Assembly (NCBI GenBank): GCA_022820505.1
Contig: JAJEFK010000054.1
Location: 1 to 64,000 of the forward strand
DNA length: 64,000 nucleotides
From: Acidimicrobiia bacterium
GTDB taxonomy: Bacteria > Actinomycetota > Acidimicrobiia > Acidimicrobiales > Poriferisodalaceae
Direction of reading: 5' to 3'
The translations under genes and the position numbers were made by a program. Each line of letters opens with the position of its first letter. Positions within the stretch are counted from its first letter, which is position 1. Under the pieces are notes generated by a model. It saw only the letters and a program-made list of their open reading frames with translations, did not search any database and had not been told where the DNA came from. Shown here one piece after another: positions 1 to 64,000 of this stretch.

Positions 1-2
1 GC

Positions 3-647
3 CACCCGAGCGCGTCCATCGTGTTGGGGTTGATCACCGTGTCTTCCTCTCTGGATGAGTCGTTACTTCCAGAGGTAGACGCGGTGATCACGCGCCCAAG
101 GGATGCCCCCCTCCATACACCACTACCAGGGACTCAACTCCAGGAAGTGGTGAGAATCAACCACGAGACGCTCAATCTGCCAGTTGACGACGTCTATTCG
201 CACTTGTTCGGACACGAGCGGGTCATGCCGCCTCCGAAGATGCGCGAGTGCCTCGTCCAGATTCAGCAGGGGCGATGCATCTTCACGGGGGCACGGTTGC
301 CAGCGGCGAGACGCTCGCTGGACCACGTGGTGCCGTGGTCGCGAGCTCGCCTCTCGCAAGTCGAAAATTTCCTTATGACGACGCCCAGCGTCAACAGCAC
401 CAAGTCCGACTCAATACTGGCCCCAGTGGCGATCGAGCGCTGGCTGCGCCACCTCGATGCCAATTCGGAAGCGATTCGAGAATGCGCCGACGAGCACAAC
501 TGGCCGTCGAACTTCGACAGCGTTCGCCAAGTTGCACTGCACATGTACGAGGCCCTCGACGCGACTACCGGTGTGTGGGACTTCGACCAAGGCATCCGGC
601 CGCTGGGAGACGATGGCAAACGCAAGGTCATCGCACTGCTGCGCTAG
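3..647 (+). CDS. HNH endonuclease domain protein (5' end outside window)
   Basis: The frame is open to the left edge, so the true start may lie upstream; the first in-window start candidate is a GTG at 21 (208 residues). Counting from that GTG, an HNH nuclease core is visible: CIFTG near residue 86, LDHVVPWS near 100 (the Asp-His pair that binds the catalytic metal) and NFLMTTPSVNSTKSD near 117-130, which supplies the late Asn and Lys of the fold. Proteins of this family cut DNA, but the target here is unknown. It ends 56 bases before the small protease gene. The role could be mobile-element, restriction or toxin related; nothing in view decides. Confidence 0.7.
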   Translation, partial: HPSASIVLGLITVSSSLDESLLPEVDAVITRPRDAPLHTPLPGTQLQEVVRINHETLNLPVDDVYSHLFGHERVMPPPKMRECLVQIQQGRCIFTGARLPAARRSLDHVVPWSRARLSQVENFLMTTPSVNSTKSDSILAPVAIERWLRHLDANSEAIRECADEHNWPSNFDSVRQVALHMYEALDATTGVWDFDQGIRPLGDDGKRKVIALLR

Positions 648-703
648 CGCAGGCGCTGCTCGCCGCAGATGCTGCAGTGGGAAGCCGCAACTGAGGAGAC
701 ATC

Positions 704-1090
704 ATGGGATTCACCTATACCGACGTCACGGTCTGCAGCCCTGCTGAGCCAGAGCGCTCATGGGAAGGACGCTTCCTGGTGGACACTGGGTCGACTGACA
801 CGCTGGTGCCGCGAGACCGCCTGGAGGAGTTGGGCTTGCGGCCTTACGGGAGCGATTCCTACGAGTTAGCCGACGGCAGCAGCCAGACCGCCGAATTCAC
901 CGGGGCGCGGCTTGAGTTCATGGATTCGGATGCCTTTGTGCGCGTGGTGTATGGGCCGCCGGGCTGCGAGCCGCTGCTGGGCGTGCTGGCGCTTGAGTCG
1001 GCCCGTTTCGAGGTGGACCCCGTCAGCCAAGAGATCAGACGCGCCAAGCGGCTTCGCCTCGGAGGCGTTCTGCGCCACGTAACTGCATGA
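704..1090 (+). CDS. retropepsin-like (clan AA) aspartic protease
   Basis: A 128-residue protein with the single-lobe retropepsin pattern: a hydrophobic strand, then VDTGSTDTLVP with the catalytic Asp at residue 27, and a late LLGVLALESARFEVDP strand-turn that matches the second hydrophobic-hydrophobic-Gly element of the fold. Such bacterial proteins act as homodimers because each chain supplies one DTG. No signal peptide or membrane segment is visible, so it is probably cytosolic. A Shine-Dalgarno-like GAGGAG lies just before the ATG. The substrate is unknown. The neighbouring HNH gene runs in the same direction 56 bases upstream, so the two may be co-transcribed. Confidence 0.75.
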   Translation: MGFTYTDVTVCSPAEPERSWEGRFLVDTGSTDTLVPRDRLEELGLRPYGSDSYELADGSSQTAEFTGARLEFMDSDAFVRVVYGPPGCEPLLGVLALESARFEVDPVSQEIRRAKRLRLGGVLRHVTA

Positions 1091-1200
1091 CGGCCGGTAC
1101 CGGACTGCCCTGAGTACGGCTGGCGGGCGAGCAGGCTTCGTGGCCGCTGGCCGGCGACGGGTGGCTACTGTCGTGCGGGCGTCGCCGGAGCCCGGCGGCC

Positions 1201-1216
1201 TGCGGCGAGCGCCGCA
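1201..1216 (+). terminator. short GC hairpin before the nitroreductase gene
   Basis: TGCGGC, a GAGC loop and GCCGCA form a six-base-pair stem with a tetraloop 22 bases before the nitroreductase start. There is no T tract. It could be a weak terminator for the protease gene or part of the nitroreductase leader. Confidence 0.25.
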
Positions 1217-1237
1217 TCTGAGCGAAGCGAGGAAATC

Positions 1238-1879
1238 ATGGAACTTGGCGAGGCAGCACTGACGTCGATGACGACGCGGTACTTCACGAAGGATCCGGTG
1301 TCGGACGCGACGCTGGAGCAGGCGTTCGACTATGCGCGGCACGCGCCGCAGGGTGGCAACCGTCAGCCGGTGCGCTTCATCGTGGTGCGCGACGAGGCGA
1401 AGAAGCAGCAGTTGCAGGAGTGGTACCTCGAGCCGTGGAAGGCCTATCTGGGCATGGCACGCAGCGGCGACATCGAGATCGTCGGCGACAAGGCCAAGCG
1501 GCTGCTCGACAGCGCCGACTACTTCGCCGAGCACTTCGCCGAAGTGCCGGTGATCGTGGTGGCCTGCGGCTACATCGACGGCGTCCATCCCACCGACACC
1601 GAGCTGGGCCGGCTCAGCGTCGTGGGCGGCGGCTCCATCTACCCCGCCGTGCAGAACTTCCTGCTCGGCTGCCGCGAGGCCGGCTTGGGCACCGCCCTCA
1701 CCACGCTGCTGTGCATGTACGAGCCGCAGGTCGCCGAGATGCTCGACATTCCCGAAGGCGTGGCCACGGCCGCCCACATCGCCGTCGGCTACCGGTCGAC
1801 GCCGTTCCCGCGCAAGCTCGACCGGCTGCCGCTGTCGGAGATCGTCTTCGACGAGACCTGGGGCAACGCCACCTACTAG
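1238..1879 (+). CDS. nitroreductase family protein
   Basis: A 213-residue protein of the FMN-dependent nitroreductase fold. The N-terminal TSMTTRYFTKDPVSDATLEQ and the APQGGNRQPVRFIVV stretch (about residues 35-50) match the FMN-phosphate-binding region of the family, and the GLGTALTTLL segment near 150 matches the conserved helix before the second FMN loop. These enzymes reduce nitro, quinone or enone groups with NAD(P)H; the substrate cannot be read from sequence. The ATG follows a GCGAGGAAATC ribosome site. It is followed after five bases by a membrane-protein gene, so the two probably form one transcript. Confidence 0.85.
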   Translation: MELGEAALTSMTTRYFTKDPVSDATLEQAFDYARHAPQGGNRQPVRFIVVRDEAKKQQLQEWYLEPWKAYLGMARSGDIEIVGDKAKRLLDSADYFAEHFAEVPVIVVACGYIDGVHPTDTELGRLSVVGGGSIYPAVQNFLLGCREAGLGTALTTLLCMYEPQVAEMLDIPEGVATAAHIAVGYRSTPFPRKLDRLPLSEIVFDETWGNATY

Positions 1880-1884
1880 CTGCC

Positions 1885-3213
1885 ATGACTGAGCCGGGCG
1901 ATTCGGCGGCGGCTGGTCCGACTGTCGAGCACGCTGGCCTACGGGCAGAGACTGAGGCGCTTCGGGCGGACGGCCTCTCCGCTGACGAGGCGTTGCTTGT
2001 TGCGGCACAGCGGCTGGCTGCGGCCGATCCTGAAGTGAGGGCGTTCGCTCGGGAACGCTTCGCAGGAATGTGGGACGAGCCCGAGCCAGCATCGACGGAT
2101 GCCGATGCCGCGGCGGATGCTGGCGAGCGCGGCACCGGGCGGCGCGGGTTCTGGATCATGGCCGCGTTCGCCGTCGCGGCAGCGGTTGCGGTGCGGCTGC
2201 CCGAGGCATTCGGATTCAGCCTGACCGACTCCGACGACGCCAGCTTCTATGCGCGCAACTTCAGCCTGCTCGTGCTGCCGGCATTGGCGGGCTGGTTCGT
2301 GTGGCTGAAGCGGCCGCCCTCCTGGGTGACGGCCGTGATCGGCGCTGTCGTCGCCGCCTCGGCGGCGGTCGTCAACGCTTACCCGTTCGACGATGACAGC
2401 TCCACGTTCGTGCTCGCCGCGCTGCACCTGCCGGTGCTGCTGTGGCTGGTCATCGGCCTCGCTCGGACCGGAGAGCGCTGGAGGCTGGCCGGCCCGCGCA
2501 TGGACTACGTGCGCTTCACAGGCGAGTGGATCGTGTACGGCGTGCTGATCGCGCTGGCGGGCGCGGTGTTCAGCGCCCTCACCGTCGGCGCCTTCGTGGC
2601 CCTCGACATCGACACGAGATGGATGACCGAGTGGGTGATGGTGGCCGGGTCGGCCGGCGCCGTTGTTGTCACCGCCTGGCTCGTCGAATTCTGGGCGGGT
2701 GCCGTCTCGAGATTCGCCTCGATGCTGGCGTACATCTTCACGCCCCTGTTCGCAGCGATGCTGGTGGTGTTTCTCGTTGCTGTGCCGGCGACGGGCCGCA
2801 GCATCGAGGCCGACCGAGAGGCGCTCATCCTGTTCAACGTGCTGCTGGGCTTCGTTGTGGGCCTGCTGCTGTTCTGCGGTGCTGCGAGGCGCCCGGGCGA
2901 TCGACCGGGATTCTTCGACGGTGCTGCTGCTGTGCTCGCCGCTGCGGGGCTGCTCACCAGCGTTCTGACACTGGTGGCCGTCGTCGGGCGCATCGCGGAC
3001 TTCGGCTGGAGCCCGAATCGGGCGGCAATCGCGGGCATCAACGCCATCTTCCTGGTGAATCTGGCCGGGAGCGTGTGGCTGTATCTGGAGCTGTGGCGCC
3101 GGCGGCGCCCCTTCGGCGACATTGTTCGCTGGCAGACCGCCCACTTCGGCATCTACGCCGCCTGGGCTGCGCTCGTCGTCGTGGCCTTCCCGCCGATCTT
3201 CGGCTTCGCATGA
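1885..3213 (+). CDS. DUF4153-like polytopic membrane protein
   Basis: 442 residues from an ATG five bases after the nitroreductase stop; a longer in-frame extension upstream is only the shadow of that gene. The first 70 residues are soluble, helical and acidic, resembling a permease-prefix segment. Some ten to twelve hydrophobic helices follow from about residue 90. The C-terminal part (FGWSPNRAAIAGINAIFLVN, then a WLYLELWRRRRPFGD segment and a final aromatic helix) resembles the conserved end of DUF4153 proteins. Function is unknown for the family; some members sit beside sensor or envelope genes. The assignment rests on remembered family pattern and should be tested by profile search. Confidence 0.65.
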   Translation: MTEPGDSAAAGPTVEHAGLRAETEALRADGLSADEALLVAAQRLAAADPEVRAFARERFAGMWDEPEPASTDADAAADAGERGTGRRGFWIMAAFAVAAAVAVRLPEAFGFSLTDSDDASFYARNFSLLVLPALAGWFVWLKRPPSWVTAVIGAVVAASAAVVNAYPFDDDSSTFVLAALHLPVLLWLVIGLARTGERWRLAGPRMDYVRFTGEWIVYGVLIALAGAVFSALTVGAFVALDIDTRWMTEWVMVAGSAGAVVVTAWLVEFWAGAVSRFASMLAYIFTPLFAAMLVVFLVAVPATGRSIEADREALILFNVLLGFVVGLLLFCGAARRPGDRPGFFDGAAAVLAAAGLLTSVLTLVAVVGRIADFGWSPNRAAIAGINAIFLVNLAGSVWLYLELWRRRRPFGDIVRWQTAHFGIYAAWAALVVVAFPPIFGFA

Positions 3214-3252
3214 GCCAAGCCCCGTTCGCGGCGGCCAGCCGATCTGTCGGCA

Positions 3253-3280
3253 CGTTCGCCGAGTTCTGCAGCGGCGAACG
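3253..3280 (+). terminator. candidate terminator after the DUF4153-like gene
   Basis: CGTTCGCCG, a ten-base loop and CGGCGAACG form a perfect nine-base-pair stem 40 bases after the stop codon. There is no T tract, which is common for actinobacterial terminators. Confidence 0.45.
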
Positions 3281-3368
3281 ACTGGGGCCGCGCAAGCTCT
3301 AGCGTTCTCGGCTGACTGGGCCGGCTGGTCATGAGGCGCGCGAAGGCGCTGGAGGCGGGGAGCACGAC

Positions 3369-4175
3369 ATGGCGATGACTGACGAGCAGCGGCGTGAGGC
3401 AGCTGCGGCGCTGCTGCATGCCGAGAACACCCGCGAGTGGATCGACCCGATCACCGACACCTACCCGGGCGCTGACAACGACGACGCGTACGCCATCGGC
3501 CAGTACGTGACCGACGCCAAGGTGGAAGCGGGCCGGGTCGTCAAGGGGTACAAGGTGGGGCTGACTTCGAAGGCCATGCGTTCGACATCGGGTGCCACCG
3601 AGCCCGACTACGGCACGCTGTTCGACAACTGGTTCCTCGACGAGGGCTCGATCGTGCCCGCCTCGATCCTGAACGTCCCGCTGGTGGAGATCGAAGTCGT
3701 GTTCGTGCTGAAGTCCGACCTCGGCGGACCCGACACCAACGCCATCGACGTGATGCGGGCAACCGACTTCATCCTTCCCGCCATCGAGGTAGTGGACCGG
3801 CGTTACAACCGGCGCAGCACCCAGGCGGGCGTGGCCGACAGCATCGCCGACGCCGCCTCATGCGGATTCATCATCGTGGGCGGCCGCCCCACCAAGCTCA
3901 CCGACGTCGACATCCGCCATATCGGCGGTGCGCTGTATCTCAACGGTGACCTCGAAGAGTCCGGCACGGCCGCTGCCGTCATGGGCAACCCGCTCAACTC
4001 GGTGGCCTGGCTGGCCCGCAAGCTCCACGAGTTCGGCGTCACGATGTCGGCCGGCCACGCGATCCTGTCGGGCTCGTTCATCCGTGCCCGCACGATCCGC
4101 CCCGGCGACGCCATCGTGGCCGACTTCGGCCCCCTCGGCCAGATCAGCTTCGGAGTCGGAGACGCCGAAGAGTGA
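3369..4175 (+). CDS. 2-keto-4-pentenoate hydratase / 2-oxohept-4-ene-dioate hydratase family
   Basis: 268 residues, the usual length of HpcG/MhpD-type hydratases. These enzymes add water to 2-hydroxy-dienoates in meta-cleavage pathways for aromatic compounds. Visible family motifs: VVKGYKVGLTSKAM near residue 58, a DYGTLFDN loop, and PLVEIEVVFVLKSDL near 105 with the metal-binding Glu residues, then LPAIEVVDRRY near 135. A second in-frame ATG lies two codons later; the first was kept. The next genes downstream on the opposite strand (RidA, DUF1330, dioxygenase) also look catabolic. Whether it is the homoprotocatechuate or 3-phenylpropionate version cannot be told, so no symbol is given. Confidence 0.85.
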   Translation: MAMTDEQRREAAAALLHAENTREWIDPITDTYPGADNDDAYAIGQYVTDAKVEAGRVVKGYKVGLTSKAMRSTSGATEPDYGTLFDNWFLDEGSIVPASILNVPLVEIEVVFVLKSDLGGPDTNAIDVMRATDFILPAIEVVDRRYNRRSTQAGVADSIADAASCGFIIVGGRPTKLTDVDIRHIGGALYLNGDLEESGTAAAVMGNPLNSVAWLARKLHEFGVTMSAGHAILSGSFIRARTIRPGDAIVADFGPLGQISFGVGDAEE

Positions 4176-4222
4176 TGCAGCGGTGTGGGGTTGCCTGACG
4201 ACGAGAACTGAGGCTCAGCAGC

Positions 4223-4609
4223 TCAGTCTTCGACGTAGGCCACGAAGGTGCAGGAGATCTGCACTCGCCCGCCGCCCTCCACCTTCATGTTGTGGCGAGC
4301 GGGGCGCGATTCGGGGTCGGGGAAGCGCTCCAGCCACGGGCCGTTCAGCGCCGGGCGTGACGCCGCCGGATCGGCGACGTAGAACGTCATCTTCGCCATG
4401 TCGTCCCAGGTGGCGCCGGCGCCCTCGAGCATCTGGCCGACGTGGGTGAACAGGTTGTCGATCTGCTCCTCGAGGGTGTCTGGAACGTCGCGGCTTCCCG
4501 GATTGGTCGGCGGCGTGATGCTGGACACCACCAGCGGCCCGATCCGCGTGGCCGCCGGAATGGGGTTCGCGTGCTGGAAGCTCTCGATCTCGATCGACGT
4601 ACGCGCCAT
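4223..4609 (-). CDS. RidA family protein (YjgF/YER057c/UK114)
   Basis: 128 residues with the RidA fold pattern: an N-terminal GPLVVSSITPP strand, a DTLEEQIDNLFTHVGQMLEGAG helix split over residues 43-64, TFYVADPA and a C-terminal VQISCTFVAYVED strand. Canonical RidA hydrolyses reactive enamine/imine intermediates and carries a catalytic Arg near residue 105; the equivalent arginine is not obvious here, so this may be a non-deaminase subfamily member. A GGAGCAGG ribosome site precedes the ATG. It lies head-to-tail downstream of the DUF1330 and dioxygenase genes, suggesting one minus-strand transcript of three genes. Confidence 0.85.
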   Translation of the reverse strand: MARTSIEIESFQHANPIPAATRIGPLVVSSITPPTNPGSRDVPDTLEEQIDNLFTHVGQMLEGAGATWDDMAKMTFYVADPAASRPALNGPWLERFPDPESRPARHNMKVEGGGRVQISCTFVAYVED

Positions 4610-4663
4610 GTTGCCTGCTCCTGTGTGCTCGCTACCCGAACGTAGGCGTCTGCGGCGGCCCGG

Positions 4664-4951
4664 CTAGACGCCCTCGACGACCACCATCTGAAACTCGGCG
4701 GCACCCGCCCTCACGTCGCGAGCGTGGCGGTACTTCTCGGAGTCGTAGAAGTTCTTCGCCGAATCGACATCGGGGAACTCCAGCACCACGATGCGGCGAT
4801 TCTCGTCAGGACCCTCGAGCGTCACCGAATCGCCGCCGCGCACGATGAACTTCCCGCCGCTCTCGGCGACAGCGGCGGGCGAGAGCGCCTTGTACTTCTC
4901 GTACTGGTCCGGGTCGGTGACGTTGACCCGCGTGATGACGTACGCAGCCAC
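4664..4951 (-). CDS. DUF1330 domain protein
   Basis: A 95-residue ferredoxin-like-fold protein of the DUF1330 family. Visible features are the N-terminal YVITRVNVTDPDQYEKY, the central KFIVRGG and the RRIVVLEFPDVDSAKNFYDS segment near residue 57, all characteristic. The biochemical function of the family is unsettled; dimeric members are often found in catabolic operons. A GAGAGG ribosome site precedes the ATG. It sits between the TauD-type dioxygenase (31 bases upstream) and RidA. Confidence 0.85.
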   Translation of the reverse strand: MAAYVITRVNVTDPDQYEKYKALSPAAVAESGGKFIVRGGDSVTLEGPDENRRIVVLEFPDVDSAKNFYDSEKYRHARDVRAGAAEFQMVVVEGV

Positions 4952-4982
4952 GATGTTCCTCTCGTTGCAGGTATCGGACCGG

Positions 4983-5906
4983 CTACGAAACCGAGTTCAT
5001 GATGGCGTCGCGGCCGTGCTTGAAGCCCGCCGTCTCGGCCGTGTGGTTGAGCGCCAGCTCGGATTCAAGCTCACCGGCGATGCGTGAATGCCACATCTTG
5101 CGCGGCTGGGACATGTCGAACGGCACGCCCTGGTGCATGAGCCGGCGGTTGTCCCAGATCACGGCCTCGCCCTCGGTCCACGCGTGCTGGTAGGTGCGCG
5201 GCGGCTGGCAGGCCTCGTGATTGAGCCGGTCCAGCAGTGCCACCGACTCGTCTGGATCCATGCCGATGATGTCGTGCGCATGCCGGCCGATCAGCAGATT
5301 GGGACGGCCGGTGTCGGGGTGGTACTTCACCATCGGCCGAACCGAGATGTCCATGTCGTGGTAGCCGTACATGCCGTAGCTGCCGTCGTCCTTCTTCTTC
5401 GGCAGCAGGCCCGCCCGGCCCTGGCTGTAGTAGAGCGAGTGGTGCGCCTCCAGCGTGTGCACCAGCTCCCGGTCCTCGTCGGACAGCACCTCGTACGCCG
5501 CTCGCATGTCGGCCCAGCCGGTGTCGGCGCCGTCTTCGGGCACCAGCTCGGCGGTGAACACCGCTCCCTTGGCCTGCAGCGGCATGTAGGTGCTGTCGTG
5601 GTGCCAGCCCCAGTTGCCCTTCAGCGACTTCACGAGGTCGTCGCTGGACTCGTGGTGGACCTTGCCGTCCTTGCCGACGTTCGAGATGGGTGCCGCGTTG
5701 AATTCCAGGTTGCCGAAGCGCAGGGCGAACGCGTCCTGCTCGTCGTTGGTCAGGAACTGATCGGAGAAGATCAGCAGCGCGTACTCGAGCCACGTCTCGT
5801 GCAGGGCCTCGAAGGTGGCGTCGTCGATGGATCGGAGCTCGATGTCGTGCACCCACGCCCCGAACGTGGCATCGAGCGGTTCGATATTGAGCGTGACAGC
5901 CGTCAT
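4983..5906 (-). CDS. TauD/TfdA family Fe(II)/2-oxoglutarate dioxygenase
   Basis: 307 residues. The iron site is visible: the HxD part of WHHDSTYMP (His102, Asp104) and the distal His in AVIWDNRRLMHQGV near residue 265, with a downstream Arg-rich stretch that would bind 2-oxoglutarate. These enzymes use oxygen and 2-oxoglutarate to hydroxylate substrates such as taurine, sulfonates or phenoxy acids; the substrate is not deducible. A longer frame exists upstream, but the ATG at 5906 has a TACGAT hexamer ending six bases before it, as expected for a leaderless transcript. First gene of a probable three-gene unit with DUF1330 and RidA. Confidence 0.88.
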   Translation of the reverse strand: MTAVTLNIEPLDATFGAWVHDIELRSIDDATFEALHETWLEYALLIFSDQFLTNDEQDAFALRFGNLEFNAAPISNVGKDGKVHHESSDDLVKSLKGNWGWHHDSTYMPLQAKGAVFTAELVPEDGADTGWADMRAAYEVLSDEDRELVHTLEAHHSLYYSQGRAGLLPKKKDDGSYGMYGYHDMDISVRPMVKYHPDTGRPNLLIGRHAHDIIGMDPDESVALLDRLNHEACQPPRTYQHAWTEGEAVIWDNRRLMHQGVPFDMSQPRKMWHSRIAGELESELALNHTAETAGFKHGRDAIMNSVS

Positions 5907-5912
5907 AGCCGG

Positions 5913-5918
5913 ATCGTA
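5913..5918 (-). promoter_or_regulatory. leaderless-type -10 hexamer for the dioxygenase gene
   Basis: TACGAT on the minus strand, six bases before the ATG at 5906. It fits TANNNT and supports the chosen start. Confidence 0.5.
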
Positions 5919-6175
5919 CCACCGGCTCCCAATTGGCTTCAGGGGCCGGATTCTGCTGGCAACAGCAGCGCAACAGCGGCCGGCCGTGCGCTCGCAATCC
6001 GGCGAGCGAGCGGCGCGCAGGCAAGACTCAGCCGCGGCCAGCAGACCCGACAGCAGTACGAGGAGCAGCCCCATGGTCGATCTCGCATCATCGGCGCGAC
6101 CCTCGGCGCCGTCGAGAACGCACTGCTCTACGCGGCGGCTCAGCGGCCTGCGCGATCGTCGTCCCCCGGCGGGCG

Positions 6176-7774
6176 ATGACTGAGGATCTCGCTCCAGCGT
6201 CGAACCCCGCACCGCAGGTCGTCCAGCTCCGACTCAGCGAAGGTGCGGCGCGCCTGGTGCCCAGCGCGGCCGGCGCGGCGCCGCCGCGCATCGACCGCGT
6301 CACATCCGAGCCCGCAGATCACATCGCACCGCAGCGCATCGACCGTGCAGCGTCGGCGCGCCCGCCGTCGGCGCCGGGCCCGCACCGGTCCTCCGGCGAT
6401 GCCGAAGCTCCCCGCGGCCGGGCAGGCCTCGCACTGGCGACGGGATCGCTGGCGTTCGTGCTCGGCACGGTCAACGTCACGGTCACCAACGTGGCGTTCC
6501 CCGACATCGTCCGCTCATTCGCCGGGGTCTCCGACGCCATCACCGGCTGGATTGTCAGCGGCTACGCGCTCGCCTTCGCCTCGACGATCATCGTCGGGGG
6601 TCGGTTGGCCGACCGCTACGGGCGCCTGCTGGTCTTCCGGGCAGGGGTGCTGGGACTGCTGGTCTCGTCGATCGTCGCGGGGTTCGCGCCGGGCATCGGC
6701 GTGTTGCTCGCTGCCCGTGCGGTTCAGGGCCTGTGCGGTGCGCTCACCGTCCCGTCTTCGCTGGCGTTGGTGCTGCCGCAATTCCCCTCGGGTCGCCAGG
6801 CCAGCGTCATCGGCATCTGGGCAGCCGCTGGCATGGTCGCGTCCGGCATCGCGCCCGGACTCGCGGCAGTGATCCTGGAGTTCTCGAGCTGGCGAGGCGT
6901 CTACTTGGCGATCGCGCCCATCGCGGCGCTCGCATTCTTGGGCTCGCTGCGGTTCCTCTACGAGACAGCCAAGCGAGACTTGCGCACTCCCTTGGATCTG
7001 CTGGGCGTCATCATGGGCACCGCGGCGGTGTTCCTGATCGTGCTCGCGACGCTGCAGGGCCGCCACTGGGGCTGGTCGTCGGCCTGGACCTTGGCGTGCT
7101 TCGGCGGCGGCGCAGTCCTGCTGCCGCTCTTCTTGCTGCGGTCGGCGCGGCACCCCGAGCCGCTGTTCGATCCGCGGCTGTTCCGGATTCGGAGTTTCGC
7201 AGTGGCCAACCTCGCAGTTGCGCTGTCGATGATCGGCGCCTTCACGAGCTGGTTCCTCTGGCCGCTGTTCCTGACGGGAGTGTGGGGCTACAGCCTGCTG
7301 GGAGTCGGGCTGGCGTTCACGCCGGCGCCGGTCGTCTCAGGTGCCGTCGCGATCCTGAGCGGGCGCTGGGCCGACAAGCACGGCTTCCGGGGGCTGATGA
7401 CCTTGGCGTCAGTCTTCGCCACCGCGGGCATGCTGTGGCTGCTGTTCTTCCTCGACGAGAACGTGCGCTACTGGCTGGCCTTGTTTCCCTCGACGATGCT
7501 GTTCGGGCTCGGCTTGGGCGTGCTTGCCAGCCACCTCAACTCGGCAGCGCTCGCCGACATCCCTGCCGCTTCGATCGCCACCGCCAACGGCGTCCACCAG
7601 TCATTGCGCTATGGGTTGGCTGCTGTCGGCGTGGCCGCCGCGATCGCAGTGCTCGGCGGCACCCACGAGGTGCATCTCTACAACTGGATGTGGCTGCTGC
7701 TGGGCGCGCTGCAGGCGCTGTGCATCCCGCTGATGTGGTTCGGCTACCCGCGTGGACCCGCAAGCGCCCGGTGA
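6176..7774 (+). CDS. MFS transporter, DHA2 (EmrB/QacA) type
   Basis: 532 residues from the ATG at 6176; the frame is open further upstream but that part lacks hydrophobic or family character. About 80 residues of Pro/Ala/Arg-rich soluble N-terminus precede roughly fourteen hydrophobic helices. The loop GGRLADRYGRLLVFRAG near residue 140 is the MFS motif A, and ARAVQGLCGALTVPSSLAL near 180 matches the DHA2 helix motif. Such proteins are proton-driven drug or metabolite exporters. The gene is transcribed divergently from the dioxygenase and ends in a hairpin facing the DUF3237 gene. Confidence 0.85.
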   Translation: MTEDLAPASNPAPQVVQLRLSEGAARLVPSAAGAAPPRIDRVTSEPADHIAPQRIDRAASARPPSAPGPHRSSGDAEAPRGRAGLALATGSLAFVLGTVNVTVTNVAFPDIVRSFAGVSDAITGWIVSGYALAFASTIIVGGRLADRYGRLLVFRAGVLGLLVSSIVAGFAPGIGVLLAARAVQGLCGALTVPSSLALVLPQFPSGRQASVIGIWAAAGMVASGIAPGLAAVILEFSSWRGVYLAIAPIAALAFLGSLRFLYETAKRDLRTPLDLLGVIMGTAAVFLIVLATLQGRHWGWSSAWTLACFGGGAVLLPLFLLRSARHPEPLFDPRLFRIRSFAVANLAVALSMIGAFTSWFLWPLFLTGVWGYSLLGVGLAFTPAPVVSGAVAILSGRWADKHGFRGLMTLASVFATAGMLWLLFFLDENVRYWLALFPSTMLFGLGLGVLASHLNSAALADIPAASIATANGVHQSLRYGLAAVGVAAAIAVLGGTHEVHLYNWMWLLLGALQALCIPLMWFGYPRGPASAR

Positions 7775-7780
7775 TGCGGC

Positions 7781-7800
7781 CCGTCCCGGTACCGGGGCGG
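7781..7800. terminator. hairpin between convergent MFS and DUF3237 genes
   Basis: CCGTCCCGG and CCGGGGCGG pair over nine bases (one G-T) around a TA centre, between the two convergent stop codons. It could serve both strands. Confidence 0.5.
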
Positions 7801-7810
7801 CGCCGACCGG

Positions 7811-8233
7811 CTACAGCAGCTCGTAGACCTCGTATGCCAGCTTGCCGTCGTCGAGCGAGCCGATGCCGATGGCCTGGATCTTGTTGAGCCAGTTGTACGG
7901 GCCCTCCATCGATGTCTGGAAGGTGGGCGCCGAGCGGGGACTGCCGTCTTCGTAGATCTTCCCCTGGTACTCCATCAGGATGTCGACCTCGTCGTCGGTG
8001 CGGATGGAAATGCGGACGTCGAGATGCATGGTTCCGTCGGCAGCGCGGTACAGCCAGTCGCCTGACGGGCCCAAGATGGTGCCGTTGATGCGGTCGCCGG
8101 TGACGGTGCCGCTGTCGACCGAGGCGACCATCCGGGTGCCGGCGGGCCCGCCGCGGATGCGGGTGGCATTCGACAGGTCGGCATCGATGTCCATTCTGAA
8201 CAGGTGCCGCACGGGCAGGGATGTCTCTGACAT
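7811..8233 (-). CDS. DUF3237 domain protein
   Basis: 140 residues matching the DUF3237 (UPF0311) beta-barrel family: an N-terminal RHLFRMDIDADL strand, the GTRMVASVDSGTVTGDRING turn with G-x-V-x-G-x-R-I-x-G near residues 40-50, GDWLYRAADGTMHLDVR near 60-75 and the YEGPYNWLNK-like C-terminal region. The family has no settled activity; in actinobacteria it often sits next to oxidoreductase or catabolic genes, as here. An AAGGAG ribosome site precedes the ATG. It is the last gene of a minus-strand run with the MDMPI-like and LLM genes upstream. Confidence 0.8.
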   Translation of the reverse strand: MSETSLPVRHLFRMDIDADLSNATRIRGGPAGTRMVASVDSGTVTGDRINGTILGPSGDWLYRAADGTMHLDVRISIRTDDEVDILMEYQGKIYEDGSPRSAPTFQTSMEGPYNWLNKIQAIGIGSLDDGKLAYEVYELL

Positions 8234-8287
8234 GTGGGTGCTCCTTGCTTATCGAGTTGCTTGTCGAGGTGGGGGCTTGCCGAGTTG

Positions 8288-9076
8288 CTACATCGTGAAG
8301 CGCAGGTTGCGGGCGGCGTGGGCGCCGATCTCGGCGTCGCCGGACCATGTGACCAGGCCAGCGGCAATTGGCACTTCGGGGTCGATGCGCCCGCAGGTGA
8401 GGTCCATGAATGCCATCGAGTCGCAGTGCAGCGTCACGTCGGGGTTCTCGACGTGATCCACCTCGCGGGCCCGGCCCTCGACCTGCACGTAGATGTCGCG
8501 CTCGACAGCGCCAGTGATGTCGAAGCGCATCGTGGCGCCGTCGGGCAGGCCGACCCGCTTGCCTGCGATGTAGCCGATCGACAGGTGTACCTCGTTCAGC
8601 GCCATCTCGGCGGCGGGGCCGCCGTTGCCGGTCGGCAGGCCCAGCGGGGTGCGGCAGTCGCGCTCGTGCATCCAGTGATCGAACTCTCGGATGGCCATGA
8701 AGCGACCGTAGGTGCCCGGTCCGACGGGGGTCATCGATCCGCGGTCGAACACCTCCTCGTCGAGCGCCTCGAGCTGTGCAGCGCGTTCGTCCCACACCTG
8801 GGCGGCCAGCGCCGTCAGCTCCGGGCCGCTCATCGCCATGGCCGCCGAGAAGAGGCCGGGTATCTCGCCGAACGGGGGCGGTGTCTCGACTGATTCGGGC
8901 AGCCAGCCCGACAGGCCTTGCTCGACGGACACCTGGTGTGCCAGCACGCCCTTGACGGTCCAGTCGGGGCAGTGCGACTGCACGTCCCACTGGTCGCCCG
9001 CGAGCGAGCCGTAGAACTCCTTCGAGCTCGCCCAGCAGGTTTTGAGGTTGTCGATGATGAGTTGCGGCTGACTCAT
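8288..9076 (-). CDS. maleylpyruvate isomerase-like, mycothiol-dependent family protein
   Basis: 262 residues of the MDMPI/DinB-like four-helix family (TIGR03083 type). The N-terminal helix bundle shows DQWDVQSHCPDWTVKGVLAHQV (split near residues 27-48), in which the His is a usual metal ligand, and FDHWMHERDCRTPLG near 130, with a second His and the His-x-x-Asp-x-Arg pattern conserved in the family. A C-terminal SCP2-like domain (VERDIYVQVEGRA to the end) follows. Family members use mycothiol, the actinobacterial thiol, for isomerisation or S-transfer. The substrate is unknown. It lies between the DUF3237 gene and an LLM-class oxidoreductase on the same strand. Confidence 0.8.
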   Translation of the reverse strand: MSQPQLIIDNLKTCWASSKEFYGSLAGDQWDVQSHCPDWTVKGVLAHQVSVEQGLSGWLPESVETPPPFGEIPGLFSAAMAMSGPELTALAAQVWDERAAQLEALDEEVFDRGSMTPVGPGTYGRFMAIREFDHWMHERDCRTPLGLPTGNGGPAAEMALNEVHLSIGYIAGKRVGLPDGATMRFDITGAVERDIYVQVEGRAREVDHVENPDVTLHCDSMAFMDLTCGRIDPEVPIAAGLVTWSGDAEIGAHAARNLRFTM

Positions 9077-9147
9077 GGTGCCGTCCTGTTCTGTGTTGTG
9101 CCTGTGCTGAATTGTGATGACAGTTGCAGCGGGTGATCCGGCGGGGC

Positions 9148-10059
9148 TCAGCCGGTCTCGGCCCGGATGCGATCGAGAATCTCACCCAGCCGGTCGATCA
9201 TGGCATCGACCGAGCGGGCACCGGCCTGGAAGATGGCCGTGACATTCACCGAGGCCCAGTCGAATCCCAGCGCCTTGACGACGGCGGCCCGCTCGCCGAT
9301 GGCGTCCAAGTCCTTGTAGAAGCCTTTGTCGGCATCGGAGCGGGGCGGCGGGGCGAGCATGAGCTGCATGCCGATGGAGTCGGGATCGCGGCCGAAGTCC
9401 TCCTCGGCCCGGCGGCGGATCTCCGTCATGCATTCCAGCGCCCGTTCGTCGCTGACGCCCGACGCCATCCAGCCGTCGCCCTTCTGGGCGGTGCGTCGCA
9501 GCGCGGCGCGGCTGTCGCCGCCGATCCACAGCGGGATGCCGGCGCCCTGGGGCGACACGGGCTCCATGCCCATGTCGTGGCTGTTGTAGTGCTCGCCGGA
9601 GTACTCGATCCGTCCGCCTGCCCAGTAGGTGCGCATGAGGTCGATGGCCTCGTCCATGCGCTTGCCCCGGGTGCCGAAATCCTCCTCGAGAGCGTCGTAC
9701 TCGGAGTCCTGCCAGCCCACGCCGATGCCGAGACGCACCCGGCCGCCCGACAGCGTGTCCAGCGTGGAGATCTGCTTGGCCACCAGCACGGGCTGGCGCT
9801 GGGGCAGCACCAGCACCTCGGTTGAAAGCGACACCCGCTCGGTCACCGCGGCCACGTTCGCGAGCAGCATCAGCGCTTCGAGAATCGGCATGTTGGCGGG
9901 GTAGATCGTGAAACGGCCCTCGCCTGGGTGCCCCATCACCACATGGTCGAAGGCGGCAATCTCGTCGTAGCCCAGATCCTCGATGGCCTTGGCCAGATCG
10001 AGCACACGCTGGGGTCCTTCCCGGAACGCGATGGACGGGAAGTCGACGGCGATCTTCAT
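9148..10059 (-). CDS. LLM class F420-dependent oxidoreductase
   Basis: 303 residues of the luciferase-like TIM-barrel family. Motifs: an N-terminal AVDFPSIAFREGP, GYDEIAAFDHVVMG near residue 33, VSLSTEVLVLPQRQPVLVAKQ near 80-100, and the family-typical GGRVRLGIGVGWQDSEYDAL near 110. The GVGW element is characteristic of F420-using members in actinobacteria. The physiological substrate is unknown. An AGGAGAGGATC ribosome site precedes the ATG. Two MaoC-type genes lie directly upstream on the same strand, so the gene probably belongs to a lipid or aromatic acid degradation unit. Confidence 0.87.
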   Translation of the reverse strand: MKIAVDFPSIAFREGPQRVLDLAKAIEDLGYDEIAAFDHVVMGHPGEGRFTIYPANMPILEALMLLANVAAVTERVSLSTEVLVLPQRQPVLVAKQISTLDTLSGGRVRLGIGVGWQDSEYDALEEDFGTRGKRMDEAIDLMRTYWAGGRIEYSGEHYNSHDMGMEPVSPQGAGIPLWIGGDSRAALRRTAQKGDGWMASGVSDERALECMTEIRRRAEEDFGRDPDSIGMQLMLAPPPRSDADKGFYKDLDAIGERAAVVKALGFDWASVNVTAIFQAGARSVDAMIDRLGEILDRIRAETG

Positions 10060-10079
10060 GCGGGGATCCTCTCCTGCGG

Positions 10080-10529
10080 CTAGGCCGTGGGCAGGCGGAC
10101 CCTAGCTGTCGCCGGCATGAGCAGTCTTCCGTCGGAGGTGTGCTCGGCGATCTCCAGCTCGACGACCCCCGTCTCGTGGTCGACGGACGTCACGGTGCCC
10201 GAGAACACCAGCTCCTCGCCGGGAAGACCGCTGGCGCGGTTCTGCCAGGTGACGCCCAGCAGCCGGGCGGCGGGGCCCGCCCAGTCCGTCACGAACTGCG
10301 TGAGCCATGCGCCCTGCAGCGGACCGTGCACGATGATGTCGTCGTGCCCCTCGAAGCGGGCGTATTCGCGGTCGTAGTGGATCCGGTGCGGGTTGTGGCT
10401 GGCCGCGCTGTAGAGGAAGAGCTGTGCCTCGTCGGGGAACTTGTGCATTGTCGGCAACTGCTGGCCGGCTTCGAGGGTCGCTAGATCCGGGGCTGCGGTG
10501 GTCGTGACCGTGTCAGTGTCAGTGCTCAT
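10080..10529 (-). CDS. MaoC-like hot-dog dehydratase
   Basis: 149 residues from the ATG at 10529, which overlaps the upstream gene's stop by four bases (ATGA), the reason for rejecting the longer frame. The family core is visible as FLYSAASHNPHRIHYDREYA near residue 45 (Asn-Pro-x-x-x-His of the hydratase motif) and DDIIVHGPLQGAWLTQF near 70. Together with the preceding gene it resembles the two-subunit HadA/B or HadB/C-type 3-hydroxyacyl-thioester dehydratases, in which only one chain carries the full catalytic Asp/His motif; here the usual Asp before Asn is replaced by His, so activity is uncertain. Confidence 0.8.
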   Translation of the reverse strand: MSTDTDTVTTTAAPDLATLEAGQQLPTMHKFPDEAQLFLYSAASHNPHRIHYDREYARFEGHDDIIVHGPLQGAWLTQFVTDWAGPAARLLGVTWQNRASGLPGEELVFSGTVTSVDHETGVVELEIAEHTSDGRLLMPATARVRLPTA

Positions 10530-11017
10530 CGTGCAATGCCGATCATGCGGGAACGGGCGACTTCGTCGCCGAATTGGTTGACGAAGGTGGTCTCGCGAAC
10601 TTGCCGGACGAAGGGTCCCTTGCGGCCCTCCTTCTGATCGACTGCGGCGAGCCGAGCGGTGGCGGTGATCTCGTCGCCGACGCAGACAGGCTCGAGGAAG
10701 TCCCATTCCTCGCCGCCGAACATCACCCGGTCGACCAGCAGCCGGATCCGGGTGCCCTCGCGGTACAGGCCGTCCGTGCGCAGGTCTGCTGCCGTTCTCG
10801 GCTGCACCACGGCATGGGTGACGTAGGTGGGCGGCGCCACCAGCGTGCGGTAGCCGGCCGCCTGTGCTGCGACCTCATCGAAGTAGACGGGGTTCTCGTC
10901 GCCGACGGCGTACGCGTAGCGCTGGGCCTCCCGGCGGTCGATGACGGTGGTGACCGGCCCCGACAGCACCTCGCCGACGCGCTCCAGCGTCTCGGCCGGG
11001 ATCAGCGACTCGCTCAT
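10526..11017 (-). CDS. MaoC N-terminal-type (FAS1-like) dehydratase subunit
   Basis: 163 residues with the pattern of the MaoC N-terminal dehydratase domain: VTTVIDRREAQRYAYAVGDENPVYFDEVAA (split over residues 22-51), the VAPPTYVTHAV loop and the VGDEITATARL strand. Such a chain pairs with a second hot-dog protein to form a heterodimeric enoyl-thioester hydratase. The four-base overlap with the next gene implies coupled translation. A TAATGT hexamer ends seven bases before the ATG, pointing to a leaderless message. Confidence 0.82.
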   Translation of the reverse strand: MSESLIPAETLERVGEVLSGPVTTVIDRREAQRYAYAVGDENPVYFDEVAAQAAGYRTLVAPPTYVTHAVVQPRTAADLRTDGLYREGTRIRLLVDRVMFGGEEWDFLEPVCVGDEITATARLAAVDQKEGRKGPFVRQVRETTFVNQFGDEVARSRMIGIAR

Positions 11018-11024
11018 TGCACTG

Positions 11025-11030
11025 ACATTA
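11025..11030 (-). promoter_or_regulatory. leaderless-type -10 hexamer for the MaoC pair
   Basis: TAATGT on the minus strand, seven bases before the ATG at 11017. Confidence 0.45.
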
Positions 11031-11067
11031 CGTCGCTAGCGTCTATGGCACAGCAGGAGGAAACACC

Positions 11068-11721
11068 GTGGCGTTGTGGTCGAGGAAGCTGGAGATTCCG
11101 GAAGCCGACGCCGCGTTGCCCGGTCGCAGCCAGACGATGCCGGTCGCTCCGGCGCATGTCGTGCTCGGAACGTCGATGACGCCGCCGTTCCCCGACGGCT
11201 TCAAGCACGTCGTGGTGGGCATGGGCTGCTTCTGGGGAGTGGAGCGCATCTTCTGGCAGCTCCCGGGCGTGTACACGACGGCGGTGGGCTACGCGGGCGG
11301 CCACACGCCGAACCCCAGCTACCAAGAGGTGTGCTCGGGGCTGACCGGGCACAATGAAGTGGCCCTCGTGGTTTTCGATCCAGCGGTCACGAGCTTCGAC
11401 GCCATGCTGAAGGCCTTCTGGGAAGGGCACGACCCCACCCAGGGCATGCGGCAGGGCAATGACATCGGCACGCAGTACCGGTCGGGCATCTATGTCGCGG
11501 ACGAAGCCGAGCTGGAGCTTGCGATCTCGTCCCGCGACATGTTCCAGGCAGTACTGGACCGTGCAGGCCTCGGCCGCATCACCACCGAGATCTGCCTGGC
11601 CGGGCCCTTCTACTACGCCGAGGACTACCACCAGCAGTACCTGCACAAGATCCCGTGGGGCTACTGCGGCCTGGGCAGCACCGGCCAGACCTGCCCGGTG
11701 GGCGTCGCCGCCGCCGACTGA
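11068..11721 (+). CDS. msrA: peptide-methionine (S)-S-oxide reductase
   Basis: 217 residues. The catalytic motif [13 protein letters not shown] lies near residue 52, with the nucleophilic Cys of [29 protein letters not shown] (split over about 75-98) and the C-terminal [14 protein letters not shown] are also MsrA features and contain candidate resolving cysteines. The enzyme repairs oxidised methionine in proteins. The GTG start is fixed by a strong CAGGAGG site seven bases upstream. The first 40 residues precede the family core and may be a lineage-specific extension. The gene converges with an LLM gene; a TCGGC/GCCGA mini-hairpin lies between them. Confidence 0.95.
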
Positions 11722-11748
11722 ACTGCGCCCCCTCGGCGTGCCGCCGAA

Positions 11749-12744
11749 TCAGGCGAAGGCGTCCGCGAACGCCGCCATCGTCTCATCGGTCACGGCGCGC
11801 CGGTCGTCGCCCCAGGGCAGCGGCATCAGCACCGGGTACTCCACGCCCGCGTCCACGTACGCCCGTGTGAACTCGCCGATCTCGGCGGGCGTGCCGATGA
11901 AGTCGATCGCCTGGATCATCTCATTCGAGATGGCAGCGAGCGCGCCGTCGCGATCCCGCTCGGACTGGCGGGCGCGGGCTTCGTCCACCTCGTCGCCGAA
12001 GCCCGCGGCGCGGAAGGCGTTGGCGTAGCCGTCGGCCATGGTGTAGTTGAGCAAGTCTCGTTGCGCCGAGCGGGCCGAGCGCTCCAGCTCGCCGGCGGCC
12101 GCATGGACATAGCAGATGATCTGCGCGTCGCCGCCCTTGCGGACCTCGGCCACCACGCTCGGGACGTGCGAGGCGGGCAGGTAGTTGAGCAGGACGCCGT
12201 CGGCCACCTCGCCCGCCAGCCGCAGCATCTGCGGGTTGAGTGCTGCCAGCACGATCTTCGGTCGGCGCTCGCCCAGCCGCATCGCGAGGCGGAACCGGCG
12301 CACCTGCCAGAAGTCGCCCTCGAACGTCACCGATTCGCCGCTCAGGCACTCGCGCAGCAGCGCCACGTACTCGCGCATCATCGCGATGGGGCGCTCGGGC
12401 GGCGGTTCGCCGTGCTGGCGGAGGATGCCGGGTGCCGATACGCCGAGTCCCACCAGCACGTCCCGGTCGTCGCTGAGCGACTGCAGGGTGGCGGCCGTCA
12501 TGGCCACCAGCGTGGGGGCACGCAGTTGGATGGGAATGATGCCGGTGGCCAGATCGAGGCCGGGCGCGGCGTGCGCGACGGCACCCAGGAGCGAGAACGC
12601 GTCGGTCCCCGTCGCCTCGACCGTCCAGATCGACGAGTAGCCCTGCGCCTCGGCCGAACGGGCGATGTCGGTGACAGCGGCCGGTCCCAGCACCCCCAGG
12701 CTGCCGAAGGTCACGCCATAGGGAAGTCGTCCATTCGCGCTCAT
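11749..12744 (-). CDS. LLM class F420-dependent oxidoreductase
   Basis: 331 residues of the luciferase-like family. Visible: VTFGSLGVLGPAAVTDIARSAE, GYSSIWTVEATGTDAFSLLG near residue 35, the LDLATGIIPIQLRAPTLVAMTA segment (split near 63-84) and DVLVGLGVSAPGILRQHG near 95. The C-terminal IDFIGTPAEIGEFTRAYVDAGVE is typical of actinobacterial members. The substrate is unknown. A TACGGT hexamer ends eight bases before the ATG, indicating a leaderless transcript; it is divergent from the small gene at 12920. Confidence 0.87.
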   Translation of the reverse strand: MSANGRLPYGVTFGSLGVLGPAAVTDIARSAEAQGYSSIWTVEATGTDAFSLLGAVAHAAPGLDLATGIIPIQLRAPTLVAMTAATLQSLSDDRDVLVGLGVSAPGILRQHGEPPPERPIAMMREYVALLRECLSGESVTFEGDFWQVRRFRLAMRLGERRPKIVLAALNPQMLRLAGEVADGVLLNYLPASHVPSVVAEVRKGGDAQIICYVHAAAGELERSARSAQRDLLNYTMADGYANAFRAAGFGDEVDEARARQSERDRDGALAAISNEMIQAIDFIGTPAEIGEFTRAYVDAGVEYPVLMPLPWGDDRRAVTDETMAAFADAFA

Positions 12745-12752
12745 GGCGGCGC

Positions 12753-12758
12753 ACCGTA
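12753..12758 (-). promoter_or_regulatory. leaderless-type -10 hexamer for the LLM gene
   Basis: TACGGT on the minus strand, eight bases before the ATG at 12744. Confidence 0.45.
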
Positions 12759-12919
12759 CCCGCCGGCCGCGCCGTTCGGCGGAGCTGCTGCGCGCGTTTG
12801 CGGGCAGTTATGTGACGCGTCGGCGAACTGACGGTGGCCGGCGTCAGGTGCGAGATAGGGTGAGGCTCACAGCCAGCAACGCCGTCTGCAGAGGCGTCGG
12901 GAGCGGGGAGGGAACAGAG

Positions 12920-13144
12920 ATGACCGAGACAACGGAACCGACTCGGACAGCTGAGCCCCGGATCATTTCCGACGCACTCGAGGTCATCGACAGTGCGCTG
13001 GGCGACTTCTTCAGCCGCGAACTTGTCTCATCGGTCGAGGTCACCGACGTGCTGCTCGACGTGCGCACGCTGCTCCGACGAGGCGACGAAGCCGACGAGC
13101 TGCCCACGGTCACCAAGGCCGATCAGGACGTCGCACGAGCCTGA
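12920..13144 (+). CDS. small acidic protein of unknown function
   Basis: 74 residues from an ATG that follows a GGGGAGGGAAC ribosome site; the longer open frame upstream crosses the divergent LLM promoter and was rejected. The composition is acidic, with an amphipathic helix-rich centre (DALEVIDSALGDFFSREL, then VTDVLLDVRTLLRR). No family is recognised. A TAGGGT hexamer near 12855 could be its -10 box. It is convergent with the PAP2 gene, eight bases away. It has the look of a real small gene (ribosome site, codon use) but nothing indicates function. Confidence 0.6.
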   Translation: MTETTEPTRTAEPRIISDALEVIDSALGDFFSRELVSSVEVTDVLLDVRTLLRRGDEADELPTVTKADQDVARA

Positions 13145-13153
13145 AGCGCCGGC

Positions 13154-13741
13154 TCAGCGCCGCATCAGCCGCGACGCCAGACGCCCGATTGCCTCGCCGA
13201 CGGCGGCGCCTGCAATGACGTCGCTCGCGTGATGCAAGCGCACGTGGATGCGTGAGACGGCCACGATGGCTGCCGCCAGGCGGTAGAGGGGCCCCAGCCG
13301 CGACCCGCGTGACAGCACCACCGCGGCACAGAAGGCTGCCGAGGCGTGGCCGGAGGGGAAGCTGGACGTGATCGGCTGGCGGAGCCGGTGGCCGGTCGGG
13401 TTCTCGGCGGCCGTGCCGGGCCTGCGGCGCGCGAACAGCCGCTTGACACCCTGATTCACGATCAGCGACTCGAGCGCCATGAGTGCGCTGAAGCGCAATG
13501 CGTCGGCGGCTTCCCGGCGCGGCCCGAGGGCTCGAATAGCACCCAGCACGTGCCAGATCTGGCTGAACTCGCCGACGTCTGAGGCCCCGTACATCACCCG
13601 ATCCATCAGCTTGCGGCCGCGGAGCACCTCCCACCACCTGTCGACGGCACGATCAAAGCGAGCGATCTGCTGCGCCCCCGCCGACAGCGGATCGTGCGGC
13701 TCGGCTGGCCCAGGGTCACCCGGCGGCGATGCAGACATCAT
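13154..13741 (-). CDS. PAP2 family phosphatase, membrane associated
   Basis: 195 residues with all three PAP2 motifs: KRLFARRRP (K-x6-RP), SSFPSGHASAAF (PSGH) and SRIHVRLHHASD (SR-x5-H-x3-D), which form the vanadium-chloroperoxidase-type phosphatase site. Hydrophobic helices surround them. Members dephosphorylate phosphatidic acid, undecaprenyl pyrophosphate or polyprenyl phosphates. The start overlaps the stop of the LysM lipoprotein upstream (ATGATGA), giving translational coupling and an envelope context. The specific lipid substrate is unknown. Confidence 0.87.
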   Translation of the reverse strand: MMSASPPGDPGPAEPHDPLSAGAQQIARFDRAVDRWWEVLRGRKLMDRVMYGASDVGEFSQIWHVLGAIRALGPRREAADALRFSALMALESLIVNQGVKRLFARRRPGTAAENPTGHRLRQPITSSFPSGHASAAFCAAVVLSRGSRLGPLYRLAAAIVAVSRIHVRLHHASDVIAGAAVGEAIGRLASRLMRR

Positions 13742-14184
13742 CCTGACCCCGCAAGCGTGATCGGCGGCGCGGTGGTGGTGGGCAGCAGCGGCGGGAGGAC
13801 GGGGTCGGTGGCGGGAGCGATGGTGAGCGCGGGCCCGGCATCGGGGTCGGGCGGCGGCGGGATCAGAAGAATCTGGCCGACGAAGATCTTGGTGGGGTCG
13901 GCGATGTTGTTCACCCGCACCAGGTCGTTCAGGTGAATGCCGTACCTGTCGGCGATCTGGATCAGCGTGTCGCCGCGCACCACCGTGTACGGCGTCAGCA
14001 CCGGGGGTTCGGTCGTGGTGGCCGGCGCCACCGTGGGCGCAGGAACCGTCGTGGCGGAGGTCTGGGTGCGAGACTCGCCCGGCAGCAGGGTGCACCCGAT
14101 TGCCATGCCCGAAGCCGCGACAGCGATTGCCACGCTCATTGCTCGCCGGCGCCGTGGGCAGGAGCAGTCACTGGCCTTCGTCAC
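13738..14184 (-). CDS. LysM-domain lipoprotein
   Basis: 148 residues if started at the GTG at 14184, which overlaps the previous stop codon (GTGA); an internal ATG at 14139 is the alternative. The GTG start gives a proper signal peptide: a basic RRRR n-region, a hydrophobic stretch and a Cys after AIG as a lipobox-like site. After a Pro/Thr-rich linker, one LysM domain follows (YTVVRGDTLIQIADRYG near residue 67 to VGQILLIPPPP), then a Pro/Thr-rich tail. LysM binds peptidoglycan N-acetylglucosamine. It is paralogous to the gene immediately upstream. Confidence 0.78.
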   Translation of the reverse strand: MTKASDCSCPRRRRAMSVAIAVAASGMAIGCTLLPGESRTQTSATTVPAPTVAPATTTEPPVLTPYTVVRGDTLIQIADRYGIHLNDLVRVNNIADPTKIFVGQILLIPPPPDPDAGPALTIAPATDPVLPPLLPTTTAPPITLAGSG

Positions 14185-14540
14185 TGTGAGCTGTTGGCGC
14201 CGACCACGGTCGGCGGGATGACGAGCTGCTCCCCGATGCGGAGCAGCGTGTCCTCCTTGCCGTTCTCTTCCATGAGCGCTTGGACGGAAACGCCGAATCC
14301 GTTGGCGATCTTGCTGAGGGTGTCGCCCGGCTGCACCACGTAGATGCGACGCTGCGGAGGCGGCGCGGCGATGGTCGTGGTGGTGAGCTGCGGGCGCAGC
14401 GTCGTGAGCACGGGAAGGGTCGTCGGGATCGGCTCTGCCTCCGGCTCGGAGGCACAGGCACCGCCAATCGCAACTACGGCCACCAGTGCCGCGGCGAGCC
14501 GGCCGGCGCATGCGGCGCTTGCTTCAGGTGGTCGAGGCAT
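14181..14540 (-). CDS. LysM-domain lipoprotein
   Basis: 119 residues: an N-terminal signal segment (LAAALVAVVAIGGAC, lipobox-like Cys near 28), a Thr/Pro-rich linker and one C-terminal LysM domain (YVVQPGDTLSKIANGFGVS to GEQLVIPP). It would sit on the outer face of the membrane holding peptidoglycan. It starts three bases after the Map stop and overlaps the next LysM gene by four bases, so Map, the two LysM genes and PAP2 appear to be one transcript. The duplication of LysM lipoproteins side by side suggests a wall-associated complex with the phosphatase (inference). Confidence 0.8.
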   Translation of the reverse strand: MPRPPEASAACAGRLAAALVAVVAIGGACASEPEAEPIPTTLPVLTTLRPQLTTTTIAAPPPQRRIYVVQPGDTLSKIANGFGVSVQALMEENGKEDTLLRIGEQLVIPPTVVGANSSQ

Positions 14541-14543
14541 GGC

Positions 14544-15545
14544 TCAGCCGGTTCTCACGGCCGCCGTGGGGAGCTGCCGGGGCCAGGCGTCGGGATCGAG
14601 CCGGCTCGCGGCGCTGGCGGAGAGAAACGGCTGTGGCTCGTCGTCGGTCAGGGTCAGCAGTTCGGCGCCGTCAGCGGTGACCAGCACCGTGTGTTCGAAC
14701 TGCGCGGTGCGGCTGCGATCGGCCGTCATGGCAGTCCAGCCGTCAGGCCAGAGCTGGGCGCGTGGTGTTCCCGCCGTGATCATCGGCTCCACGGTGAAGG
14801 TCATGCCTTCGACCAGCTCGGTTCGCGCAGAGGGGTCGAAGTAGTGCGGGATGTTGGGCAGCCGGTGGAAGATCTGCCCGATGCCGTGGCCGACGAACTC
14901 GCGCACGACGCCATACCCCTCGGACTCTGCCCGAGCTTGGATGGCGCGCCCGATGTCGCACACCTGGGCTCCTGGCCGTACCGCAGCGATGCCGTGGTAC
15001 ATGGATTCGCGGGTGACCTCGACGAGCCGCCGCGAGGCCTCGTCGACGTCGCCCACCAGGAACGTCTCGGAGTGGTCGCCGTGCACGCCGCCGACGTAGA
15101 TCGTCACATCGCAGTTCACGATGTCGCCGTCGCGCAGCCGCCGGTCGTCGGGGATGCCGTGGCAGATGATCTCGTTGGCCGAAGTGCACAGCGACTTCGG
15201 GAAGCCGTTGTAGTTGAGCGGGCTCGGGTAGCCGCCCTCGGCAATGCATGCCTCGTGGCAGACCTCGTCGAGATGATCGCTGGTGACGCCTGGTGCGATC
15301 TCTGCTGCCACGGCCCTCAGCACGCGCCGTGCCGCCGAACCTGCCGACCGCATGGCGTCGATCGTGGAGCTGTCGGAGGGCTCCACGCCGCTCGGCGCCG
15401 GCGAGGACTTGCCGCTGAGCGCGTAGGGCGGCAATTCGATGTGCGCGGGCACCGCCCGGCGGGGCGAGACCAAGCCAGCAATCACTGGCTCGAAGCCAGT
15501 AGGCCTCGTGCGCGCTGCTGGCACTCGACGCTTGCGCCTGCCCAT
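14544..15545 (-). CDS. map: type I methionyl aminopeptidase
   Basis: 333 residues. All five metal ligands of the pita-bread fold are visible: Asp in IVNCDVTIY, Asp in GVHGDHSETF, His in FVGHGIGQIFH, Glu in TFTVEPMI and Glu in TAQFEHTVLV. About 80 N-terminal residues precede the catalytic domain, as in mycobacterial MapB, which carries a Pro-rich ribosome-contacting extension. An alternative GTG lies at 15554, but a TAGCGT hexamer overlaps that codon and ends seven bases before the ATG at 15545, favouring the latter as a leaderless start. It removes initiator methionine from nascent proteins. Confidence 0.93.
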   Translation of the reverse strand: MGRRKRRVPAARTRPTGFEPVIAGLVSPRRAVPAHIELPPYALSGKSSPAPSGVEPSDSSTIDAMRSAGSAARRVLRAVAAEIAPGVTSDHLDEVCHEACIAEGGYPSPLNYNGFPKSLCTSANEIICHGIPDDRRLRDGDIVNCDVTIYVGGVHGDHSETFLVGDVDEASRRLVEVTRESMYHGIAAVRPGAQVCDIGRAIQARAESEGYGVVREFVGHGIGQIFHRLPNIPHYFDPSARTELVEGMTFTVEPMITAGTPRAQLWPDGWTAMTADRSRTAQFEHTVLVTADGAELLTLTDDEPQPFLSASAASRLDPDAWPRQLPTAAVRTG

Positions 15546-15552
15546 CGTCGTC

Positions 15553-15558
15553 ACGCTA
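15553..15558 (-). promoter_or_regulatory. leaderless-type -10 hexamer for map
   Basis: TAGCGT on the minus strand, seven bases before the ATG at 15545; it decides between two candidate starts. Confidence 0.5.
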
Positions 15559-15609
15559 CCCCTGGGTCAGGGGTGCTCTGTGATCGTGCCGCCTTGCCAG
15601 CGGGCGCGG

Positions 15610-16884
15610 TCAGTCGTCGCCGAGCTCGCCGAGCACTTCGTCATGATGCTCGCCGAGCTCGCCGAGCACTTCGTCGTTGTGCTCGCCCAGCTTGGGAGCG
15701 CGGCGGTAGATGCCCGGCGGCGTGGCGCTCATGCGAATCGGCGGCGCGATCTGGACGATCGGCCGACCCACGGGCTGCTCGACCGCCACCAGCATGTCGC
15801 GGGCCGCGACGTGAGGATCGCTGAACAGGTCGCCGGGGTGGTTGACCGGCCCGCAGGGCACCTTGCCCCCGATGGCAGCGATGACCTCCGCGTTGGTGAG
15901 CGTTGCGGCCCACTCGGTCAATGCCGCGATGATCTCGTCGCGATGGTGGTACCGCGCCCGCAGGGTGCGGGTCTCTTCTGCCCAGGCCCACTCGGGCCTA
16001 CCCATCGCAACCGCCAGCTCGCGCCAGTGGTTGTCGGTGGGAGCACCGATGGCGATGGCCCCGTCGATGGTGTCGAAGATGTCGAACGGCACGATGTACT
16101 GGTTCTTGTTGCCGCTGGGGGGCGTATCGGGCTGGCCCATCACGCTGTAACGGGTGACGCCGACTTCGCTGAGCGCCATCACGGCATCCACCATCGAGAC
16201 GTCCACGAACTGCCCCTCGCCGGTCCGCTGTGCGTGGAACAGCGCAGCCAGCACCCCCATGGCGCCGATCGTGCCGGGGTAGGTGTCGCCGATGTAGGGA
16301 CCCACCACGTGCCGGTCGTCGGGACCGCTGCCGGTGGCCGAGACCATGCCCGACATTGCCTGGGCCACGACGTCGTACGCGGGCCAGTCGACATAGGGAC
16401 TCTCGCCTGAGCGCGGGTCGCCGAAGCCGCGGATGGCCCCGTACACGAGCCGGGAGTTGCGCTCGTGGAGCACTTCCCAGCCCACTCCGAGCGCATCCAT
16501 CACGCCCGCGCGCATGTTCTCGACGAGTGCGTCAGCGGTGTCGACGAGCTGCAGGAATTGTTCCCGCTGGTCGTCGTCGGTGAGATCGAGGGCTATGCCT
16601 CGCTTGTTGCGGTTGTAGTTGGCGAACCCGGCGCCGAAATTCCGTTCGGTGTCCTCGCGGGTGAACGGCGGCATCTTGCGGGCCAGCTCGCCCCGCGGCG
16701 GCTCCACCTTGATCACGTCGGCGCCGAGGTCCGCAAGCATCATCGTCGACCACGGGCCTGCCAGCGCATGGGTGCAGTCGATGATGCGAACACCTTGGAG
16801 CGGACCTGAGTTCTGGGCAGCCATCGGCGCAGCCCGCTCATGCGCGGTGAGATGGTCTTCGTCAGGGGGATCCAGCTTCGTCAT
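15610..16884 (-). CDS. CaiB/BaiF family CoA-transferase
   Basis: 424 residues of the class III CoA-transferase fold. Visible: PLQGVRIIDCTHALAGPWSTMMLADLGADVIKVE (split over about 28-62), the NKRGIALDLTDD loop and GQFVDVSMVDAVMAL near 220. Catalysis uses an Asp following the NRNK region; the WPAYDVVAQAMSG stretch near 160 contains the expected Asp. These enzymes move CoA between carboxylic acids, often carnitine, bile acid or aromatic derivatives. An internal ATG at 16824 is an alternative start. The C-terminus ends in a duplicated acidic 11-residue unit. The enoyl-CoA hydratase gene lies 29 bases upstream on the same strand. Confidence 0.88.
   Translation of the reverse strand: MTKLDPPDEDHLTAHERAAPMAAQNSGPLQGVRIIDCTHALAGPWSTMMLADLGADVIKVEPPRGELARKMPPFTREDTERNFGAGFANYNRNKRGIALDLTDDDQREQFLQLVDTADALVENMRAGVMDALGVGWEVLHERNSRLVYGAIRGFGDPRSGESPYVDWPAYDVVAQAMSGMVSATGSGPDDRHVVGPYIGDTYPGTIGAMGVLAALFHAQRTGEGQFVDVSMVDAVMALSEVGVTRYSVMGQPDTPPSGNKNQYIVPFDIFDTIDGAIAIGAPTDNHWRELAVAMGRPEWAWAEETRTLRARYHHRDEIIAALTEWAATLTNAEVIAAIGGKVPCGPVNHPGDLFSDPHVAARDMLVAVEQPVGRPIVQIAPPIRMSATPPGIYRRAPKLGEHNDEVLGELGEHHDEVLGELGDD
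15618..15683 (-). repeat. 33-bp tandem duplication in the CoA-transferase tail
   Basis: Two adjacent 33-base units (15618-15650 and 15651-15683) differ at three positions and encode GEHHDEVLGEL and GEHNDEVLGEL at the very C-terminus. The reading frame is preserved. Confidence 0.85.
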
Positions 16885-16913
16885 GTCTTCGTCTCTTCGG
16901 TTCTCTGCCCGGG

Positions 16914-17711
16914 TCAGGCGAAATTCGGGCGGCGCTTCTCGACGATGGCAGCGTGACCCTCGCGCACATCGGCACCTGTGAAGCCCAGCATCTCGAGCGC
17001 TGCAGAGGTGTCGAAGATGGGCCCCGCCATCCGCATCCAGTTGTTGAGGCTGTACTTGGTCCAGCGGATGGCGCTCTGGCTCCCCGCCGCCAGCCTGCGG
17101 GCGACGGCGAATGCCTCGTCGAGCACGGCATCGTCGTCGACCACCTTGCTGACGAGGCCCATGTCGTCGGCCTCTTCGCCCGTGATCGTGTCGCAGGTCA
17201 ACAGGTAGTACTTCGACTTGGCCATACCGCACAGGATCGGCCACACGATCGCTGCGTGATCGCCGGCGGCCACGCCGAGCTTGGTGTGCCCGTCCACGAT
17301 CCGCGCGCTGCGCCCAGCGATGGAGATGTCGGCCATGAGCGCCGCCGCCAGACCGGCCCCGACGGCAACACCCTCGATGGCCGACACGATGATCTTGGAG
17401 CAGTTGATCATGTTGTAGACGATGTCTCGCGCCTCGCGCAGTGCCCGCTGGCGCGTCTCGAAGTCGTCCATGATCTCCTGGATCATGTCCAGGTCGCCGC
17501 CGGCGGAGAACGTGCCGTTGGCGCCCCGGATGACGGCCACCCGGGCGTCAGGATCGTCGTCTACTGCCCGCCAGACATCGGCCAGCGCCAGGTGCTTGGG
17601 CGCATCCACCGAATTCAGCCGACCTGGCGTATCGATCACGATCTCGAGCACGCCGTCGTCGTCGGGACCGATGATCTGGAGCGCGGAGAAGGGGGCGTAG
17701 CGGTCGTTCAT
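16914..17711 (-). CDS. enoyl-CoA hydratase/isomerase family protein
   Basis: 265 residues of the crotonase fold. The oxyanion-hole segments are present: [12 protein letters not shown] near residue 66 and [19 protein letters not shown] near 110. The two Glu residues of classical enoyl-CoA hydratase are not clearly in place ([16 protein letters not shown] occupies that region), so it could be another crotonase-type reaction such as isomerisation or C-C cleavage. The ATG at 17711 has a TAGCTT hexamer ending eight bases upstream. It pairs with the CoA-transferase downstream, suggesting activation and beta-oxidation of one acid. Confidence 0.88.
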
Positions 17712-17719
17712 GGCGCTCG

Positions 17720-17725
17720 AAGCTA
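17720..17725 (-). promoter_or_regulatory. leaderless-type -10 hexamer for the crotonase gene
   Basis: TAGCTT on the minus strand, eight bases before the ATG at 17711. Its TAG is also the stop codon of the HIT gene. Confidence 0.4.
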
Positions 17726-18208
17726 GTTGTTCGGGGTGGCAGCCGCCGGGGCCTGCGAGCTGGGCGCGCTGAGCAACCGGTACGCCGATTCGATCTCGCC
17801 GGCCGGTGCGAAGATCCGCTCCCACGGGTGCAGCAGCCGGTCCCGCCCGTAGCGGGGGATCACGTGGATGTGGAAGTGAAACTGCGTCTGGTCTGCAGCA
17901 GCGCCGTTGTTGTTGAGCAGATTCACGCCCGCCGGCTTCAGCCGCTCGCGCACCAGGCTCGCCACCCGGCGTGCTGCCTGCATCACATGTGCGGCGTCGT
18001 CATCGGTGAGTTCCCAGATGTCGGTCACGTGCCGGCGGGGGATGACCAGACAGTGACCGACGGTCATGGGCAGGCGATCCATGAACGCCACGGCGTGATC
18101 GTCTTCGTAGATGCGCAGCGCCCCGATGTCGCCTGCCACGATCGAACAGAACGTGCAGCCTGGCATCCGCCCCGCAGCCAACCCAGCGTCCGGCGAGGAA
18201 TTCGTCAC
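17723..18208 (-). CDS. HIT family protein (histidine triad hydrolase)
   Basis: 161 residues. The histidine triad is visible as [10 protein letters not shown] near residue 112, the catalytic His-x-His-x-His. [10 protein letters not shown] near 18 gives the first Cys pair of the zinc-binding Hint group, and [18 protein letters not shown] near 50 supplies further conserved residues. Members hydrolyse nucleoside phosphoramidates, adenylates or dinucleotides. GTG is the nominal start; an internal ATG just before the CxxC would give a protein of more typical length. It lies between CoaA and the crotonase gene on the minus strand. Confidence 0.9.
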
Positions 18209-18229
18209 GAGTCGAGCATCCGTTGCGGC

Positions 18230-19189
18230 TCAGTGGTACCGGAGCTCGACGTGGTCGATGACGTGGTCGTGGCCCTTTGCGAGCACCAGATCGGCTCGCG
18301 CCCGCGTCGGCAGGATGTTCTCCTGCAGGTTGACGAGGTTGATCGAGCGCCAGATCGTGCGCGCGACCGCGTCGGCGGCAGAAGGCGGCAGATCGGCGAA
18401 CTGAGCGAAATAGGCGGACTGCTCGCGGAACACCGTCTTGCGCAGTTGCTGGAAGCGCTCGACGTACCACTCCTCGAGATCTTCGGCCTCGGCATCGACA
18501 TAGATCGTGAAGTCGAAGAAGTCCGACACGAACGGCGTGCTCGACGGCGGCCCGGTCTGCAGCACATTCAGACCCTCGACGATGAGGATGTCGGGCTGGT
18601 TGATGAGCTGAACCTCGTCGGTCACGTCGTACAGGCTGTGCGAGTAGACGGGCGCAGCGACATCGGGTTCGCCGCTTGAGATCCGCTGGAGGAAATCGCG
18701 CAGCTCGCCGCGGCGGTACGACTCGGGAAAGCCCTTGCGCCCGAGGATGCCGCGCGCGGTGAGCTCGGCATTCGGCAGCAGGAACCCGTCCGTCGTGACC
18801 AGATCCACTTCCGGGTGATCCGGCCACGAGGCCAAGACAGCTCGCAGGATGCGTGCCGTGGTGCTCTTGCCGGCCGAGACGCTTCCGCCGATGCCGATCA
18901 GGTACGGGCGCGGTGGCAGCACCCTGCCGAAGAAGCCCTCGGTGGCGGCGCGCAGCTGGCGCTTGGCTGCGACACGCAGGTTCAACAAGCGCGACAGGGG
19001 CAGGTAGATGTCGCGCACCATGTCGAGCGTCACGGGCTCGACGAGGCCCGCGAGCGCCTCGAGCTCGGCTTCGGTCAATGACAGCGGCGTGGCGTCGCGC
19101 AGCTTCGCCCACTGCTCGCGGGTGAACCTGCAATGCCGGTCATCGATGCCCGGCTCGAGCCTTCTGTCGAATGCAGCGGCGTCCGTCAC
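18230..19189 (-). CDS. coaA: type I pantothenate kinase
   Basis: 319 residues, close to the length of E. coli and mycobacterial CoaA. The P-loop [10 protein letters not shown] lies near residue 100; the following [22 protein letters not shown] and YSHSLYDV segments are diagnostic for the bacterial type I kinase, as is the VEGLNVLQ strand. It catalyses the first step of coenzyme A synthesis, phosphorylation of pantothenate. A GTG start was chosen because the preceding gene's stop is four bases away and this matches family length. Its place among CoA-ester enzymes may be coincidence but is consistent with high CoA demand. Confidence 0.95.
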
Positions 19190-19193
19190 CCGC

Positions 19194-20462
19194 CTAGCTT
19201 GGCGAACTTGTGGCACTGACCGCAACCGGGTCGTACGCGCCTTGTGCCGCCGCCATGCCCCGATGCCAGCGACGAGGTGTCGCGATGGCCGCTCGCGGGT
19301 AGTCCTCGAACATCCAGCGGGCAAACTGCCGGCGAGTCCAATCGGACCAGTCGACCGCTCGAAGCGAGAGCTCGGCCAGACGTTCGTGCGCGAGGACGCG
19401 GCTGAGCCCGCGCGCCAGCCGGTGGTCGAGCGTGAACTCGCCTCGCGTCTCGCGCACGTAGCGAGCCGTCACGCTGTGCGGGGGGCCGCCGCGCGCAATC
19501 GCCGCCGCCGCCATCCGCCCCATCTGCAGAGCCTGGCCGATTCCCTCGCCGGTGAGCGGGTCTGCGGCCGCAGCGGCGTCGCCGCACAGCAGCGTGCGGC
19601 CTCGGGCCAGCTCCAGCTCTCCCAGCCGCGCCGGTATCGGCCACGCCCGCGTCGGGCCGTCGGGTTGGTGAGGGCCGAGCACGCTCGCGATGTGACGACG
19701 CTCGGTGAGGCTCGCCCAGACCGAAGCGATCTCGCTGCCGTCGAGCTTGCCAGCGTCGCCAGCGGAGTCGTGGCCGCGGCGGTCTCGTGGCACTCCGAAG
19801 CCGACATTGACTCGCCCGTCCCCCAAGGGGAACGACCAAGCGTAGCCCGGCAGCAGGTCGGGCTCGAACCAGACCCACATGTCGCGGGCAGCGGGGCCGC
19901 TCGCGCGCAGGTAGCCACGAAACGCATGCCAATCGCCGCGGTAGCGATGTGGGCCGATGCCGAGCGCTTTGCGCACGGCGGAATAGACGCCATCGGCAGC
20001 CACCACGAATCGGGCCTGCACGACGCTGCCGTCGCTGAGCCGGACGGACGCCGAGCTCGCTCGCTCGCCGGGATCCTCGAAACTGTCGAATGCGATGCCG
20101 AGACGCACGTCGGCCTGCGCTGACGCTGCGAGGTCGACGAGTGCCGCATCCAGCTCGGCGCGCCGGCACACGCTCGCAAACTGCCCGCGCCCGTCGGGGA
20201 GGGGCAGCCTCATGACGCGCCCGCGCGGCGTGCGCACGCACGCAGCTGCCACCGGCATCCACGAGTTCATCCGATCCGGCCGCAGGCCGAGCGACTCGAG
20301 CTCGCGCAGCGCGAGCGCTGTGAGGCCGTCGCCGCAGCACTTGTCACGTCCTGGCGCCGCTCGGTCGACGAGCATGACCCCGAGTCCCGCGCGGCGTGCC
20401 CACACGGCCGCGGATGCGCCCGCCGGGCCGGCACCGACGATCAGGACATCGACGATGGTCAC
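19194..20462 (-). CDS. geranylgeranyl reductase family FAD-dependent oxidoreductase
   Basis: 422 residues from a GTG at 20462, placed directly before the FAD-binding motif [18 protein letters not shown]; the longer upstream frame overlaps the VanW gene. Further flavoprotein features are the [18 protein letters not shown] motif near residue 45, which is typical of prenyl reductases, the [17 protein letters not shown] segment near 150, and [23 protein letters not shown] near 280, which binds the FAD ribitol. Members reduce isoprenoid chains, for example of menaquinone (MenJ type) or lipids. The exact isoprenoid substrate is not known here. Confidence 0.87.
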
Positions 20463-20466
20463 CCGC

Positions 20467-22623
20467 TCATGACCTCTGGGGCTCGCCGGTTTCGGTGACT
20501 CCATCGCCCGTGTCGGACTGCCCGTCCTCGGCCTCGTCGCCTTCGGTGCCGGTGCTGCCGGTTTCGCCGGTGTCGTCAGGCTCGGTGGAATCGCCCTCGC
20601 CACCGGCTGCGTCGCCTTCGCCGGATTCCGTTCCCTCGTCGGCCCTCAGCGTGCTCAGATCGACACCGAGACAGGGCTCGTCGGGATAGCGCGGCAGTTC
20701 CGAGTCGCGCTCGCCGGGCTGTTCAACGCATTCGAGCGGCGGGCATTCCACGATCGACCCGTCTGCACGCTCGCTGCCGTCATCGACCAACTCTGGCTCA
20801 GCCCCCTCGGCCTCGGCAGTGCCGGAATCATCCTCCGGCGCCTCGCCGTCGGCCGCTTGCTCGCCGCCTGGTGTCTCCGAGGGTGCGAGCAGCGGATCCA
20901 CGCATTGCCGCGGCACCGAACGCGCGCCGTCGCAGTCGCGTCCTTCTTCGGGCCGGTAGCGGGCGTGGAACGTGTCCGTGTCGACGGCGCCATCCGAGAA
21001 CACCCGTATCCGCTCCGTCCGGACCCGCCGGCAGAATTCCTGCATTTCCTCCTCGGGCTCGCCGATGGTCACCTGGACATTGCGCGTGGAGTACAGCTCG
21101 ACGGTGATCGATGTGTCGGTGTAGGTCGGCCAGATGAGCAGGCCGTACGGCGTGGGATTGGTGAACTTCAGATCGGGCTTCGGGTACGAGATGGTGGGAT
21201 CCAACCCGAACGGGTAACGGCTGAGGTACAGCGAGTGCGTCTGGTACTCGTCGATGGTCATACCGGCCCGGATCAACGCATTGAAGATGGTGGTGGCGAA
21301 CTGCGACACCCCGCCGCCGATGTCGTCGACCAGCACGCCCTTCTCGATGAAGCCGCCCTCCACGAAGCCCTTTTCTTCGGTACGCCGGCCGACATGCCCG
21401 TTCAGCGAGAGGCTCTCACCTGGCTCAACCACCGCGCCGCGCATCAATTCCGCGAAACGGTGGATGTTCTCGACGCGTCCCTGGCAGCACGCGTGCTTCG
21501 TGGTGAAGGTGCCGACGAGCTCGACGATGCCCAGCGCTTCCAGGTGTGCCTGCTCCTCCCGGCTCACCGCCGGGCGCGACGGCAGCGCCAGCGGTCCTTC
21601 GATGCGCGCCAGCAGCGCTTCTTCGATCAGGGCGCTCACATCCTCCGCGCAGCAAGCGACGCTGCCATCGCTCGCTACCACCGTCGGTACGCCGCTGACA
21701 ACGGCCATCGCGCCGGTGGTGAAGGGTGCCGATGCTGCGGCAAATGCTTCCTCGAGGTACGGCCCGACCTGCGCGTGATCGAACGCGATCTCCGGGGGTG
21801 TTGCCGCCGGGTCGAGCCGGAGCCAGCCGGCGACCGTCTCGACGGTGAGGTGGTGGGTTGCTTCGCCGTACGCCACCAGGAGGCTGCGACCGTAGTTCTG
21901 GTGTGCCGTGTTGACGGCCTGCTGCAACTCGGGCGTGTAGGCGATCGGCTCGCTCTGCGTCAGCTCTGCGGCGATCTCGATGCGGGTGAATGAGCGTGCA
22001 ATGCCCTCGAGCACCTGATCGACGATGGCATCTGCGTCGACGATCTGCCCGGGCAGGCCCAGGTCGACCGCCAGCGTGTCATTGACGACGACCACCGACG
22101 GGGGAGTCGCCGTGACACCGAGGTCAGTGGCGTTGGCCAGCACGGCTCGGGCCATCGACCGATCGACGAGGTACCGACGCTCGGTGAACTGGGGATCGGT
22201 GGACCACGCAACCCACGACTCAGCCTCTCCGCCGGTTTCTTCGGCATCGCCTGCTCGCAGTTCCCGAACGGCCCCGAACGTGGCGTCTCGCTCCAGCGCA
22301 ATGCCGAGGTCGGCCACCGTGAGCGTCAGCTCGCCGGTGTCGGTGCGCACCACGACAGGCGTGGCCGCCAGCTCGGCTGCGAGCGCGGCAATCCGCAAGT
22401 GCACGGTGTCGGGGCTCACTTGGGCCGGCGTGCCTGGAGCGGTCGTGGGAACGACGATTGGCGCATCGGTCGTCGTAGGAGCGGCCGATGTCGTCGGAGC
22501 AGTAGGCGGCGGAGCATCATCCGAGTTCCGGATCGCCAGCACAGCCGTCCCACCGATGGACGCGGCCAGGATGGCGGCCGCCGTGATGATCGACCAGCGA
22601 GGGGCCCACGTCGGCCAGTGCAC
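20467..22623 (-). CDS. VanW family protein with peptidoglycan-binding-like N-region
   Basis: 718 residues. An N-terminal membrane anchor (WSIITAAAILAASIGGTAVLAI) is followed by a Thr/Pro-rich stretch, about 280 residues with two YoaR-like repeats, and the VanW domain from about residue 375: TFTTKHACCQGRVENIHRFAE, GESLSLNGHVGRRTEEKGF and DDIGGGVSQFATTIFNALI. The last 130 residues are a highly acidic Glu/Gly/Thr tail with a few Cys. The protein would face the cell wall; the VanW role is not established biochemically. A TACGAT hexamer ends eight bases before the GTG start, indicating a leaderless transcript at the head of the minus-strand block. Confidence 0.88.
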   Translation of the reverse strand: MHWPTWAPRWSIITAAAILAASIGGTAVLAIRNSDDAPPPTAPTTSAAPTTTDAPIVVPTTAPGTPAQVSPDTVHLRIAALAAELAATPVVVRTDTGELTLTVADLGIALERDATFGAVRELRAGDAEETGGEAESWVAWSTDPQFTERRYLVDRSMARAVLANATDLGVTATPPSVVVVNDTLAVDLGLPGQIVDADAIVDQVLEGIARSFTRIEIAAELTQSEPIAYTPELQQAVNTAHQNYGRSLLVAYGEATHHLTVETVAGWLRLDPAATPPEIAFDHAQVGPYLEEAFAAASAPFTTGAMAVVSGVPTVVASDGSVACCAEDVSALIEEALLARIEGPLALPSRPAVSREEQAHLEALGIVELVGTFTTKHACCQGRVENIHRFAELMRGAVVEPGESLSLNGHVGRRTEEKGFVEGGFIEKGVLVDDIGGGVSQFATTIFNALIRAGMTIDEYQTHSLYLSRYPFGLDPTISYPKPDLKFTNPTPYGLLIWPTYTDTSITVELYSTRNVQVTIGEPEEEMQEFCRRVRTERIRVFSDGAVDTDTFHARYRPEEGRDCDGARSVPRQCVDPLLAPSETPGGEQAADGEAPEDDSGTAEAEGAEPELVDDGSERADGSIVECPPLECVEQPGERDSELPRYPDEPCLGVDLSTLRADEGTESGEGDAAGGEGDSTEPDDTGETGSTGTEGDEAEDGQSDTGDGVTETGEPQRS

Positions 22624-22631
22624 GAGGGTTG

Positions 22632-22637
22632 ATCGTA
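22632..22637 (-). promoter_or_regulatory. leaderless-type -10 hexamer for the VanW gene
   Basis: TACGAT on the minus strand, eight bases before the GTG at 22623. Confidence 0.5.
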
Positions 22638-22700
22638 CGGGTCACTTGCGGGCAGCGGGCGGCGCGTCGAACCTGCGATACTCCGAGCCGTCATCACCGC

Positions 22701-22832
22701 AAAGGAGGCTGCGTGGCGGCGCCGAGTGAGGCCCGCCGCCGGCGAGAGGGAAGGGACTCACAACATCATGAGCAAGCTGTGCGAAGGTCGGGTCGTCATC
22801 GTGACCGGAGGTGCCCGAGGCATCGGGCGTGA
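22701..22832 (+). other. orphan Shine-Dalgarno and Arg-rich short ORF overlapping the SDR start
   Basis: AAAGGAGG (22701-22708), one of the best ribosome sites in the window, precedes a GTG at 22713 that opens a 39-codon Arg-rich frame ending at 22832, inside the SDR gene. It could be a leader peptide coupled to SDR translation or a fortuitous frame. Confidence 0.3.
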
Positions 22833-23685
22833 GCATTGCCTGATGCTCGCCGAGCACGGCGCGAAGGTGGTCTGCAATGACCTGGGCGGTGCGCGCGACG
22901 GCACCGGCGCCGACATCGGTCCTGCCGACGAGGTCGTCAACGAGATCGCAGCGATGGGCGGCGAGGCGGTGGCGAACGGCGACGATGTCTCCGATTGGGA
23001 GGGCGCCCAGCGTCTCGTGAATCAAGCCATCGAGACCTTCGGCGACCTGCATGGCGTCGTGAACAACGCCGGCATTCTGCGCGACCGGATGCTGGTCAAC
23101 ATGACCGAGGCCGAATGGGATGCGGTGATCAAGGTTCACCTCAAGGGCACCTTCGCCCCGGCGCGCTGGGCCAGTTCCTACTGGCGAGAGAAGTCGAAGG
23201 CCGGCGAGCAAGTCAACGCGTCGATCGTGAACACGACGTCGGTGTCAGGCATCTACGGCAATCCGGGCCAGACCAACTACGGCGCCGCCAAGATGGGCAT
23301 CGCGGCCTTCACGATCATCGCAGCGCGTGAACTGGCGCGCTACGGCGTGCGGGTGAACGCAGTGGCGCCGGGCGCGCTCACGCGTATGACCGAGGACCTG
23401 GGCATGGGCGAAGCCTCCGAGGAAGACCAAGCCATGATGCATCCCCGCTACATCGCGCCGATTGTCACGTGGCTGTGCTCGGAAGAAGCAGCCGGCGTGT
23501 CCGGCCGTGTCTTCGAGGCCTCCGGACGCATGCTGGCGATTGCAGAGGGCTGGGAGCGCGGCCCGACCATCGACGCCATCGACGACCCGACGAAGATCGG
23601 CGATGCAGCCCGACAGCTCGTGCGAGACGCCCGCCTCAACAGCGGCATGAGCGGCGCGCCGGCCGACGGCGGCGTGGCCGACTGA
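22768..23685 (+). CDS. SDR family 3-hydroxyacyl-CoA dehydrogenase-like (MFE-2 type)
   Basis: 305 residues. The nucleotide-binding motif TGGARGIGREHCLMLAEHGA is followed by VVCNDLGGARDGTGAD, an insertion typical of the dehydrogenase unit of peroxisomal multifunctional enzyme type 2. The catalytic residues are in NTTSVSGIYGNPGQTNYGAAKMG: Ser, and the Tyr-x-x-x-Lys. It should oxidise (3R)-hydroxyacyl-CoA with NAD. The next gene is a MaoC-type hydratase, so the pair forms a split MFE-2. The ATG at 22768 was chosen because family members begin with a short segment before the Rossmann fold. Confidence 0.9.
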   Translation: MSKLCEGRVVIVTGGARGIGREHCLMLAEHGAKVVCNDLGGARDGTGADIGPADEVVNEIAAMGGEAVANGDDVSDWEGAQRLVNQAIETFGDLHGVVNNAGILRDRMLVNMTEAEWDAVIKVHLKGTFAPARWASSYWREKSKAGEQVNASIVNTTSVSGIYGNPGQTNYGAAKMGIAAFTIIAARELARYGVRVNAVAPGALTRMTEDLGMGEASEEDQAMMHPRYIAPIVTWLCSEEAAGVSGRVFEASGRMLAIAEGWERGPTIDAIDDPTKIGDAARQLVRDARLNSGMSGAPADGGVAD

Positions 23686-23737
23686 CCCGTACGCTCCAAC
23701 AACCCGCACACCACGAGAACAAGAGAGGCCATCAATC

Positions 23738-24619
23738 ATGGGACTCAACCCCGAAGCAGTCGGCGCCACCGGCACACCGACCAAGCGGTCGTGGACATTC
23801 CGCGATTCGCTGCTGTATGCCGTCGGCATCGGCGCCGGCGCGGAGGATCCGTTCGGATCCGAGCTGGAGTTCACCACCCACAACTCCAAGGACATCGCCC
23901 ACCAGGCGTTCCCGACCCAGGGCGTCGTCATCGGATTCGGTGCTGGCGGTGCCATGGCCAACGCCGGTGATCTCGACTGGGGCAAGCTGCTGCACGGCAG
24001 TCAGGGGATCACCGTGCACCAGCCGATCCCGACCGAGGGATCCGTCGAGATCACCGATCGCATCGCCGGCATGTGGGACAAGGGCGAGGGCCGCAACGCC
24101 ATCATCGACACCGAGGCCAGCGCGGTCGATCCTGATTCCGGCGACGTCATCTTCGAGCTTCGAAGCTCGGTGGTGATCCGCGGCTCAGGCGGTTTCGGGG
24201 GCGAGGCGGGCAGCACTGCGCCGCTGGTCAGCGCGCCCGACCGCGACCCCGACTACGAGATCTCGTACCGGACCCGCCCCGATCAGGCCCTGACTTACCG
24301 GCTGAGCGGCGACTACAACCCGCTGCACAGCGACCCGTGGTTCGCGACCGAGCTCGCCGGCTTCCCCAAGCCGATCCTGCACGGCCTGTGCACGTATGGC
24401 TTCACCGGCAGGGCGCTGCTGCACACCCTGTGCGAGGGCGATCCCGCCCGCTTCCGATCAATGGATTCCCGGTTCTCTGCACCGGTGTTTCCCGGTGACG
24501 AGCTCACCATCCAGGTGTGGGACGACGGCGAGGGCCGAGCGATCTACCGCACGGTGGCCCAGAAGGGCACCGACGAGCAGCGCGTGGTCATCGACAACGG
24601 CCTGTGCACCTACGCCTGA
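23738..24619 (+). CDS. MaoC-type enoyl-CoA hydratase 2 family protein
   Basis: 293 residues comprising two hot-dog folds. The C-terminal half carries the hydratase 2 motif TYRLSGDYNPLHSDPWFATELAGF (split near residues 186-209), with catalytic Asp, Asn and His, then PILHGLCTYGFTGRALL. The N-terminal half is the degenerate hot dog that shapes the acyl-CoA pocket, as in eukaryotic MFE-2. Reaction: hydration of 2-enoyl-CoA to the (3R)-hydroxy product, which the preceding SDR would oxidise. An AAGAGAGG ribosome site precedes the ATG. The gene is convergent with nucS. Confidence 0.9.
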   Translation: MGLNPEAVGATGTPTKRSWTFRDSLLYAVGIGAGAEDPFGSELEFTTHNSKDIAHQAFPTQGVVIGFGAGGAMANAGDLDWGKLLHGSQGITVHQPIPTEGSVEITDRIAGMWDKGEGRNAIIDTEASAVDPDSGDVIFELRSSVVIRGSGGFGGEAGSTAPLVSAPDRDPDYEISYRTRPDQALTYRLSGDYNPLHSDPWFATELAGFPKPILHGLCTYGFTGRALLHTLCEGDPARFRSMDSRFSAPVFPGDELTIQVWDDGEGRAIYRTVAQKGTDEQRVVIDNGLCTYA

Positions 24620-24631
24620 TCGAGAACAGCC

Positions 24632-25291
24632 CTAAAACAGCTTGAGGGCGTCGCTGGTAATGCCGCGCAGCTCGTCGTAGTCGAGCACGACACAGCGGAT
24701 GCCACGATCGGCCGCGAGCACCCGCGCCTGGGGCTTGATCTCCTGCGCAGCGAAGACACCGCTCACGGGCGCCAAGCGGGCATCCCTGTTCAGGTACTCG
24801 AGATAGCGGCACAGCTGCTCGACGCCGTCGATCTCGCCCCGCCGCTTGATCTCCACTGCCAGCGTCGAGCCGTCGCTGTCGCGGCACAGCAGATCGACGG
24901 GACCGATGTCGGTCGGGTACTCGCGCCGCACCAGCTCCGCGCCGTCGGCCAGCGTCTCGGGATGCGCGGCCACCAGTTCTTGCAGGTGGGCTTCGACGCC
25001 GTCCCGCTCGAGGCCGGGATCGATGCCCATGTCATGGGCGGTGTCGCTGATCACCTCGGCGATGCGGATCTCGAGACGCTCGCCCTTGTCGTTCGTGACG
25101 CGCCACAGATCGGGCTCGCAGACGAGCCGGTTGGGCGCATTCATCCAGTTCAGCGGCTTGTAGGCACCGCCGTCGGCATGAATGGCCACGCATCCGTCGG
25201 CCTTCACCATGATCAGTCGGACGGCCTCGGGCAGGTGCGCGTCGAGCCGTCCCGAGTAGTCGACCGTGCAGCGAGCGATGACCAGCCGCAC
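24632..25291 (-). CDS. nucS: endonuclease NucS (non-canonical mismatch repair)
   Basis: 219 residues, matching actinobacterial NucS. The N-terminal DNA-binding domain shows [24 protein letters not shown] (split near 27-50). The catalytic domain has the RecB-like core: [22 protein letters not shown], in which Asp and Glu-x-Lys coordinate the metal. The C-terminus ends in DALKLF, resembling the beta-clamp-binding tail that activates NucS in mycobacteria. NucS cuts both strands at mismatches and substitutes for MutS/MutL in actinobacteria and some archaea, which supports the taxonomic placement. GTG start. Confidence 0.93.
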
Positions 25292-25298
25292 TGGTCAA

Positions 25299-25371
25299 GA
25301 GGCTGAGCCGTCAGGCGAAGCCGTGGCCCGAGCGGCCCGTGAGCGCAGCGAACAAGAGCGGGAGACAACAG
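25299..25371 (+). repeat. intergenic repeat, copy A
   Basis: Shares a core of about 53 bases (25314-25366, containing GCCGTGGCCCGAGCGGCCCG and AGCGAACAAGAGCGGG) with copies near 35214 and 43732; its left flank GAGGCTGAGCCG is shared only with the third copy. A GGCC-CGAGC-GGCC palindrome lies inside. It is located between the MBL stop and the nucS start. Confidence 0.8.
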
Positions 25372-25408
25372 GCGCCGGGACGGGAAGGCTCGGCAGTTCG
25401 CGCATGCT

Positions 25409-26440
25409 CTACGCGGCTGCTGTCAGCTCGTAGACCGACGTGAGCTTGGGCTCGCCCCCGTCGGGCCCGTCGGCATCGAGCACCCGGGCGCGGCCGCTCT
25501 CGACGAGATGGAGCATGTGCGCGTAGACCGAGCTTGCCGCCGGGTACCACAGACGCTTGTCGTAGGCCTCGTACATCTTCGGAACGAAATCCGCTATGCG
25601 GCACGGTCCCGGCCGGAGGTGCTCGATGATCTGCTGCTCGCGGTCGCTGCGGTGCGCGATGAACGAGCGCACGTATGCCGTGGGCTCGGGAATCGGGGGG
25701 CCGTGGGTCGGCCAGTACCGCTCGTGGTCGAATTCGAGCAGCTTCGCCAGCGAGTCGAGGTAGTCCTGCATGGAGCCGTCGGGAGGACCCACGACGCTCG
25801 TTGCCCAGCCCATGACGTGGTCGCCCGAGAAGAGCGAGTTTTCCTCCAGCAGCTCGTAGCACAGGTGGTTCGAGCAGTGACCCGGCGTGTGCACCGCGCG
25901 CAGCGTCCAGCCGTCACCGGCGACGATGTCGCCGTCGACCAGCGCGACATCGGGGACGAAGTCGGTGTCGGCACCTTCCCGCTTCAGTTCCTCGGGCAGC
26001 TCGTCGAACTCGGCCTGGTACTTCTCCTGCTCCTCGGCGCTGATGTAGCCGGAGAAGTCGACACGATCGTCGGGATCGAGCTTCCACACGCTGGCGTGCG
26101 GGCCGTAGCCGTAGCTGAGCGCGCCGGTGGCCGCGACCAGGTCGCCGGTGAGGGGCGAGTGATCGCTGTGGGTGTGCGTCACGAGAGCAGCACCGACCGT
26201 CTCGCCAGGTTCGAGTGCCGCGAGGACATCGTCGAGATGGCTCGCGAGCGGCGGCCCGGCGTCGATCACTGCAACCTCGCCGCGCCCCACGATGTAGGTG
26301 CCGGTGCCGCGATAGGTGAACGGCGTCGGGTTCTTGCAGATAACACGGCGGATCATCGGCGACACCTGGTCGCAGGCGCCATAGTCGAACTCGCCGAGAT
26401 CTCGATAGTGCTCGATGGTCACCGGCATCGGCTGCTCCAT
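25409..26440 (-). CDS. MBL fold metallo-hydrolase
   Basis: 343 residues. The zinc-binding motif THTHSDHSP lies near residue 88; further ligands are the His of VHTPGHCSNH near 187 and the Asp of FSGDHVMGW near 207, with a late His in YWPTHGPPIPEP near 245. The last 80 residues look like the small winged-helix lid seen in LACTB2-type enzymes. Such hydrolases act on thioesters, lactones or RNA; the substrate is unknown. An internal ATG at codon 5 is an alternative start. The gene diverges from the PEP-swivel gene across a 124-base region with a strong hairpin. Confidence 0.87.
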   Translation of the reverse strand: MEQPMPVTIEHYRDLGEFDYGACDQVSPMIRRVICKNPTPFTYRGTGTYIVGRGEVAVIDAGPPLASHLDDVLAALEPGETVGAALVTHTHSDHSPLTGDLVAATGALSYGYGPHASVWKLDPDDRVDFSGYISAEEQEKYQAEFDELPEELKREGADTDFVPDVALVDGDIVAGDGWTLRAVHTPGHCSNHLCYELLEENSLFSGDHVMGWATSVVGPPDGSMQDYLDSLAKLLEFDHERYWPTHGPPIPEPTAYVRSFIAHRSDREQQIIEHLRPGPCRIADFVPKMYEAYDKRLWYPAASSVYAHMLHLVESGRARVLDADGPDGGEPKLTSVYELTAAA

Positions 26441-26487
26441 GTCGGGTCGGAACGCGTGCGTGACGGTCTAGCATCACATCACGGCCT

Positions 26488-26527
26488 GGCCGGGCAGCCG
26501 CCATGAGGGGGAGGCGGCTGCCCGGCC
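26488..26527. promoter_or_regulatory. perfect 15-bp inverted repeat in a divergent intergenic region
   Basis: GGCCGGGCAGCCGCC (26488-26502) and GGCGGCTGCCCGGCC (26513-26527) pair perfectly around a ten-base purine-rich loop. It lies between divergent starts at 26440 and 26565, so it is unlikely to end either gene; it may be an operator, a 5'-leader structure or a block to antisense transcription. Confidence 0.6.
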
Positions 26528-26564
26528 CGCTGTGCTTTCACGTTCAGCACCGTCGGGAGGGAAC

Positions 26565-28364
26565 ATGGCGGATCTGACAGACCGGAGCGGCGGCTACTTC
26601 GTCGGCACCAAGCCTTCGGAGCGCTACCCCATCTGGACGCGCGCCAACGTGGGCGAGGTGTTCCCGGATCCGGTGAGGATGAGCACCTTCGACTTCGCGT
26701 TCCAGAACGACGACGGCATTCGCATATCCGAGTGGGGATTCCGCGATGCGTATGTGGAGATGGGCGCGTTCGACTACGACGAGTTCGATCCCGACAACTG
26801 CGTCTTCTTGGGTGTCTTCGGCGGCTACACCTATCTCAACGCCGCCGTCGGTCGCGTGTTCGGCGCCCGCGCCCCCGGCATCGACGTCGACACCGTCGAC
26901 CGGACCTTCTTCGGCGAGCAGCCGGGCATCCCGCCGTACGAACCGCATCCCGACGACGCCAGCCCCGCGGCGGAGCAGCGCATCGGCGAGACCTTCCTCA
27001 TGCTGTTCGCGGCGCCGGCGTTGCCGGAGGTGCACGAAGACGAGCAGAACATCGCCGAGCTGCGTGCACAGCGGCCCGACTTCACCCAGATGGGCGATCA
27101 CGAGATCATCGATTGGATCGACGATTTCCTCCAGTCGGGCTACGGCGACGGGGCCGGATTCCGGCTGCTGTTCGCGCGCCACCTGAAGGTGTCGTTCCTG
27201 GCGGCGGTGCCGCTGGGCGCGATCGAGCAGGTGTGCACGGCGCTGGGCCGGCCCGAGGACACGCTCAAGCTGGTGGCCGGCTTCGGCGACGTGGCCTCCG
27301 CCGCGCCCTCCGATGCGATGTGGGAGCTCGGGCGGCAGGTCGCCGCGTCGAGCGCGCTGGGTGCGCTGTTCGACGAGGGACCGGTGGGCTTGGCCGACCG
27401 CCTGGCTGCGGCCGGCGCTGGGGAACCTTCAGGCGACGCCGCGGCGTTCAACGAGGCCTTCGCCTCCTTCGTGTACGAGTTCGGCTCGCGGGGGCCGAAC
27501 GAATGGGAGATGAGCTGCCCGACGTGGGAGACCGACCCCGACATCGCGCTGGCGGCTATCGACCGCATGCGCCTGGCGCCCGCCGATGCCGAGCCGGCAC
27601 GGCGCCGGGCAGAATTGGCCGCCCAGCGAGAGGCGCTGACTGCAGAGATCTCCGCGTTGCTCGAGGCCGACCCCGACACTCAGATGCAGTTCAACCTGGC
27701 CCTCGGTGCGGCAGCCGTGTACCTGCCGGGGCGCGAGCGCACCAAGACCAACTGCGTGCGCTTCGTGAACGAGTGCCGCATCGCCTCGCGGGTGCTGGGT
27801 GAGCGGCTCGTCGAGCGGGGCCAGTTCAGCGGGCAGACCGAGTTCGGCATGCTGCGACTGTCCGAAATCCACGAGATGCTCGACGACCCGACCGGTTGGG
27901 CAGAGGTGATTGCCGAGCGTCAGGCCCAGTGGGACGACGCCGCGTCGCGCCAGGAGCCGTTCGTCATCGTCGGCGACCCGCCGCCGATGTCAGAGTGGCC
28001 TCGCCGAGGTGAATCTGAACTGCCGCAGCTCTCGGCGGGCGAGACGCTCGCCGGCTTGCCAGGCTGCCCTGGCATCGCCCGTGGGCGGGCCCGAGTCGTG
28101 CTCGACAGCAGCGACCCGACCGCCCTCTCGCCCGGCGATGTGCTCGTGGCGCCGCTCACCGATCCGTCGTGGACGCCGCTGTTCGTCAGCGCGAGCGCGG
28201 TGGTCGTCGACGTCGGCGCAGCGCTCAGCCATTCGGTGATCGTGAGCCGCGAGCTCGGACTGCCGTGCGTCATCTCCGCAACCGGGGCGACAGGACGCAT
28301 CCCCGATGGCGCGCTCATCGAAGTGAATGGCGACACCGGCATGATCACTGTGCTCGAGCTGTAG
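26565..28364 (+). CDS. PEP-utilising enzyme swivel-domain protein
   Basis: 599 residues; the ATG follows a GGGAGG site. The last 90 residues form the phosphohistidine swivel domain of PEP synthase/PPDK-type enzymes: GCPGIARGRARVVL, SPGDVLVAPLTDPSWTPLF and GAALSHSVIVSRELGLPCV, with the phospho-acceptor His at 556. The first 500 residues are mostly helical and do not show the ATP-grasp or PEP TIM-barrel motifs, so this is not a complete synthase. Similar proteins are annotated as PEP-utilising enzyme, mobile region. It may accept phosphate from a partner or act on an unknown substrate. Confidence 0.82.
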   Translation: MADLTDRSGGYFVGTKPSERYPIWTRANVGEVFPDPVRMSTFDFAFQNDDGIRISEWGFRDAYVEMGAFDYDEFDPDNCVFLGVFGGYTYLNAAVGRVFGARAPGIDVDTVDRTFFGEQPGIPPYEPHPDDASPAAEQRIGETFLMLFAAPALPEVHEDEQNIAELRAQRPDFTQMGDHEIIDWIDDFLQSGYGDGAGFRLLFARHLKVSFLAAVPLGAIEQVCTALGRPEDTLKLVAGFGDVASAAPSDAMWELGRQVAASSALGALFDEGPVGLADRLAAAGAGEPSGDAAAFNEAFASFVYEFGSRGPNEWEMSCPTWETDPDIALAAIDRMRLAPADAEPARRRAELAAQREALTAEISALLEADPDTQMQFNLALGAAAVYLPGRERTKTNCVRFVNECRIASRVLGERLVERGQFSGQTEFGMLRLSEIHEMLDDPTGWAEVIAERQAQWDDAASRQEPFVIVGDPPPMSEWPRRGESELPQLSAGETLAGLPGCPGIARGRARVVLDSSDPTALSPGDVLVAPLTDPSWTPLFVSASAVVVDVGAALSHSVIVSRELGLPCVISATGATGRIPDGALIEVNGDTGMITVLEL

Positions 28365-28368
28365 TCGC

Positions 28369-29190
28369 TCAGCGTTCAGGCCAGTCGGGCAGACGCCGCT
28401 CGGTCAGCGCCCGCACACCTTCGAGGTAGTCCGGGCTGGGGATCATCTCGTTGAGCAGCCGATCCGATTCGGAGACCGCAGTGCCCACGTCCCGGTGCTG
28501 GTCCAGGTAGATCTGCCGCTTCGTCGTGGCCAGCGAGCTGGGCGCGACGCGGGCGGCCATGTCGTACGCGTACTCGTACACGTGATCCATGAGCTCCGAT
28601 GCCTCGACGATTTCGTTGAACAGGCCCCAGCCCTCGGTGTCGGCGGCGAGGAACTTGCGGCTCGACAGCAGCAGGTCGTTGGACCGCGTGATGCCGACGA
28701 GACGGGGGAGCACCCATGAGAGTCCGAACTCTGCGGGCAGCCCCAGCGGCCCGTGGGCGGCCGTGAGCTTGGCATCCGGTGCTGCGAACCGCAGGTCGCA
28801 ATAGCAGGCCAGAACCAGCCCAGCGCCCGCCGCTGCGCCGTTCACCGCCGCGATCGTCACCGTCTCCAGCGCCATCATGAACGCGAAGTTCTGGTCGAAC
28901 TCGGGTGCCACGCCGTAACCCGGCATCGCCAGATCGGCCGATGTGCCGGGGTCGTAGCCACCTTTTTCGCTGTGGCCCTCCAAGGCTTGAGTGTCGGCGC
29001 CCACACAGAAGTCGCGTCCCTCGCCGGTGATCACGACGACGCGGACCCCCGCGTCCTGCTCCGCCTGCTCGAGCACCCAGCGCAGCTCGGTGTGCATCCG
29101 ACCGGTCCAAGCGTTGCGGCGATGCGGGCGCGACAGCGTCAGCGTCGCGACCGGGCCCTCGACGGAGTACTTCGTTGCCTTCAGCTCCAT
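28369..29190 (-). CDS. enoyl-CoA hydratase/isomerase family protein
   Basis: 273 residues of the crotonase fold. Oxyanion-hole elements: GRDFCVGADTQALEG near residue 60 and AAVNGAAAGAGLVLACYCDLRFAA near 115. The catalytic Glu position is plausibly filled by the Glu of PLGLPAEFGLSWVLPRLVG near 147. The N-terminus SRPHRRNAWTGRMHTEL is typical. A GAGAGGGAC ribosome site precedes the ATG. The gene follows cysQ on the same strand across a tandemly duplicated spacer. Confidence 0.9.
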   Translation of the reverse strand: MELKATKYSVEGPVATLTLSRPHRRNAWTGRMHTELRWVLEQAEQDAGVRVVVITGEGRDFCVGADTQALEGHSEKGGYDPGTSADLAMPGYGVAPEFDQNFAFMMALETVTIAAVNGAAAGAGLVLACYCDLRFAAPDAKLTAAHGPLGLPAEFGLSWVLPRLVGITRSNDLLLSSRKFLAADTEGWGLFNEIVEASELMDHVYEYAYDMAARVAPSSLATTKRQIYLDQHRDVGTAVSESDRLLNEMIPSPDYLEGVRALTERRLPDWPER

Positions 29191-29210
29191 GTGTCCCTCT
29201 CGGCGGCCGT

Positions 29211-29303
29211 CAAGCCTCGCCCTCGATGCTGTGCTTGCTGGGTGATCTCAGGCTTCGCCTTCGATGCTGTGCTTGCTGGGTGATCTCAGGCCTCGCCTTC
29301 GAT
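29211..29303 (-). repeat. 38-bp tandem repeat duplicating the cysQ 3' end
   Basis: Two 38-base units (29211-29248, 29249-29286) differ at a few positions, and a 17-base partial third unit (29287-29303) lies within the cysQ 3' end. Each unit repeats the codons for IEGEA, a TGA stop and a GATCACCCAGCAAGC spacer. Confidence 0.8.
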
Positions 29304-30053
29304 CACCTGCCGCAGCGCCTCGAGGGCATCCGCGGCGAGTTCGGGGCGGCAGATCAGCAGGTCGGGCAGCCATGGGTCGGCGAAGTTGTATTCGAGTTCC
29401 GATCCGTCGCAGCGGCTGGCGTGCAGGCCCGCCGCGCGCGCCACGGCCACCGGCGCGCAGTTGTCCCACTCGAATTGCCCTCCCGAATGGGCGTAGATGT
29501 CCGCCATGCCGAGCACCACCGCCATGGCCTTGGCACCCGCGGAGCCGAGCGTCATCAGCTCGGCATCGAGCGCCTGGGCGATGATGACCGCCGCCGCGGG
29601 CGGGCGCGACCTGCTGACGACGAGGCGGGGCTGCCCGTTGTGCGGTGCCGGCAGCAGCGGCTCAGGGTCGGTGCACAGCGTCTTCCCGACCGCCGGCAGC
29701 GCCACGGCGCCGGCGGTGGGCACACCGTTCTCGACCAGAGCGATGTGCACCGCCCAGTCCGAGCGACCGGGTTCGGAATACTCGCGCGTTCCATCCAGGG
29801 GATCCACGATCCAGACGCGGTCCGCAGACAGGCGAGCGAGATCGTCGCGCCCTTCCTCGGACAGGATGGCGTCATCGGGCCGTGCCTCGGCCAGCCGCTT
29901 CACGATGTGCCGGTGGGCCTCGGAATCGCCCGTGTCACGGACCTCCCAGGTCCCGGCCCCTGAGCTGAAGAGTCGATCGCGGACTTCCACCAGCAGGGCC
30001 CCGGTCTCGGTGGCCACGCTCTCGGCAAGAGCATGGTCGTCGGGTTGGGCCAT
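29286..30053 (-). CDS. cysQ: 3'(2'),5'-bisphosphate nucleotidase / inositol monophosphatase family
   Basis: 255 residues. Metal-site motifs of the FIG/IMPase family: AILSEEGRDD near residue 66, VWIVDPLDGTREYSE near 80 (DP-x-DGT) and GGQFEWDNCAPVAVARAAGL near 190 (WD). The GTREYS form is typical of CysQ, which removes the 3' phosphate from PAP/PAPS in sulfur metabolism; an inositol phosphatase role is possible. The ATG at 30053 was chosen because the much longer open frame upstream is the antisense of aapJ. The last codons have been copied into the spacer as a tandem repeat. Confidence 0.87.
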   Translation of the reverse strand: MAQPDDHALAESVATETGALLVEVRDRLFSSGAGTWEVRDTGDSEAHRHIVKRLAEARPDDAILSEEGRDDLARLSADRVWIVDPLDGTREYSEPGRSDWAVHIALVENGVPTAGAVALPAVGKTLCTDPEPLLPAPHNGQPRLVVSRSRPPAAAVIIAQALDAELMTLGSAGAKAMAVVLGMADIYAHSGGQFEWDNCAPVAVARAAGLHASRCDGSELEYNFADPWLPDLLICRPELAADALEALRQVIEGEA

Positions 30054-30272
30054 CGGCCAAGTGTGCCCTCTGGATGGGCTGGCAACACGCAGACAGCGAC
30101 TTCGAAGCGACCCACGGCAGCATGCCTGCCGACAGCAGCCGGTGTTGTTCGCCCCAGAGTGTCGGGGCTGCAAATCCGTACGGGTAGCCTCGCGGATCGT
30201 CAGGTGCGGCGGAGTGCAACACCGCGCTTCGCGCGCCTGCGTCATGGACAACCGATGGAGGGAATGTTCTCT

Positions 30273-31442
30273 ATGAATAGACGATTCGCGCCGATTTCTC
30301 GGCGGTCTGCGTTGCGACTCGGCGGCGTGCTGATGGCGATCGCATTGGTGGCCGCGGCATGCGGCTCTGACGATGGCGACGATCAGGACGTTGATGGCCA
30401 CGAGCCGGCGGCGACAACCGAAGCAGAGGCAGCCGCCGAAGAACCGGAAGCCGAAGTCGAAATGACGCAGGACACCGGCGACCTGCTCGCGGTGGTCCAA
30501 GATCGCGGCACCCTCAACTGCGGCGTCAGCGGTTCGGCAGTGGCCTTCTCGGAGACGCAGCCTGATGGCAGCACGACCGGCTTCGATGCCGACTACTGCC
30601 GTGCAGTAGCCGCAGCGATCCTGGGCGATGCCGGAGCGGTCAATTTCGTGCCGCTGACGGCGGCCGAGCGCTTCACGGCGCTGGAGGCCGGCGACATCGA
30701 CCTGCTGGTGCGCAACACCACCTGGACTCAGAGCCGAGACACCGACCTCGTGCTCGACTTCGGGCCCACCACCTACTACGACGGCCAGCAGCTCATGGCT
30801 CGGGTCGATGACGGCTTCTCGGGCACGTCGACAGTGTCGGATCTCGATGGTGCCACGGTGTGCACCAACGCCGGCACGACCACCGAGAAGAACATTGCCG
30901 ATGCTGCCAATGCAGCCGGCATCGAGATCACGCTGTCCACCTTCGAGGACTTCGACATCGTCACCGAGAACTTCATCTCGGGTGCGTGCGATGCGGTGAC
31001 CACTGACGGCTCTGCGCTCGTCGGCCGCAAGGTGAAGCAGGAGGGCGACCAGAACTGGGTGATCTTCCCGCCGACGCCGATCTCGAAGGAGCCGCTGGGT
31101 CCGGTCTACATCCAGAACCAGTCGAACTTCGGCGATGTCGTGAACTGGACCGTGTACGCCATGATCATCGCTGATGAGAAGGGCATCACCTCGGCCAACA
31201 TCGATTCGATGATGGGCAGCGGCGACCTCGATGCCGAGGCAGTCCGCATGCTCGGCGGCGAGGGCGAGCTGCAGACCAAGATGGGTCTGTCGGCCGACGC
31301 CTTCTACAACGTGATCAGCCAGGTCGGCAACTACGACGAGGTCTACACCCGCAACCTCGGCCCCGTTGGCCTGAGCCGTGACGGCTCGGCGAACGCGCGC
31401 TGGACTGCGGGCGGTCTCATCTACGCACCGCCTGCTCGCTGA
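30273..31442 (+). CDS. aapJ: polar amino-acid ABC transporter substrate-binding protein
   Basis: 389 residues from the ATG at 30273; in-frame ATGs at 30255 and 30264 exist, but the GGAGGG site is best spaced for the last. The signal region contains SRRSALRLGG, a Tat-like twin arginine, and ends in LVAAACGS, a lipoprotein Cys. An acidic linker follows, then the type III solute-binding fold: VQDRGTLNCGVSGS, GFDADYCRAVAAAILGD, ERFTALEAGDIDLLVRNTTWT and GACDAVTTDGSALVG. These match AapJ/BztA, which bind general L-amino acids. First gene of aapJQMP; a strong hairpin follows it. Confidence 0.93.
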   Translation: MNRRFAPISRRSALRLGGVLMAIALVAAACGSDDGDDQDVDGHEPAATTEAEAAAEEPEAEVEMTQDTGDLLAVVQDRGTLNCGVSGSAVAFSETQPDGSTTGFDADYCRAVAAAILGDAGAVNFVPLTAAERFTALEAGDIDLLVRNTTWTQSRDTDLVLDFGPTTYYDGQQLMARVDDGFSGTSTVSDLDGATVCTNAGTTTEKNIADAANAAGIEITLSTFEDFDIVTENFISGACDAVTTDGSALVGRKVKQEGDQNWVIFPPTPISKEPLGPVYIQNQSNFGDVVNWTVYAMIIADEKGITSANIDSMMGSGDLDAEAVRMLGGEGELQTKMGLSADAFYNVISQVGNYDEVYTRNLGPVGLSRDGSANARWTAGGLIYAPPAR

Positions 31443-31502
31443 TCGCATGCCTGGCGGCTGGGCACAGCCCGGCCCGGCAGGCAGGTGATCACTGCAACTG
31501 GC

Positions 31503-31534
31503 ACGGCCCCCGACCCGACCGGGTCGGGGGCCGT
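31503..31534 (+). terminator. strong hairpin terminator/attenuator after aapJ
   Basis: ACGGCCCCCGACCC, loop GACC and GGGTCGGGGGCCGT form a perfect 14-base-pair stem 60 bases after the aapJ stop. There is no T run. It probably limits read-through so that the binding protein is made in excess over the permeases. Confidence 0.75.
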
Positions 31535-31561
31535 TGCGCGCTCCGGCGCAAGAAGCCGATC

Positions 31562-31622
31562 ACTGCATGACTCAATGCACCCGATGCAATAGCCCGATGC
31601 ATGCGACCTCGTCGCGTAGGGT
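31562..31622 (+). promoter_or_regulatory. promoter region of aapQ with repeated ATGCA motifs and TAGGGT -10
   Basis: TAGGGT (31617-31622) ends eight bases before the GTG start of aapQ, as for a leaderless message. Upstream, TGCAT/ATGCA occurs four times within 45 bases, including two CCCGATGCA copies, a possible regulator site. Confidence 0.45.
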
Positions 31623-31630
31623 GACCTGCG

Positions 31631-33175
31631 GTGAGCGACCCCCGAGCACCGGACCGTGACGCCTCCCTGAGCACGCTGGGAACCCGTCCGCCGTTCTACC
31701 GGGACGCGACGGTCGTGCGCTGGATCGCGCAGGTCGGCACGCTCATTCTCGTCTTGGCGGCAATGTGGTTCCTCGCCACCGAGGCGGGGGACAGCCTGCG
31801 AGCCCGCGGCGCCAATATCGACTTCGACTTCATCTCCGACCACATCGGCATCAAGGTGGGCTGGGGGATCGACACGAACCCTGACACGGGCGGACGGGCG
31901 CTGTGGGTCGGCATGGTGAACACCATCCGGATGGCTGCCGCGGGCATCGCGCTCGCTTCGGTGGTCGGCGTGCTGGTGGGTCTGGCCCGGCTGTCCTCCA
32001 ACTGGCCGCTGCGGCGGCTCGCAGGCGTGTACGTGGAGGCGTTGCGCAACATCCCGCTGCTGGTGCAGATCCTGGTGTATGCAGCAGTGCTGGCGTCGCT
32101 CCCGAACGTCTCGTTCGGCATGGGGCCGATCCCCGGCTGGGTCCACCTGTCCAACAAGGGCCTGTCAATCCCGCGGGTTTTCATCGCCGACGGCTTCTAC
32201 CAGTGGGCCGTCGTCATGCTGATCGGAGGCGTCATTGCGCGTGTCGTCTTCAAGCGGTTGGCGGCTCGGCGCGAGCAGACCGGAATGCAGACCAATGCCG
32301 GCGCCTGGGCAACGGGAATAGTCGCAGTCTTCGCCATCGCGGGGTGGTGGGTGCACCCCATCTTCGGCTGGCTGGGGGGCATCTTCGACGGCCTGTCGGA
32401 CGCAGTCGGCTCGATCCCGCAGGGAGCTGTGCAGCTCGTCGCCGCGCTGGCCGCGGCGGCGGTGGCAGTGTGGTGGATACGCCGCTTCCTCGCGCAACAC
32501 CGCACGCCGGCAGGTCTCGTGCGGCTCACCGACGACGACTGGTTCCGCATGATCTTCGCCGTCGCAGGAGCGGCGATCGTGGTGCTCTTCGTGGCTGTGC
32601 TGTGGCCCGGACTGTCGAGCTGGATAGTCAATTCATCGAGCGACGGCCTCGGCGTGCTGGCAGACAAGTTCGGCAATGGGCGGACCGGTGCGCCGATCGA
32701 TGCCATGCGCCCCGACATCGTGCAGCCAGGCAACTTCCCCAACTACGGTCCCGCCGGTTTGAACTTGCCCATCGGCTTCGCCGCTGTCTATTTCGGCGTC
32801 GTCTTCTACACCGCAGCGTTCATCGCCGAGATCGTGCGCGGCGGCATCTTGGCAGTGCCCAAGGGCCAGAGTGAGGCGGCTCAGGCGGTGGGCCTGCGGC
32901 GCTCGACAGCGCTGCGACGCGTGATCCTGCCCCAGGCACTGCGGGTGATCCTGCCGCCCGTCGGCAACCAATACCTGAACCTCACCAAGAACACGTCGCT
33001 GGCCATCGCCGTGGGTTACAGCGATCTCGTTCAGATTGGCCAGACGGTCTACAACCAGACCGGCAAGACGCTGCAGGTCATGGCGGTGTGGATGCTGTTC
33101 TACCTCGCCTGCTCGCTGACGATTTCCGCGGCCGTCAATTTCTTCAATATCCGGCTGCGGATCGTGGAGCGTTGA
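31631..33175 (+). CDS. aapQ: polar amino-acid ABC transporter permease AapQ
   Basis: 514 residues, GTG start. Like AapQ/BztB it has an N-terminal helix, a periplasmic segment, the first transmembrane helices (LWVGMVNTIRMAAAGIALASVVGVLVGLARL, split) with EALRNIPLLVQ, then a long middle insert of extra helices, and the C-terminal EAA loop SEAAQAVGLRRSTALRRVILPQALRVILPP (split) that contacts the ATPase. About 110-120 residues longer than typical AapQ because of the central part (about 195-340). It forms the membrane channel with AapM. Confidence 0.92.
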   Translation: MSDPRAPDRDASLSTLGTRPPFYRDATVVRWIAQVGTLILVLAAMWFLATEAGDSLRARGANIDFDFISDHIGIKVGWGIDTNPDTGGRALWVGMVNTIRMAAAGIALASVVGVLVGLARLSSNWPLRRLAGVYVEALRNIPLLVQILVYAAVLASLPNVSFGMGPIPGWVHLSNKGLSIPRVFIADGFYQWAVVMLIGGVIARVVFKRLAARREQTGMQTNAGAWATGIVAVFAIAGWWVHPIFGWLGGIFDGLSDAVGSIPQGAVQLVAALAAAAVAVWWIRRFLAQHRTPAGLVRLTDDDWFRMIFAVAGAAIVVLFVAVLWPGLSSWIVNSSSDGLGVLADKFGNGRTGAPIDAMRPDIVQPGNFPNYGPAGLNLPIGFAAVYFGVVFYTAAFIAEIVRGGILAVPKGQSEAAQAVGLRRSTALRRVILPQALRVILPPVGNQYLNLTKNTSLAIAVGYSDLVQIGQTVYNQTGKTLQVMAVWMLFYLACSLTISAAVNFFNIRLRIVER

Positions 33176-33176
33176 C

Positions 33177-35198
33177 GTGACCGATCCGATGCCGCCCGCT
33201 GCACCGAGCGCTCTCGCGGCTGAGCCCGTGGGCCCCGCAGCGAGCCCGCCCGACCGGCCCAGCCTGCCGCCCGGTCGTTGGATCCGCGAAAACCTCTTCC
33301 CCAACGCCCGCAACTCGATTCTGACCGTCTTCGCGATCCTCGTTGCGCTGTTCACTTACCGGGGACTGCTGAACTTCATGTTCAGCGAGGAGCGCTCGTG
33401 GATTGCGGTGCGCACCAATCTGCGACTCATGTTCACGCAGGCCTACCCCGAGCACCAGTACGTACGCGTGTGGGTGACAGTCGGGATCGTCATGGTGCTC
33501 GCTGGGCTGAGTGCGGGCATCTGGGCCCGCTGGGGCGGCGTGACGCTGAAGCGGTTGATGGGTTGGCTGATGTCGGGTGGAGGCCTCATTGCCGTCGGCG
33601 TGCTGATACGCGAGCCGAGCGTGCTCACCGACGCAGCGGGGGAGACGGTGCGCGACGACGCCGGCGAGCTAGTGCGCGAGTCGTTCGCTGCCGCGATGGC
33701 GGATCGATGGGTGTGGTGGGCCGTCGCGCTCGTGCTGTTCGCGCTGGGCCTGGCGCTGTGGCTGCGCTTCGATGACTTGGCCCGTCGCACGAGCGAGATC
33801 CCTGTCGCCTGGCTTGTGTTCGGATTGCCGGGGCTGCTGGTGGCGTCCACCTGGGTGATTCGCTACGGGCACTACGCATTCGCCGACGGCGAGTTCATCG
33901 CCGAACCCGGGCAGCTCGTGGCAATGAGCACGAGGGTGCCGTGGACGGTCATGTGGCTGTTGCTGATCGGCTGCTACGGGCTGGGCCGAGTCGCACGCGA
34001 ACGCGCTATCGCCTCAGCGCAGGCGGCTGCCGATGCCAGCGACGATGTCGAGGTCGCCGAAGAAGGCGCTGGCGGCGAGGGAGCCCCGGAATTGCCCCGG
34101 GGTGCCTTGGCGAAGACCCGGGCGGTCGTCAACCTGGCATGGGTGCTGAGCCCCTTCTTCCTCTACTGGGTCGTGATGCGCGATCCCGAGATCGACTACG
34201 CCCACGTGTTCTCGACCATGCTGCCGATGGGGCTGGCGTTCGGCGTGGCGGGCTCGGCGGTGCTGTGGTGGTTGACGCGCAGCGACGCCGGAGAGGTGGG
34301 GCGCCTGGCGGCGATCGGTCTGCTGTTGCTGGCCGCGTTTCACTGGGTGGCGGCATTCTTCGGCTGGTACTCGATGCTGCAGGTGGCGCGCATCGCCTTC
34401 CTGCTCCTGGCAGTCGCCGGGCTGCTGGCGCCGAACTTCGCAGGCGTGGCCGCTCAGCGGCGCAGGCTGGTGGGGGCGTGGCTGTTCGTGGTGCTGCTGG
34501 TCTTCTACGGCGCAACCGTCATCAATGCGCCGTCGACCATCGAGACGCCGACGGACATGTTCATCGGCGGGTTCAGCGTCACGCTGCTGGTCTCGGTGCT
34601 GACGATCATGTTGTCGTTCCCGATCGGGGTGCTGCTGGCACTGGCCCGGACCTCGCGCCAGCCGATCTTCCGGGTGCTCTCCACGGTCTACATCGAGGTG
34701 ATCCGCGGCGTTCCGCTCATCACGCTGCTGCTGTTCTTCTCCGGCGTGCTGCCGCTGTTCCTGCCCGACGGCATGGAGATCGCCGAGTTGGCCGCGGCGA
34801 TCCTCGGGTACACGCTGTTCTCCGCCGCGTATCTGGCCGAGAACGTGCGCGGCGGGTTGCAGTCGATCCGCCGCGGGCAGTACGAAGCGGCCGATGCCGT
34901 CGGGCTGACCACCACCCAGCGAACTGGGTTCATCGTGCTGCCCCAGTCCTTGCGGGTATCCATCCCGCCGCTCGTGGGTCAGGTGATCGCTACGTTCAAG
35001 GAGACTTCGCTGCTCGCCATCATCGGGTTGTTCGACTTCCTGCGGATGGCCAATTCGGTGGTACCGAACCAGTCGCAGTTCCTGGGGGTCCGGCGCGAGG
35101 GGCTGCTGTTCATCTCGGTCGTGTACTGGGTGGTGGCATTCGCGATGTCGAAGTACAGCCAGCGGCTCGAGCAGCGTGTGGGATTGGGCCAGCGATGA
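33177..35198 (+). CDS. aapM: polar amino-acid ABC transporter permease AapM, enlarged
   Basis: 673 residues; GTG start one base after the aapQ stop. The C-terminal 210 residues are the recognisable permease: MFIGGFSVTLLVSVLTIMLS, EVIRGVPLITLLLFFSGVLP and the EAA loop QYEAADAVGLTTTQRTGFIVLPQSLRV (split). The N-terminal Pro-rich tail and helix also fit AapM. Between them lie about 350 residues with roughly nine extra hydrophobic helices and an acidic cytosolic loop (ASDDVEVAEEGAGGEGAPEL), making this far longer than typical AapM of about 400. Whether the insert has a separate role is unknown. Confidence 0.9.
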   Translation: MTDPMPPAAPSALAAEPVGPAASPPDRPSLPPGRWIRENLFPNARNSILTVFAILVALFTYRGLLNFMFSEERSWIAVRTNLRLMFTQAYPEHQYVRVWVTVGIVMVLAGLSAGIWARWGGVTLKRLMGWLMSGGGLIAVGVLIREPSVLTDAAGETVRDDAGELVRESFAAAMADRWVWWAVALVLFALGLALWLRFDDLARRTSEIPVAWLVFGLPGLLVASTWVIRYGHYAFADGEFIAEPGQLVAMSTRVPWTVMWLLLIGCYGLGRVARERAIASAQAAADASDDVEVAEEGAGGEGAPELPRGALAKTRAVVNLAWVLSPFFLYWVVMRDPEIDYAHVFSTMLPMGLAFGVAGSAVLWWLTRSDAGEVGRLAAIGLLLLAAFHWVAAFFGWYSMLQVARIAFLLLAVAGLLAPNFAGVAAQRRRLVGAWLFVVLLVFYGATVINAPSTIETPTDMFIGGFSVTLLVSVLTIMLSFPIGVLLALARTSRQPIFRVLSTVYIEVIRGVPLITLLLFFSGVLPLFLPDGMEIAELAAAILGYTLFSAAYLAENVRGGLQSIRRGQYEAADAVGLTTTQRTGFIVLPQSLRVSIPPLVGQVIATFKETSLLAIIGLFDFLRMANSVVPNQSQFLGVRREGLLFISVVYWVVAFAMSKYSQRLEQRVGLGQR

Positions 35199-35213
35199 GC
35201 GGGAACGGCCGGA

Positions 35214-35266
35214 GGCGAAGCCGTGGCCCGAGCGGCCCGTGAGCGGAGCGAACAAGAGCGGGGAAA
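35214..35266 (+). repeat. intergenic repeat, copy B
   Basis: Same core as copies near 25314 and 43732, starting GGCGAAGCCGTGGCCCGAGC and ending AGAGCGGGGAAAC. Located between aapM and aapP, 29 bases before the aapP start. Confidence 0.8.
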
Positions 35267-35294
35267 CGGTGTCGCAGACAGAGGGGAATCGACC

Positions 35295-36086
35295 ATGAGC
35301 ACGCAACCGGCCCACGGTGACGCCACCATCGCGGTGTCCGACGAGCTCGCGGCACGCGACGACATGATCGTGTGCCGCGACGTCGACAAGTGGTTCGGCG
35401 ATTTCCAGGCCTTGAGCGGCATCACCGCGACGATCAAGGAGCAGGAGATCGTCGTTGTGCTGGGGCCGTCCGGATCGGGCAAGAGCACTTGGATCAGATG
35501 CATCAACCGGCTGGAAGCTCACCAGAGCGGTCAGATCATCGTGGACGGCATCGAGCTGACCAACGACCTGCGCAACATCGAGAAGATCCGTTCCGAGGTG
35601 GGCATGGTCTTCCAGCAGTTCAACCTGTTCCCGCACCTGACGGTGATGGACAACATCACGCTGGCCCCGATCTGGGTGCGCCGCAAGTCACGGCCCGAGG
35701 CGGAGGAACTGGCCGAGTCGCTGCTGGAGCGCGTCGGCATTCCCGAGCAAGCGCAGAAATTTCCCGGCCAGCTCTCAGGCGGTCAGCAGCAGCGGGTGGC
35801 GATTGCGCGGGCGTTGGCGATGGAACCGCGCGTGATGCTGTTCGACGAGCCCACCTCGGCGCTTGACCCCGAGATGATCAAGGAAGTGCTCGACGTGATG
35901 GAGGAGCTGGCACGTTCGGGCATGACCATGATGGTTGTGACGCACGAGATGGGCTTCGCGCGTGAGGTGGCTGACCGGATCATCTTCATGGAGGAGGGTG
36001 AGATCGTCGAAGTCGGCACGCCTCACCACTTCTTCACTGAGCCCGCAGAGGAACGCACCAAGCTGTTCTTGAGCCAAGTGCTCTAG
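35295..36086 (+). CDS. aapP: polar amino-acid ABC transporter ATP-binding protein
   Basis: 263 residues. Walker [10 protein letters not shown] near residue 58, Q-loop [18 protein letters not shown] near 100, signature [17 protein letters not shown] near 156 and Walker [15 protein letters not shown] near 180, followed by the switch His in [17 protein letters not shown]. The [18 protein letters not shown] tail is typical of GlnQ/AapP ATPases. The ATG lies after GAGGGGAATC; the frame extends upstream through repeat copy B but has no family character there. It completes aapJQMP. Confidence 0.95.
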
Positions 36087-36089
36087 CCG

Positions 36090-36113
36090 CTGCCCCCGCT
36101 GCGCGGGCGGCAG
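36090..36113. terminator. hairpin between convergent aapP and zinc-protein genes
   Basis: CTGCCCCCGC and GCGGGCGGCAG pair over ten bases with one bulged base and a three-base loop, just after the aapP stop and before the convergent stop at 36124. Confidence 0.5.
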
Positions 36114-36123
36114 GACGCCCGAC

Positions 36124-36402
36124 CTAACCCTTGGGTTCGCCGTAGGGCGAGCCGGCTTGCTCGTAGCACTCCGGGTGGTAGTGCTCCACGCGATCCCAAC
36201 GGTTCTTTACGTACACGTTGCAGATGATCTGCTCCGCACGAATACGTGCCCGGAACTTGATGAGCTCATCGCAGACGGCGCAGTAGGCCGAATTGCCAGC
36301 GTCCACGGTCCGTGACACCGCCCTGCTCTTCCACCGCTTGCGTTTGGGTGCAGTGGTTTCCGTTGCAGTTCCCGATGACGACGCCGAGGTGTCCGTAGCC
36401 AT
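36124..36402 (-). CDS. small zinc-finger-like protein of unknown function
   Basis: 92 residues: a basic, Ser/Thr-rich N-terminus with TAPKRKRWKSRAV, then a compact domain with YCAVCDELIKF (Cys-x2-Cys) and HYHPECYEQAG (His-x2-Cys), a likely zinc site of the CxxC...HxxC kind seen in PARP-type or treble-clef fingers. The region between (AEQIICNVYVKNRWDRVE) looks well ordered. The basic tail suggests nucleic-acid contact (inference). A TAGGGT hexamer ends six bases before the ATG. The gene diverges from the HAD gene across a region full of CGCG palindromes. Confidence 0.7.
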   Translation of the reverse strand: MATDTSASSSGTATETTAPKRKRWKSRAVSRTVDAGNSAYCAVCDELIKFRARIRAEQIICNVYVKNRWDRVEHYHPECYEQAGSPYGEPKG

Positions 36403-36408
36403 GGCGGG

Positions 36409-36414
36409 ACCCTA
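36409..36414 (-). promoter_or_regulatory. leaderless-type -10 hexamer for the zinc-protein gene
   Basis: TAGGGT on the minus strand, six bases before the ATG at 36402. Confidence 0.5.
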
Positions 36415-36443
36415 GCGAACGCTCGCGCGCTACAGGTGGATAT

Positions 36444-36513
36444 TCGCGCGATACGCGCGATTTCTTCCGCGTTGCGCGCGAATTATGACCCAACGGTCGC
36501 GCGATATGCGCGT
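36444..36513. promoter_or_regulatory. cluster of CGCG palindromes, candidate operators
   Basis: TCGCGCGATACGCGCGA (36444-36460) is a perfect 7-3-7 palindrome; TCGCGCGATATGCGCGT (36497-36513) is a near copy centred 53 bases away, and TTGCGCGCGAA (36472-36482) lies midway. They sit between the divergent zinc-protein and HAD genes and could bind one dimeric regulator. Confidence 0.5.
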
Positions 36514-36540
36514 TGCAGTGACGACGAGTCGCCTCGTGGA

Positions 36541-36546
36541 TAGCGT
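36541..36546 (+). promoter_or_regulatory. leaderless-type -10 hexamer for the HAD gene
   Basis: TAGCGT, eight bases before the GTG at 36555; supports that start over internal ones. Confidence 0.5.
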
Positions 36547-36554
36547 GCCGGTTC

Positions 36555-37268
36555 GTGTCCGAGGGCCCGTCCAGCACCGCCGATCCATCGCCTCGCGCTG
36601 GAGGCAACAGCCAATCCGCCACGGCGACCGTGAACGCCGTGCTGTTCGACTTCGGCGGTGTCATCACCGAGAGCCCGTTCGAAGCGTTCAACCGCTACGA
36701 AGATCGCATCGGTGTGCCGCCCGACACGATCCGGCAGATCAATGCCACCAATCCCGACACCAATGCGTGGGCGCGACTGGAGCGCAGCGAAGTCAGCGTC
36801 GACGAGTTCGCGGAGCTGTTCGAAGCCGAAGCTGCCGACCGGGGACACGAGATGTCCGGCGCGCAGGTGCTGGCGTGCCTCAGCGGCGGGCTGCGCCCGC
36901 GGATGGTGCGCGCACTGGAGATCCTTGCGGCGCGCCTGCCGGTGGGCTGCATCACCAACAACGTGAGAACCGGCCACGGCGCCGGCATGTCCCGGGATGG
37001 GCGCACTGCTGCGGCAGTGGCGGAGGTGATGAAGCTGTTCGGCGTGGTGATCGAGTCGTCGGTAGTGGGCCTGCGCAAGCCCGATCCGCGCATCTACGAG
37101 CTGGCCTGTGACCGGCTCGGCATCGACCCGGCCCGCACGGCATATCTCGACGACCTCGGCATCAACTGCAAACCGGCTGCAGCAATGGGCATGGCGGCCA
37201 TCAAGGTGACAGATCCGGACCAGGCCCTGCGAGAGCTGGAAGCGCTTGTCGGCTTCGAGCTGCAATAG
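36555..37268 (+). CDS. HAD-IA family hydrolase
   Basis: 237 residues. The HAD core shows motif I in AVLFDFGGVITESPF (Asp nucleophile and a Gly where the second Asp often lies), motif II as GCITNNVR near residue 132, the Lys of VVGLRKPDPRIYELAC near 175 and motif IV AYLDDLGINCKPA near 198. The FGGVI form is found in epoxide-hydrolase N-terminal and ACAD10-like phosphatases, so the replaced second Asp is a family trait rather than a loss. The substrate is unknown. The first 25 residues before the core are disordered; the GTG start is supported by the hexamer upstream. Confidence 0.85.
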   Translation: MSEGPSSTADPSPRAGGNSQSATATVNAVLFDFGGVITESPFEAFNRYEDRIGVPPDTIRQINATNPDTNAWARLERSEVSVDEFAELFEAEAADRGHEMSGAQVLACLSGGLRPRMVRALEILAARLPVGCITNNVRTGHGAGMSRDGRTAAAVAEVMKLFGVVIESSVVGLRKPDPRIYELACDRLGIDPARTAYLDDLGINCKPAAAMGMAAIKVTDPDQALRELEALVGFELQ

Positions 37269-37303
37269 CCGGCAACCCGTGACCTCGTGACGGCGATGCA
37301 CTG

Positions 37304-38998
<1,695 letters not shown>

Positions 38999-39008
38999 TT
39001 TCGGCAGT

Positions 39009-39014
39009 TAGCGT
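39009..39014 (+). promoter_or_regulatory. leaderless-type -10 hexamer for xthA
   Basis: TAGCGT, seven bases before the GTG at 39022. Confidence 0.5.
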
Positions 39015-39021
39015 CCGTGGC

Positions 39022-39795
39022 GTGCGGATCGCCACGTGGAATGTCAACAGCCTGAACGCCAGGCAGGAACGGGTCGACGAGTGGCTCGACTACGCCGAGC
39101 CCGACGTGCTGCTGCTGCAGGAGACGAAGATGTCCGACGAGCAGTTCCCGCACCTGCACTTCGAGGCGCAGGGCTATGCCTCAGTGCATCACGGCGAAGG
39201 CCGCTGGAACGGCGTGGCCATCCTGTCGAGCGTTGGCATCGACGATCCGGTCGCCGGCTTCGCCGACGGCCGTGAGCCCGACCCGGACGCTCGGATCATC
39301 TCGGCCCGCTGCGGCGGCGTCACGGTGAGCTCGGTCTATGTGCCCAACGGCCGCGCGGTCGACCACGAGCACTACCGCTACAAGCTGGACTGGCTGGGAC
39401 GCCTGCGTGCTCACCTCGAGGCCACGTGCGATCCCGCCGAGCCGGTGCTGGTCGGCGGCGACTTCAACGTGTGCCCCGACGACCGGGACGTGTGGGACCC
39501 CGACAACCCTGAACCGCGCACGCACGTCACCGATCCGGAGCGAGATGCCATCGCCGAGGTGTGCGATTGGGGGCTGGCCGACATCTTTCGCGAGCACTAC
39601 GACGCCGACGGCTTGTACAGCTGGTGGGATTACAGGGACGGCGCGTTCTACAAGCGTCACGGCCTGCGCATCGATCTGCTGCTGGGCACCGAGCCAGTGG
39701 TCGCGGCCACGCAGTTCTGCCTCATCGACCGCAACGCTCGCAAGGGCACCAAGCCCTCGGACCACACGCCGGTATTCGCTGATCTCGCGATCTGA
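39022..39795 (+). CDS. xthA: exodeoxyribonuclease III / AP endonuclease
   Basis: 257 residues of the endonuclease/exonuclease/phosphatase fold. Motifs: MRIATWNVNSLNARQERV (Asn), LLLQETKMSDEQFP (metal-binding Glu), SVYVPNGRAVDHEHYRYKLDW (Tyr), VLVGGDFNVCPDDRDVWD (Asp-x-Asn) and KPSDHTPVFADL (catalytic Asp-His) at the C-terminus. It repairs abasic sites in base-excision repair. The GTG start follows a leaderless-type hexamer. Converges with the UvrD-like helicase gene, five bases apart. Confidence 0.95.
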   Translation: MRIATWNVNSLNARQERVDEWLDYAEPDVLLLQETKMSDEQFPHLHFEAQGYASVHHGEGRWNGVAILSSVGIDDPVAGFADGREPDPDARIISARCGGVTVSSVYVPNGRAVDHEHYRYKLDWLGRLRAHLEATCDPAEPVLVGGDFNVCPDDRDVWDPDNPEPRTHVTDPERDAIAEVCDWGLADIFREHYDADGLYSWWDYRDGAFYKRHGLRIDLLLGTEPVVAATQFCLIDRNARKGTKPSDHTPVFADLAI

Positions 39796-39800
39796 TCCGC

Positions 39801-41696
39801 TCAGCGCTCGCTTGAGTTGTCGAGAACGGCTCGGGCGGCGGCGAGCCGGGAGGCAGCGTCGTCTGGTGACAGCGGTGGGGGCTCGGCGGTGGCGGCTGCG
39901 ATCTGTGCCAACCAAGGTGAGGGGTTGCGAGACCCGTCTGCCGCGCCAGACCCAGATCGGTGCCGTGCCCAGGTGAGATGCAGCGTGCGGGCGGCCCGCG
40001 AGACTGCGACGTAGAACAGCCGCCGTTCCTCGGGATCATCGCGGCGCAGTGGCACCAGGCCCTCCTCCACACCGGCGATCACGACGTGATGCCACTGCAG
40101 GCCCTTCGCCGCATGAAACGTCGCCAGTGTCACGGCCCCGTCTCGCATATCGAAGCGGACGCCCGAATGGTCGCTGTCGAACAGGTCTGCGGTGAGTTCG
40201 CGGTCGCTGGCCGACAGCAAGCTGACCCACGTAGCGAAGCCCTCTCCGGTAGGGCCGCTGCGACTGAACGTGCGGCCCGATGTACGGGACATCTCGGTGA
40301 GATAGGCGTCGGCGAGGTCGAGCACTCGCGCCAGCGCCGGCTCGGATGCATCGCCTGGCTCGGCATCCTGCACGTCTGCTCGCATGTCGGAGACTGCTGT
40401 CGAGAACCGATCACCGGTTGTGCGGAGGCGCTCCAGCACCTGCCGGGTGGCGGGCAGTTGCAGGAATGGGCTTCGCTGCCCGCTGAGGCGACAGGGGATG
40501 CCGCGAGCGTCGAGCACGGCGGCGATGTCAGAGAGTTGGGCATTCGTGCGGGCGAGGACTCCGAACGAATCCCAGCGCACGCCGCCGACATGACGATCGG
40601 CGATCCATCTGGCGATGCCGGCGGCTTCTGCCACAGCATCGTCGAACGCCGTCACGGTTGGCGAGGGACCGGTCTCGTGAGGTCGTGCCGGCGACTGTGC
40701 CGTTCTGCCGATGTGTGCAGCGACCGGCTCGGAGTTGGCGTTCATGACGGCCTGCGCGGCGGTGACCAGCGAGGGGTGGCTGCGGTAGTTGAGCTCGAGC
40801 CGGACGACCTGCGCCCCTGCGAAACGGCGCTCGAACTCGGCGATATACCGGCTGTCGGCACCGTTCCATCCGTAGATCGCCTGGTCGGCATCGCCGACGG
40901 CGCAGATGTCGGCGCCGCCGCTGTGCACCGCTTCAGCACCTCCGATCCACTCCTGCAGCAAGTTCCACTGCAGCCGGTTGAGATCCTGGAACTCGTCGAC
41001 GAAGAAATGCCGGTGCAGCCAGCGCCGCGCCGCAGCGAAGTGCTCGTCGGCGCGCATCAGGCGCGTGCATTCGGCGAGCAGATCGTCGAAATCAAGCAGC
41101 CGGCGGCGCGACTTGAGGCGTTCGAAGCGGTCGTAGAGCTCAGCTGCTGCCTCCGCGGCGGCGGGCCCGAGCCGCCGCAGCGCCGGTCCGTCGCGGTAGT
41201 CGGCAACCGACAGGTCGTTCGCCTTCGCCCAGTCGATCTCGCGCAGCGCCCTGGCGACAGTGATCGGCGGCCTCGCACCGTAGGCACGCTGGAGGTGCTC
41301 CGAGAGCTCGCCGCTGAGCGTCGCTCGGTTCGGCAGGATCTTGCGCACTGCCCGGCCGCGGTCTGCGTCGTGCTGCCGCACGTGGGCAAGGGCGATCGAG
41401 TGAAACGTGCCGATCGGACCCATGTCGTGGATGTCCAGCTTCTGGAGCCTCGACCAGAGTTGCCGTGCCGCGCGGCGAGTGAATGTCACTGCCACTGCGT
41501 GCTGTGCCTGCATCGACTCGGTAGCAGCTCGCCACGCGATTCGTTGCGTGAGCACACGGGTCTTGCCGCTTCCCGGGCCGGCCACCACTAACAGCGCCGC
41601 AGCTGGGGAGCGGACCGCGGCACGCTGGGCAGAATCGAGTCCGTCGTCGGGCGGGAGAACCTCACCCGGATCGGTTGCGGGCGCCGCATCGCTCAC
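39801..41696 (-). CDS. UvrD/PcrA-like superfamily I DNA helicase
   Basis: 631 residues. SF1A motifs: Q motif LDSAQRAAV, Walker A VVAGPGSGKTRVL near 40, motif Ia AVTFTRRAARQL, motif II FFVDEFQDLNRLQWNLL near 225 (DE-x-QD), motif III AVGDADQAIYGWNGAD, motif IV VVRLELNYRSHP, motif V VTLATFHAAKGLQWHHV and motif VI LFYVAVSRAARTLHL. It translocates 3' to 5' on DNA. It is shorter than UvrD2, with no HRDC visible at the C-terminus. The GTG start has a TAGCTT hexamer six bases upstream, back-to-back with the BtuF-like gene promoter. Confidence 0.92.
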   Translation of the reverse strand: MSDAAPATDPGEVLPPDDGLDSAQRAAVRSPAAALLVVAGPGSGKTRVLTQRIAWRAATESMQAQHAVAVTFTRRAARQLWSRLQKLDIHDMGPIGTFHSIALAHVRQHDADRGRAVRKILPNRATLSGELSEHLQRAYGARPPITVARALREIDWAKANDLSVADYRDGPALRRLGPAAAEAAAELYDRFERLKSRRRLLDFDDLLAECTRLMRADEHFAAARRWLHRHFFVDEFQDLNRLQWNLLQEWIGGAEAVHSGGADICAVGDADQAIYGWNGADSRYIAEFERRFAGAQVVRLELNYRSHPSLVTAAQAVMNANSEPVAAHIGRTAQSPARPHETGPSPTVTAFDDAVAEAAGIARWIADRHVGGVRWDSFGVLARTNAQLSDIAAVLDARGIPCRLSGQRSPFLQLPATRQVLERLRTTGDRFSTAVSDMRADVQDAEPGDASEPALARVLDLADAYLTEMSRTSGRTFSRSGPTGEGFATWVSLLSASDRELTADLFDSDHSGVRFDMRDGAVTLATFHAAKGLQWHHVVIAGVEEGLVPLRRDDPEERRLFYVAVSRAARTLHLTWARHRSGSGAADGSRNPSPWLAQIAAATAEPPPLSPDDAASRLAAARAVLDNSSER

Positions 41697-41702
41697 GGGG
41701 CG

Positions 41703-41708
41703 AAGCTA
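41703..41708 (-). promoter_or_regulatory. leaderless-type -10 hexamer for the helicase gene
   Basis: TAGCTT on the minus strand, six bases before the GTG at 41696. Confidence 0.5.
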
Positions 41709-41728
41709 GACCGAACCTGGACCTTCGT

Positions 41729-41734
41729 TAGCCT
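41729..41734 (+). promoter_or_regulatory. leaderless-type -10 hexamer for the BtuF-like gene
   Basis: TAGCCT, seven bases before the GTG at 41742. Confidence 0.5.
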
Positions 41735-41741
41735 GCTGCCG

Positions 41742-42515
41742 GTGCGAGTCATCAGCCTCGTTCCGAGCGTCACGGAGACACTGGCTGCTTGGGGCGCAGA
41801 CCCGATCGCGTGCACGCGCTTCTGCGAGCGACCCGATCTCGAACATGTCGGCGGCACCAAGAACCCCGACATCGGGGCCATCGCCGATCTGCGACCCGAC
41901 CTCGTGGTCGCAGATCGCGAAGAGAACCGCAAAGAGGACCATGAAGCGCTGATTGCCCGCGGCATCGAGGTCGAAGCGTTGCACATCGCGTCGCTAGACC
42001 ATGTGGTGCCGGAACTGGCTCGGCTGGCCAGACGAGTCGGTGTCGACTGGCAGCCAGAACCGCTGCCGGAGCGCTCGGAGCTGCCGCCACTGCGTCATCC
42101 CGGCGGCGGGGACAGCGGAGGGCAGCCCGTGCGCGTGTTCGTGCCGATCTGGCGACGGCCGTACATGACCGTCGGTGCCGCCACGTACGGCGTTTCCCTG
42201 CTGGAGTACTGCGGCGTGCAGGTGACGTTCGCCGACCGGGCTGGGCCATACCCCACCCTGAGTGAGGAGGATCTGCGCAGCGAGCCAATCGATCTGGTCC
42301 TCGCTCCCACCGAGCCGTACGAGTGGCACCGCCGCAATCTTGACGAGCTCGACGCGTATGGCCCGGTCCATCTCATCGACGGTCAGGACCTGTTCTGGTG
42401 GGGGACACGCACGCCCGCCGCCGTCCGGCGCGTTGCGAACGGCATCGCGCGAGCGCTGGGGGGACCGGCACCGCCGGCAGGCCCGGCCGGGGAGGCTCGT
42501 GCCGGCGCGCAGTAG
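41742..42515 (+). CDS. BtuF-like helical-backbone metal/cobalamin-binding protein, no signal peptide
   Basis: 257 residues with the cobalamin-binding protein pattern: [20 protein letters not shown] at the very N-terminus, [27 protein letters not shown] (split near 36-62) and LHIASLDHV. Bacterial BtuF is periplasmic, but here the fold begins at residue 2 and a leaderless-type promoter fixes the GTG, so the protein appears cytosolic. No BtuC or BtuD genes are adjacent. Cytosolic relatives are known in many genomes without a defined role. The C-terminus ends in a Pro/Ala/Gly tail. Confidence 0.85.
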
Positions 42516-42564
42516 CGTTGCCTGCGGATCAACCGCCGGGGAAACCACGAGATCGGGAGTGACG

Positions 42565-43716
42565 ATGGGCACAGGACCGCTGGCAGGCGTTCGCATCATC
42601 GAGTTGCAGGGCATCGGCCCCGGGCCGTTCTGCGGGATGATGCTTTCGGACATGGGGGCGGAGGTCATCCGCATCGACCGCGCCGCCAGAGTGCGCGACC
42701 GCGACCCCGACACCCCGCCGATCGATGTGCTCGCCCGTGGTCGCTCGTCGATCGGCCTGGACCTCAAGAACTCCGACGGGATCGAGGCACTGTTGCGTTT
42801 GGTCGAACGTTCCGACGCGCTCATCGAGGGATTCCGGCCCGGCGTGATGGAGCGGCTCGGCATCGGACCCGACGAGTGTCTGGCACGCAACCCGCAACTC
42901 GTCTACGGCCGCATGACGGGCTGGGGTCAGGAGGGCCCGTACCACATGGGTGCCGGGCACGACATCAACTACATCGCGCTGGCCGGCGCACTCGATCCCA
43001 TTGGCCGCAAGGGAGAGCCGCCGATCGCGCCGCTGAACCTCGTGGGCGACTTCGGCGGCGGCGGCATGCTGCTGGCCTTCGGCGTGGCCTGCGCCCTGTT
43101 CGAATCGCAGCGCTCCGGCCAGGGCCAGGTGATCGACGCAGCCATGGTCGACGGTGCCGCAACGCTCATGGCGATGTTCCATTCCATGCGGGCGCTTGGG
43201 GTCTGGAACGACGAGCGCGGCACCAACCTGCTCGATACCGGCAGCCACTTCTACGACGTGTACCAGTGCGCCGACGGCAACTACATCTCGGTCGGATCGA
43301 TCGAGCCTCAGTTCTACGCCGAACTGCTGCGACTCACCGGCCTCGACGAGGATCCTGAGTTCGCCAAGCAGCACTCGCGCAGCCGCTGGCCGCACCAGAA
43401 GGACCGCATCGCGGAGGTATTCAGATCGAAAACCCGCGACGAGTGGTGCGAGATCATGGACGCCACCGACGTGTGCTTCGCACCGGTGCTGACGTTGGCC
43501 GAAGCTCCCCAGCATGCGCACAACATCCACCGCGACGTGTTCTGCGAGGTGGCCGGTGTGATCCAGCCGAGCCCGTCGCCCCGCTTCAGCCGCACGGTCC
43601 AGGCCGTTCAAGGACCGCCCGCGCACCCCGGCCAGCACACGGACGACGTGCTGGCCATCGCCGGTTACGACCCCGACGACATCGCAAAGCTGCGCGACAC
43701 CGGTGCCGTCGCCTGA
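42565..43716 (+). CDS. alpha-methylacyl-CoA racemase-like class III CoA-transferase
   Basis: 383 residues. The N-terminus [35 protein letters not shown] (split) and the [17 protein letters not shown] motif near residue 130 are the hallmark of AMACR/mycobacterial MCR; the His-Asp pair and the Asp of [17 protein letters not shown] are the catalytic acid-base residues. The enzyme epimerises 2-methylacyl-CoA esters so that branched chains and sterol side chains can enter beta-oxidation. A GGGAGTGACG site precedes the ATG. Repeat copy C begins directly after its stop codon. Confidence 0.92.
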
Positions 43717-43789
43717 GAGGCTGAGCCGAATGGCGAAGCCGTGGCCCGAGCGGCCCGTGAGCGGAGCGAACAAGAGCGGGAAACAATAG
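43717..43789 (+). repeat. intergenic repeat, copy C
   Basis: The core at 43732-43784 matches copies A and B; the left flank GAGAGGCTGAGCCG matches copy A. The element fills the whole gap between the racemase stop and the GTG of the DUF4145 gene. Confidence 0.8.
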
Positions 43790-44266
43790 GTGACGCAACG
43801 AGAAGGTCGTGCTTTGAGCGCATTCTCTGACACTGGAGCCGACGCTGCGGGACCGGCCAGCGCCGGCGAGCAGGATGGCCGGGAGCCGAGCGACGCACCT
43901 CCGGGGCTCGATCGCAAGCTCGTGCCGCTGTATGCCGAAGCTGTCGCCGTCGCCGACGTGTCTCCGGCGAGTGCCTGCGCGCTGGCCCGCCTGTTGCTGC
44001 GCAGCCTCATCCAATCTCAGGGACTTCGGGGCCGTCACATCGTGCGCGACATCGGCGAGTTGGTTTCCGCCGGGGCACCGGTCGGGCTCCTGCGAGCGCT
44101 CGATGTCATGAAGCTCAGCGACACCGAAGCACGGCGTCCTGGCGAACTGAACCTCGCCAATGGCCACGGCGACGCCCAGAACCTGCTGATGTTCATTCAC
44201 CTGTTCACCCAGCACGTCTCGCCGCCGCAGCAGCGAGACCATCAGGCACCGTCGCCGCCTCAGTGA
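43790..44266 (+). CDS. DUF4145-like protein
   Basis: 158 residues from a GTG abutting repeat copy C; an in-frame TTG at 43814 is an alternative. After a disordered acidic N-terminus, the segment LYAEAVAVADVSPASACALARLLLRSLIQ (split near 44-72), then RDIGELVSAGAP, ALDVMKLSDTEARRPGEL and a final LLMFIHLFTQHV helix follow the helical layout of DUF4145, a domain found in restriction or nuclease contexts as well as alone. Here it stands alone; the usual conserved His before PGEL is Arg. Overlaps the next gene by four bases (GTGA). Function unknown. Confidence 0.65.
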   Translation: MTQREGRALSAFSDTGADAAGPASAGEQDGREPSDAPPGLDRKLVPLYAEAVAVADVSPASACALARLLLRSLIQSQGLRGRHIVRDIGELVSAGAPVGLLRALDVMKLSDTEARRPGELNLANGHGDAQNLLMFIHLFTQHVSPPQQRDHQAPSPPQ

Positions 44267-44634
44267 GCGCTGACGTCTGGGCGACGATCCATACGGCGCT
44301 GGGCTGGGCGATGGTGCTGTCGAACGGAGCGGCCGGGCTGTGGGCGCTCGGGGCGAGGCGATGGGCAACGCTGCGCCACCGCAGCCTGTGGTGGCTCTTG
44401 GGCGGCGCATGGGTATTGGTGTTCGTACAGCTCACCTCGGGAGTCATCCTGATGCGAGCTGCCGCGGTCGACGCCCCGGCATTCCATGTCTTCTACGGGG
44501 TCTGCTGCGCGGTCGCAGTCCTCTTTGTCTACGCCTACCGGCAGCAGCTGCAACATCGTCGTTACGAGTTGTTCGGCTTCGGTGCGCTGTTCATCATGGG
44601 GCTCGCCATCCGAGCCATGTTCCTGGGCGGCTGA
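44263..44634 (+). CDS. small four-helix membrane protein
   Basis: 123 residues with four hydrophobic helices (ALGWAMVLSNGAAGLWALGA, LWWLLGGAWVLVFVQLTSGV, AFHVFYGVCCAVAVLFVYAY and LFGFGALFIMGLAIRAMFLG). The single His in AFHVFYG and the small helix-bundle architecture recall haem- or quinone-linked membrane proteins, but no family is recognised with certainty. The GTG overlaps the previous stop, so translation is coupled to the DUF4145 gene. Confidence 0.7.
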   Translation: MSADVWATIHTALGWAMVLSNGAAGLWALGARRWATLRHRSLWWLLGGAWVLVFVQLTSGVILMRAAAVDAPAFHVFYGVCCAVAVLFVYAYRQQLQHRRYELFGFGALFIMGLAIRAMFLGG

Positions 44635-44641
44635 CGATGCT

Positions 44642-44664
44642 GGCGCACCCGCAGCGGGCGCGCC
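44642..44664. terminator. hairpin between convergent membrane-protein and PEPCK genes
   Basis: GGCGC-A-CCCG, loop CAG, CGGG-C-GCGCC: nine pairs with one mismatch, in the 45-base gap between convergent stops. Confidence 0.5.
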
Positions 44665-44679
44665 GTTCAGCGCAGCCGG

Positions 44680-46467
44680 TCAGAGCCCGAGCCGCTCTTC
44701 CAGAAGGTCGAGCTGGTGACGCATCGGCGGGGGCAGGCGCTCGCCCAGGTTGCGGTAGTGCGCCTCGATCATGTCGATCTCGGCTCGCCAATCGTCTTCA
44801 TCGACACCGAGCAGCGTTTCGATCTCGGCATCGGTCAGGTCGAGGCCGCCGGTGTCGAGCGCCTCGGGCGGAGGCACCAGGCCGATCGCTGTCGGCACGG
44901 CCTCTCCGTGGCCCCCAACGCGCTCCACCACCCACTTCAGCACCCGGGAATTGTCCCCGAAGCCCGGCCAGATGAAGTTGCCGTCGGCGTCCTTGCGGAA
45001 CCAGTTCACGTAGAACAGCTTTGGCAGCCGGGTTCCCGGCATGTGACCGATGTCGAGCCAGTGCTGGAAATAGTCGCCGAAGTTGTAGCCGCAGAAGGGC
45101 AGCATCGCAAACGGATCTCGCCGCACTTCGCCGATGGCGCCCGCAGCGGCAGCGGTTTTCTCCGATGACATCTGGGAACCCAGGAACACGCCGTGCTCCC
45201 AGTCGAACGCCTCCGCTACCAAGGGAACCGTGGTTGCTCGCCGGCCGCCGAAGAGGATCGCCGAGATCGGCACGCCGGCGGGATCCTCCCACTCGGGCGC
45301 AATCGAGGGGCATTGCCCGGCGGGCGCCGTGAAGCGGGCATTGGGGTGCGCAGCGGGCGTGCCGCCAGAGGCCGACCACTCGTTGCCGCGCCAGTCGATG
45401 ATGCCCTCGGGCGGCTCCGGCGTGAGACCCTCCCACCAGACGTCGCCGTCGGGCGTCTGCGCCACGTTGGTGAACATGCAGTTGCCCCACATCGTGCCGA
45501 GCGCGTTCGGATTGGTGTCGTCGCCCGTGCCCGGCGCGACACCGAAGATGCCGGCCTCGGGATTGATGGCGTGCAGGCGGCCGTCGTCTCCGAATTTCAT
45601 CCAGGCGATGTCGTCGCCGATGGTGCGCACCTTCCAGCCGGGCAGCGTCGGGATCATCATCGCCATGTTCGTCTTGCCGCAGGCCGACGGGAACGCAGCC
45701 GCCACGTAGACGGTCTCGCCGTCGGGGGGCGTCACGCCCACGATCAGCATGTGCTCCGCCAGCCAACCCTCGTCGCGGGCCATCGTCGATGCGATCCGCA
45801 GGGCGAAGCACTTCTTGCCCAGCAGCGCGTTGCCGCCGTAGCCCGATCCGTACGACCAGATCTCGCGTGTCTCGGGAAAGTGGACGATGTACTTGCGGTC
45901 GGCGTCGCACGGCCACGGCACATCGGCCTGGCCCGCTTCCAGCGGCGCGCCGAGCGAGTGAACGCACGGCACGAAGGGACCGTCGCCGAGCACGTCGAGC
46001 GCGGCTTGGCCCATGCGGGTCATGATCCGCATGGAGGCTGCCACGTAAGGCGAGTCGGTGAGCTGGACTCCGATGTGCGCGATGTGGCTGCCCAGCGGAC
46101 CCATCGAGAACGGCACCACGTACATCGTGCGCCCGCGCATCGAGCCACCGAACAGCTTCAGCAGCTCCTCGCGCATGTCATCAGGTGCGCGCCAGTTGTT
46201 GTTGGGACCCGCGTCCAGCTCGCGCTCGGTGCAGATGAACGTGCGGTCCTCGACGCGGGCGACATCGCCCGGATCGGACCGGGCGAGGTAGCTGTTGGGG
46301 CGCGCGTCGGAATCAAGCGGGATGAGGGTTCCCGATTCCACCATCTGGCTGCAGAGCTGCTCGTACTCTGCTTGTGAGCCGTCGCACCAATGGACTGCAT
46401 CGGGTCGCAGCACGCCGGCCCAATGATCGACCCAATCGATCAGCTGACGGTGAGTGGTCGCAGGCAA
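44680..46467 (-). CDS. pckG: phosphoenolpyruvate carboxykinase (GTP)
   Basis: 595 residues from a TTG at 46467; no ATG or GTG gives a sensible N-terminus, and GGAGGA sits five bases upstream of the TTG. Family motifs: [24 protein letters not shown] (split), [21 protein letters not shown] (split), the P-loop-like [34 protein letters not shown] (split) and [12 protein letters not shown]. It converts oxaloacetate and GTP to PEP and CO2, the entry to gluconeogenesis, and is the GTP type used by actinobacteria. The small gene at 46556 lies upstream on the same strand. Confidence 0.95.
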
Positions 46468-46471
46468 ATTG

Positions 46472-46477
46472 TCCTCC
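46472..46477 (-). promoter_or_regulatory. ribosome binding site that fixes the pckG TTG start
   Basis: GGAGGA on the minus strand, with four to five bases before the TTG at 46467. It decides the start codon. Confidence 0.6.
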
Positions 46478-46555
46478 GGGTCCGAGTCTCGCGCTCGCGC
46501 ACGAATCGAGACTGGTAACTCGCTCCTCGGCCGGCGCGCCTGCCCCGGCCTCAGA

Positions 46556-46801
46556 TCACGCTGTCTCCCCCCCGGCGGTGATCCATTCAGGTGTTCCCAG
46601 ATCCACTTCCGAGCCGAGACGCAGCCGCGTGGCAAGCCCCCGTTCGTCCAGGTCGTAGATCACTCGCTGGCCTTGCCGCACCATCCGGAAAATGGATCCC
46701 TCCAGGGCATTTGGGGCCAGTTCGTGCTCGGAGCGCGTGACGTCATCAGTCACGATCCCGACTCGCGATGCCGGGTCGTACGACTTGATGACGCCTTGCA
46801 C
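46556..46801 (-). CDS. small OB-fold/cold-shock-like protein
   Basis: 81 residues, GTG start after a CTGGAGGCGC ribosome site. The sequence [20 protein letters not shown] at the start, followed by [21 protein letters not shown] and [11 protein letters not shown], follows the strand order of a cold-shock domain (G-x-I-K-x-Y-D-x-x-x-x-x-G-I), though the aromatic RNP motifs are not conserved. It may bind nucleic acid, but this is inferred. It lies 88 bases upstream of pckG on the same strand and could be co-transcribed. Confidence 0.6.
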
Positions 46802-46892
46802 ATGCGCCTCCAGTGGCAGGGAATCTGCCCGGCCGCCGCGGCGGCTCGCGCAGTCCCCGGAACGCTACCAACCGGTCGCCGCGGGCGCGTTG

Positions 46893-46898
46893 TAGCTT
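46893..46898 (+). promoter_or_regulatory. leaderless-type -10 hexamer for the FakA-like gene
   Basis: TAGCTT, eight bases before the ATG at 46907; supports that start although the frame is open for 450 bases upstream. Confidence 0.5.
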
Positions 46899-46906
46899 CG
46901 GCGTCC

Positions 46907-48715
46907 ATGGGCGACAGCAACGCTCATACATCCGTGGGGGTTGTGCCCTCTCTCGACAGCGAAGCGCTGGCCGAGGTCATGCGCCGATATCAGTCCGCGC
47001 TGAACCAGCACCGGGTCACGATCGATCGCCTCAACGTCTATCCGGTGCCCGATGGCGACACCGGCACCAACATGGCCTTGACGCTCGCAGCGGTCACCGA
47101 GGAATTGCTCCTGTCCGGCGCCGGCAGGGGCGACATCTGCCGAGCGATCTCGCACGGCGCGCTCATGGGCGCGCGCGGCAACAGCGGCGTCATCGTCAGC
47201 CAGTTGCTGCGGGGCCTTGCGGCCACGCTCGCTCCCGGGGACGAAGATCCCGACAGCGATCCGCCCATCGACGCCGAGCTGCTCGCCGAAGGCTTGGTTG
47301 CCGCGAGCACCGCTGCCGACAGTGCCGTCATGCGGCCCGTCGAGGGCACGATCCTGAGTGTCGCGCGCGCATCAGCCCAGGCGGCGCAGAGCGCGCTCGA
47401 AGCTCTCGCCCCCGATGAGCGGGGCACCGGCGCGACGGCGCTGGCAGCCGTGCTCGAGAGCGCACGGCAAGCCGGCCAGGCAGCGCTGGAGGCAACCCCG
47501 CAGCAGCTCCCGGTGCTGGCGGACGCTGGAGTGGTCGACGCGGGTGCCGCCGGTTACCTGCTGCTGCTCGACGCACTGCTGAGCGTGGTCGACGGGCGCC
47601 CTTTGCCGGACGAGGTCGACTTGCCGGCCGAGGTGGCTGCCGTCATCGCTCACGGGAACGCTGGCACCAACCTGACCAGTGACCCTGTCGATCCTGTCGC
47701 TGAGCAACGCGCCGAATTGCACAGTCACCTCGACTCCGGCGATGGCGGCGGTCATGACGTGCACGATCCGTCTGGCACTCGCTACGAGGTGATGTACCTG
47801 CTCGCGGCGCCCGATGAGAACATCGACCAGTTCAAGGCTGCCTGGGATGCCTTGGGCGATTCGATCGTGATGGTGGGCGGCGACGGGCTGTGGAATTGCC
47901 ATATCCACACCGATGACATCGGCCCCGTCATCGAGGCGGGCATAGACGTGGGGCGACCGCACCGCATCCAGATCACCGATCTTCACGAGCAAGTCGCTGG
48001 CCTCGGTGCGCACGCAATGCCTGCCGAGCCCAGCACCGCGCCGGCGGATCGCCCGCAGGTCGAATGTGCAGTCGTCGCAGTCTCGCCCGCGACGGGGCTC
48101 GACGAGCTCTTCACGGCGCTGGGTGCCCAGGAGATCGTCACCGGCGGGCAGACAATGAACCCCTCGACAGCAGAACTGCTCGCAGCGGTCACTGCCGCAC
48201 CGTCGCAGCACGTCGTGGTGCTGCCCAACAACTCCAACATCGTCCCAGTTGCCCGCCAGGTCGATGCGCAGACGGACAAACAGGTGGAGGTCGTCGCTAC
48301 CACGTCGGTGCCAGCGGGACTCGCTGCCCTCATTGGCTATGACCCCGCCGCTGATGCGACGCACAATGCCGCGTCCATGGGGGAGACAGCCGCCGCGGTC
48401 GCCGCAGGCGAAGTGACGCAGGCGGTGCGCGACACGACGGCATCTGTCGGCCACGTCGCCGCCGGCCAGTGGATCGGCCTCGACGAATCGGGCATCGTCG
48501 CAACGGGAGAGACGGCCGGTGCAGCAGCGGTCGGGTTGCTCGCACGCATGCTGCAGCCAGCCCACGAGATCCTCACGCTGATTGAAGGAGCGGGCATTCG
48601 GGCCGCCGAGACCGCCGAAGTGATGGCGTGGCTCGCCGAGCACTGGCCCGACGTCGAGGTTGAGCGGCACGTCGGTGGCCAAGACCACTACCCGTACCTC
48701 TTCGGCATCGAATGA
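46907..48715 (+). CDS. DAK2-domain fatty acid kinase-like protein (FakA/YloV family)
   Basis: 602 residues. The N-terminal DhaK-L domain carries RLNVYPVPDGDTGTNMALTLAA near residue 45, the Asp cluster that binds ADP-magnesium, and HGALMGARGNSGVIVSQLLRG near 85. The C-terminal half matches the FakA/YloV second domain: RYEVMYLLAAPDENID, ALGDSIVMVGGDGLWNCHIHTDD (split) and LPNNSNIVPVARQVD. Firmicute FakA phosphorylates fatty acids held by FakB. No FakB (DegV) gene is in the window. It overlaps recG by four bases, the usual actinobacterial and firmicute neighbour. Confidence 0.9.
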   Translation: MGDSNAHTSVGVVPSLDSEALAEVMRRYQSALNQHRVTIDRLNVYPVPDGDTGTNMALTLAAVTEELLLSGAGRGDICRAISHGALMGARGNSGVIVSQLLRGLAATLAPGDEDPDSDPPIDAELLAEGLVAASTAADSAVMRPVEGTILSVARASAQAAQSALEALAPDERGTGATALAAVLESARQAGQAALEATPQQLPVLADAGVVDAGAAGYLLLLDALLSVVDGRPLPDEVDLPAEVAAVIAHGNAGTNLTSDPVDPVAEQRAELHSHLDSGDGGGHDVHDPSGTRYEVMYLLAAPDENIDQFKAAWDALGDSIVMVGGDGLWNCHIHTDDIGPVIEAGIDVGRPHRIQITDLHEQVAGLGAHAMPAEPSTAPADRPQVECAVVAVSPATGLDELFTALGAQEIVTGGQTMNPSTAELLAAVTAAPSQHVVVLPNNSNIVPVARQVDAQTDKQVEVVATTSVPAGLAALIGYDPAADATHNAASMGETAAAVAAGEVTQAVRDTTASVGHVAAGQWIGLDESGIVATGETAGAAAVGLLARMLQPAHEILTLIEGAGIRAAETAEVMAWLAEHWPDVEVERHVGGQDHYPYLFGIE

Positions 48716-51000
48716 ACACACCCCAACCCAGCCAGCCCGCTCAGGGCCGGCGCCCGGGCACCGCTGCATCGGAACCGTCAGCGGCACAGGTCTCCGATGC
48801 CGCTGTCGGGCCCGATGCTCCGGGTACAGCGGCGAAGGGCCCGCTGACGCTGCGGGAGCTCGACGCGATCGGCGTTGATCGGCTCAATGGCGTCGGCCGT
48901 CAGCGCCGCAAAGCCCTGGCCGAAGTCGGCGTCGAGTCCGTGTTCGATCTGCTCACCTACTACCCCCGGCGCTACGTCGACCGCACAGCCCAGGCGCCGA
49001 TCAGCGAAGCCGCGATCGGATCGGAGATCACCGTGGTAGCCGATGTGCTGTCGGTGTCGAGCCGCCGCTTACGCGGGGGCCGGCGACTGGTGAGCGCCGA
49101 TGTCACCGATGCCAGCGGCGTGCTGAGCGCCGTGTTCTTCAATCAGGCATGGCGTGAGCGTCAGCTCACCGAAGGTCGCAGCGTGGCGCTGTTCGGCAAG
49201 GTGGAGGACTACCGGGGTCGCAAGCAGATGACGAACCCCGTGGTCGATGTGCTGGGCGGCGGCTCCGCCATGGACAGGACGGGACAGGCAGACCGCACGG
49301 GCAAGATCGTGGCGATCTACCCGCAGTCGGAGACCGCCGGCATCGTCACATGGGATGTCGCGAACTGGGTCGCCGAGGCGCAGCGACGCTGTTCAGTCCG
49401 CGGCATCGCTGATCCGCTGCCGGGCCGACTGCGCAGGCGGCTCGGGCTCGCGAGCCGATCGCGAGCGCTGGCCGATATTCACCAACCGCCGTCGATGGCG
49501 GACCGGTGGGCGGCTCGGGACCGGCTGGTGTTCGACGAACTGATGCGGGTGCAGCTGATGCTGCGCAGCCAGCGCCTGGCGCGTGAGGCCCATGAACTCG
49601 GCATCGCACACGAGCCGACCGGCACGCTCATCGAGGCATTTCACCGGCGACTCCTGTACACGCTGACAGGGGCGCAGCAGCGTGCGATGGCGCAGATCGA
49701 CGCCGACGTGAGCATGCTGCGCCCGATGCATCGCCTTCTGCAGGGCGACGTCGGCTCGGGCAAGACGCTGGTGGCGTTGCACGCCGTGCTCGTTGCTGTG
49801 CAGAACGGCCACCAGGGCGCGCTCATGGCGCCGACGGAGGTGCTGGCCGAACAGCACTATTTCGCCCTGCGCGCCTTGCTCGACGGGTTCGAGGTGCCAG
49901 ACGAAGGGCGACTCGGCGGCCGTCGGCAGCTGCGCCTGTGCCTGCTCAGCGGTTCGAGCTCGGCGACGCAGCGTCGTGAGGTGTTGGTGCAGGTTGCGAC
50001 CGGTTCCGCGGACATCGTCGTCGGCACGCACGCGCTTCTGGAGGAGTCGGTGAAGTTCGCGTCGCTCAGCGTTGTGGTGGTCGACGAGCAGCACCGTTTC
50101 GGCGTGTCTCAACGGGCGCGGCTGCGCGAGAGCGGCCGTGACGACCGCCGCATTCCCCACCTGCTGGTGATGACCGCTACGCCGATTCCCCGCACGGCGG
50201 CCATGACGGTGTACGGCGATCTCGATGTCTCGGTACTCGACGAGCTCCCGCCGGGCCGCACGCCGATCGCTACGCAGTGGGTGCGCGGTCCCCTTGCGAC
50301 TGAATCGATGTGGATCGACGTGCAGCGCGAGATCGAAGCCGGGCGTCAGGCCTATGTGGTGTGCCCGCTGGTCGCCGAGAGCGAGAGTCTCGACGCGCGC
50401 TCGGCGGAGCAGACGCACGCAGAGCTGTCGGCGGGCGCCTTGGCGGGCCTGCGGGTCGGGCTGCTCCACGGGCGCCTGCCGATGTCCGAGAAGGAAGCAA
50501 CGATGGCCCGATTCCGGGCGGGCGATCTCGACGCCTTGGTCGCGACGACGGTCATCGAGGTCGGGATCGATGTTCCGAATGCCACGGTCATGGTGGTGCT
50601 GTCGGCAGACCGATTCGGGATCGCGCAGCTGCACCAACTGCGAGGTCGGGTGGGCCGGGGCAGCCATGCGTCGTCGTGCTATCTCGTCAGCGACGAGGAC
50701 CCGACAGCGATCGCTGTCGAGCGGCTGAGCGCGCTGGCCGCGACGAACGACGGGTTCGAGCTGGCCGAGCGCGACCTCGAGCTCCGCGGCGAGGGAACGC
50801 TGTTCGACGAACGCCAATCGGGTCGCAGCGATCTCAAGCTGGCGTCGCTGGTCCGCGACTTGCACTGGGTGCAGGCAGCCCGTGACGCGGCCGCCGATCT
50901 GATCGCGGCCGACGGGGACCTCGATGCGCATCCGGCGCTGGCAGACGAGGTCGACTGGTTCGCCAGCCGCCGCGACCCCGACTACCTGCAGCGCAGCTGA
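48712..51000 (+). CDS. recG: ATP-dependent DNA helicase RecG
   Basis: 762 residues. After a disordered Pro/Ala-rich N-terminus, the wedge domain begins at LNGVGRQRRKALAEVGVESV, followed by YYPRRYVDR and the OB strand ISEAAIGSEITVVADV. SF2 motifs: LTGAQQRAMAQID, Walker A LLQGDVGSGKTLVALHA near 345, MAPTEVLAEQHY, DEQHRFGVSQRARL (DEQH box), VMTATPIPRTAAM, and ATTVIEVGIDVPNATVMVVL plus LHQLRGRVGRGSHASSCYLV near 640. RecG remodels stalled replication forks. The ATG overlaps the FakA-like stop (ATGA). Confidence 0.96.
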   Translation: MNTPQPSQPAQGRRPGTAASEPSAAQVSDAAVGPDAPGTAAKGPLTLRELDAIGVDRLNGVGRQRRKALAEVGVESVFDLLTYYPRRYVDRTAQAPISEAAIGSEITVVADVLSVSSRRLRGGRRLVSADVTDASGVLSAVFFNQAWRERQLTEGRSVALFGKVEDYRGRKQMTNPVVDVLGGGSAMDRTGQADRTGKIVAIYPQSETAGIVTWDVANWVAEAQRRCSVRGIADPLPGRLRRRLGLASRSRALADIHQPPSMADRWAARDRLVFDELMRVQLMLRSQRLAREAHELGIAHEPTGTLIEAFHRRLLYTLTGAQQRAMAQIDADVSMLRPMHRLLQGDVGSGKTLVALHAVLVAVQNGHQGALMAPTEVLAEQHYFALRALLDGFEVPDEGRLGGRRQLRLCLLSGSSSATQRREVLVQVATGSADIVVGTHALLEESVKFASLSVVVVDEQHRFGVSQRARLRESGRDDRRIPHLLVMTATPIPRTAAMTVYGDLDVSVLDELPPGRTPIATQWVRGPLATESMWIDVQREIEAGRQAYVVCPLVAESESLDARSAEQTHAELSAGALAGLRVGLLHGRLPMSEKEATMARFRAGDLDALVATTVIEVGIDVPNATVMVVLSADRFGIAQLHQLRGRVGRGSHASSCYLVSDEDPTAIAVERLSALAATNDGFELAERDLELRGEGTLFDERQSGRSDLKLASLVRDLHWVQAARDAAADLIAADGDLDAHPALADEVDWFASRRDPDYLQRS

Positions 51001-51115
51001 TCGCACGACGGATAGCCAGTGATCCGATCGCCATCGTCAGGGGTGATCGCCGACATCGACGCAGGTCGAACTGGCTCGACTTCCTCGAACATGGCACTGA
51101 ACTGCTGAACGGATC

Positions 51116-51142
51116 TTGACAGGAGGTCAGGGCACGTAATGT
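51116..51142 (+). promoter_or_regulatory. candidate promoter of the secreted giant protein gene
   Basis: TTGACA (51116-51121) and TAATGT (51137-51142) are separated by 15 bases, somewhat short. The start at 51168 would have a leader of about 20 bases. Confidence 0.4.
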
Positions 51143-51167
51143 CTACGGCATCGCGGGCGGGAAACAG

Positions 51168-54100
51168 GTGGCCCTAGTGGTGAACTCGGACGATGCGAAC
51201 AGGCGCCTCTTCCCCGCCGGCCCGCTGCGCGGCAGCTCGCTATTGCGGTGCTTGATTGCGGCCCTTGGCGTACTGACCGCTGCTGCGCTGCTGCCGCTCT
51301 CTGCGGGCGCGGCGACCCCTCCGCCAGGGCCATGCGAGTCTGGCTGGGTCGCGCCGGCTCCTGTTTCTGTGACTGTCACCGATGTCCCGATCGAAGTGGC
51401 CTCGACCACTGACGACTACTTTGTTCTGTACATCAGAATCGACAGCAGTTCGCCCACGACAGATCTGCCGATCGCCGTGGTGTTGGGGGAGGATGGGACG
51501 ACCTCTCTCGCGGACAATCTCAGTCCTTTGAGCGCCGATCGCTACCTCGTCGAGAAATACTCGGTGAGCCAGCCTGCCGACATCGACGGCGATTGCATCG
51601 ACGATCTCACCGAACTCGCAGATCTGGGAACTCACAATCCCGTGAATCCCGGGCAAATCAGCAAGAACGCTCTCGGCGCTGTGGCCATTCCGAATCGCAG
51701 CGCATTCGAGACGCTTGCCCTCAAGGGTGTGCCGATCGGCGGATCTTACTTTGGAGCTGTGGAGTACGTCAACTTTTGGATTCTGAATGCCTTGTCTGAT
51801 CGCCCGACTGTCTATTTCATGAATACCAACAATACGATTCGGCACTTGGATTTCGCCAAGAAGCTGGGCTTCCACGACACATTCCGTGATGAAATACGAG
51901 GCACACTCATCTATAACCCAAATGTCGTCGCTCCGGACGGGTCTTTGGGGGTCTACCGCCTTGATCCATCGTCAGCCCATTGGAACGACTTTCCGTTCAC
52001 GCGCGTGGAGCGAGCGTATGAGATTCTCGCGTCAGCGATGCCATTTCTCGACAACAATCTTGCCTACCATCCTATCGGCTGGTCGTTTTTGGACCAGTAC
52101 AATCGCCAGAAGGCAGACTTCGATGCATCGAGGGTCAACGTCTTGTTGCAGGAAGATATCTTGCCGGATGTGGGTTTCATTCCGCTGAATCAGGCGGAAG
52201 GGTATGGTCGTCTGCGGTTGATGGAGGACGGAGAGCATCCGCTGCCGTACGATGTTGCCATCTATCGTTCGCTTCCGAATGATCTGCCCCGTGTTGCTGG
52301 GACGATTACGACGGTGCCTCAGACGCCGTTGTCGCATGTGAACTTGCGGGCAATTCAGAATGGTCTCCCCAATGCGTTCATTCGGGATGCACTGGATGAG
52401 GAGTCCATCGTCTCCCTTATCGGAAGCTACGTTCACTTTTCCGTGACGGCGGATGGGTACACCGTTCGCAAGGCGTCCAAAGCCGAAGTCGATGCGCATT
52501 ACGAGAAGCTGCGGCCAGCACAGACGCAGACGCTGCAGCGTGATTTGAGCGTCACCGAGATCGCATCGCTCGCTGACGTAGAGTTTGCTGACTGGACTGC
52601 GTTCGGCGTCAAGGCCGCCAACGTTGCCGAGCTTACACATCTCTCACTGCCAGATGGTACTGCACCGGTCGGTTTCGCGATTCCGTTCTACTTCTATGAC
52701 GAATTCATGAAGCAGGCGACGGTCACTGAGAAAACTCTGCTCGGCAAGAAGAAATGGCCCGGCGACGAAAAGATCACGCTGGCCGCCGGAACGACGCTGG
52801 CCAGCGCCGTCACGCAGATGCTCGCTCACGCCAAGTTCCAGGCTGACTATGACATCCAAGAAGAGATGCTGGACGACTTGCGTGACGCCATCAAGGATGC
52901 CACCACTCCCCAGTTCATCACTGACGCCTTGACCGCGATGCACGCCAAGTATCCGGACGGACAGTCGTTACGGTACCGTTCGAGCACGAATAATGAGGAT
53001 CTGCCATCGTTCAGCGGTGCCGGTCTCTACAGCTCGAAAACCCAGGATCCTGACGAGACGGCAGATGACGGCATAGACAAGTCGATCAAGAGCGTCTGGG
53101 CCAGCTTGTGGAACTACCGTGCATTTCGCGAACGCGACTTTCATCGCGTCGACCACACCACGGTTGCCATGGGAGTGCTCGTACACCCCAACTACGAAGA
53201 CGAACTCGTCAACGGCGTGGCCGTCAGCTATGACCCATTCACGCATCGCGACGGCATGTTCTACGTCAACTCACAAGTCGGTGAGGACTTGGTCACCAAC
53301 CCCGAACCGCTGTCACGACCGGAGGAGATCCTCCTCGACGCCAACGGCATTGCGACGGTGCTGTCGTATTCGAACCTGAAGGCTTCACGACAGCTGCTCA
53401 TGACCGACGCGCAGATGCAGCAGCTGCGCAGCAATCTCGCCACGATCCACGATCACTTCAAGACGCTGTACGCCGTCCAGACCGGCGACGACTATGCGAT
53501 CGAGATCGAGTTCAAGATCACTGCCGACAACGTGCTGGCCATCAAGCAGGCACGGCCGTGGCTGTTTACCGAACCGCTCGTCGTGCCGAACCCAACCGTG
53601 TCTCTTGGCTTTGTCGACGACCAAGTCACCGAAGGCAACGATCTTCAGCTTGTGGTCACCCGCAGCGGTGGGATTCTGTCGGTACCTCTCAGCGTCGGCT
53701 TCACGGTGCACGAAACCGGCCAGATGCTCGTGAGCACGCTGCCCGCCGAAGTCACGATTCCTGCGAATCAAACCAATGCAACCATCGCTATCGGGACGGA
53801 GCCAGACTCTCAAGCCGAGCACAACAGCATCGTCACCGCCACCCTGAATACTGACGCCGGCTACACCCTCGGCGCTCCTCAGTCAGACACCGCAACTGTC
53901 GAAGACGACGACGGTCCGCTGTGTGATGTTGCGACGGCGGTCGGCCGGGCGCGTGCTGCGTTCGTGTGGCATGTCGACAACAATGGCGGCAACGAGGTTT
54001 GGTTCTGGCAGATCTTGGCCTATCTGGGTGCTGATCCGTTGCCTGCGCTGCCGGGCGGCGCAGTCCTCGCGTCGACCACTCCTGAGGCGGTGAAGACGTT

Positions 54101-57100
54101 CAGCGATGGCAAGTCGTGGCCTGGCTGGGTGCCCATCAACGCCGCCATGTCATGCCATCCCCCGCCGCCCGAGATCAGCATCGCAGCCGGCGCCGACATC
54201 GACGAGGGCGGCGACGCGATCTTCACGGTCAGCGCCGACCCCGCGCCGACAGCCGCGCTGGCTGTGACGGTGGCGGTCGTCGTGTCGGGCGATTTCGGTG
54301 TGTCGCCGGGGTCGCATACGGTGAGGGTCCCCACCACCGGCAGCGCCGCCTTGACTGTCGCTACGACCAACGACAGCGCTGATGAGGCTGACGGGTCGGT
54401 CACTGCGACGGTCGGTGCTGGCAGCGGCTACCGGGTCTCCGTTGCTGCGGGCACGGCCTCTGTTGGGGTGGCTGATGACGATGTGCCTGAGGTCAGCATT
54501 GCTGCGGGTGCTGATGTCGGTGAGGGCGGCGATGCGGTGTTCACGGTGTCTGCCAGTCCTGCGCCGTGGGCGGCTTTGGATGTGTCTGTGGCAGTCACCC
54601 AAGCTGGCGATTTCGGTGTGTCGCCGGGCTCGCGGACGGTCACGGTCCCGACGTCGGGCACGGCGACGCTCACGGTCGCTACGGCCGACGACAGCGCTGA
54701 TGAGGCTGACGGGTCGGTCACTGCGACCGTCGGCATAGGGAGCGGTTACACGGTGTCGGCTGTTGCGGGGACGGCTGCGGTGGATGTCCGGGATGATGAT
54801 GATCCGCCGGTGTCTGATCCTGTGGTGAGCATCGCTGCAGGCAGCGGTATCACCGAGGGCGGCGTTGCGGTGTTCACAGTTGCTGCTGTTCCGGTGCCGT
54901 CTGCGCCGCTGACGGTCGCTGTGTCGGTAGCGCAGGCGGGCAGTTTCGGTGTGTCGCCGGGCTCGCGGACGGTCACTGTTCCCACGTCGGGCAGCATCAC
55001 GCTGACGGTGGCGACGACCGGCGACTCGGTCGACGAGCCGGACGGGTCGGTCACGGCGACGGTCAGCGCCGGCACGGGTTACACCGTCTCTGCGACGGCG
55101 GGTTCGGCGTCGGTGGCGGTGTCTGATGACGATGACCCGCCGCCGGTGGCCGATCGGTGCGTGGCGGTGCTGTCGGGCGACGGGAGCGTGAGCGGGGTGT
55201 GGGCTGCGGGCTGCGGTTCGTCGGCGCGCTCCGGCCGCTATGCGCGGTATTACACGTTCTCGCTGGACAGCCCGGGCCGGGTGACGGTCGATCTGAAGTC
55301 CCCGGCTGACACGTATCTGTACCTGCGCCGCGGTGCGGGCCAGAGGTCGGGTGCTGCGTTGGCGTCCGACGATGACGGCGGCGGCAACTTTGACTCGCGG
55401 ATCAGCCGGACGCTTGCGGCGGGCGGTTACACGATCGAGGCGACGACCTATCACGCGTCGACGCCGGGGAAGTTCACGCTGACAGTGGACGGCATCCCGA
55501 CACAGACCGTGGCACCGCCGGACCCGGAGATCGCTATCGCTGCGGGCAGCGGGATCACCGAAGGCGGCGACGCGACGTTCACGGTCACTGCGGTTCCGGC
55601 GCCGTCGGCGGCGTTGGATGTGACGGTGGCGGTGACGGCAGCGGGCGATTTCGGTGTGTCGCCGGGGTCGCACACCGTCACGATCCCCACGACGGGCACC
55701 GCCACGCTGACGGTGGCGACGACCGGCGACTCGGTCGACGAGGCTGACGGGTCGGTCACTGCGTCGGTCAGCGTCGGGACGGGTTACACGGTCTCCGCAA
55801 CGGCCGGGTCGGCGTCGGTCGCGGTGGCCGACGACGATGCGCCGCCGACGGTGTGCGTGCCGAGTCTGCCGTGGGATGCGGTGACGGTGGCTGAGGTGAC
55901 CGGCTGGCGCGGCGAGCTCTCCCATGCTGCCCATCAGCAGCGCTGGGACCGGGTGCTGGCCGCTTTGGGGGTGGACACCGGCGAGGAGGCGATGACCGTG
56001 GCGGACGCGCAGGCGGTCAAGGCGCGGATCGACAACTCCCGCTGGGACCGCACCGTGCGCACGCTGCAGGCCATGGCCCAATGCGACACCGACCCGCCAC
56101 CTGCGCCTGCGGCGGACCCCGAGATCAGCATCGCTGCGGGCGGCGGGATCACTGAAGGCGGCGACGCGACCTTCACGGTCACTGCTGATCCGGCGCCGTC
56201 GGCGCCGCTGGCAGTAAGCGTCACGGTGGCCCAGACAGGCGACTTCGGCGTAGCGACCGGCACGCGCCAGGTGACCGTCCCGACATCGGGGACAGTCACG
56301 CTGACGGTGGCCACTGTGAACGACTCCGCGGATGAAGCCGACGGGTCGGTCGCTGTCACGGTCAACGGCGGCACCGGCTACACCGTGTCCGCGGCCGCGG
56401 GCACAGCGACGGTCGCGGTCGCAGATGACGACGATCCGCCTCCGCCGGTGGCTGATCCTGAGGTGAGCATCACCGCCGGCGGCGGGGTCACCGAGGGCGG
56501 CGACGCGACGTTCACGGTCACTGCTGTTCCGGCGCCGTCGGCGGCTTTGACGGTGGACGTGACCGTGGCTCAGGTCGGCGATTTCGGTGCCGCAACGGGG
56601 TCGCGGTCGGTCACGGTGCCGACGTCGGGCAGCGTCACGCTGACCGTCGCCACGACCGGCGACAGCACCGACGAGCCGGACGGGTCGGTGACGGTCGCGA
56701 TCGACGCCGGCAGCGGCTACACGGTGTCCCAGTCGGCGGGCACCGCGACGGTCGCGGTGGCCGATGACGACGACCCGCCGCCGAACGCGACGCCGTCGTT
56801 GTCGATCAGCGACGCGTCGGCGGACGAGGGTGGCACGCTGACGTTCACGGTGACGCTCAGCCCCGCCAGCGACCGGTATGTGTGGGTGCACTACTACGCG
56901 CGGCCCAGGTACGGGGCTGGGCTGTCGGCGACCTTCGCGGACTTCGAACAGGCCTACGGGATGCTGACCTTCAGACCCGGCGAGACAACCAAGACCGTCA
57001 CCGTGGCAGCGGTCGACGACAGCCGAACCGAAGAAGACGAGACGTTCGTAGTCGTCCTGTACGCCGAGGTCCAAGCAGCAGTCGCCGACGGCGAAGGCAT

Positions 57101-57125
57101 CGGCACCATCACCGACAACGACTGA
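51168..57125 (+). CDS. secreted PEP-synthase-like dikinase domain protein with Calx-beta repeats
   Basis: 1985 residues, GTG start (other GTGs at 51177 and 51180). Order: signal peptide (LIAALGVLTAAALLPLSAGA, cleavage near 49); unassigned region with a Ca-loop-like DIDGDCIDDLTEL; phosphohistidine swivel-like motif GTITTVPQTPLSHVNLRAIQ (His390); PPDK/PEP-synthase ATP-grasp from about 470 (AFGVKAANVAELTHLSL, LRYRSSTNNEDLPSFSGAG near 601, IKSVWASLWNYRAFRERDF, AIKQARPWLF near 795); then about eight Calx-beta-like units to the C-terminus, interrupted by a PPC-like domain (about 1328-1445) and two small Trp-rich helical modules (about 916-1000, 1561-1648). The PEP TIM barrel is absent. The chemistry is unknown. 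The first third is visibly AT-richer than the rest. Confidence 0.85.
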   Translation: MALVVNSDDANRRLFPAGPLRGSSLLRCLIAALGVLTAAALLPLSAGAATPPPGPCESGWVAPAPVSVTVTDVPIEVASTTDDYFVLYIRIDSSSPTTDLPIAVVLGEDGTTSLADNLSPLSADRYLVEKYSVSQPADIDGDCIDDLTELADLGTHNPVNPGQISKNALGAVAIPNRSAFETLALKGVPIGGSYFGAVEYVNFWILNALSDRPTVYFMNTNNTIRHLDFAKKLGFHDTFRDEIRGTLIYNPNVVAPDGSLGVYRLDPSSAHWNDFPFTRVERAYEILASAMPFLDNNLAYHPIGWSFLDQYNRQKADFDASRVNVLLQEDILPDVGFIPLNQAEGYGRLRLMEDGEHPLPYDVAIYRSLPNDLPRVAGTITTVPQTPLSHVNLRAIQNGLPNAFIRDALDEESIVSLIGSYVHFSVTADGYTVRKASKAEVDAHYEKLRPAQTQTLQRDLSVTEIASLADVEFADWTAFGVKAANVAELTHLSLPDGTAPVGFAIPFYFYDEFMKQATVTEKTLLGKKKWPGDEKITLAAGTTLASAVTQMLAHAKFQADYDIQEEMLDDLRDAIKDATTPQFITDALTAMHAKYPDGQSLRYRSSTNNEDLPSFSGAGLYSSKTQDPDETADDGIDKSIKSVWASLWNYRAFRERDFHRVDHTTVAMGVLVHPNYEDELVNGVAVSYDPFTHRDGMFYVNSQVGEDLVTNPEPLSRPEEILLDANGIATVLSYSNLKASRQLLMTDAQMQQLRSNLATIHDHFKTLYAVQTGDDYAIEIEFKITADNVLAIKQARPWLFTEPLVVPNPTVSLGFVDDQVTEGNDLQLVVTRSGGILSVPLSVGFTVHETGQMLVSTLPAEVTIPANQTNATIAIGTEPDSQAEHNSIVTATLNTDAGYTLGAPQSDTATVEDDDGPLCDVATAVGRARAAFVWHVDNNGGNEVWFWQILAYLGADPLPALPGGAVLASTTPEAVKTFSDGKSWPGWVPINAAMSCHPPPPEISIAAGADIDEGGDAIFTVSADPAPTAALAVTVAVVVSGDFGVSPGSHTVRVPTTGSAALTVATTNDSADEADGSVTATVGAGSGYRVSVAAGTASVGVADDDVPEVSIAAGADVGEGGDAVFTVSASPAPWAALDVSVAVTQAGDFGVSPGSRTVTVPTSGTATLTVATADDSADEADGSVTATVGIGSGYTVSAVAGTAAVDVRDDDDPPVSDPVVSIAAGSGITEGGVAVFTVAAVPVPSAPLTVAVSVAQAGSFGVSPGSRTVTVPTSGSITLTVATTGDSVDEPDGSVTATVSAGTGYTVSATAGSASVAVSDDDDPPPVADRCVAVLSGDGSVSGVWAAGCGSSARSGRYARYYTFSLDSPGRVTVDLKSPADTYLYLRRGAGQRSGAALASDDDGGGNFDSRISRTLAAGGYTIEATTYHASTPGKFTLTVDGIPTQTVAPPDPEIAIAAGSGITEGGDATFTVTAVPAPSAALDVTVAVTAAGDFGVSPGSHTVTIPTTGTATLTVATTGDSVDEADGSVTASVSVGTGYTVSATAGSASVAVADDDAPPTVCVPSLPWDAVTVAEVTGWRGELSHAAHQQRWDRVLAALGVDTGEEAMTVADAQAVKARIDNSRWDRTVRTLQAMAQCDTDPPPAPAADPEISIAAGGGITEGGDATFTVTADPAPSAPLAVSVTVAQTGDFGVATGTRQVTVPTSGTVTLTVATVNDSADEADGSVAVTVNGGTGYTVSAAAGTATVAVADDDDPPPPVADPEVSITAGGGVTEGGDATFTVTAVPAPSAALTVDVTVAQVGDFGAATGSRSVTVPTSGSVTLTVATTGDSTDEPDGSVTVAIDAGSGYTVSQSAGTATVAVADDDDPPPNATPSLSISDASADEGGTLTFTVTLSPASDRYVWVHYYARPRYGAGLSATFADFEQAYGMLTFRPGETTKTVTVAAVDDSRTEEDETFVVVLYAEVQAAVADGEGIGTITDND
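54171..56790 (+). repeat. tandem Calx-beta-coding repeats
   Basis: Six long units of about 315 bases begin with codons for PE[IV][SA]I.AG, followed by EGG.A.FTV, then GDFG, TVTVPT.G, LTVAT, DE.DGSV.A.V and GYTVS, ending VADDD. They are very similar at DNA level, so recombination or assembly collapse is possible. Confidence 0.8.
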
Positions 57126-57131
57126 CGCCAG

Positions 57132-60100
57132 TCACACGAGGGCGAGCCAGGTGACGCAGTAGACGTCGTCAGGCGTGATCTCGGGCAGCGGCTCGGGCGG
57201 TTCGTAGGGCTGCAGGCCCAGCGCGTCGATCACCCTGATGATCTCGATGGCCTGCTCAGCCGGGCTAGTCGAGCTCTTGAGTGCAGCAGCGAGCGTTCGG
57301 ATGGTTCGCTCCGGGTAGGGAGCAGTGATCGTGTCGACGGTGCGGTCGATGTCGTCTTGCGTCATCTCCGGTGGAGCGTGGTCACGCACTACTTGTGCGG
57401 CGCGGGCCAGCCGGGGCGAAATCCGCGGCTCGAGGTTCGCCTTGTCGGACATGACGTTCCATTTGCGGACAATGTCGTCCTGGGCAACTTTCCACGCCTC
57501 GAATGCGCCTTCGACATCGAAGTCTTCCAATGTGCGCGGGGTCTCGAAGCCGGCAGGCGGGCGGGCGAGGTCGAGGCAGGCCAGCGACTCGTCCACCACG
57601 TCGCCGGGAGATGATCCGTCCCGGCCGACGAATCGGAACAGGGGCGTCGGGTGGTCGCCGACGCGGGCGCAAAAGACGTAGCCGGCTCGCCCGTCGCCTG
57701 AGCGGGCTGCCATTCCCGATCCGGAGCCCCAGGGCAGCGAGGCGATGTGCTCCGCGAGATCTGCGTCCTCCATTGCCTGGCGCAGCTCTTGGCGGAACTC
57801 CTCACCCGACAGGACGCCCTTCGCTGTTCCGCCCCGCTCGAACATGGTTGCGTCCTCGCGACGGATGCGTTCTATCTCCTCGCGTGTCTCGGTGAAGTTG
57901 AGTTCGTGATGCTGGCCTTGATCGGGCAGTATCTCGCCGACGCCCACACTGGCCGCGGCTTGCGCGATCTTGCGGTGCAGTCGTTCGGAGAGCCCGAGCA
58001 GGTCGTCCAGCCGGCTGTCGGGAAAGACGCAGCGCAGAAATACCTCAGCGTGACGTGAGCCGATGCGGTCGATGCGCCCATGACGCTGCACGAGGCGCAT
58101 CGGGTTCCACGGAAGGTCGTAGTTGACGATGTGGCAGGCCTGCTGCAGGTTCACGCCTTCGGCCAGCACATCGGTTGCCACCACGATGTCGTACAGGTCG
58201 TCGTCGCGGCCCTCGGGCGCATCGGTGGTGCGCGGGGCGAATCCCCACAGCACCGATTCCTTGTCGGCAGAGCCCGAGCTGCCTGCCACCGAAGCGATGC
58301 GCCCCCGGTAGGCAGCGAGCCGAGCGTCGGTGTGGGTCACCGTTTCGAGGTGCTCGACGATCCAGTGGACGGTGTCGGCGTAGTAGCTGAAGATCAGCAC
58401 CTTGTGCCGGTCGCGGGTGTCTTCGGCACCGATGCCGTGGGCACGTGCGTCGGCGGCGATAGCGGCAAGCTCATCGGTGAGGGCAGCCAGGTTCGGGTCT
58501 GCATCCCGTGTCACAGTGCGTGCCTCGGCTGCGAAGTCGCGCAGCAGGTCTCGGTCACGCTCGGTGTCCTGGCGCAACCGCTCGATGTCGAATTCTGCAG
58601 CATCGTCGGTGACTTGGACCAGGTGGTCCAAGAAGGCGTCGCGCTGCTTGTCGTCGAAATCATCGGTGTCGGCGGCGATCCAGTCCGCCAGTACGTCCCC
58701 GGTGCCCACCCGGCCTCCGTCAAGCAGCGACAGGAACGCGTCGTGGCTGTTTGCCATGCGCACGCACGTCTCTGCGAAGGCGTGGGGCGACGATTCGAAA
58801 CGCTTCAACAGGCCCGAGCGCAGCAGCCCGGTGAGCTGCAGTTCGTAGGTGTCGATCGCGTGGTCAAGCCGGTAGCGCGAGGGTGCGTAGCGCGCCAGTG
58901 TGAGGGTGTTTGTGTCAGTGGATTCGTCAGTCAGCGGGCGCCCAGCGCTTGCCGGATCATCGGCCTTGGCAACGTCAGACTCCCCGGTGCTGACGACAGG
59001 GTCGGCATCGAGCGCTGCGGCGAACCGGTCGAAGAATCCGGGCAGGACCGCGTCGAGGTCGTAGTTCACCTTGCGGACCCGAGGGGTCGGGAAGACGATC
59101 GGCGTGTCGTGTCCGCCTATGCGCACGATGTCGTTGGGGTAGAAGCGCTTCACGAACGAACGGGTGCGGCGCACGGCCACGGCGTCGAGCACGTCGAAGA
59201 GATGCTCAGGAGTCAGGTCGTCGGGGTTGAGCGCGACGGCCTTGGCGAAGTGATCGCGCAGCGAGCCGATGCCGACGTCGGCGAATTCCGCGTCGTTACG
59301 AAGGAAGTAGCCCAGCAGGTGGTACAAGTCCCACAGGCTGTTGTTTACCGGCGTCGCAGTCAGCATGACGAGTTGCTTCGGCGGCGATCCGGCGAGCAGC
59401 CGTCGCAGCGCTTGTGCCCGCTGCGTGGATGGATTGCGCAGATTGTGCGCCTCGTCGATCACCACCATCGCGTAGTCGGTGACGTAGCGCTGTTCGAGCT
59501 TGGTGCCAGTGGTGTGCTCAGGGTTGAGTCGCCCGTCGCGCATCAACGCCTCGAACGACACGAGCTCCATCGGCAGGTTGTGCTCGGCTCGGAACGCACG
59601 CCACGGGCCGTCCCGCAGCGTGGCAGGCGTGATCACCAGCACCTTCTGGCGACGCTCCAGGGCGGCTTCGCGAATCAGCTCGCCGGCGAGGAACGTCTTG
59701 CCGAGACCAACCTCGTCGGCCACCAGCACGCCGTGGCGCTCGTCGAGGATGCGGCGCGCGCGCCACAGTCCGTCTGCTTGGAACGAGGTGAGGTGGATCT
59801 GCGGGGCGCCCTCGGCATCGGCTTCGGCTTGCAGCTCGTCGCCATATCGCTCCCACAGCATCCGCAGGTACACGAGCTGTGGTGAGTGCGGTTCGAACCT
59901 GGCCTCGAACAGGGCGGAGAGATCGTACGGGGCCGCTTGATCCCACAGCTCGTCGAACCACTCCTGCACTTGTGTCACGACGTACGGTGCGTAGTTGCCG
60001 AGGTTCAGCTCCAGGTTGGACGCGAGTCCGGCGTAGGTGAAGTTGGACGATCCAGCCACGACGCCGTGCGATCGGTCACCCACCACGAAGGCCTTGCCGT

Positions 60101-60572
60101 GCAGGAATCGGCCCTCGAGACGCCGCACTTCCACGCTTGGCGATGCCAGCCAATCGGTGAGGCGTCGCGCCGCTGCGTGGGACTGGCGGCTGAAGCCCAA
60201 GTGGTCGCGTTCGAACCGGAGGAGCTGTTCCTGTTTCGCCAGCGCGCTGTGCATCCGGGCCCGAGCTGCCCGTGCCGGGTGAGCCGGCTCGGTGTGCAGT
60301 GCTCGTCGGCGGTTCTCCGGCGGCTGCGGCTCGGCGCCCAGCAGCAGCCGGACGCCTGATGCATGGTCGAGCGCATCAGCCAGCAGGGAGTACCCGCCGA
60401 CATTGAAATAGGCGGTCGCAATGTCCACTGCGGCACCGCCCACGAAGCCGGTAGCGGCATGAGCGATGAACCCGTTCAGCGCCTGCGCCACGGTCCGGCC
60501 GTCACGGTTGACCGCCAGTTCGGGCTTGCTCGGCATCTCAGCCATTGCGGACTGACCCGAAGCGTCGCTCAC
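57132..60572 (-). CDS. PLD-nuclease / SNF2-type helicase fusion, defence type
   Basis: 1146 residues. Residues about 40-195 form a phospholipase-D-like nuclease domain with one HKD half-site: FLHGKAFVVGDRSHG (His158, Lys160) and AGSSNFTYAGL near 174. An SF2/SNF2 helicase follows: Walker A VADEVGLGKTFLA near 286, TPATLRDGPW, DEAH at 373 in VVIDEAHNLRNP, TATPVNNSLWDLY near 405, and motifs V-VI DVLAEGVNLQQA and QRHGRIDRIGSRHAE near 830. The tail is helical. Such PLD-SNF2 proteins pair with adenine methyltransferases in DISARM- and BREX-like phage defence. GTG start; later in-frame ATGs exist. It converges on the secreted giant gene with a six-base gap. Confidence 0.88.
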   Translation of the reverse strand: MSDASGQSAMAEMPSKPELAVNRDGRTVAQALNGFIAHAATGFVGGAAVDIATAYFNVGGYSLLADALDHASGVRLLLGAEPQPPENRRRALHTEPAHPARAARARMHSALAKQEQLLRFERDHLGFSRQSHAAARRLTDWLASPSVEVRRLEGRFLHGKAFVVGDRSHGVVAGSSNFTYAGLASNLELNLGNYAPYVVTQVQEWFDELWDQAAPYDLSALFEARFEPHSPQLVYLRMLWERYGDELQAEADAEGAPQIHLTSFQADGLWRARRILDERHGVLVADEVGLGKTFLAGELIREAALERRQKVLVITPATLRDGPWRAFRAEHNLPMELVSFEALMRDGRLNPEHTTGTKLEQRYVTDYAMVVIDEAHNLRNPSTQRAQALRRLLAGSPPKQLVMLTATPVNNSLWDLYHLLGYFLRNDAEFADVGIGSLRDHFAKAVALNPDDLTPEHLFDVLDAVAVRRTRSFVKRFYPNDIVRIGGHDTPIVFPTPRVRKVNYDLDAVLPGFFDRFAAALDADPVVSTGESDVAKADDPASAGRPLTDESTDTNTLTLARYAPSRYRLDHAIDTYELQLTGLLRSGLLKRFESSPHAFAETCVRMANSHDAFLSLLDGGRVGTGDVLADWIAADTDDFDDKQRDAFLDHLVQVTDDAAEFDIERLRQDTERDRDLLRDFAAEARTVTRDADPNLAALTDELAAIAADARAHGIGAEDTRDRHKVLIFSYYADTVHWIVEHLETVTHTDARLAAYRGRIASVAGSSGSADKESVLWGFAPRTTDAPEGRDDDLYDIVVATDVLAEGVNLQQACHIVNYDLPWNPMRLVQRHGRIDRIGSRHAEVFLRCVFPDSRLDDLLGLSERLHRKIAQAAASVGVGEILPDQGQHHELNFTETREEIERIRREDATMFERGGTAKGVLSGEEFRQELRQAMEDADLAEHIASLPWGSGSGMAARSGDGRAGYVFCARVGDHPTPLFRFVGRDGSSPGDVVDESLACLDLARPPAGFETPRTLEDFDVEGAFEAWKVAQDDIVRKWNVMSDKANLEPRISPRLARAAQVVRDHAPPEMTQDDIDRTVDTITAPYPERTIRTLAAALKSSTSPAEQAIEIIRVIDALGLQPYEPPEPLPEITPDDVYCVTWLALV

Positions 60573-60655
60573 GGTATCCCGGCGTGTGAGCGTTCACCAG
60601 GCTCGCTCGCGCTGTCGATACAGCCGGTGATCTCTTCGGCCTGCGGACCTGTCAT
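60569..60655 (-). CDS. 28-residue mini-ORF linking methyltransferase and helicase
   Basis: ATG at 60655 overlaps the methyltransferase stop (ATGA), and its TGA overlaps the GTG of the helicase (GTGA). The peptide begins MTGPQAEEITGCIDS and ends AGIP. Exact junctions on both sides suggest a peptide that keeps ribosomes moving through the operon. It has no recognisable family and may be fortuitous. Confidence 0.35.
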   Translation of the reverse strand: MTGPQAEEITGCIDSASEPGERSHAGIP

Positions 60656-61431
60656 GTCAATCTCCTGAAGTGTTCGATGACCGCCGCGAGCCGGTCCAAG
60701 TAGCGCTCGGGCCGCTTCTCGTCGAACGTGGTGTAGATGACCTCGAGATCGTCCTCGTCAAGGCCGTACAGGTGAGCTACGCACGCGTCGAGTTCGTGGA
60801 TCAGGTCCCGCTTGGTTGCCTCGTCATTCGCTGAGCCAACAGGCACGCCGACCTCTGAGGCCCACTCAGCGAAGCGGTCATCGACTGCAGCCAGCCGTCC
60901 CGTAATCTCCACCACCCGATCCCGCACAGGATTTCCCTTGCCCGGGTCCGGAATGGACAGCAATCCCAACTGCTCGAATGTCATGTGCAATTCGACACTG
61001 CGGCGAGCCTGCCAGTCACAGGGCATGGACGAAAGCACACCGAGAAGGAAGGCCTCATCCGTCGGCGTGCCAGCAACCCTGAGGAGATACGGCGCTTGAT
61101 GCACTATGACTCGCTCACCGGGCACGAGCGCTGCGATCAGCGAGCGTGTATCAGTCGCCCTAGCTACGTCACGAAAGGTGATTCGTGCGTGCAGACACGG
61201 CAACGTATCCGGATTGTCAGTAGTGGCGTGTTCCTGTGCGGCGAAGGCCGAGGCGGATTTCGAATGCTGCGTCAGGCGTTTGTCGTGTAGGTGCTCGATC
61301 ATCTCATCGGCAACGGCGCTGTCGTAGTAGGTGCCCGTGTCGGGCTCCCAGATGTTGAACGACGAGCCCTTGTAGACGGGCCAGATGTCAGGCATCTCGA
61401 GGCCCACTTGTTCGCCGAGCCGCAGCGCCAT
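60652..61431 (-). CDS. C-terminal fragment of Eco57I/PglX-type DNA methyltransferase
   Basis: 260 codons in frame, with an internal ATG at 61431 that is probably not a real start. The sequence continues the target-recognition and C-terminal part of the methyltransferase whose N-terminal part lies at 61971-64000: LGEQVGLEMPDIWPVYKGSS, then LPCLHARITFRDVARATDTR, IVHQAPYLLRVAGTPTDEAF and LGVLSSMPCDWQARRSVELH, the usual end of class I adenine methyltransferases of R-M and BREX systems. It is separated from the N-terminal part by repeated segments, homopolymers and frame breaks, so as assembled it is a fragment. Confidence 0.75.
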   Translation of the reverse strand: MALRLGEQVGLEMPDIWPVYKGSSFNIWEPDTGTYYDSAVADEMIEHLHDKRLTQHSKSASAFAAQEHATTDNPDTLPCLHARITFRDVARATDTRSLIAALVPGERVIVHQAPYLLRVAGTPTDEAFLLGVLSSMPCDWQARRSVELHMTFEQLGLLSIPDPGKGNPVRDRVVEITGRLAAVDDRFAEWASEVGVPVGSANDEATKRDLIHELDACVAHLYGLDEDDLEVIYTTFDEKRPERYLDRLAAVIEHFRRLT

Positions 61432-61628
61432 CGTCGTTCACGAACCGCTCCCGGTCCCGGGTCGCGTCGAACTCACGGACAGGGCGGAAGCGCCATCGTC
61501 GTTCATGAAGAGGTGTCGGTCGTGCGTCGCGTGGAGCTCGGCGATTGGGCGGAAGCGCCATCGTCGTTGAGGAAGCGGTGCCGGTCGGTCGTGGCGTTGA
61601 GGTCGCCCTGGACCGGTCGGAACCGCCA
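61425..61628 (-). repeat. three diverged direct repeats of a methyltransferase segment, out of frame
   Basis: Units start at 61425, 61490 and 61555 (periods 65, 65 and 68), with a partial fourth at 61623. On the minus strand each encodes a variant of FRP[VI], then ATxDRxxF and NDDGA, but a period of 65 shifts the frame each time. The units are about three-quarters identical, not perfect copies. Confidence 0.8.
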
Positions 61629-61663
61629 CGTTCGTGGCCGTTCCTGGTGCTCGAGAATCTTGC

Positions 61664-61742
61664 GGGGGGGGGGGGGGGGGGTCCGCGCGGCGTGCGCGTT
61701 CCCGCCAGAGAGAGGGGGGGGCGGGGGCCCCCCCCCCCCCCC
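61664..61742. other. homopolymer cluster: G18, then G8-C-G5-C15
   Basis: G runs from 61664 to 61681, and G8, one C, G5 and C15 from 61714 to 61742. The 32 bases between them resemble a diverged copy of the codons just beyond the second tract. Such tracts inside a gene are either slippage (phase-variation) sites or assembly junctions. Confidence 0.85.
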
Positions 61743-61970
61743 AGCGCGTCTGGCGCATTCGCGCCATCGAAACGCGGCTGCAGCTTCATACGCCGCCACA
61801 CGCGGAAGGCATCACGTCGCGGAATCTGCGGAAAGGCTGCTGTGTTGGACCAGCTCAGGAATTCTGAGACCGGGATCAGTTCGGGCTTGCCGTCGACCAG
61901 TTCTCGAAAGTGAGCGAGCGAGCGGGCCGGTCCGGGGTAGATCGCTACGTGCGGGTCGTCGGCTTCGGCC

Positions 61971-64000
61971 TCAAAGCCACCCCCATGGTTCGGCGCCCCG
62001 GCTGCGCTTGCGGGCCGCGACGATGGCGATCGTGTAGCGGCCGTCGACGTCGTCGAACGTCCATTGTTGGGCATTGAGGCACGTGACGACCGTGAGTTGC
62101 GCGTGACCGCGGCCAGCACCACCGTGTAGGAGTTGTGGACTCCCTCGAACACCCAGCCCTTGTGATTGATGAGGGTTGAGGTGGCGATGCACTGGATTTG
62201 CCCCCCCCCCCCCGTCGATGCTGACAATCTCCTGACGCCAGTTCGCCATGCCCGCGTCAGAGACGGCCGAACGCGGCAAGACGATGCCCAGCCTGCCGCC
62301 ATCGCGGCAGAGCGCGAGATTCGCCCACGCGAACGCCTTATACAGGTCGGTCTGGCCGGTGCCGAGATGGGGGAACGCCGCTCGCAGGATCAGCTTGAGA
62401 AACTCCGCGCGTTCTCGCTCGGACTCGAACTCCCCTGCGAGATCAGGCCGTTGTGCCTCCAGCGTGTCGATGCGTTCCCGGCGGCGCGCAACCGGCAGCG
62501 AGCGCACGCCGGGCAAGTGCATGCCCCACCACACTTCGCGGTCGACCACCACTTTCTCCCACGGCGGGTTGCCAAGCAGGCAATCGAAGCCGCTCCGCCC
62601 TGATCTCGCGAATACCTCGGGCCATGTCGTCGGGTAGTGAACGGGCGCCAGTCGTTCGATGACGCTTCGCACCACAGGGTCATCGGCCAGTGCGGCGATG
62701 CGAGCCGGGGTGAAGTCAAAATCGCGATGTATCTCGATCATCCCGGCACGGACAGCGGTCGCCACGTCGAACACGTCGTCGATTGGTCGGACTGCTGAAC
62801 GAGTGGCGAAGTGAGCTTCCCTCGCCGCCGCCACTTCCGACTTGTCAGCGTCATTCAGCGCAGCGAGCCGAGCCAGCGGCTCGTGGATCGCCTCGATCAT
62901 GATCTCCAACTGGTGTACGAACAGCGAGGGTTGCGATGTGTCTCCTTTGGGCCGAACAGCCAACGCGCCGTCCTCCACCGAAGCAACGCCGGTGAGGCTG
63001 TCGCCGTGGACGAGGTTGTGGTCGAGGAAGGACAGCGGGAGGCCGGGCACGAAGGTGTGGACCCAGATGGCGAGACGCGCCAGCTCGACGGCAACGCGGT
63101 TCTTGTCGACGCCGTAGACGCAGTGTCGAGCAATCTGGCGACGCAGTAGCGAGCCAGTCTCGATCTCGATGCCGTCGCCCAGGTCGCCGAGTTCGTCCAT
63201 GGCGACGTTTCGCAGCCTGTTCAGTTCCGCCGTGATCGCCGGAACCGGGTGTAGCGAAAGCCATGCCGACAGACGTGCCTCGATCCGGTCGACTGTCGCC
63301 ACGAGGAAATGAGCGGAACCCATGGCGATGTCTGCACACCGGAAGTCGAAGAACGCCGCAGCCACCCCAGCGTCGTCATCAGCGTTTCGCAGCGTGTCGA
63401 GTCGGGCGAGGTGGTCGTCGAGCGCAGGTTCGAGCGCGTGATCCAGCAAGTGCTCTACCGCGAACGGCTTGGTGAAGTAGGAACCTGTCGCCTTGCGGGT
63501 GCCGGAAAGGTTGTGGAAGTACACCTCGCCGGCCTTCACCACCGCCTCGTCCTTCGCTCCGGCAGGCACATACTGCAGGTCGCTTTTGACTTTCTTGACG
63601 GTCAGATCGTCAGGTGCAACTGACAGCTTCGATTCCAGCAAACCCTCATAGATCGTTCCAAACTCCCGCACCGACAGCGACCGGAAGTCGACGGGACCCA
63701 GCCCCTGAGGGCCGTGGTCGACCAGCGCCGCCGCAAGAGCGGGACCGAACTCGGCGTTAGTGAGGCGCAACTGTGCGATCGCTGCGCCGGTAGGGCTGAC
63801 CTTCGGATCCTCAGAGAACAGGCCTCCGTTGTAGGTCGGCACGCCCCAGTCGGCGTTGCCCTGGTTGACCGCATCCCACAGGCCGCATACGTCATCCCAC
63901 ATGTCGGTGGCGCGCTTGTCGAAATGAGTCCTGGCGTTGTGCTCGCCATCGGCGAGTCGTTGAGCCATGCGCGACAGCGAGTGATCCGCGTAGCGGCCGT
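61971..64000 (-). CDS. Eco57I/PglX-type class I DNA adenine methyltransferase, N-terminal part (5' end outside window)
   Basis: The frame is open to the right edge; the ATG at 63968 is internal to conserved sequence, so the gene starts beyond the window. Features in order: PTYNGGLFSEDP, FGTIYEGLLESKL, KATGSYFTKPFAVEHLL (methyltransferase entry helix), the SAM motif I CADIAMGSAHFLVATVDRIE, YGVDKNRVAVELARLAIWV and the catalytic FDCLLGNPPWEKVVV near 62560. Such enzymes make N6-methyladenine in type IIG, BREX (PglX) or DISARM-like systems. The good frame ends at the C13 tract (62201-62213); beyond it, sequence continues in other frames (LINHKGWVFEGVHNSYTVVL, then SEFLSWSNTAAFPQIPRRD). As given the gene is disrupted. 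Confidence 0.8.
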   Translation of the reverse strand, partial: GRYADHSLSRMAQRLADGEHNARTHFDKRATDMWDDVCGLWDAVNQGNADWGVPTYNGGLFSEDPKVSPTGAAIAQLRLTNAEFGPALAAALVDHGPQGLGPVDFRSLSVREFGTIYEGLLESKLSVAPDDLTVKKVKSDLQYVPAGAKDEAVVKAGEVYFHNLSGTRKATGSYFTKPFAVEHLLDHALEPALDDHLARLDTLRNADDDAGVAAAFFDFRCADIAMGSAHFLVATVDRIEARLSAWLSLHPVPAITAELNRLRNVAMDELGDLGDGIEIETGSLLRRQIARHCVYGVDKNRVAVELARLAIWVHTFVPGLPLSFLDHNLVHGDSLTGVASVEDGALAVRPKGDTSQPSLFVHQLEIMIEAIHEPLARLAALNDADKSEVAAAREAHFATRSAVRPIDDVFDVATAVRAGMIEIHRDFDFTPARIAALADDPVVRSVIERLAPVHYPTTWPEVFARSGRSGFDCLLGNPPWEKVVVDREVWWGMHLPGVRSLPVARRRERIDTLEAQRPDLAGEFESERERAEFLKLILRAAFPHLGTGQTDLYKAFAWANLALCRDGGRLGIVLPRSAVSDAGMANWRQEIVSIDGGGGANPVHRHLNPHQSQGLGVRGSPQLLHGGAGRGHAQLTVVTCLNAQQWTFDDVDGRYTIAIVAARKRSRGAEPWGWL
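62201..62213. other. C13 homopolymer (G13 on coding strand) in the methyltransferase
   Basis: On the coding strand a G13 run follows the codons for IVSID. With 12 or 15 G the frame would continue into IQCIATSTLINHKGW; with 13 it does not. This is the arrangement expected of a slippage switch. Confidence 0.8.

Follow-up and report, generated by a model that had tools for sequence, protein, structure and literature searches.

A putative exported phosphohistidine-swivel phosphotransferase in an Acidimicrobiia bacterium and its relatives in nine phyla

The window analysed, 64,000 nt of contig JAJEFK010000054.1 (assembly GCA_022820505.1) from an Acidimicrobiia bacterium, carries a protein-coding ORF at 51168–57125 on the + strand, as are all features given below. 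Its translation from a GTG start is 1985 aa long; GTG codons are closely spaced at the 5′ end of the ORF, and the start chosen is putative. The translation opens with a signal-peptide-like N-terminus (residues 1–48; 51168–51311), a hydrophobic stretch followed by LSAGA/AT, and cleavage is expected near residue 48. Next comes a small beta domain (51345–51617), recognised from AlphaFold strands, with a thrombospondin-3-like calcium loop (DIDGDCIDD) at its end. A divergent domain, a phosphohistidine swivel domain, an ATP-grasp domain and a long C-terminal tail make up the remainder.

The ATP-grasp domain occupies residues 461–800 (52548–53567). Pfam PPDK_N (PF01326) scores 72.8 bits over residues 479–797 (E 3.9e-20; cut-off 27), and it is matched at E ≤ 1 by 56/56 aligned members of the family described below. 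In VIA comparisons the AlphaFold-model domain superposes on rifampin phosphotransferase (RPH; 5hv1) with Z 27.7 over 292 residues at 2.6 Å, with further matches to 2ols of the PEP synthase/PPDK group (Z 27.0), HpeI (9goj, Z 21.9) and 1dik (Z 19.2). Lys482, Arg602, Arg604, Ser623, Glu781, Gln794 and Arg796 of this domain, together with His390 of the swivel domain, are invariant in all 56 aligned members. By our own reading of a motif alignment, five of the invariant residues map onto RPH Lys22, Arg117, Thr136, Glu297 and His825, Ser623 being Thr in RPH. The RPH study describes these five as nucleotide or metal contacts or as the phosphate carrier; there, Lys22Ala abolishes activity and Glu297Ala retains it, so that one of the conserved residues is non-essential in RPH (PMC4844700). 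Judged from sequence and model together, the predicted nucleotide and metal site and the swivel histidine are intact. Pfam scans of the window protein and the 56 aligned members found no PEP/pyruvate TIM barrel family. Pfam Peptidase_M13_N was matched in 9 of the 56 members (best E 1.5e-4) and was absent in a scan of 10 members.

The swivel domain spans residues 335–455 (52170–52532) and contains His390 (52335–52337), the predicted phosphocarrier, in the motif TPLSHVN. The assignment is drawn from the fold, which VIA matches to the C-terminal part (478–582) of Staphylococcus aureus pyruvate kinase 3t05 (Z 9.4 over 96 residues at rmsd 2.8), and from weak Pfam matches in relatives. GWD1_pHisD is matched at E ≤ 1 in 14 of the 56 members, with a best E of 0.0041 under the cut-off; the member scores inspected range from 11.4 to 17.1 bits against a cut-off of 27, and the Pfam scan of the window protein gave no GWD1_pHisD match. 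Both sequence and model place the swivel ahead of the ATP-grasp. A reading of the window made from the sequence alone (hereafter the sequence-only reading) had proposed this order, with His390 as the swivel histidine, and had noted that the PEP barrel is missing; both points are borne out.

Residues 161–334 (51648–52169) form a divergent domain that is a candidate for acceptor binding, characterised by its divergence, its invariant columns and a separate model (pLDDT 88.6, pTM 0.85). Mean pairwise identity is 0.36 here against 0.60 for the ATP-grasp, and His226 and Gly245 are invariant within it in the family alignment. Foldseek returned no PDB match at E ≤ 0.001, a result that leaves room for known families outside those result lists. 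A polyphosphate kinase 1 fold was considered for this domain; the best Foldseek rows had E 0.13 and probability 0.23, and the VIA match (Z 4.5, 118 residues, rmsd 6.9) lies under the tool's stated noise level, so nothing is built on it. Polyphosphate handling remains a stray idea only. We propose, from position and divergence only, that the domain binds the phosphate acceptor.

The C-terminal tail (53580–57122) comprises approximately eight Calx-beta-like units, Cys-containing spacers and a beta segment at about residues 1331–1445 with no assigned family. Pfam Calx-beta matches only the last unit (residues 1888–1968; E 2.5e-9, 37.6 bits against a cut-off of 27), which by pattern count begins at 1878; the same count places seven further units at approximately 811, 1003, 1109, 1220, 1455, 1653 and 1766. 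The organism's own genome contains 22 matches to the tail modules, several of them within other long ORFs. The enzyme is joined to a Calx-beta tail in Acidimicrobiia and some Chloroflexota, and Poribacterial members are a bare core of 717–770 aa. As these stop 1–2 residues past the catalytic core, the tail is, on sequence grounds, a lineage-specific and dispensable addition. The sequence-only reading had treated this tail as part of the puzzle. The PPC-like domain also suggested there was matched neither in a whole-protein Pfam scan nor in a fragment scan covering most of the candidate region.

A scan of a genome collection found relatives encoded by 242 of 305 candidate stretches, of which 80, from nine phyla, were kept. 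The spread of the family, together with a paralogue in the same genome that is 71% identical, excludes chance. Presence is patchy (6/10 genomes of the same genus; 5/296 genomes of the class, its own included). In the tree, rows of Actinomycetota and of Chloroflexota fall among one another, with 7 and 10 changes, of which 7 and 9 are forced by starred branches; this suggests horizontal transfer. Since paralogues or mis-binned MAG contigs would give the same intermixed tree, only the patchiness is claimed. Conserved genome neighbours, a check put forward in the sequence-only reading, did not emerge: across the 80 loci no partner gene is common to different phyla, and gene context thus gives no substrate. 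Neighbour clusters found in more than three of the 80 loci are Poribacterial ones, which are attributed to synteny within that phylum, and one of Calx-beta tail fragments. In the open-licence literature nothing was found that describes a PPDK_N family of secreted proteins; prior work elsewhere is possible.

Export, claimed on the window protein alone in the sequence-only reading, is supported by several features across the family. A rough signal-peptide rule is passed by 68 of the 74 relatives with a closed N-terminus and also by 127 of 298 neighbouring ORFs, and is accordingly unspecific. The calcium-loop motif is present in 59/79 relatives compared with 1/345 control ORFs; the relatives that lack it are 19 Poribacteria and one other locus (L031). 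In the columns of Cys56 and Cys143, both cysteines are present in 27, neither in 22 and one in 7 of the 56 aligned members, and a Cys56–Cys143 disulfide is likely in the window protein. The T9SS type A sorting domain (TIGR04183) scores above cut-off in 10/10 Bacteroidota tails examined, and Pfam Por_Secre_tail is found in two further Bacteroidota loci (L077 and L087), which brings the Bacteroidota loci with a T9SS tail to 12 of 13; the thirteenth, an interrupted copy (L081), was left out of the test. These sorting tails are a feature of the Bacteroidota relatives and the window protein has none. Other extracellular-type tails among relatives include CARDB, SprB, fn3, cadherin and Calx-beta. 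Signal-like starts, calcium loops, the co-occurring cysteine pair and T9SS tails together support the prediction that the family is exported. Tat export was considered for the window protein, whose N-terminus contains an RR pair; the pair is far from the hydrophobic stretch and no family-wide RR pattern was seen by eye, so the Sec route is assumed.

Taken together, the protein is probably an exported, calcium-stabilised, three-domain His-swivel phosphotransferase of the dikinase type. ATP bound in the ATP-grasp would phosphorylate His390 with release of AMP and phosphate, and the swivel would then pass the phosphate on to an acceptor bound by domain 161–334, where the invariant His226 may assist. 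The acceptor would lie outside the cell; the leading guess, possible rather than likely, is a glycan belonging to the envelope or to the matrix around it. The sequence-only reading had suggested an envelope polysaccharide. The Calx-beta tail probably holds the enzyme at the cell surface or matrix. The fuller proposal, that of a widespread, undescribed extracellular dikinase family which uses an extracellular ATP donor and phosphorylates a glycan or matrix component via a new acceptor-binding domain, is plausible and stands at slightly less than an even chance. Little ATP is available outside cells and no ATP-donor system was found, both of which count against an exported phosphotransferase.

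Other activities for the same active site have to be weighed against this phosphotransferase. The phosphate on His390 could serve to activate one small molecule for condensation with another, as in the prodigiosin ligases PigC and RedH, here outside the cell. NCBIfam PigC and RedH models do match the ATP-grasp (E 4e-11 and 2e-8), PPDK_N being common to both, and a Streptomyces cousin is flanked by ATP-grasp and MFS-transporter genes, a setting like that of a small-molecule pathway. Full-length PigC/RedH scores are, however, far under cut-off (PigC, 41.6 against 1300 bits), and conserved biosynthetic neighbours are absent in exported members across the 80 loci; such a ligase is unlikely. Alternatively, phospho-His390 could simply be hydrolysed, converting scavenged extracellular ATP to AMP and phosphate for uptake. 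RPH variants retain ATP pyrophosphatase activity without drug transfer (PMC4844700). ATP scavenging would also account for a distribution that is wide and patchy and has no fixed partner gene, yet it leaves the conserved third domain and the invariant His226 unexplained. Simple nucleotidases, moreover, free phosphate from ATP without a swivel domain, and we regard scavenging as quite unlikely.

Two further readings deny catalysis or export altogether. An adhesin module that binds ATP or a ligand but is catalytically dead, an option in the sequence-only reading, would suit the long adhesin-like tails found in the window protein and in those closely related to it. That reading had proposed checking the ATP-site residues and the histidine; compared here with RPH they are retained, with no loss seen. 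Because every ATP-site residue examined and His390 are invariant in 56/56 members, and kept in tail-less members too, a dead module is now disfavoured and appears decidedly improbable. The protein could also be cytosolic, or work before export, its signal sequence having been misread: the Streptomyces cousin lacks an evident signal peptide, and the start codon of the window protein is putative among its clustered GTG codons. T9SS tails in 12/13 Bacteroidota loci, the calcium loops, the cysteine pair and a lipobox-like start seen by eye in a distant member (L021) all speak against this, and a cytosolic location is very hard to credit.

The phosphotransferases of the PEP synthase superfamily with which comparison was made are known from the cell interior or the plastid. 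If the exported phosphotransferase reading is true, nine phyla would contain an exported branch whose active site is intact, and bacteria would carry out ATP-dependent phosphohistidine chemistry outside their cells. Testable questions would follow on the identity of the extracellular acceptor, the source of the ATP and the ligand of the third domain. Two members, the bare form of Poribacteria and that of the cultured Neolewinella persica, open the family to experiment.

Among known systems, RPH gives the ATP-grasp its best match to a solved fold and has equivalent nucleotide, metal and carrier residues. The window protein differs in having no rifampin-binding domain and a reversed domain order, RPH being described as ATP-grasp, then rifampin-binding domain, with the swivel last (PMC4844700); the RPH equivalog NF041857 scores 40.6 bits against a cut-off of 999, over the ATP-grasp region alone. 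PEP synthase and PPDK likewise share the PPDK_N ATP-grasp and His swivel, whereas the window protein has no TIM barrel, places the swivel first and is predicted to be exported; PEP synthase equivalogs give 61.7 and 51.8 bits against cut-offs of 598 and 739.75. HpeHI, CreHI and phenylphosphate synthase, related through the HpeI ATP-grasp match noted above, differ in consisting of two separate subunits and acting on phenolic substrates; the carrier His of HpeH is essential (PMC12167813). The Streptomyces cousin (WP_142270066.1, on a plasmid of Streptomyces sp. NBC_00080), annotated as a PEP/pyruvate-binding domain-containing protein, has the same three-part core and invariant residues. It differs in having no tail and no evident signal peptide, and therefore the core architecture alone does not require export. 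Glucan water dikinase (GWD) and PWD likewise combine a His swivel and a PPDK_N ATP-grasp that act on something other than pyruvate. The domain order of GWD is swivel then ATP-grasp, as in the window protein, and some relatives match GWD1_pHisD weakly, below cut-off. The window protein would be exported rather than plastidic, its third domain looks unrelated, and its Pfam scan gave no GWD-type starch-binding CBM45 or CBM20 at E ≤ 1. The comparison with GWD, already drawn in the sequence-only reading, nonetheless offers what appears to be the best mechanistic analogy, and in our own reading the family may represent a new extracellular branch of the His-swivel dikinases.

The window holds an intact ORF of 1985 aa at 51168–57125 on the forward strand. 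Its translation gives two Pfam matches, PPDK_N (residues 479–797, E 3.9e-20) and one Calx-beta (residues 1888–1968, E 2.5e-9), with no other family at E ≤ 1. The sequence-only reading of a secreted PEP-synthase-like swivel and ATP-grasp joined to Calx-beta repeats is borne out, except for its PPC-like domain, which the Pfam scans of this protein did not confirm. In NCBIfam, the ATP-grasp region partially matches the models for PigC, PEP synthase and rifampin phosphotransferase, all far under cut-off.

Both PPDK_N genes of the source genome belong to this family and are 71 % identical over the core. A family gene is present in 6 of 10 same-genus genomes and, at E ≤ 1e-40, in 5 of 296 genomes of a class-wide sample, the source genome counted. 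A scan of genome_contigs confirmed 242 of 305 candidate stretches as relatives, of which the best 80 form the locus set. The members used come from nine phyla (Actinomycetota, Chloroflexota, Bacteroidota, Poribacteria, Verrucomicrobiota, Binatota, Latescibacterota, Pseudomonadota and Planctomycetota), placed by record titles and tree grouping and subject to the usual caution over MAG bins. The Neolewinella agarilytica gene (L081, 5506–8145) is interrupted, with one ORF stopping at 6057 and the remainder resuming at 6136, whereas that of Neolewinella persica is intact.

The AlphaFold model of residues 45–824, built with 56 sequences, has a pLDDT of 87.1 and a pTM of 0.69. Residues 461–800 align structurally with the rifampin phosphotransferase ATP-grasp (5hv1; Z 27.7, 292 residues, 2.6 Å) and with that of PEP synthase (2ols; Z 27.0). 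The structural match of residues 336–437 is the PEP-utilising swivel domain of Staphylococcus aureus pyruvate kinase (3t05, residues 478–582; Z 9.4). The swivel is preceded by a divergent domain, residues 161–334, with a mean pairwise identity of 0.36, against 0.58 for the swivel and 0.60 for the ATP-grasp; His226 and Gly245 are invariant within it. Modelled separately, this domain is confidently predicted (pLDDT 88.6, pTM 0.85), and a PDB structure search with it returned no convincing match. A weak Pfam Peptidase_M13_N match occurs in 9 of 56 aligned members (best E 1.5e-4).

His390, Lys482, Arg602, Arg604, Glu610, Asp611, Ser623, Glu781, Gln794 and Arg796 are each present in 56/56 rows of the alignment. 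Passages of PMC4844700 describe His825 of rifampin phosphotransferase as its phosphate carrier, with the phosphates of ATP positioned by Lys22, Arg117 and Thr136 and Mg apparently bound by Glu297; activity is lost in Lys22Ala but kept in Glu297Ala. By our reading of the motif alignment, Lys22, Arg117, Thr136 and Glu297 correspond to Lys482, Arg604, Ser623 and Glu781. Loss of the ATP-binding residues, which would have counted against the sequence-only reading, therefore fails as an objection: they are invariant and have equivalents in a characterized enzyme.

The alternative of a cytosolic protein is unlikely, given several lines of evidence together. Of the 13 Bacteroidota loci, the 12 that were scanned all have an above-cut-off T9SS sorting domain (ten in one scan, L077 and L087 in another); the thirteenth is the interrupted L081. 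A thrombospondin-3-like calcium loop lies immediately N-terminal to the divergent domain in 59/79 loci versus 1/345 control ORFs. The 20 loci without it are 19 Poribacteria and L031; by eye, these Poribacteria have an EF-hand-like DxDxNxELS segment close to the N-terminus. The two cysteines on either side of the small beta domain tend to occur together (both in 27, neither in 22 and one in 7 of 56 rows, a raw count ignoring kinship), suggesting a disulfide. A rough signal-peptide rule passes 68/74 members with a closed N-terminus, and a slightly different rule 67 of all 80 loci; since the former also passes 127/298 neighbouring ORFs, it is supportive of export, no more. Sequence evidence and the model support an intact active site and export.

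Poribacterial members are frames of 717–770 aa that stop 1 or 2 residues past the Q[AV]RPW motif, so, judged from these frames, the core does not need the tail. Elsewhere the tail contains CARDB and SprB (L077), fn3 and cadherin (L057) or Calx-beta-like units. The tail modules of the window protein have 22 matches in its own genome, several within other long ORFs, and so look like shared or shuffled parts of its secreted surface proteins. Long ORFs with such modules were seen on contigs C16, C6, C43, C58, C2 and C40.

Neighbouring genes across the 80 loci gave no indication of substrate. Directly downstream of the window ORF, on the reverse strand, 57135–60572 encodes a 1146 aa protein with Pfam PLDc_2, SNF2-rel_dom and Helicase_C, matching PADLOC HKD+Snf2 (1.3e-46) and DrmD (1.1e-45), which looks like a defence-type helicase. 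Beyond it (60655–63968, reverse strand), a type IIG restriction-modification or DrmMI-like gene is probably split or frameshifted, with profile PDLC03620 covered by separate ORFs (415–986 by 61974–63968; 1132–1355 by 60655–61431).

In the proposed mechanism, ATP and His390 would give phospho-His390, AMP and phosphate, and phospho-His390 would pass its phosphate to a putative acceptor on domain 161–334. A search of open-licence papers found no description of this exported PPDK_N family. In plant glucan, water dikinase (GWD) the swivel precedes the ATP-grasp, and the family has the same order. GWD1_pHisD is its second most frequent Pfam match (14/56 at E ≤ 1, best E 0.0041), yet every score seen is under the curated cut-off and the window protein has no match. 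The enzyme may therefore act like GWD but is not classed as one. A protein on the Streptomyces sp. NBC_00080 plasmid has a core of the same three parts and keeps the invariant residues; no signal peptide is evident in it. Its gene adjoins those for an ATP-grasp protein and an MFS transporter in a compact run (L103, 2124–6951), which may serve to build and export a small molecule, either phosphorylated or ligated. Searching 396 genomes of the phylum with this protein gave two near-copies, the other matches being partial and nearly all ATP-grasp alone. We would call the exported family an extracellular branch of the known His-swivel dikinases, with a third domain of no assigned kind.

What the first reader, a model, noticed from the sequence alone, without database searches (positions are those of the whole stretch)
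60652..64000. Defence methyltransferase carrying switch-like G tracts
Directly seen: an Eco57I/PglX-type methyltransferase is interrupted by G13, G18 and mixed G/C tracts on the coding strand, and restoring G12 at 62201-62213 rejoins the correct frame. Established: Streptomyces coelicolor pglX, the methyltransferase of the phage growth limitation system, phase-varies through a poly-G tract. Inference: this locus may be a phase-variable phage defence in a different actinobacterial class, with the methyltransferase and PLD-helicase toggled together.
Basis: partly seen in the sequence, partly recalled or inferred. Interest (0 to 1): 0.8.

Follow-up and report, generated by a model that had tools for sequence, protein, structure and literature searches.

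The report
Reading-frame switch inside a DNA-marking defence enzyme
A DNA-marking defence gene found mostly in genomes named as sponge bacteria carries slippery repeats, each followed by two or three copies of the same short enzyme part written in different reading frames, so a slip of one letter should change which version of the part is made (probably changing which DNA letters the enzyme recognises) rather than simply breaking the gene.

Summary
The tracts are real. Homologous loci carry repeats at the same positions, so they are not a local assembly error. The gene is a Type IIG-like adenine methyltransferase next to a PLD/SNF2 helicase in Acidimicrobiia; it is not a Pgl system. Each repeat stands just upstream of a short coding segment that is tandemly duplicated out of frame. 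Segment A (end of the methyltransferase domain) has two copies 92 bp apart. Segment C (recognition domain) has 2-5 copies, mostly 65-74 bp apart; in the window all three frames hold one. Offsets are 2 mod 3 in 95 of 96 cases. Repeat and duplication occur together almost without exception in about 50 loci; units are 1, 2, 4, 5, 8 or 10 bp, never a multiple of 3. Each copy is conserved as protein in its own frame. The C copies are three conserved variants that differ where BrxX contacts a base (a motif-level match only). Near-identical loci (98.7-99.4%) differ in repeat length. Best reading: slippage selects which segment version is translated. Switching, methylation and defence were not tested. 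Related mechanisms are known (Helicobacter pylori Type IIG enzymes; C-terminal phase variation); staggered-frame paralogous cassettes appear new.

The parts
61971..64000 (-). Type IIG-like adenine methyltransferase, N-terminal part in the assembled frame (gene start at about 65156, outside the window); ends in state 'A2' with ...AEPWGWL*
   Evidence: ORF list; PADLOC/Pfam
62201..62213 (-). Repeat 1: G13 on the coding strand, between the methyltransferase body and segment A
   Evidence: repeats at the same position in 28 of 31 two-copy homologous loci counted
62099..62185 (-). Segment A copy 1 (TLINHKGWVFEGVHNSYTVVLAAVT), frame that continues into segment B
   Evidence: segment HMM; listing
62004..62084 (-). 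Segment A copy 2 (TCLNAQQWTFDDVDGRYTIAIVAAR), 92 bp downstream in the -1 frame; its frame ends at the conserved stop 61971-61973
   Evidence: own-frame selection
61945..61948 (-). Conserved GTAG at the start of segment B (Val codon GTA) that gives the third frame a TAG stop
   Evidence: 28 of 32 two-A loci versus 3.8% expected and 0 of 23 single-A loci
61766..61945 (-). Segment B (start of the recognition domain), same frame as A copy 1
61664..61742 (-). Repeat 2: compound G15 / C5GC8 / C18 on the coding strand, between segments B and C (exact make-up doubtful)
61569..61628 (-). Segment C copy 1 (WRFRPVQGDLNATTDRHR), frame f0; frame stops 61505-61503
61507..61560 (-). Segment C copy 2 (WRFRPIAELHATHDRHLF), frame f2; frame stops 61440-61438, just before an ATG (61431) in the frame of D
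61439..61495 (-). Segment C copy 3 (WRFRPVREFDATRDRERF), frame f1; frame stops 61390-61388, next to the internal ATG of D (ATGccTGA)
60652..61431 (-). Segment D ORF (C-terminal recognition part, WPVYKGSSFNIW...), separately open from ATG 61431 or ATG 61395
   Evidence: (REase_MTase_IIG 1.1e-47, model positions 1132-1355)
57132..60572 (-). Partner PLD/SNF2 helicase, intact, conserved next to the methyltransferase in nearly all loci long enough to show it

Best explanation
A frame-addressed cassette switch in a two-gene (Type IIG-like methyltransferase + PLD/SNF2 helicase) system.

Shown from sequence: the gene has repeat tracts of unit length not divisible by 3, each immediately upstream of paralogous copies of one short segment placed in successive reading frames, and every copy is under purifying selection in its own frame.

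Inferred: replication slippage in a tract changes the frame in which the ribosome enters the cassette, so a different copy is read in frame. At repeat 2 the choice is among three versions of a recognition-domain loop (residues QGD.N / AE.H / RE.D), so slippage probably changes the base recognised at one position of the target. D is then either fused or made as a second polypeptide by stop/start coupling (NTGA overlap). At repeat 1 the choice is between A1 (full-length enzyme), A2 (methyltransferase domain ending cleanly before the recognition domain) and a third frame that stops at a conserved TAG. The result would be a clonal population with mixed methylation specificities, useful against phages that have acquired one methylation pattern.
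For: Repeat and duplication go together: two A copies with a repeat at J1 in 28 of 31 counted, none in the single-A loci; 39 of 39 counted loci with two or more C copies have a repeat at J2, none of the single-C loci (Fisher p about 1e-11 each, not corrected for phylogeny). Units of 1, 2, 4, 5, 8 and 10 bp, none divisible by 3, with at least 13 (J1) and 23 (J2) unit-type changes on the tree while the duplications changed only 2 and 3 times. L080, nested in a two-copy clade, has a single C and no repeat. Copy offsets are 2 mod 3 in 32/32 (A) and 63/64 (C). Codon changes are 51-72% synonymous in each copy's own frame versus 6-20% in the other frames (A1, A2, C1-C3 of three-copy loci); the same direction holds in disjoint species pairs. 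Loci 98.7-99.4% identical (L038, L039, L059) have G6/G9/G11, (CT)18.5/11.5/14.5 and G22/G11/G12. All three states occur: J1 11/6/15, J2 9/7/9. A C-frame stop overlaps a D-frame start as NTGA in 30 of 37 multi-C loci versus 0 of 8 single-C loci. Variable C residues fall at the motif position of BrxX K681/D684, and the A loop at F592..598, known base contacts.
Against: No reads, proteins or methylomes were available, so switching within a population is inferred from between-species length differences. Most assemblies are short-read MAGs; tract lengths may be wrong (for example G50 near a contig end in L037). The match of segments A and C to BrxX loops is by motif; profile alignment is not significant (E 0.49 and 0.055) and the AlphaFold model is mediocre (mean pLDDT 67). 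In the window no frame reads C and D as one chain, so D would have to work in trans, and the window itself has no NTGA overlap (it has ATGccTGA). The A2 state has no recognition domain and its use is unexplained. In two-copy loci the C1 state was never the assembled one (0 of 12).
Confidence: 0.74

Rival explanations
1. Ordinary on/off phase variation: the tracts only switch the methyltransferase off by frameshift, as in Streptomyces pglX or Campylobacter Cj0031c; the extra copies are incidental.
For: Tracts lie inside the reading frame and one frame per junction gives the longest product; pglX and Cj0031c are precedents.
Against: Out-of-frame copies are conserved as protein in their own frames, are present almost exactly where a repeat is present, and differ from each other in the same residues.
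Confidence: 0.15
2. Frame-buffering: the staggered copies serve to keep the enzyme working whatever the tract length, without changing specificity.
For: Every frame at repeat 2 of three-copy loci contains one complete C copy, so each state yields a C segment.
Against: The copies are not equivalent: flavours are kept distinct within each locus apart from recent extra copies in L085. Buffering alone does not explain why hypermutable tracts are retained through 13 and 23 or more changes of unit type.
Confidence: 0.15
3. Decaying pseudogene with accumulated frameshifts.
For: The window locus has no single open frame through C and D.
Against: Own-frame synonymous bias in every copy, conserved stops and start/stop overlaps, an intact conserved helicase partner.
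Confidence: 0.03
4. Assembly artefact (poly-G from two-colour sequencing, strain chimaeras).
For: MAG source; odd compound tract at 61664-61742; G50 near a contig end in L037.
Against: Same architecture in records from many projects and in multi-megabase contigs or chromosomes (L063 CATQHL, L065 OY282370, L088 OY282367), with repeats of 2-10 bp units that such artefacts do not make; copies conserved at 92 and 65/68/74 bp spacing across genera.
Confidence: 0.03
5. The tracts act by transcriptional slippage or ribosomal frameshifting, giving several protein versions in one cell instead of clonal switching.
For: Long poly-G and poly-C runs can in principle slip in transcription (general knowledge).
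Against: Tetra-, penta-, octa- and decanucleotide repeats at the same positions fit DNA slippage better; tract lengths differ between near-identical loci.
Confidence: 0.08

Closest known systems
Helicobacter pylori Type IIG enzymes JHP1272 and HP1353-HP1354 (PMC3936762)
   Same: Type IIG enzymes with two homopolymeric tracts; the first tract switches activity, the second changes DNA specificity by adding a domain similar to part of the recognition domain.
   Different: There the second tract adds one extra C-terminal domain. Here each tract precedes 2-5 paralogous copies in successive frames, unit types are replaced while the copies stay, and the system has a helicase partner in Acidimicrobiia.
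C-terminal phase variation (Helicobacter canadensis PMC2823697; Neisseria gonorrhoeae PMC5320596)
   Same: A late repeat switches between protein ends encoded in three frames.
   Different: In the passages read, the alternative ends were mostly short or fused to the next gene. Here they are versions of one module, each conserved in its own frame.
Phage growth limitation PglX of Streptomyces coelicolor (PMC4365076)
   Same: Adenine methyltransferase in an actinobacterium with poly-G phase variation, presumed defence role.
   Different: Different methyltransferase family by profile score; no PglZ in the genome; no Pgl neighbours among the flanking genes tested.
Campylobacter jejuni Type IIG phase variation (PMC4889913)
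   Same: Type IIG enzyme switched by a tract.
   Different: By its title and abstract start, phase variation of one enzyme; staggered copies are not mentioned there. The paper was not read in full.
BREX BrxX/PglX (PDB 9ewz; PMC11842806)
   Same: Same overall methyltransferase plus recognition-domain fold by structure comparison (Z 13.4, rmsd 4.0, 344 aligned), and motif-level match of base-contact loops.
   Different: Low sequence similarity; no BREX genes beside it.

Membership tests
Type IIG restriction-modification enzyme | Whole-length match to a Type IIG model | tested here: met
   PADLOC PDLC03620, 863-934 bits over nearly the whole model for repeat-free homologs; window pieces match model positions 391-986 and 1132-1355
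Type IIG restriction-modification enzyme | Eco57I-type methyltransferase domain | tested here: met
   PF07669 9e-11, above gathering cut-off
Type IIG restriction-modification enzyme | Endonuclease domain in the same chain | not tested
   The N-terminal part (outside the window) was not searched for a nuclease; cleavage may instead come from the PLD helicase
Phage growth limitation (Pgl) | PglX-family methyltransferase | tested here: not met
   15-25 bits to PglX models versus 432-934 bits to Type IIG; 19 bits versus cut-off 400 for NF033451, tested on homolog L068
Phage growth limitation (Pgl) | PglZ present | tested here: not met
   No PF08665 match in the 95.5% complete genome
Phage growth limitation (Pgl) | PglW and PglY present | not tested
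   -
DISARM class 1 | DrmMI and DrmD | tested here: inconclusive
   Helicase 184.7 bits versus NCBI DrmD cut-off 610; methyltransferase scores higher on the Type IIG model than on DrmMI
DISARM class 1 | DrmA, DrmB and DrmC next to them | tested here: inconclusive
   Five flanking proteins matched no Drm model; the rest of the genome was not searched
Phase-variable contingency locus | Repeat tract with unit not divisible by 3 inside the coding region | tested here: met
Phase-variable contingency locus | Tract length differs between near-identical sequences | tested here: met
   L038, L039, L059
Phase-variable contingency locus | Length variation within one population | not testable with these tools
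   no reads

The most novel reading that the evidence does not exclude
Probability: 0.55. Interest if true: 0.9.

Novelty: new variant of a known kind. Interest (0 to 1): 0.82.

Why it matters
Phase variation is usually read as on/off, with out-of-frame DNA as nonsense. Here the out-of-frame DNA is conserved as protein in its own frame, so a one-base slip would substitute one enzyme part for another. That would be a compact way to switch restriction specificity without recombinases or inverted repeats, in bacteria whose records are largely sponge-associated, and annotation pipelines would record such genes as frameshifted or broken. It gives a direct test: methylomes of cells in different tract states should show different motifs.

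Tried and rejected
Pgl or BREX membership. Local assembly artefact (homologs, including multi-megabase contigs). Pseudogene (own-frame selection). Direct sequence link to solved structures: phmmer gave nothing; profiles gave only weak hits to CamA and BseCI. hhalign against E. coli BrxX was not significant, so the residue-level match to base-contact positions rests on motif and is marked as inference. A PglX from the same order was fetched but not useful for mapping loops. One accession look-up failed. The idea that a start codon in the frame of B restarts translation after the A2 stop was rejected for most loci: no such start lies between them.
Full report
WHAT IS THERE. The window is contig C21:1-64000 of a 3.29-Mb, 95.5% complete MAG; its closest named homologs are Acidimicrobiia MAGs. 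On the minus strand lies an Eco57I-type adenine methyltransferase that matches PADLOC's Type IIG model, followed by a PLD/SNF2 helicase (57132-60572). The helicase is next to the methyltransferase in nearly every locus long enough to show it, including repeat-free Geodermatophilus and Blastococcus loci. Tested flanking genes include recG and rsmD and no other clear defence gene.

THE OBSERVATION. G13 on the coding strand at 62213-62201 is confirmed. The G18 is on the plus strand, so the second tract reads G15, C5GC8, C18 on the coding strand. Runs of 12 or more G/C occur at six places in the genome, three of them here.

RELATIVES. A scan of species genomes gave 57 loci. Several homologs carry poly-G or poly-C at the same two places. 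Others have GA, CT, tetra-, penta-, octa- or decanucleotide repeats there instead. Repeat-free homologs run through as one chain and define five segments: M (methyltransferase), A (its last part), B, C and D (recognition part).

STAGGERED COPIES. Searching three-frame translations with HMMs of these segments showed that in repeat-bearing loci A is as a rule present twice, 92 bp apart in 31 of 32 loci (104 bp in the other), and C two to five times, mostly 65, 68 or 74 bp apart. Of the 96 offsets, 95 are 2 mod 3, so each copy lies in the frame before the previous one. Some loci duplicate C only and keep a single A without a repeat at J1. Eight loci have D two or three times with a third G tract inside the upstream D copies; D copies are 66-88% identical. 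L047 also shows a second, contig-truncated D. With three C copies, each of the three frames reads exactly one.

REPEAT AND COPIES GO TOGETHER. J1 is 15-16 bp and repeat-free in every single-A locus, and holds a repeat in 28 of 31 counted two-A loci. J2 holds a repeat in all counted loci with two or more C copies and in none with a single C (L056, where only one C copy was detected beside a repeat, was not counted as single-copy, and the counts entered were taken by hand). A tree of the methyltransferase body needs 2 changes for A duplication and 3 for C duplication but at least 13 and 23 changes of repeat type. No unit length is divisible by 3. L080, inside a two-copy clade, has one C and no repeat. 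The Fisher tests are not corrected for phylogeny; the turnover of repeat types is the stronger argument.

EACH COPY IS PROTEIN-CODING IN ITS OWN FRAME. Codon changes between loci are 51-72% synonymous in each copy's own frame and 6-20% in the other frames for A1, A2 and C1-C3 (in two-copy loci 72% and 39% against 8-25%). In disjoint species pairs the own-frame synonymous/nonsynonymous counts are A1 86/58, A2 87/69, C1 45/22, C2 34/24, C3 35/27, against far lower ratios in the other frames. The three C copies are distinct, in constant order in most three-copy loci: RPVQGDLNATTD, RPIAELHATHD, RPVREFDATRD; single-copy relatives carry one such variant or a close one.

STOPS AND STARTS. The A2 frame ends in ...P[RW]GW[LP]* in most loci. 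The third frame ends at a TAG formed by a GTAG at the start of B, found in 28 of 32 two-A loci (expected 3.8% of Val codons) and 0 of 23 single-A loci. A C-frame stop overlaps a D-frame start as ATGA, GTGA or TTGA in 30 of 37 multi-C loci and 0 of 8 single-C loci. In two-copy loci, one frame usually fuses C2 to D and the C1 frame ends on an internal start of D. In the window the junction is ATGccTGA plus an earlier TGA-acgacg-ATG.

LENGTH VARIATION AND STATES. L038, L039 and L059 are 98.7-99.4% identical in the methyltransferase body but have G6, G9, G11 at repeat 1 (read from the sequences), (CT)18.5, 11.5, 14.5 at repeat 2 and G22, G11, G12 at repeat 3. Assembled states across loci are J1: A1 11, A2 6, third 15; J2 (three or more copies): C1 9, C2 7, C3 9. 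The window is assembled in the A2 state.

WHY SPECIFICITY. A structure model (mean pLDDT 67) matches BseCI, TaqI, CamA, BrxX and MmeI. In the E. coli BrxX-DNA structure the MTD loop 587-601 contacts the last base pair (residue 598) and K681/D684 contact base pair 2. I checked these residues in the E. coli HS sequence: F592..I595..E598-V599 and K681-G-L-D684-T-N. Segment A reads WVFEGVHNSY (A1) or W[TA]FD.VDGRY (A2), with S or R at the place of 598. Segment C reads R-E-L/F-D, A-E-L/F-H or QG-D-L/F-N at the place of 681-684. The optimal profile alignment agrees for C but is not significant, and for A it places the loop elsewhere. This is a motif-level inference, not a demonstration.

WHAT IS KNOWN. 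H. pylori Type IIG enzymes have two tracts, the second changing specificity by adding a C-terminal domain (PMC3936762). C-terminal phase variation through three frames is described in H. canadensis and N. gonorrhoeae (PMC2823697, PMC5320596). I found no description of tandem paralogous modules in staggered frames behind a repeat in six searches of an open-access library; most subscription papers are not in it. I therefore rate this a new variant of a known kind, with a fair chance that the device itself is new.

LIMITS. No switching, protein, methylation or defence was measured. Tract lengths come from assemblies, mostly short-read MAGs. The use of the A2 (recognition-domain-less) state is unexplained. 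Sponge origin of most loci is inferred from record titles and isolate names, not tested.

Noticed in passing
G000:C16:26015-26026 (L010:3516-3527) and G000:C43:73499-73510 (L011:3500-3511): Two of the three other G12+ places in the genome lie at or near the 5' ends of long ORFs (about 1100-1190 codons, stop to stop) with repeats resembling the window's Calx-beta protein; candidate phase-variable surface proteins.
   Followed up: partly
G000:C51:93824-93836 (L012:3825-3837): A G13 tract in a stretch without a clear gene, with locally repeated sequence around it.
   Followed up: no
window 51168-57125 (+): A 1985-aa ORF with a PPDK N-terminal (ATP-binding) domain and a C-terminal Calx-beta domain, an unusual combination in one chain.
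   Followed up: no
L062, L064, L077, L085, L039, L041, L045, L059: The C-terminal recognition part D is itself duplicated or triplicated, with a third poly-G tract near the end of the upstream copies; the downstream copy is a separate ORF.
   Followed up: partly
L037, L038, L040, L042, L043, L044, L053: Contigs end shortly after repeat 1, repeat 2 or the D1 tract, as expected if the repeats are variable in the population or hard to assemble.
   Followed up: no
Two-copy loci L048, L049, L051, L054, L057, L060, L065, L075, L081, L086, L088, L090: In none of the 12 two-C loci is the assembled state C1; 9 are in the copy-less frame and 3 in C2.
   Followed up: no

What the first reader, a model, noticed from the sequence alone, without database searches (positions are those of the whole stretch)
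61425..62215. Tandem out-of-frame variants of the same methyltransferase segments
Three different pieces of the protein each appear more than once as diverged homologues: the FRP..ATxDR..NDDGA segment three to four times, the GANAPDAL/GGNAHAAR segment twice around the poly-G/C tract, and the GWVFEGVHNSYTVVLAAVTR versus QWTFDDVDGRYTIAIVAARK segments back to back. Copies are not identical, so simple slippage does not explain them. Either the assembler strung alleles from several strains together through shared k-mers and poly-G, or the gene carries an array of alternative recognition-domain cassettes.
Basis: seen in the sequence. Interest (0 to 1): 0.72.

Follow-up and report, generated by a model that had tools for sequence, protein, structure and literature searches.

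The report
Reading-frame-selected DNA-specificity cassettes in methyltransferase
A bacterial restriction-modification gene carries two sets of small DNA-reading segments, each copy in a different reading frame behind a slippery DNA repeat, so that slippage of the repeat probably swaps which DNA sequence the enzyme recognises.

Summary
The repeated segments are real, not an assembly artefact. They recur in dozens of related loci, mainly Acidimicrobiia MAGs, including megabase contigs. The gene is a Type IIG restriction-methyltransferase beside a PLD-SNF2 helicase. Two segments are tandemly duplicated: S1 (two copies) and S2 (two to five). Neighbouring copies are offset by 2 mod 3 (one exception), so each lies in another frame. 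Every S2 set and most S1 pairs follow a simple-sequence repeat (SSR) of unit 1, 2, 4, 5, 8 or 10 nt, never 3, 6 or 9. Copies show purifying selection in their own frame only. In 38 of 39 tandem loci the S2 copies belong to different residue classes (RExD, AExH, QGDxN). By structure alignment the varying residues fall on BrxX K681/D684, MmeI Y642/K645 and CamA 346, published base readers three positions before the methylated adenine. S1 matches the BrxX loop reading the base after it. The S1b frame ends in a prfB-like +1 frameshift site leading to the common frame; S2 frames end at or before a separately started TRD, often by ATGA-type overlap. Best reading: SSR slippage selects which specificity cassette is translated. 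Slippage, frameshifting and changed specificity remain untested.

The parts
62217..64000 (-). Methyltransferase coding part upstream of the switch (Type IIG; whole gene starts at contig C21 position 65156, beyond the window)
   Evidence: PADLOC PDLC03620 E=1e-129 for the window part and 4e-192 for the 1061-aa ORF; Pfam Eco57I
62201..62213 (-). SSR1: G13 on the coding strand (C13 on +), directly upstream of the S1 pair
   Evidence: relatives have SSRs of unit 1, 2, 4, 5 or 10 nt here
62099..62167 (-). S1a cassette NHKGWVFEGVHNSYTVVLAAVTR; its frame is open into the body
62007..62078 (-). S1b cassette LNAQQWTFDDVDGRYTIAIVAARK; the cassette in frame with the upstream gene in this assembly
61971..61984 (-). 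GGGGGTGGCTTTGA: prfB-like +1 frameshift site at the end of the S1b frame
61746..61970 (-). Common body (EAEADDPHVAIYPGPARSL ... QPRFDGANAPDA) in the S1a frame, +1 of S1b
61664..61742 (-). SSR2: G15, C8 and C18 tracts on the coding strand with a short spacer; part may be an assembly fault
   Evidence: absent insert in L027
61551..61628 (-). S2 copy 1, class QGDxN
61486..61560 (-). S2 copy 2, class AExH
61421..61495 (-). S2 copy 3, class RExD; in frame with the body in this assembly
60652..61395 (-). Separately started TRD (MPDIWPVYKG...); its start overlaps the stop of the S2 copy 3 frame as ATGccTGA
57132..60572 (-). PLD-SNF2 helicase, companion gene (start codon not settled)
   Evidence: its start is found in 38 of 62 related loci

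Best explanation
This is a phase-variable Type IIG restriction-modification gene in which slippage of simple-sequence repeats selects among homologous DNA-specificity cassettes that lie one after another in different reading frames. SSR1 puts the ribosome in the frame of S1a, of S1b, or of neither (off). From S1a the frame runs straight into the common body. From S1b it reaches CTT-TGA behind a G-rich Shine-Dalgarno-like run and, by a prfB-like +1 ribosomal frameshift, enters the same body. SSR2 then decides which S2 cassette ends the methyltransferase polypeptide; with three copies nearly every phase gives one. In most three-copy loci the TRD is made as a separate polypeptide from a start codon just downstream; in two-copy loci and some three-copy loci one S2 frame is also fused to it. 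S1 supplies the loop that reads the base after the methylated adenine; S2 supplies residues that read the base three positions before it. One locus could thus make up to 2 x 3 recognition specificities, and some loci carry two or three TRDs. Shown here: anatomy, conservation, frame-specific selection, frameshift-site motif, overlapping starts, structural position. Inferred: slippage in vivo, frameshifting, assembly with the TRD in trans, changed specificity.
For: SSR upstream of 39/39 tandem-S2 and 28/32 tandem-S1 loci, 0/10 and 0/23 single-copy loci; units never a multiple of 3; spacings 2 mod 3 in 32/32 and 65/66. Own-frame pN/pS 0.26-0.41 for S1a, S1b and S2 copies 1-3 against 0.92-1.66 in the other frames. 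Present states spread over copies: S2 8/7/8 and one none of 24 three-copy loci; S1 a 11, b 6, neither 15 of 32. +1 site in 30/32 loci, 28 of 28 motif hits in 1.03 Mb at this place, nucleotides conserved beyond the peptide. TRD start overlapping an S2 stop as NTGA in 28/39. S2 classes all different in 38/39 loci. Structural register onto BrxX, MmeI and CamA base readers; S1 Phe onto BrxX F592.
Against: No reads, methylomes or proteins were available. Actinomycetota lack the prfB site and M. smegmatis shifted at only about 6%. The S1a and S1b forms each carry about 30-40 out-of-frame residues. S1 reads neither copy in 15 of 32 loci, and in 14 two-copy loci S2 copy 1 is read in none. Some copies are decayed (L035, L043, L047, L059). 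hhalign did not align S2 with BrxX K681/D684; the register assumes no gap in the first 14 residues of the alignments. Loci are related and the profiles favour intact copies.
Confidence: 0.72

Rival explanations
1. Frame-proofing: the copies only keep an essential structural segment readable whatever the SSR phase; specificity does not change, and the SSRs serve ordinary on/off or expression control.
For: Each frame carries a copy and S2 states are evenly spread; S2 packs with the TRD in the model.
Against: 38 of 39 loci hold all-different S2 classes in varying order, and the differing residues lie on base-reading positions of three solved enzymes; redundancy alone would not ask for this.
Confidence: 0.15
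2. Plain on/off phase variation with remnants: one frame is functional, the other copies are leftovers of duplication that are decaying.
For: Decayed copies exist in L035, L043, L047 and L059; S1 reads neither copy in 15 of 32 loci.
Against: Own-frame purifying selection on every copy set, a conserved recoding motif at the S1b end and class-specific signatures kept across loci.
Confidence: 0.08
3. Assembly artefact: alleles of several strains strung together through shared k-mers and poly-G.
For: The window's G15...C18 insert is odd and absent from L027; one MAG contig, L029, ends in G50.
Against: The same architecture in 39 loci, including megabase contigs or chromosomes (L059, L069, L080; G321 contig C1 with L096 and L120), with many SSRs that are not homopolymers.
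Confidence: 0.03

Closest known systems
NgoAV Type I R-M of Neisseria gonorrhoeae, poly-G in hsdS1 (PMC9577141, passages read)
   Same: SSR slippage in a specificity gene changes the recognition sequence by altering what is read in frame
   Different: There loss of one G fuses two half genes; here homologous single-base cassettes are stacked in staggered frames and chosen by phase, with a recoding site and a separately started TRD
C-terminal phase variation in Helicobacter canadensis and N. gonorrhoeae (PMC2823697 and PMC5320596, passages read)
   Same: A repeat late in the gene gives different C-termini in the three frames, sometimes a fusion to the next gene
   Different: The passages read do not describe alternative ends that are homologous versions of one segment
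Phase-variable Type IIG enzyme of Campylobacter jejuni NCTC11168 (PMC4889913, search listing only)
   Same: Type IIG enzyme whose methylation is phase variable
   Different: The listing describes phase-variable site-specific methylation and expression; cassette choice is not mentioned in what I saw
prfB (RF2) +1 programmed frameshift (PMC12421855, passages read)
   Same: SD-like run six nt before the stop, CTT codon, in-frame TGA, +1 shift to the open frame
   Different: Here in an R-M gene, in a phylum whose prfB lacks it; 8 of 32 loci have CCT instead of CTT
BrxX/PglX, MmeI and CamA methyltransferases (PMC11842806, PMC4833311, PMC8187626; passages, and sections 9 and 10 of the first)
   Same: Fold of MTase and TRD; base-reading positions in the S1 and S2 equivalents
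   Different: In the passages read a single fixed copy of each segment is described

Membership tests
Type IIG restriction-modification enzyme | Matches a Type IIG profile over MTase and TRD | tested here: met
   PDLC03620 covers 56-986 in the 1061-aa ORF and 1132-1355 in the TRD ORF; single-copy L066 55-1370 of 1378
Type IIG restriction-modification enzyme | Nuclease, MTase and TRD in one polypeptide | tested here: not met
   In the window no S2 frame is open into the TRD, which has its own start; single-copy homologues such as L066 are one ORF. It is therefore filed as a split, Type IIG-derived enzyme
Type IIG restriction-modification enzyme | DNA cleavage by an N-terminal nuclease domain | not tested
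   No nuclease motif search or assay was done
SSR phase-variable (contingency) gene | SSR inside the coding region with a unit that shifts the frame | tested here: met
SSR phase-variable (contingency) gene | Tract length varies within a population and switches reversibly | tested here: inconclusive
   Lengths differ between species about 95% identical here (L033, L035, L036); no within-population reads
C-terminal phase variation | Each frame after the repeat gives another protein end | tested here: met
   S2 frames each end in their own cassette and stop or fusion
prfB-type +1 programmed frameshift site | SD-like run six nt before an in-frame TGA preceded by CTT, downstream ORF in +1 | tested here: met
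   Window GGGGGTGGCTTTGA; CTT-TGA 22/32, CCT-TGA 8/32 loci; +1 in 32/32
prfB-type +1 programmed frameshift site | Ribosomes shift there | not testable with these tools
   Needs a reporter; low efficiency is reported in M. smegmatis
DISARM or BREX system | MTase is DrmMI or PglX and the other core genes are beside it | tested here: inconclusive
   MTase scores far better with REase_MTase_IIG; helicase scores with HKD+Snf2 and DrmD about equally; other core genes were not sought

The most novel reading that the evidence does not exclude
A separate class of contingency locus: frame-addressed cassette arrays. Nearly every SSR phase is productive, each frame encoding another base-reading variant of the same protein element, with a recoding site and overlapping starts converging the frames again, so one gene of nearly fixed length makes six or more DNA specificities without recombination.
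Probability: 0.55. Interest if true: 0.95.

Novelty: new variant of a known kind. Interest (0 to 1): 0.9.

Why it matters
R-M systems are known to change specificity by inversion, recombination or fusion of half genes (recalled). If this reading holds, bacteria also do it by reading frame alone: mutable repeats choose between tiny paralogous cassettes that each read about one base. That would be a multi-state switch instead of on/off, would place a prfB-like frameshift in a phylum reported to have lost it in prfB, and would offer natural single-base specificity modules for methyltransferase design. It also warns that annotation pipelines may call such genes frameshifted or misassembled.

Tried and rejected
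Assembly artefact: rejected for the arrangement. Diversity-generating retroelement: considered only; no reverse transcriptase was searched for, and fixed class signatures with low own-frame pN/pS speak against random adenine mutagenesis. Reinitiation between S2 copies at TGAACGACGATG: not supported, the ATG is ACG in L028. PDB sequence search with one homologue gave nothing; a profile gave only weak CamA and BseCI matches.

hhalign with BrxX alone placed S1 against the next strand; with a PglX alignment it paired the S1 Phe with F592 but did not align S2 with K681/D684, and a narrower run gave no significant alignment. The S2 register rests; in the MAFFT columns read by eye, anchoring on the conserved Thr would shift it by one residue. 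The pattern demanded A or G where the window has T, so its zero says nothing. One search included redundant loci; one search repeats it on 6-15 sequences per set.

Dropped before counts: one search scanned WIN and L027-L082 (57 loci); L034 and L041 have no S1 or S2 hit; loci whose contig ends before S2 (such as L029, L037, L039, L062, L067, L073) count for S1 only. L043 S1b is broken: and one search count it as a pair, as single. L083-L088 were left out of those counts. One of six search peptides is an S1b peptide, which favours S1b loci; (query ending at S1 of single-copy L066) is less biased and gave one further arrangement, L120 (ACCA repeat, two S2); several L091-L120 loci repeat earlier ones.
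Full report
What is there. The window (first 64 kb of contig C21 of a 3.29-Mb, 61-contig genome) holds on the minus strand a Type IIG restriction-methyltransferase (PADLOC PDLC03620, E=4e-192 for the 1061-aa ORF; start at contig position 65156) followed by a PLD-SNF2 helicase gene. Profile positions 987-1131 are missing from the plain ORFs; that region, about 62220-61378, is about 840 nt long where about 435 would be expected (arithmetic). S1a and S1b are two versions of NxxxWxFxxVxxxYTxxxxAxx; S2 occurs three times as WRFRPxxxxxATxDRxxFxNDDGA, each copy in another frame.

Not an artefact. A same-genus search found the same split of one protein over two frames in relatives. One scan of genome contigs gave 62 loci. 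Among WIN and L027-L082, 32 have paired S1 and 39 have two to five S2 copies. Distances between neighbouring copies are 2 mod 3 in 32 of 32 S1 and 65 of 66 S2 cases; the remaining one is 1 mod 3. An SSR lies within 130-140 nt upstream in 28 of 32 tandem-S1 and 39 of 39 tandem-S2 loci, and in 0 of 23 single-S1 and 0 of 10 single-S2 loci. Units are 1, 2, 4, 5, 8 or 10 nt (poly-G/C, GA/CT, CCGA, CAGC, CCAA, GCCGA, CCGAC, AGGCCGAC and others), never a multiple of 3. The upstream coding background had one SSR in 87.5 kb. The loci are related to one another, so the counts are not independent events.

All copies look used. Pairwise pN/pS in the own frame is 0.26 (S1a), 0.41 (S1b), 0.26, 0.40 and 0.40 (S2 copies 1-3) on non-redundant sets, against 0.92-1.66 in the other two frames. 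Detection by protein profile favours intact copies, so this is supportive, not final. Decayed copies exist (L035, L043, L047, L059). The frames set by present tract lengths are spread: three-copy loci read S2 copy 1, 2, 3 or none in 8, 7, 8 and 1 of 24; S1 a, b or neither in 11, 6 and 15 of 32. In 14 two-copy loci, copy 2 is read in 4, neither in 10, copy 1 in none. In the window S1b and S2 copy 3 are in frame.

How the frames come together again. The S1a frame is open into the common body in 32 of 32 loci. The S1b frame ends 34-40 nt after the cassette in 30 of 32 loci, and the body is in the +1 frame in all 32. The stop stands in GG[AG]GGT-NN-C[TC]T-TGA: CTT-TGA in 22, CCT-TGA in 8; the G run ends six nucleotides before TGA, which is the layout given for prfB (PMC12421855, passages). 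L029 has AGGAGG there. The exceptions are L043 (S1b broken by TAG) and L050. The motif GGGGGTNNC[CT]TTGA occurs 28 times in 1.03 Mb (both strands, L027-L088), every time at this place. In the body frame it uses GGT (30 of 30) and TTT (22 of 30), although these are 15% of Gly and 14% of Phe codons upstream, so the nucleotides are conserved, not only the peptide; L050 kept the peptide and lost the site. Caveat: Actinomycetota lack the prfB site and M. smegmatis shifted at about 6%; the prfB of this genome is open without a stop.

After S2. In the window and in most three-copy loci no S2 frame is open into the TRD. The TRD has a start codon three to nine codons before its conserved Trp in 36 of 39 tandem-S2 loci, mostly exactly four before it in three-copy loci. 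In 28 of 39 this start overlaps the stop of one S2 frame as NTGA; in the window, L027 and L028 it is ATGccTGA. Upstream of it a Shine-Dalgarno-like match of 4 nt or more is present in 67% (of 36) against 27% of 1790 other NTG codons. In most two-copy loci one S2 frame ends in that overlap and the other is fused to the TRD. Single-copy L064 and L066 have no such start. Nine loci show two or three TRD starts (L030, L033, L036, L038, L040, L050, L052, L055, L076), with poly-G tracts between.

What the cassettes do. A model of the single-copy homologue L066 (pLDDT 74) aligns with CamA and BrxX/PglX (Z about 19). hhalign of our family with PglX proteins (E=5e-14) pairs the S1 Phe with BrxX F592, in loop 587-601, which reads the base pair after the flipped adenine (section 9 of PMC11842806). 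A model of S2 plus TRD (pLDDT 89.8) aligns with BrxX 9ewz_C (Z 12.1, 4.0 A, 197 residues; model 1 at 671), MmeI 5hr4_C (Z 11.7, 4.3 A, 196; model 2 at 633) and CamA 7lni_B (Z 13.7, 3.5 A, 190; model 1 at 333). If there is no gap (the tool gives only end points), the S2 residues that differ between copies (model 11 and 14) fall on BrxX K681 and D684, MmeI Y642 and K645, and CamA 343 and 346. The papers name BrxX K681/D684 and MmeI Y642/K645 as readers of base pair 2 of a site methylated at position 5, and CamA residue 346 as contacting A3 of a site methylated at position 6. All are three positions before the methylated adenine. Every tandem locus but one holds all-different S2 classes: NHD 22, NDH 2, ND 6, HD 5, DH 2, NH 1; L076 is NHDDD. 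Different classes in one locus, in varying order, are expected of a specificity switch and not of mere structural redundancy.

Known or new. SSR phase variation, SSR-driven fusion of half specificity subunits (NgoAV) and C-terminal phase variation are known. I found no report of homologous cassettes staggered over reading frames behind an SSR, nor of a recoding site used together with phase variation, in searches of an open-access library; subscription papers are mostly not covered. I file it as a new variant of SSR phase variation. The individual steps (slippage, frameshift, trans assembly, altered specificity) are inferences.

Noticed in passing
61664-61742: The window's SSR2 holds G15, C8 and C18 tracts around a short spacer that resembles the flank; L027 has a single C10 here. 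Doubled tracts also occur in L037, L038 and L040. Real or assembly fault is open.
   Followed up: partly
L090:1825-1837 (G000:C51:93824-93836): The only other G tract of 13 or more in the genome; it lies in a short ORF without a clear gene, near a 351-aa minus-strand ORF.
   Followed up: partly
[quoted passage not shown]
   Followed up: partly
L117:3660-3669: A distant homologue with one S2 copy has G10 right after it, perhaps a simple on/off form of the switch.
   Followed up: no
L062, L071: Paired-S1 loci in MAGs named Bryobacterales and Acidobacteria: gene transfer between symbionts or misbinned contigs.
   Followed up: no
51168-57125: A 1985-aa plus-strand ORF with a 339-nt tandem repeat at 56127-56783, perhaps an exported repeat protein.
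   Followed up: no
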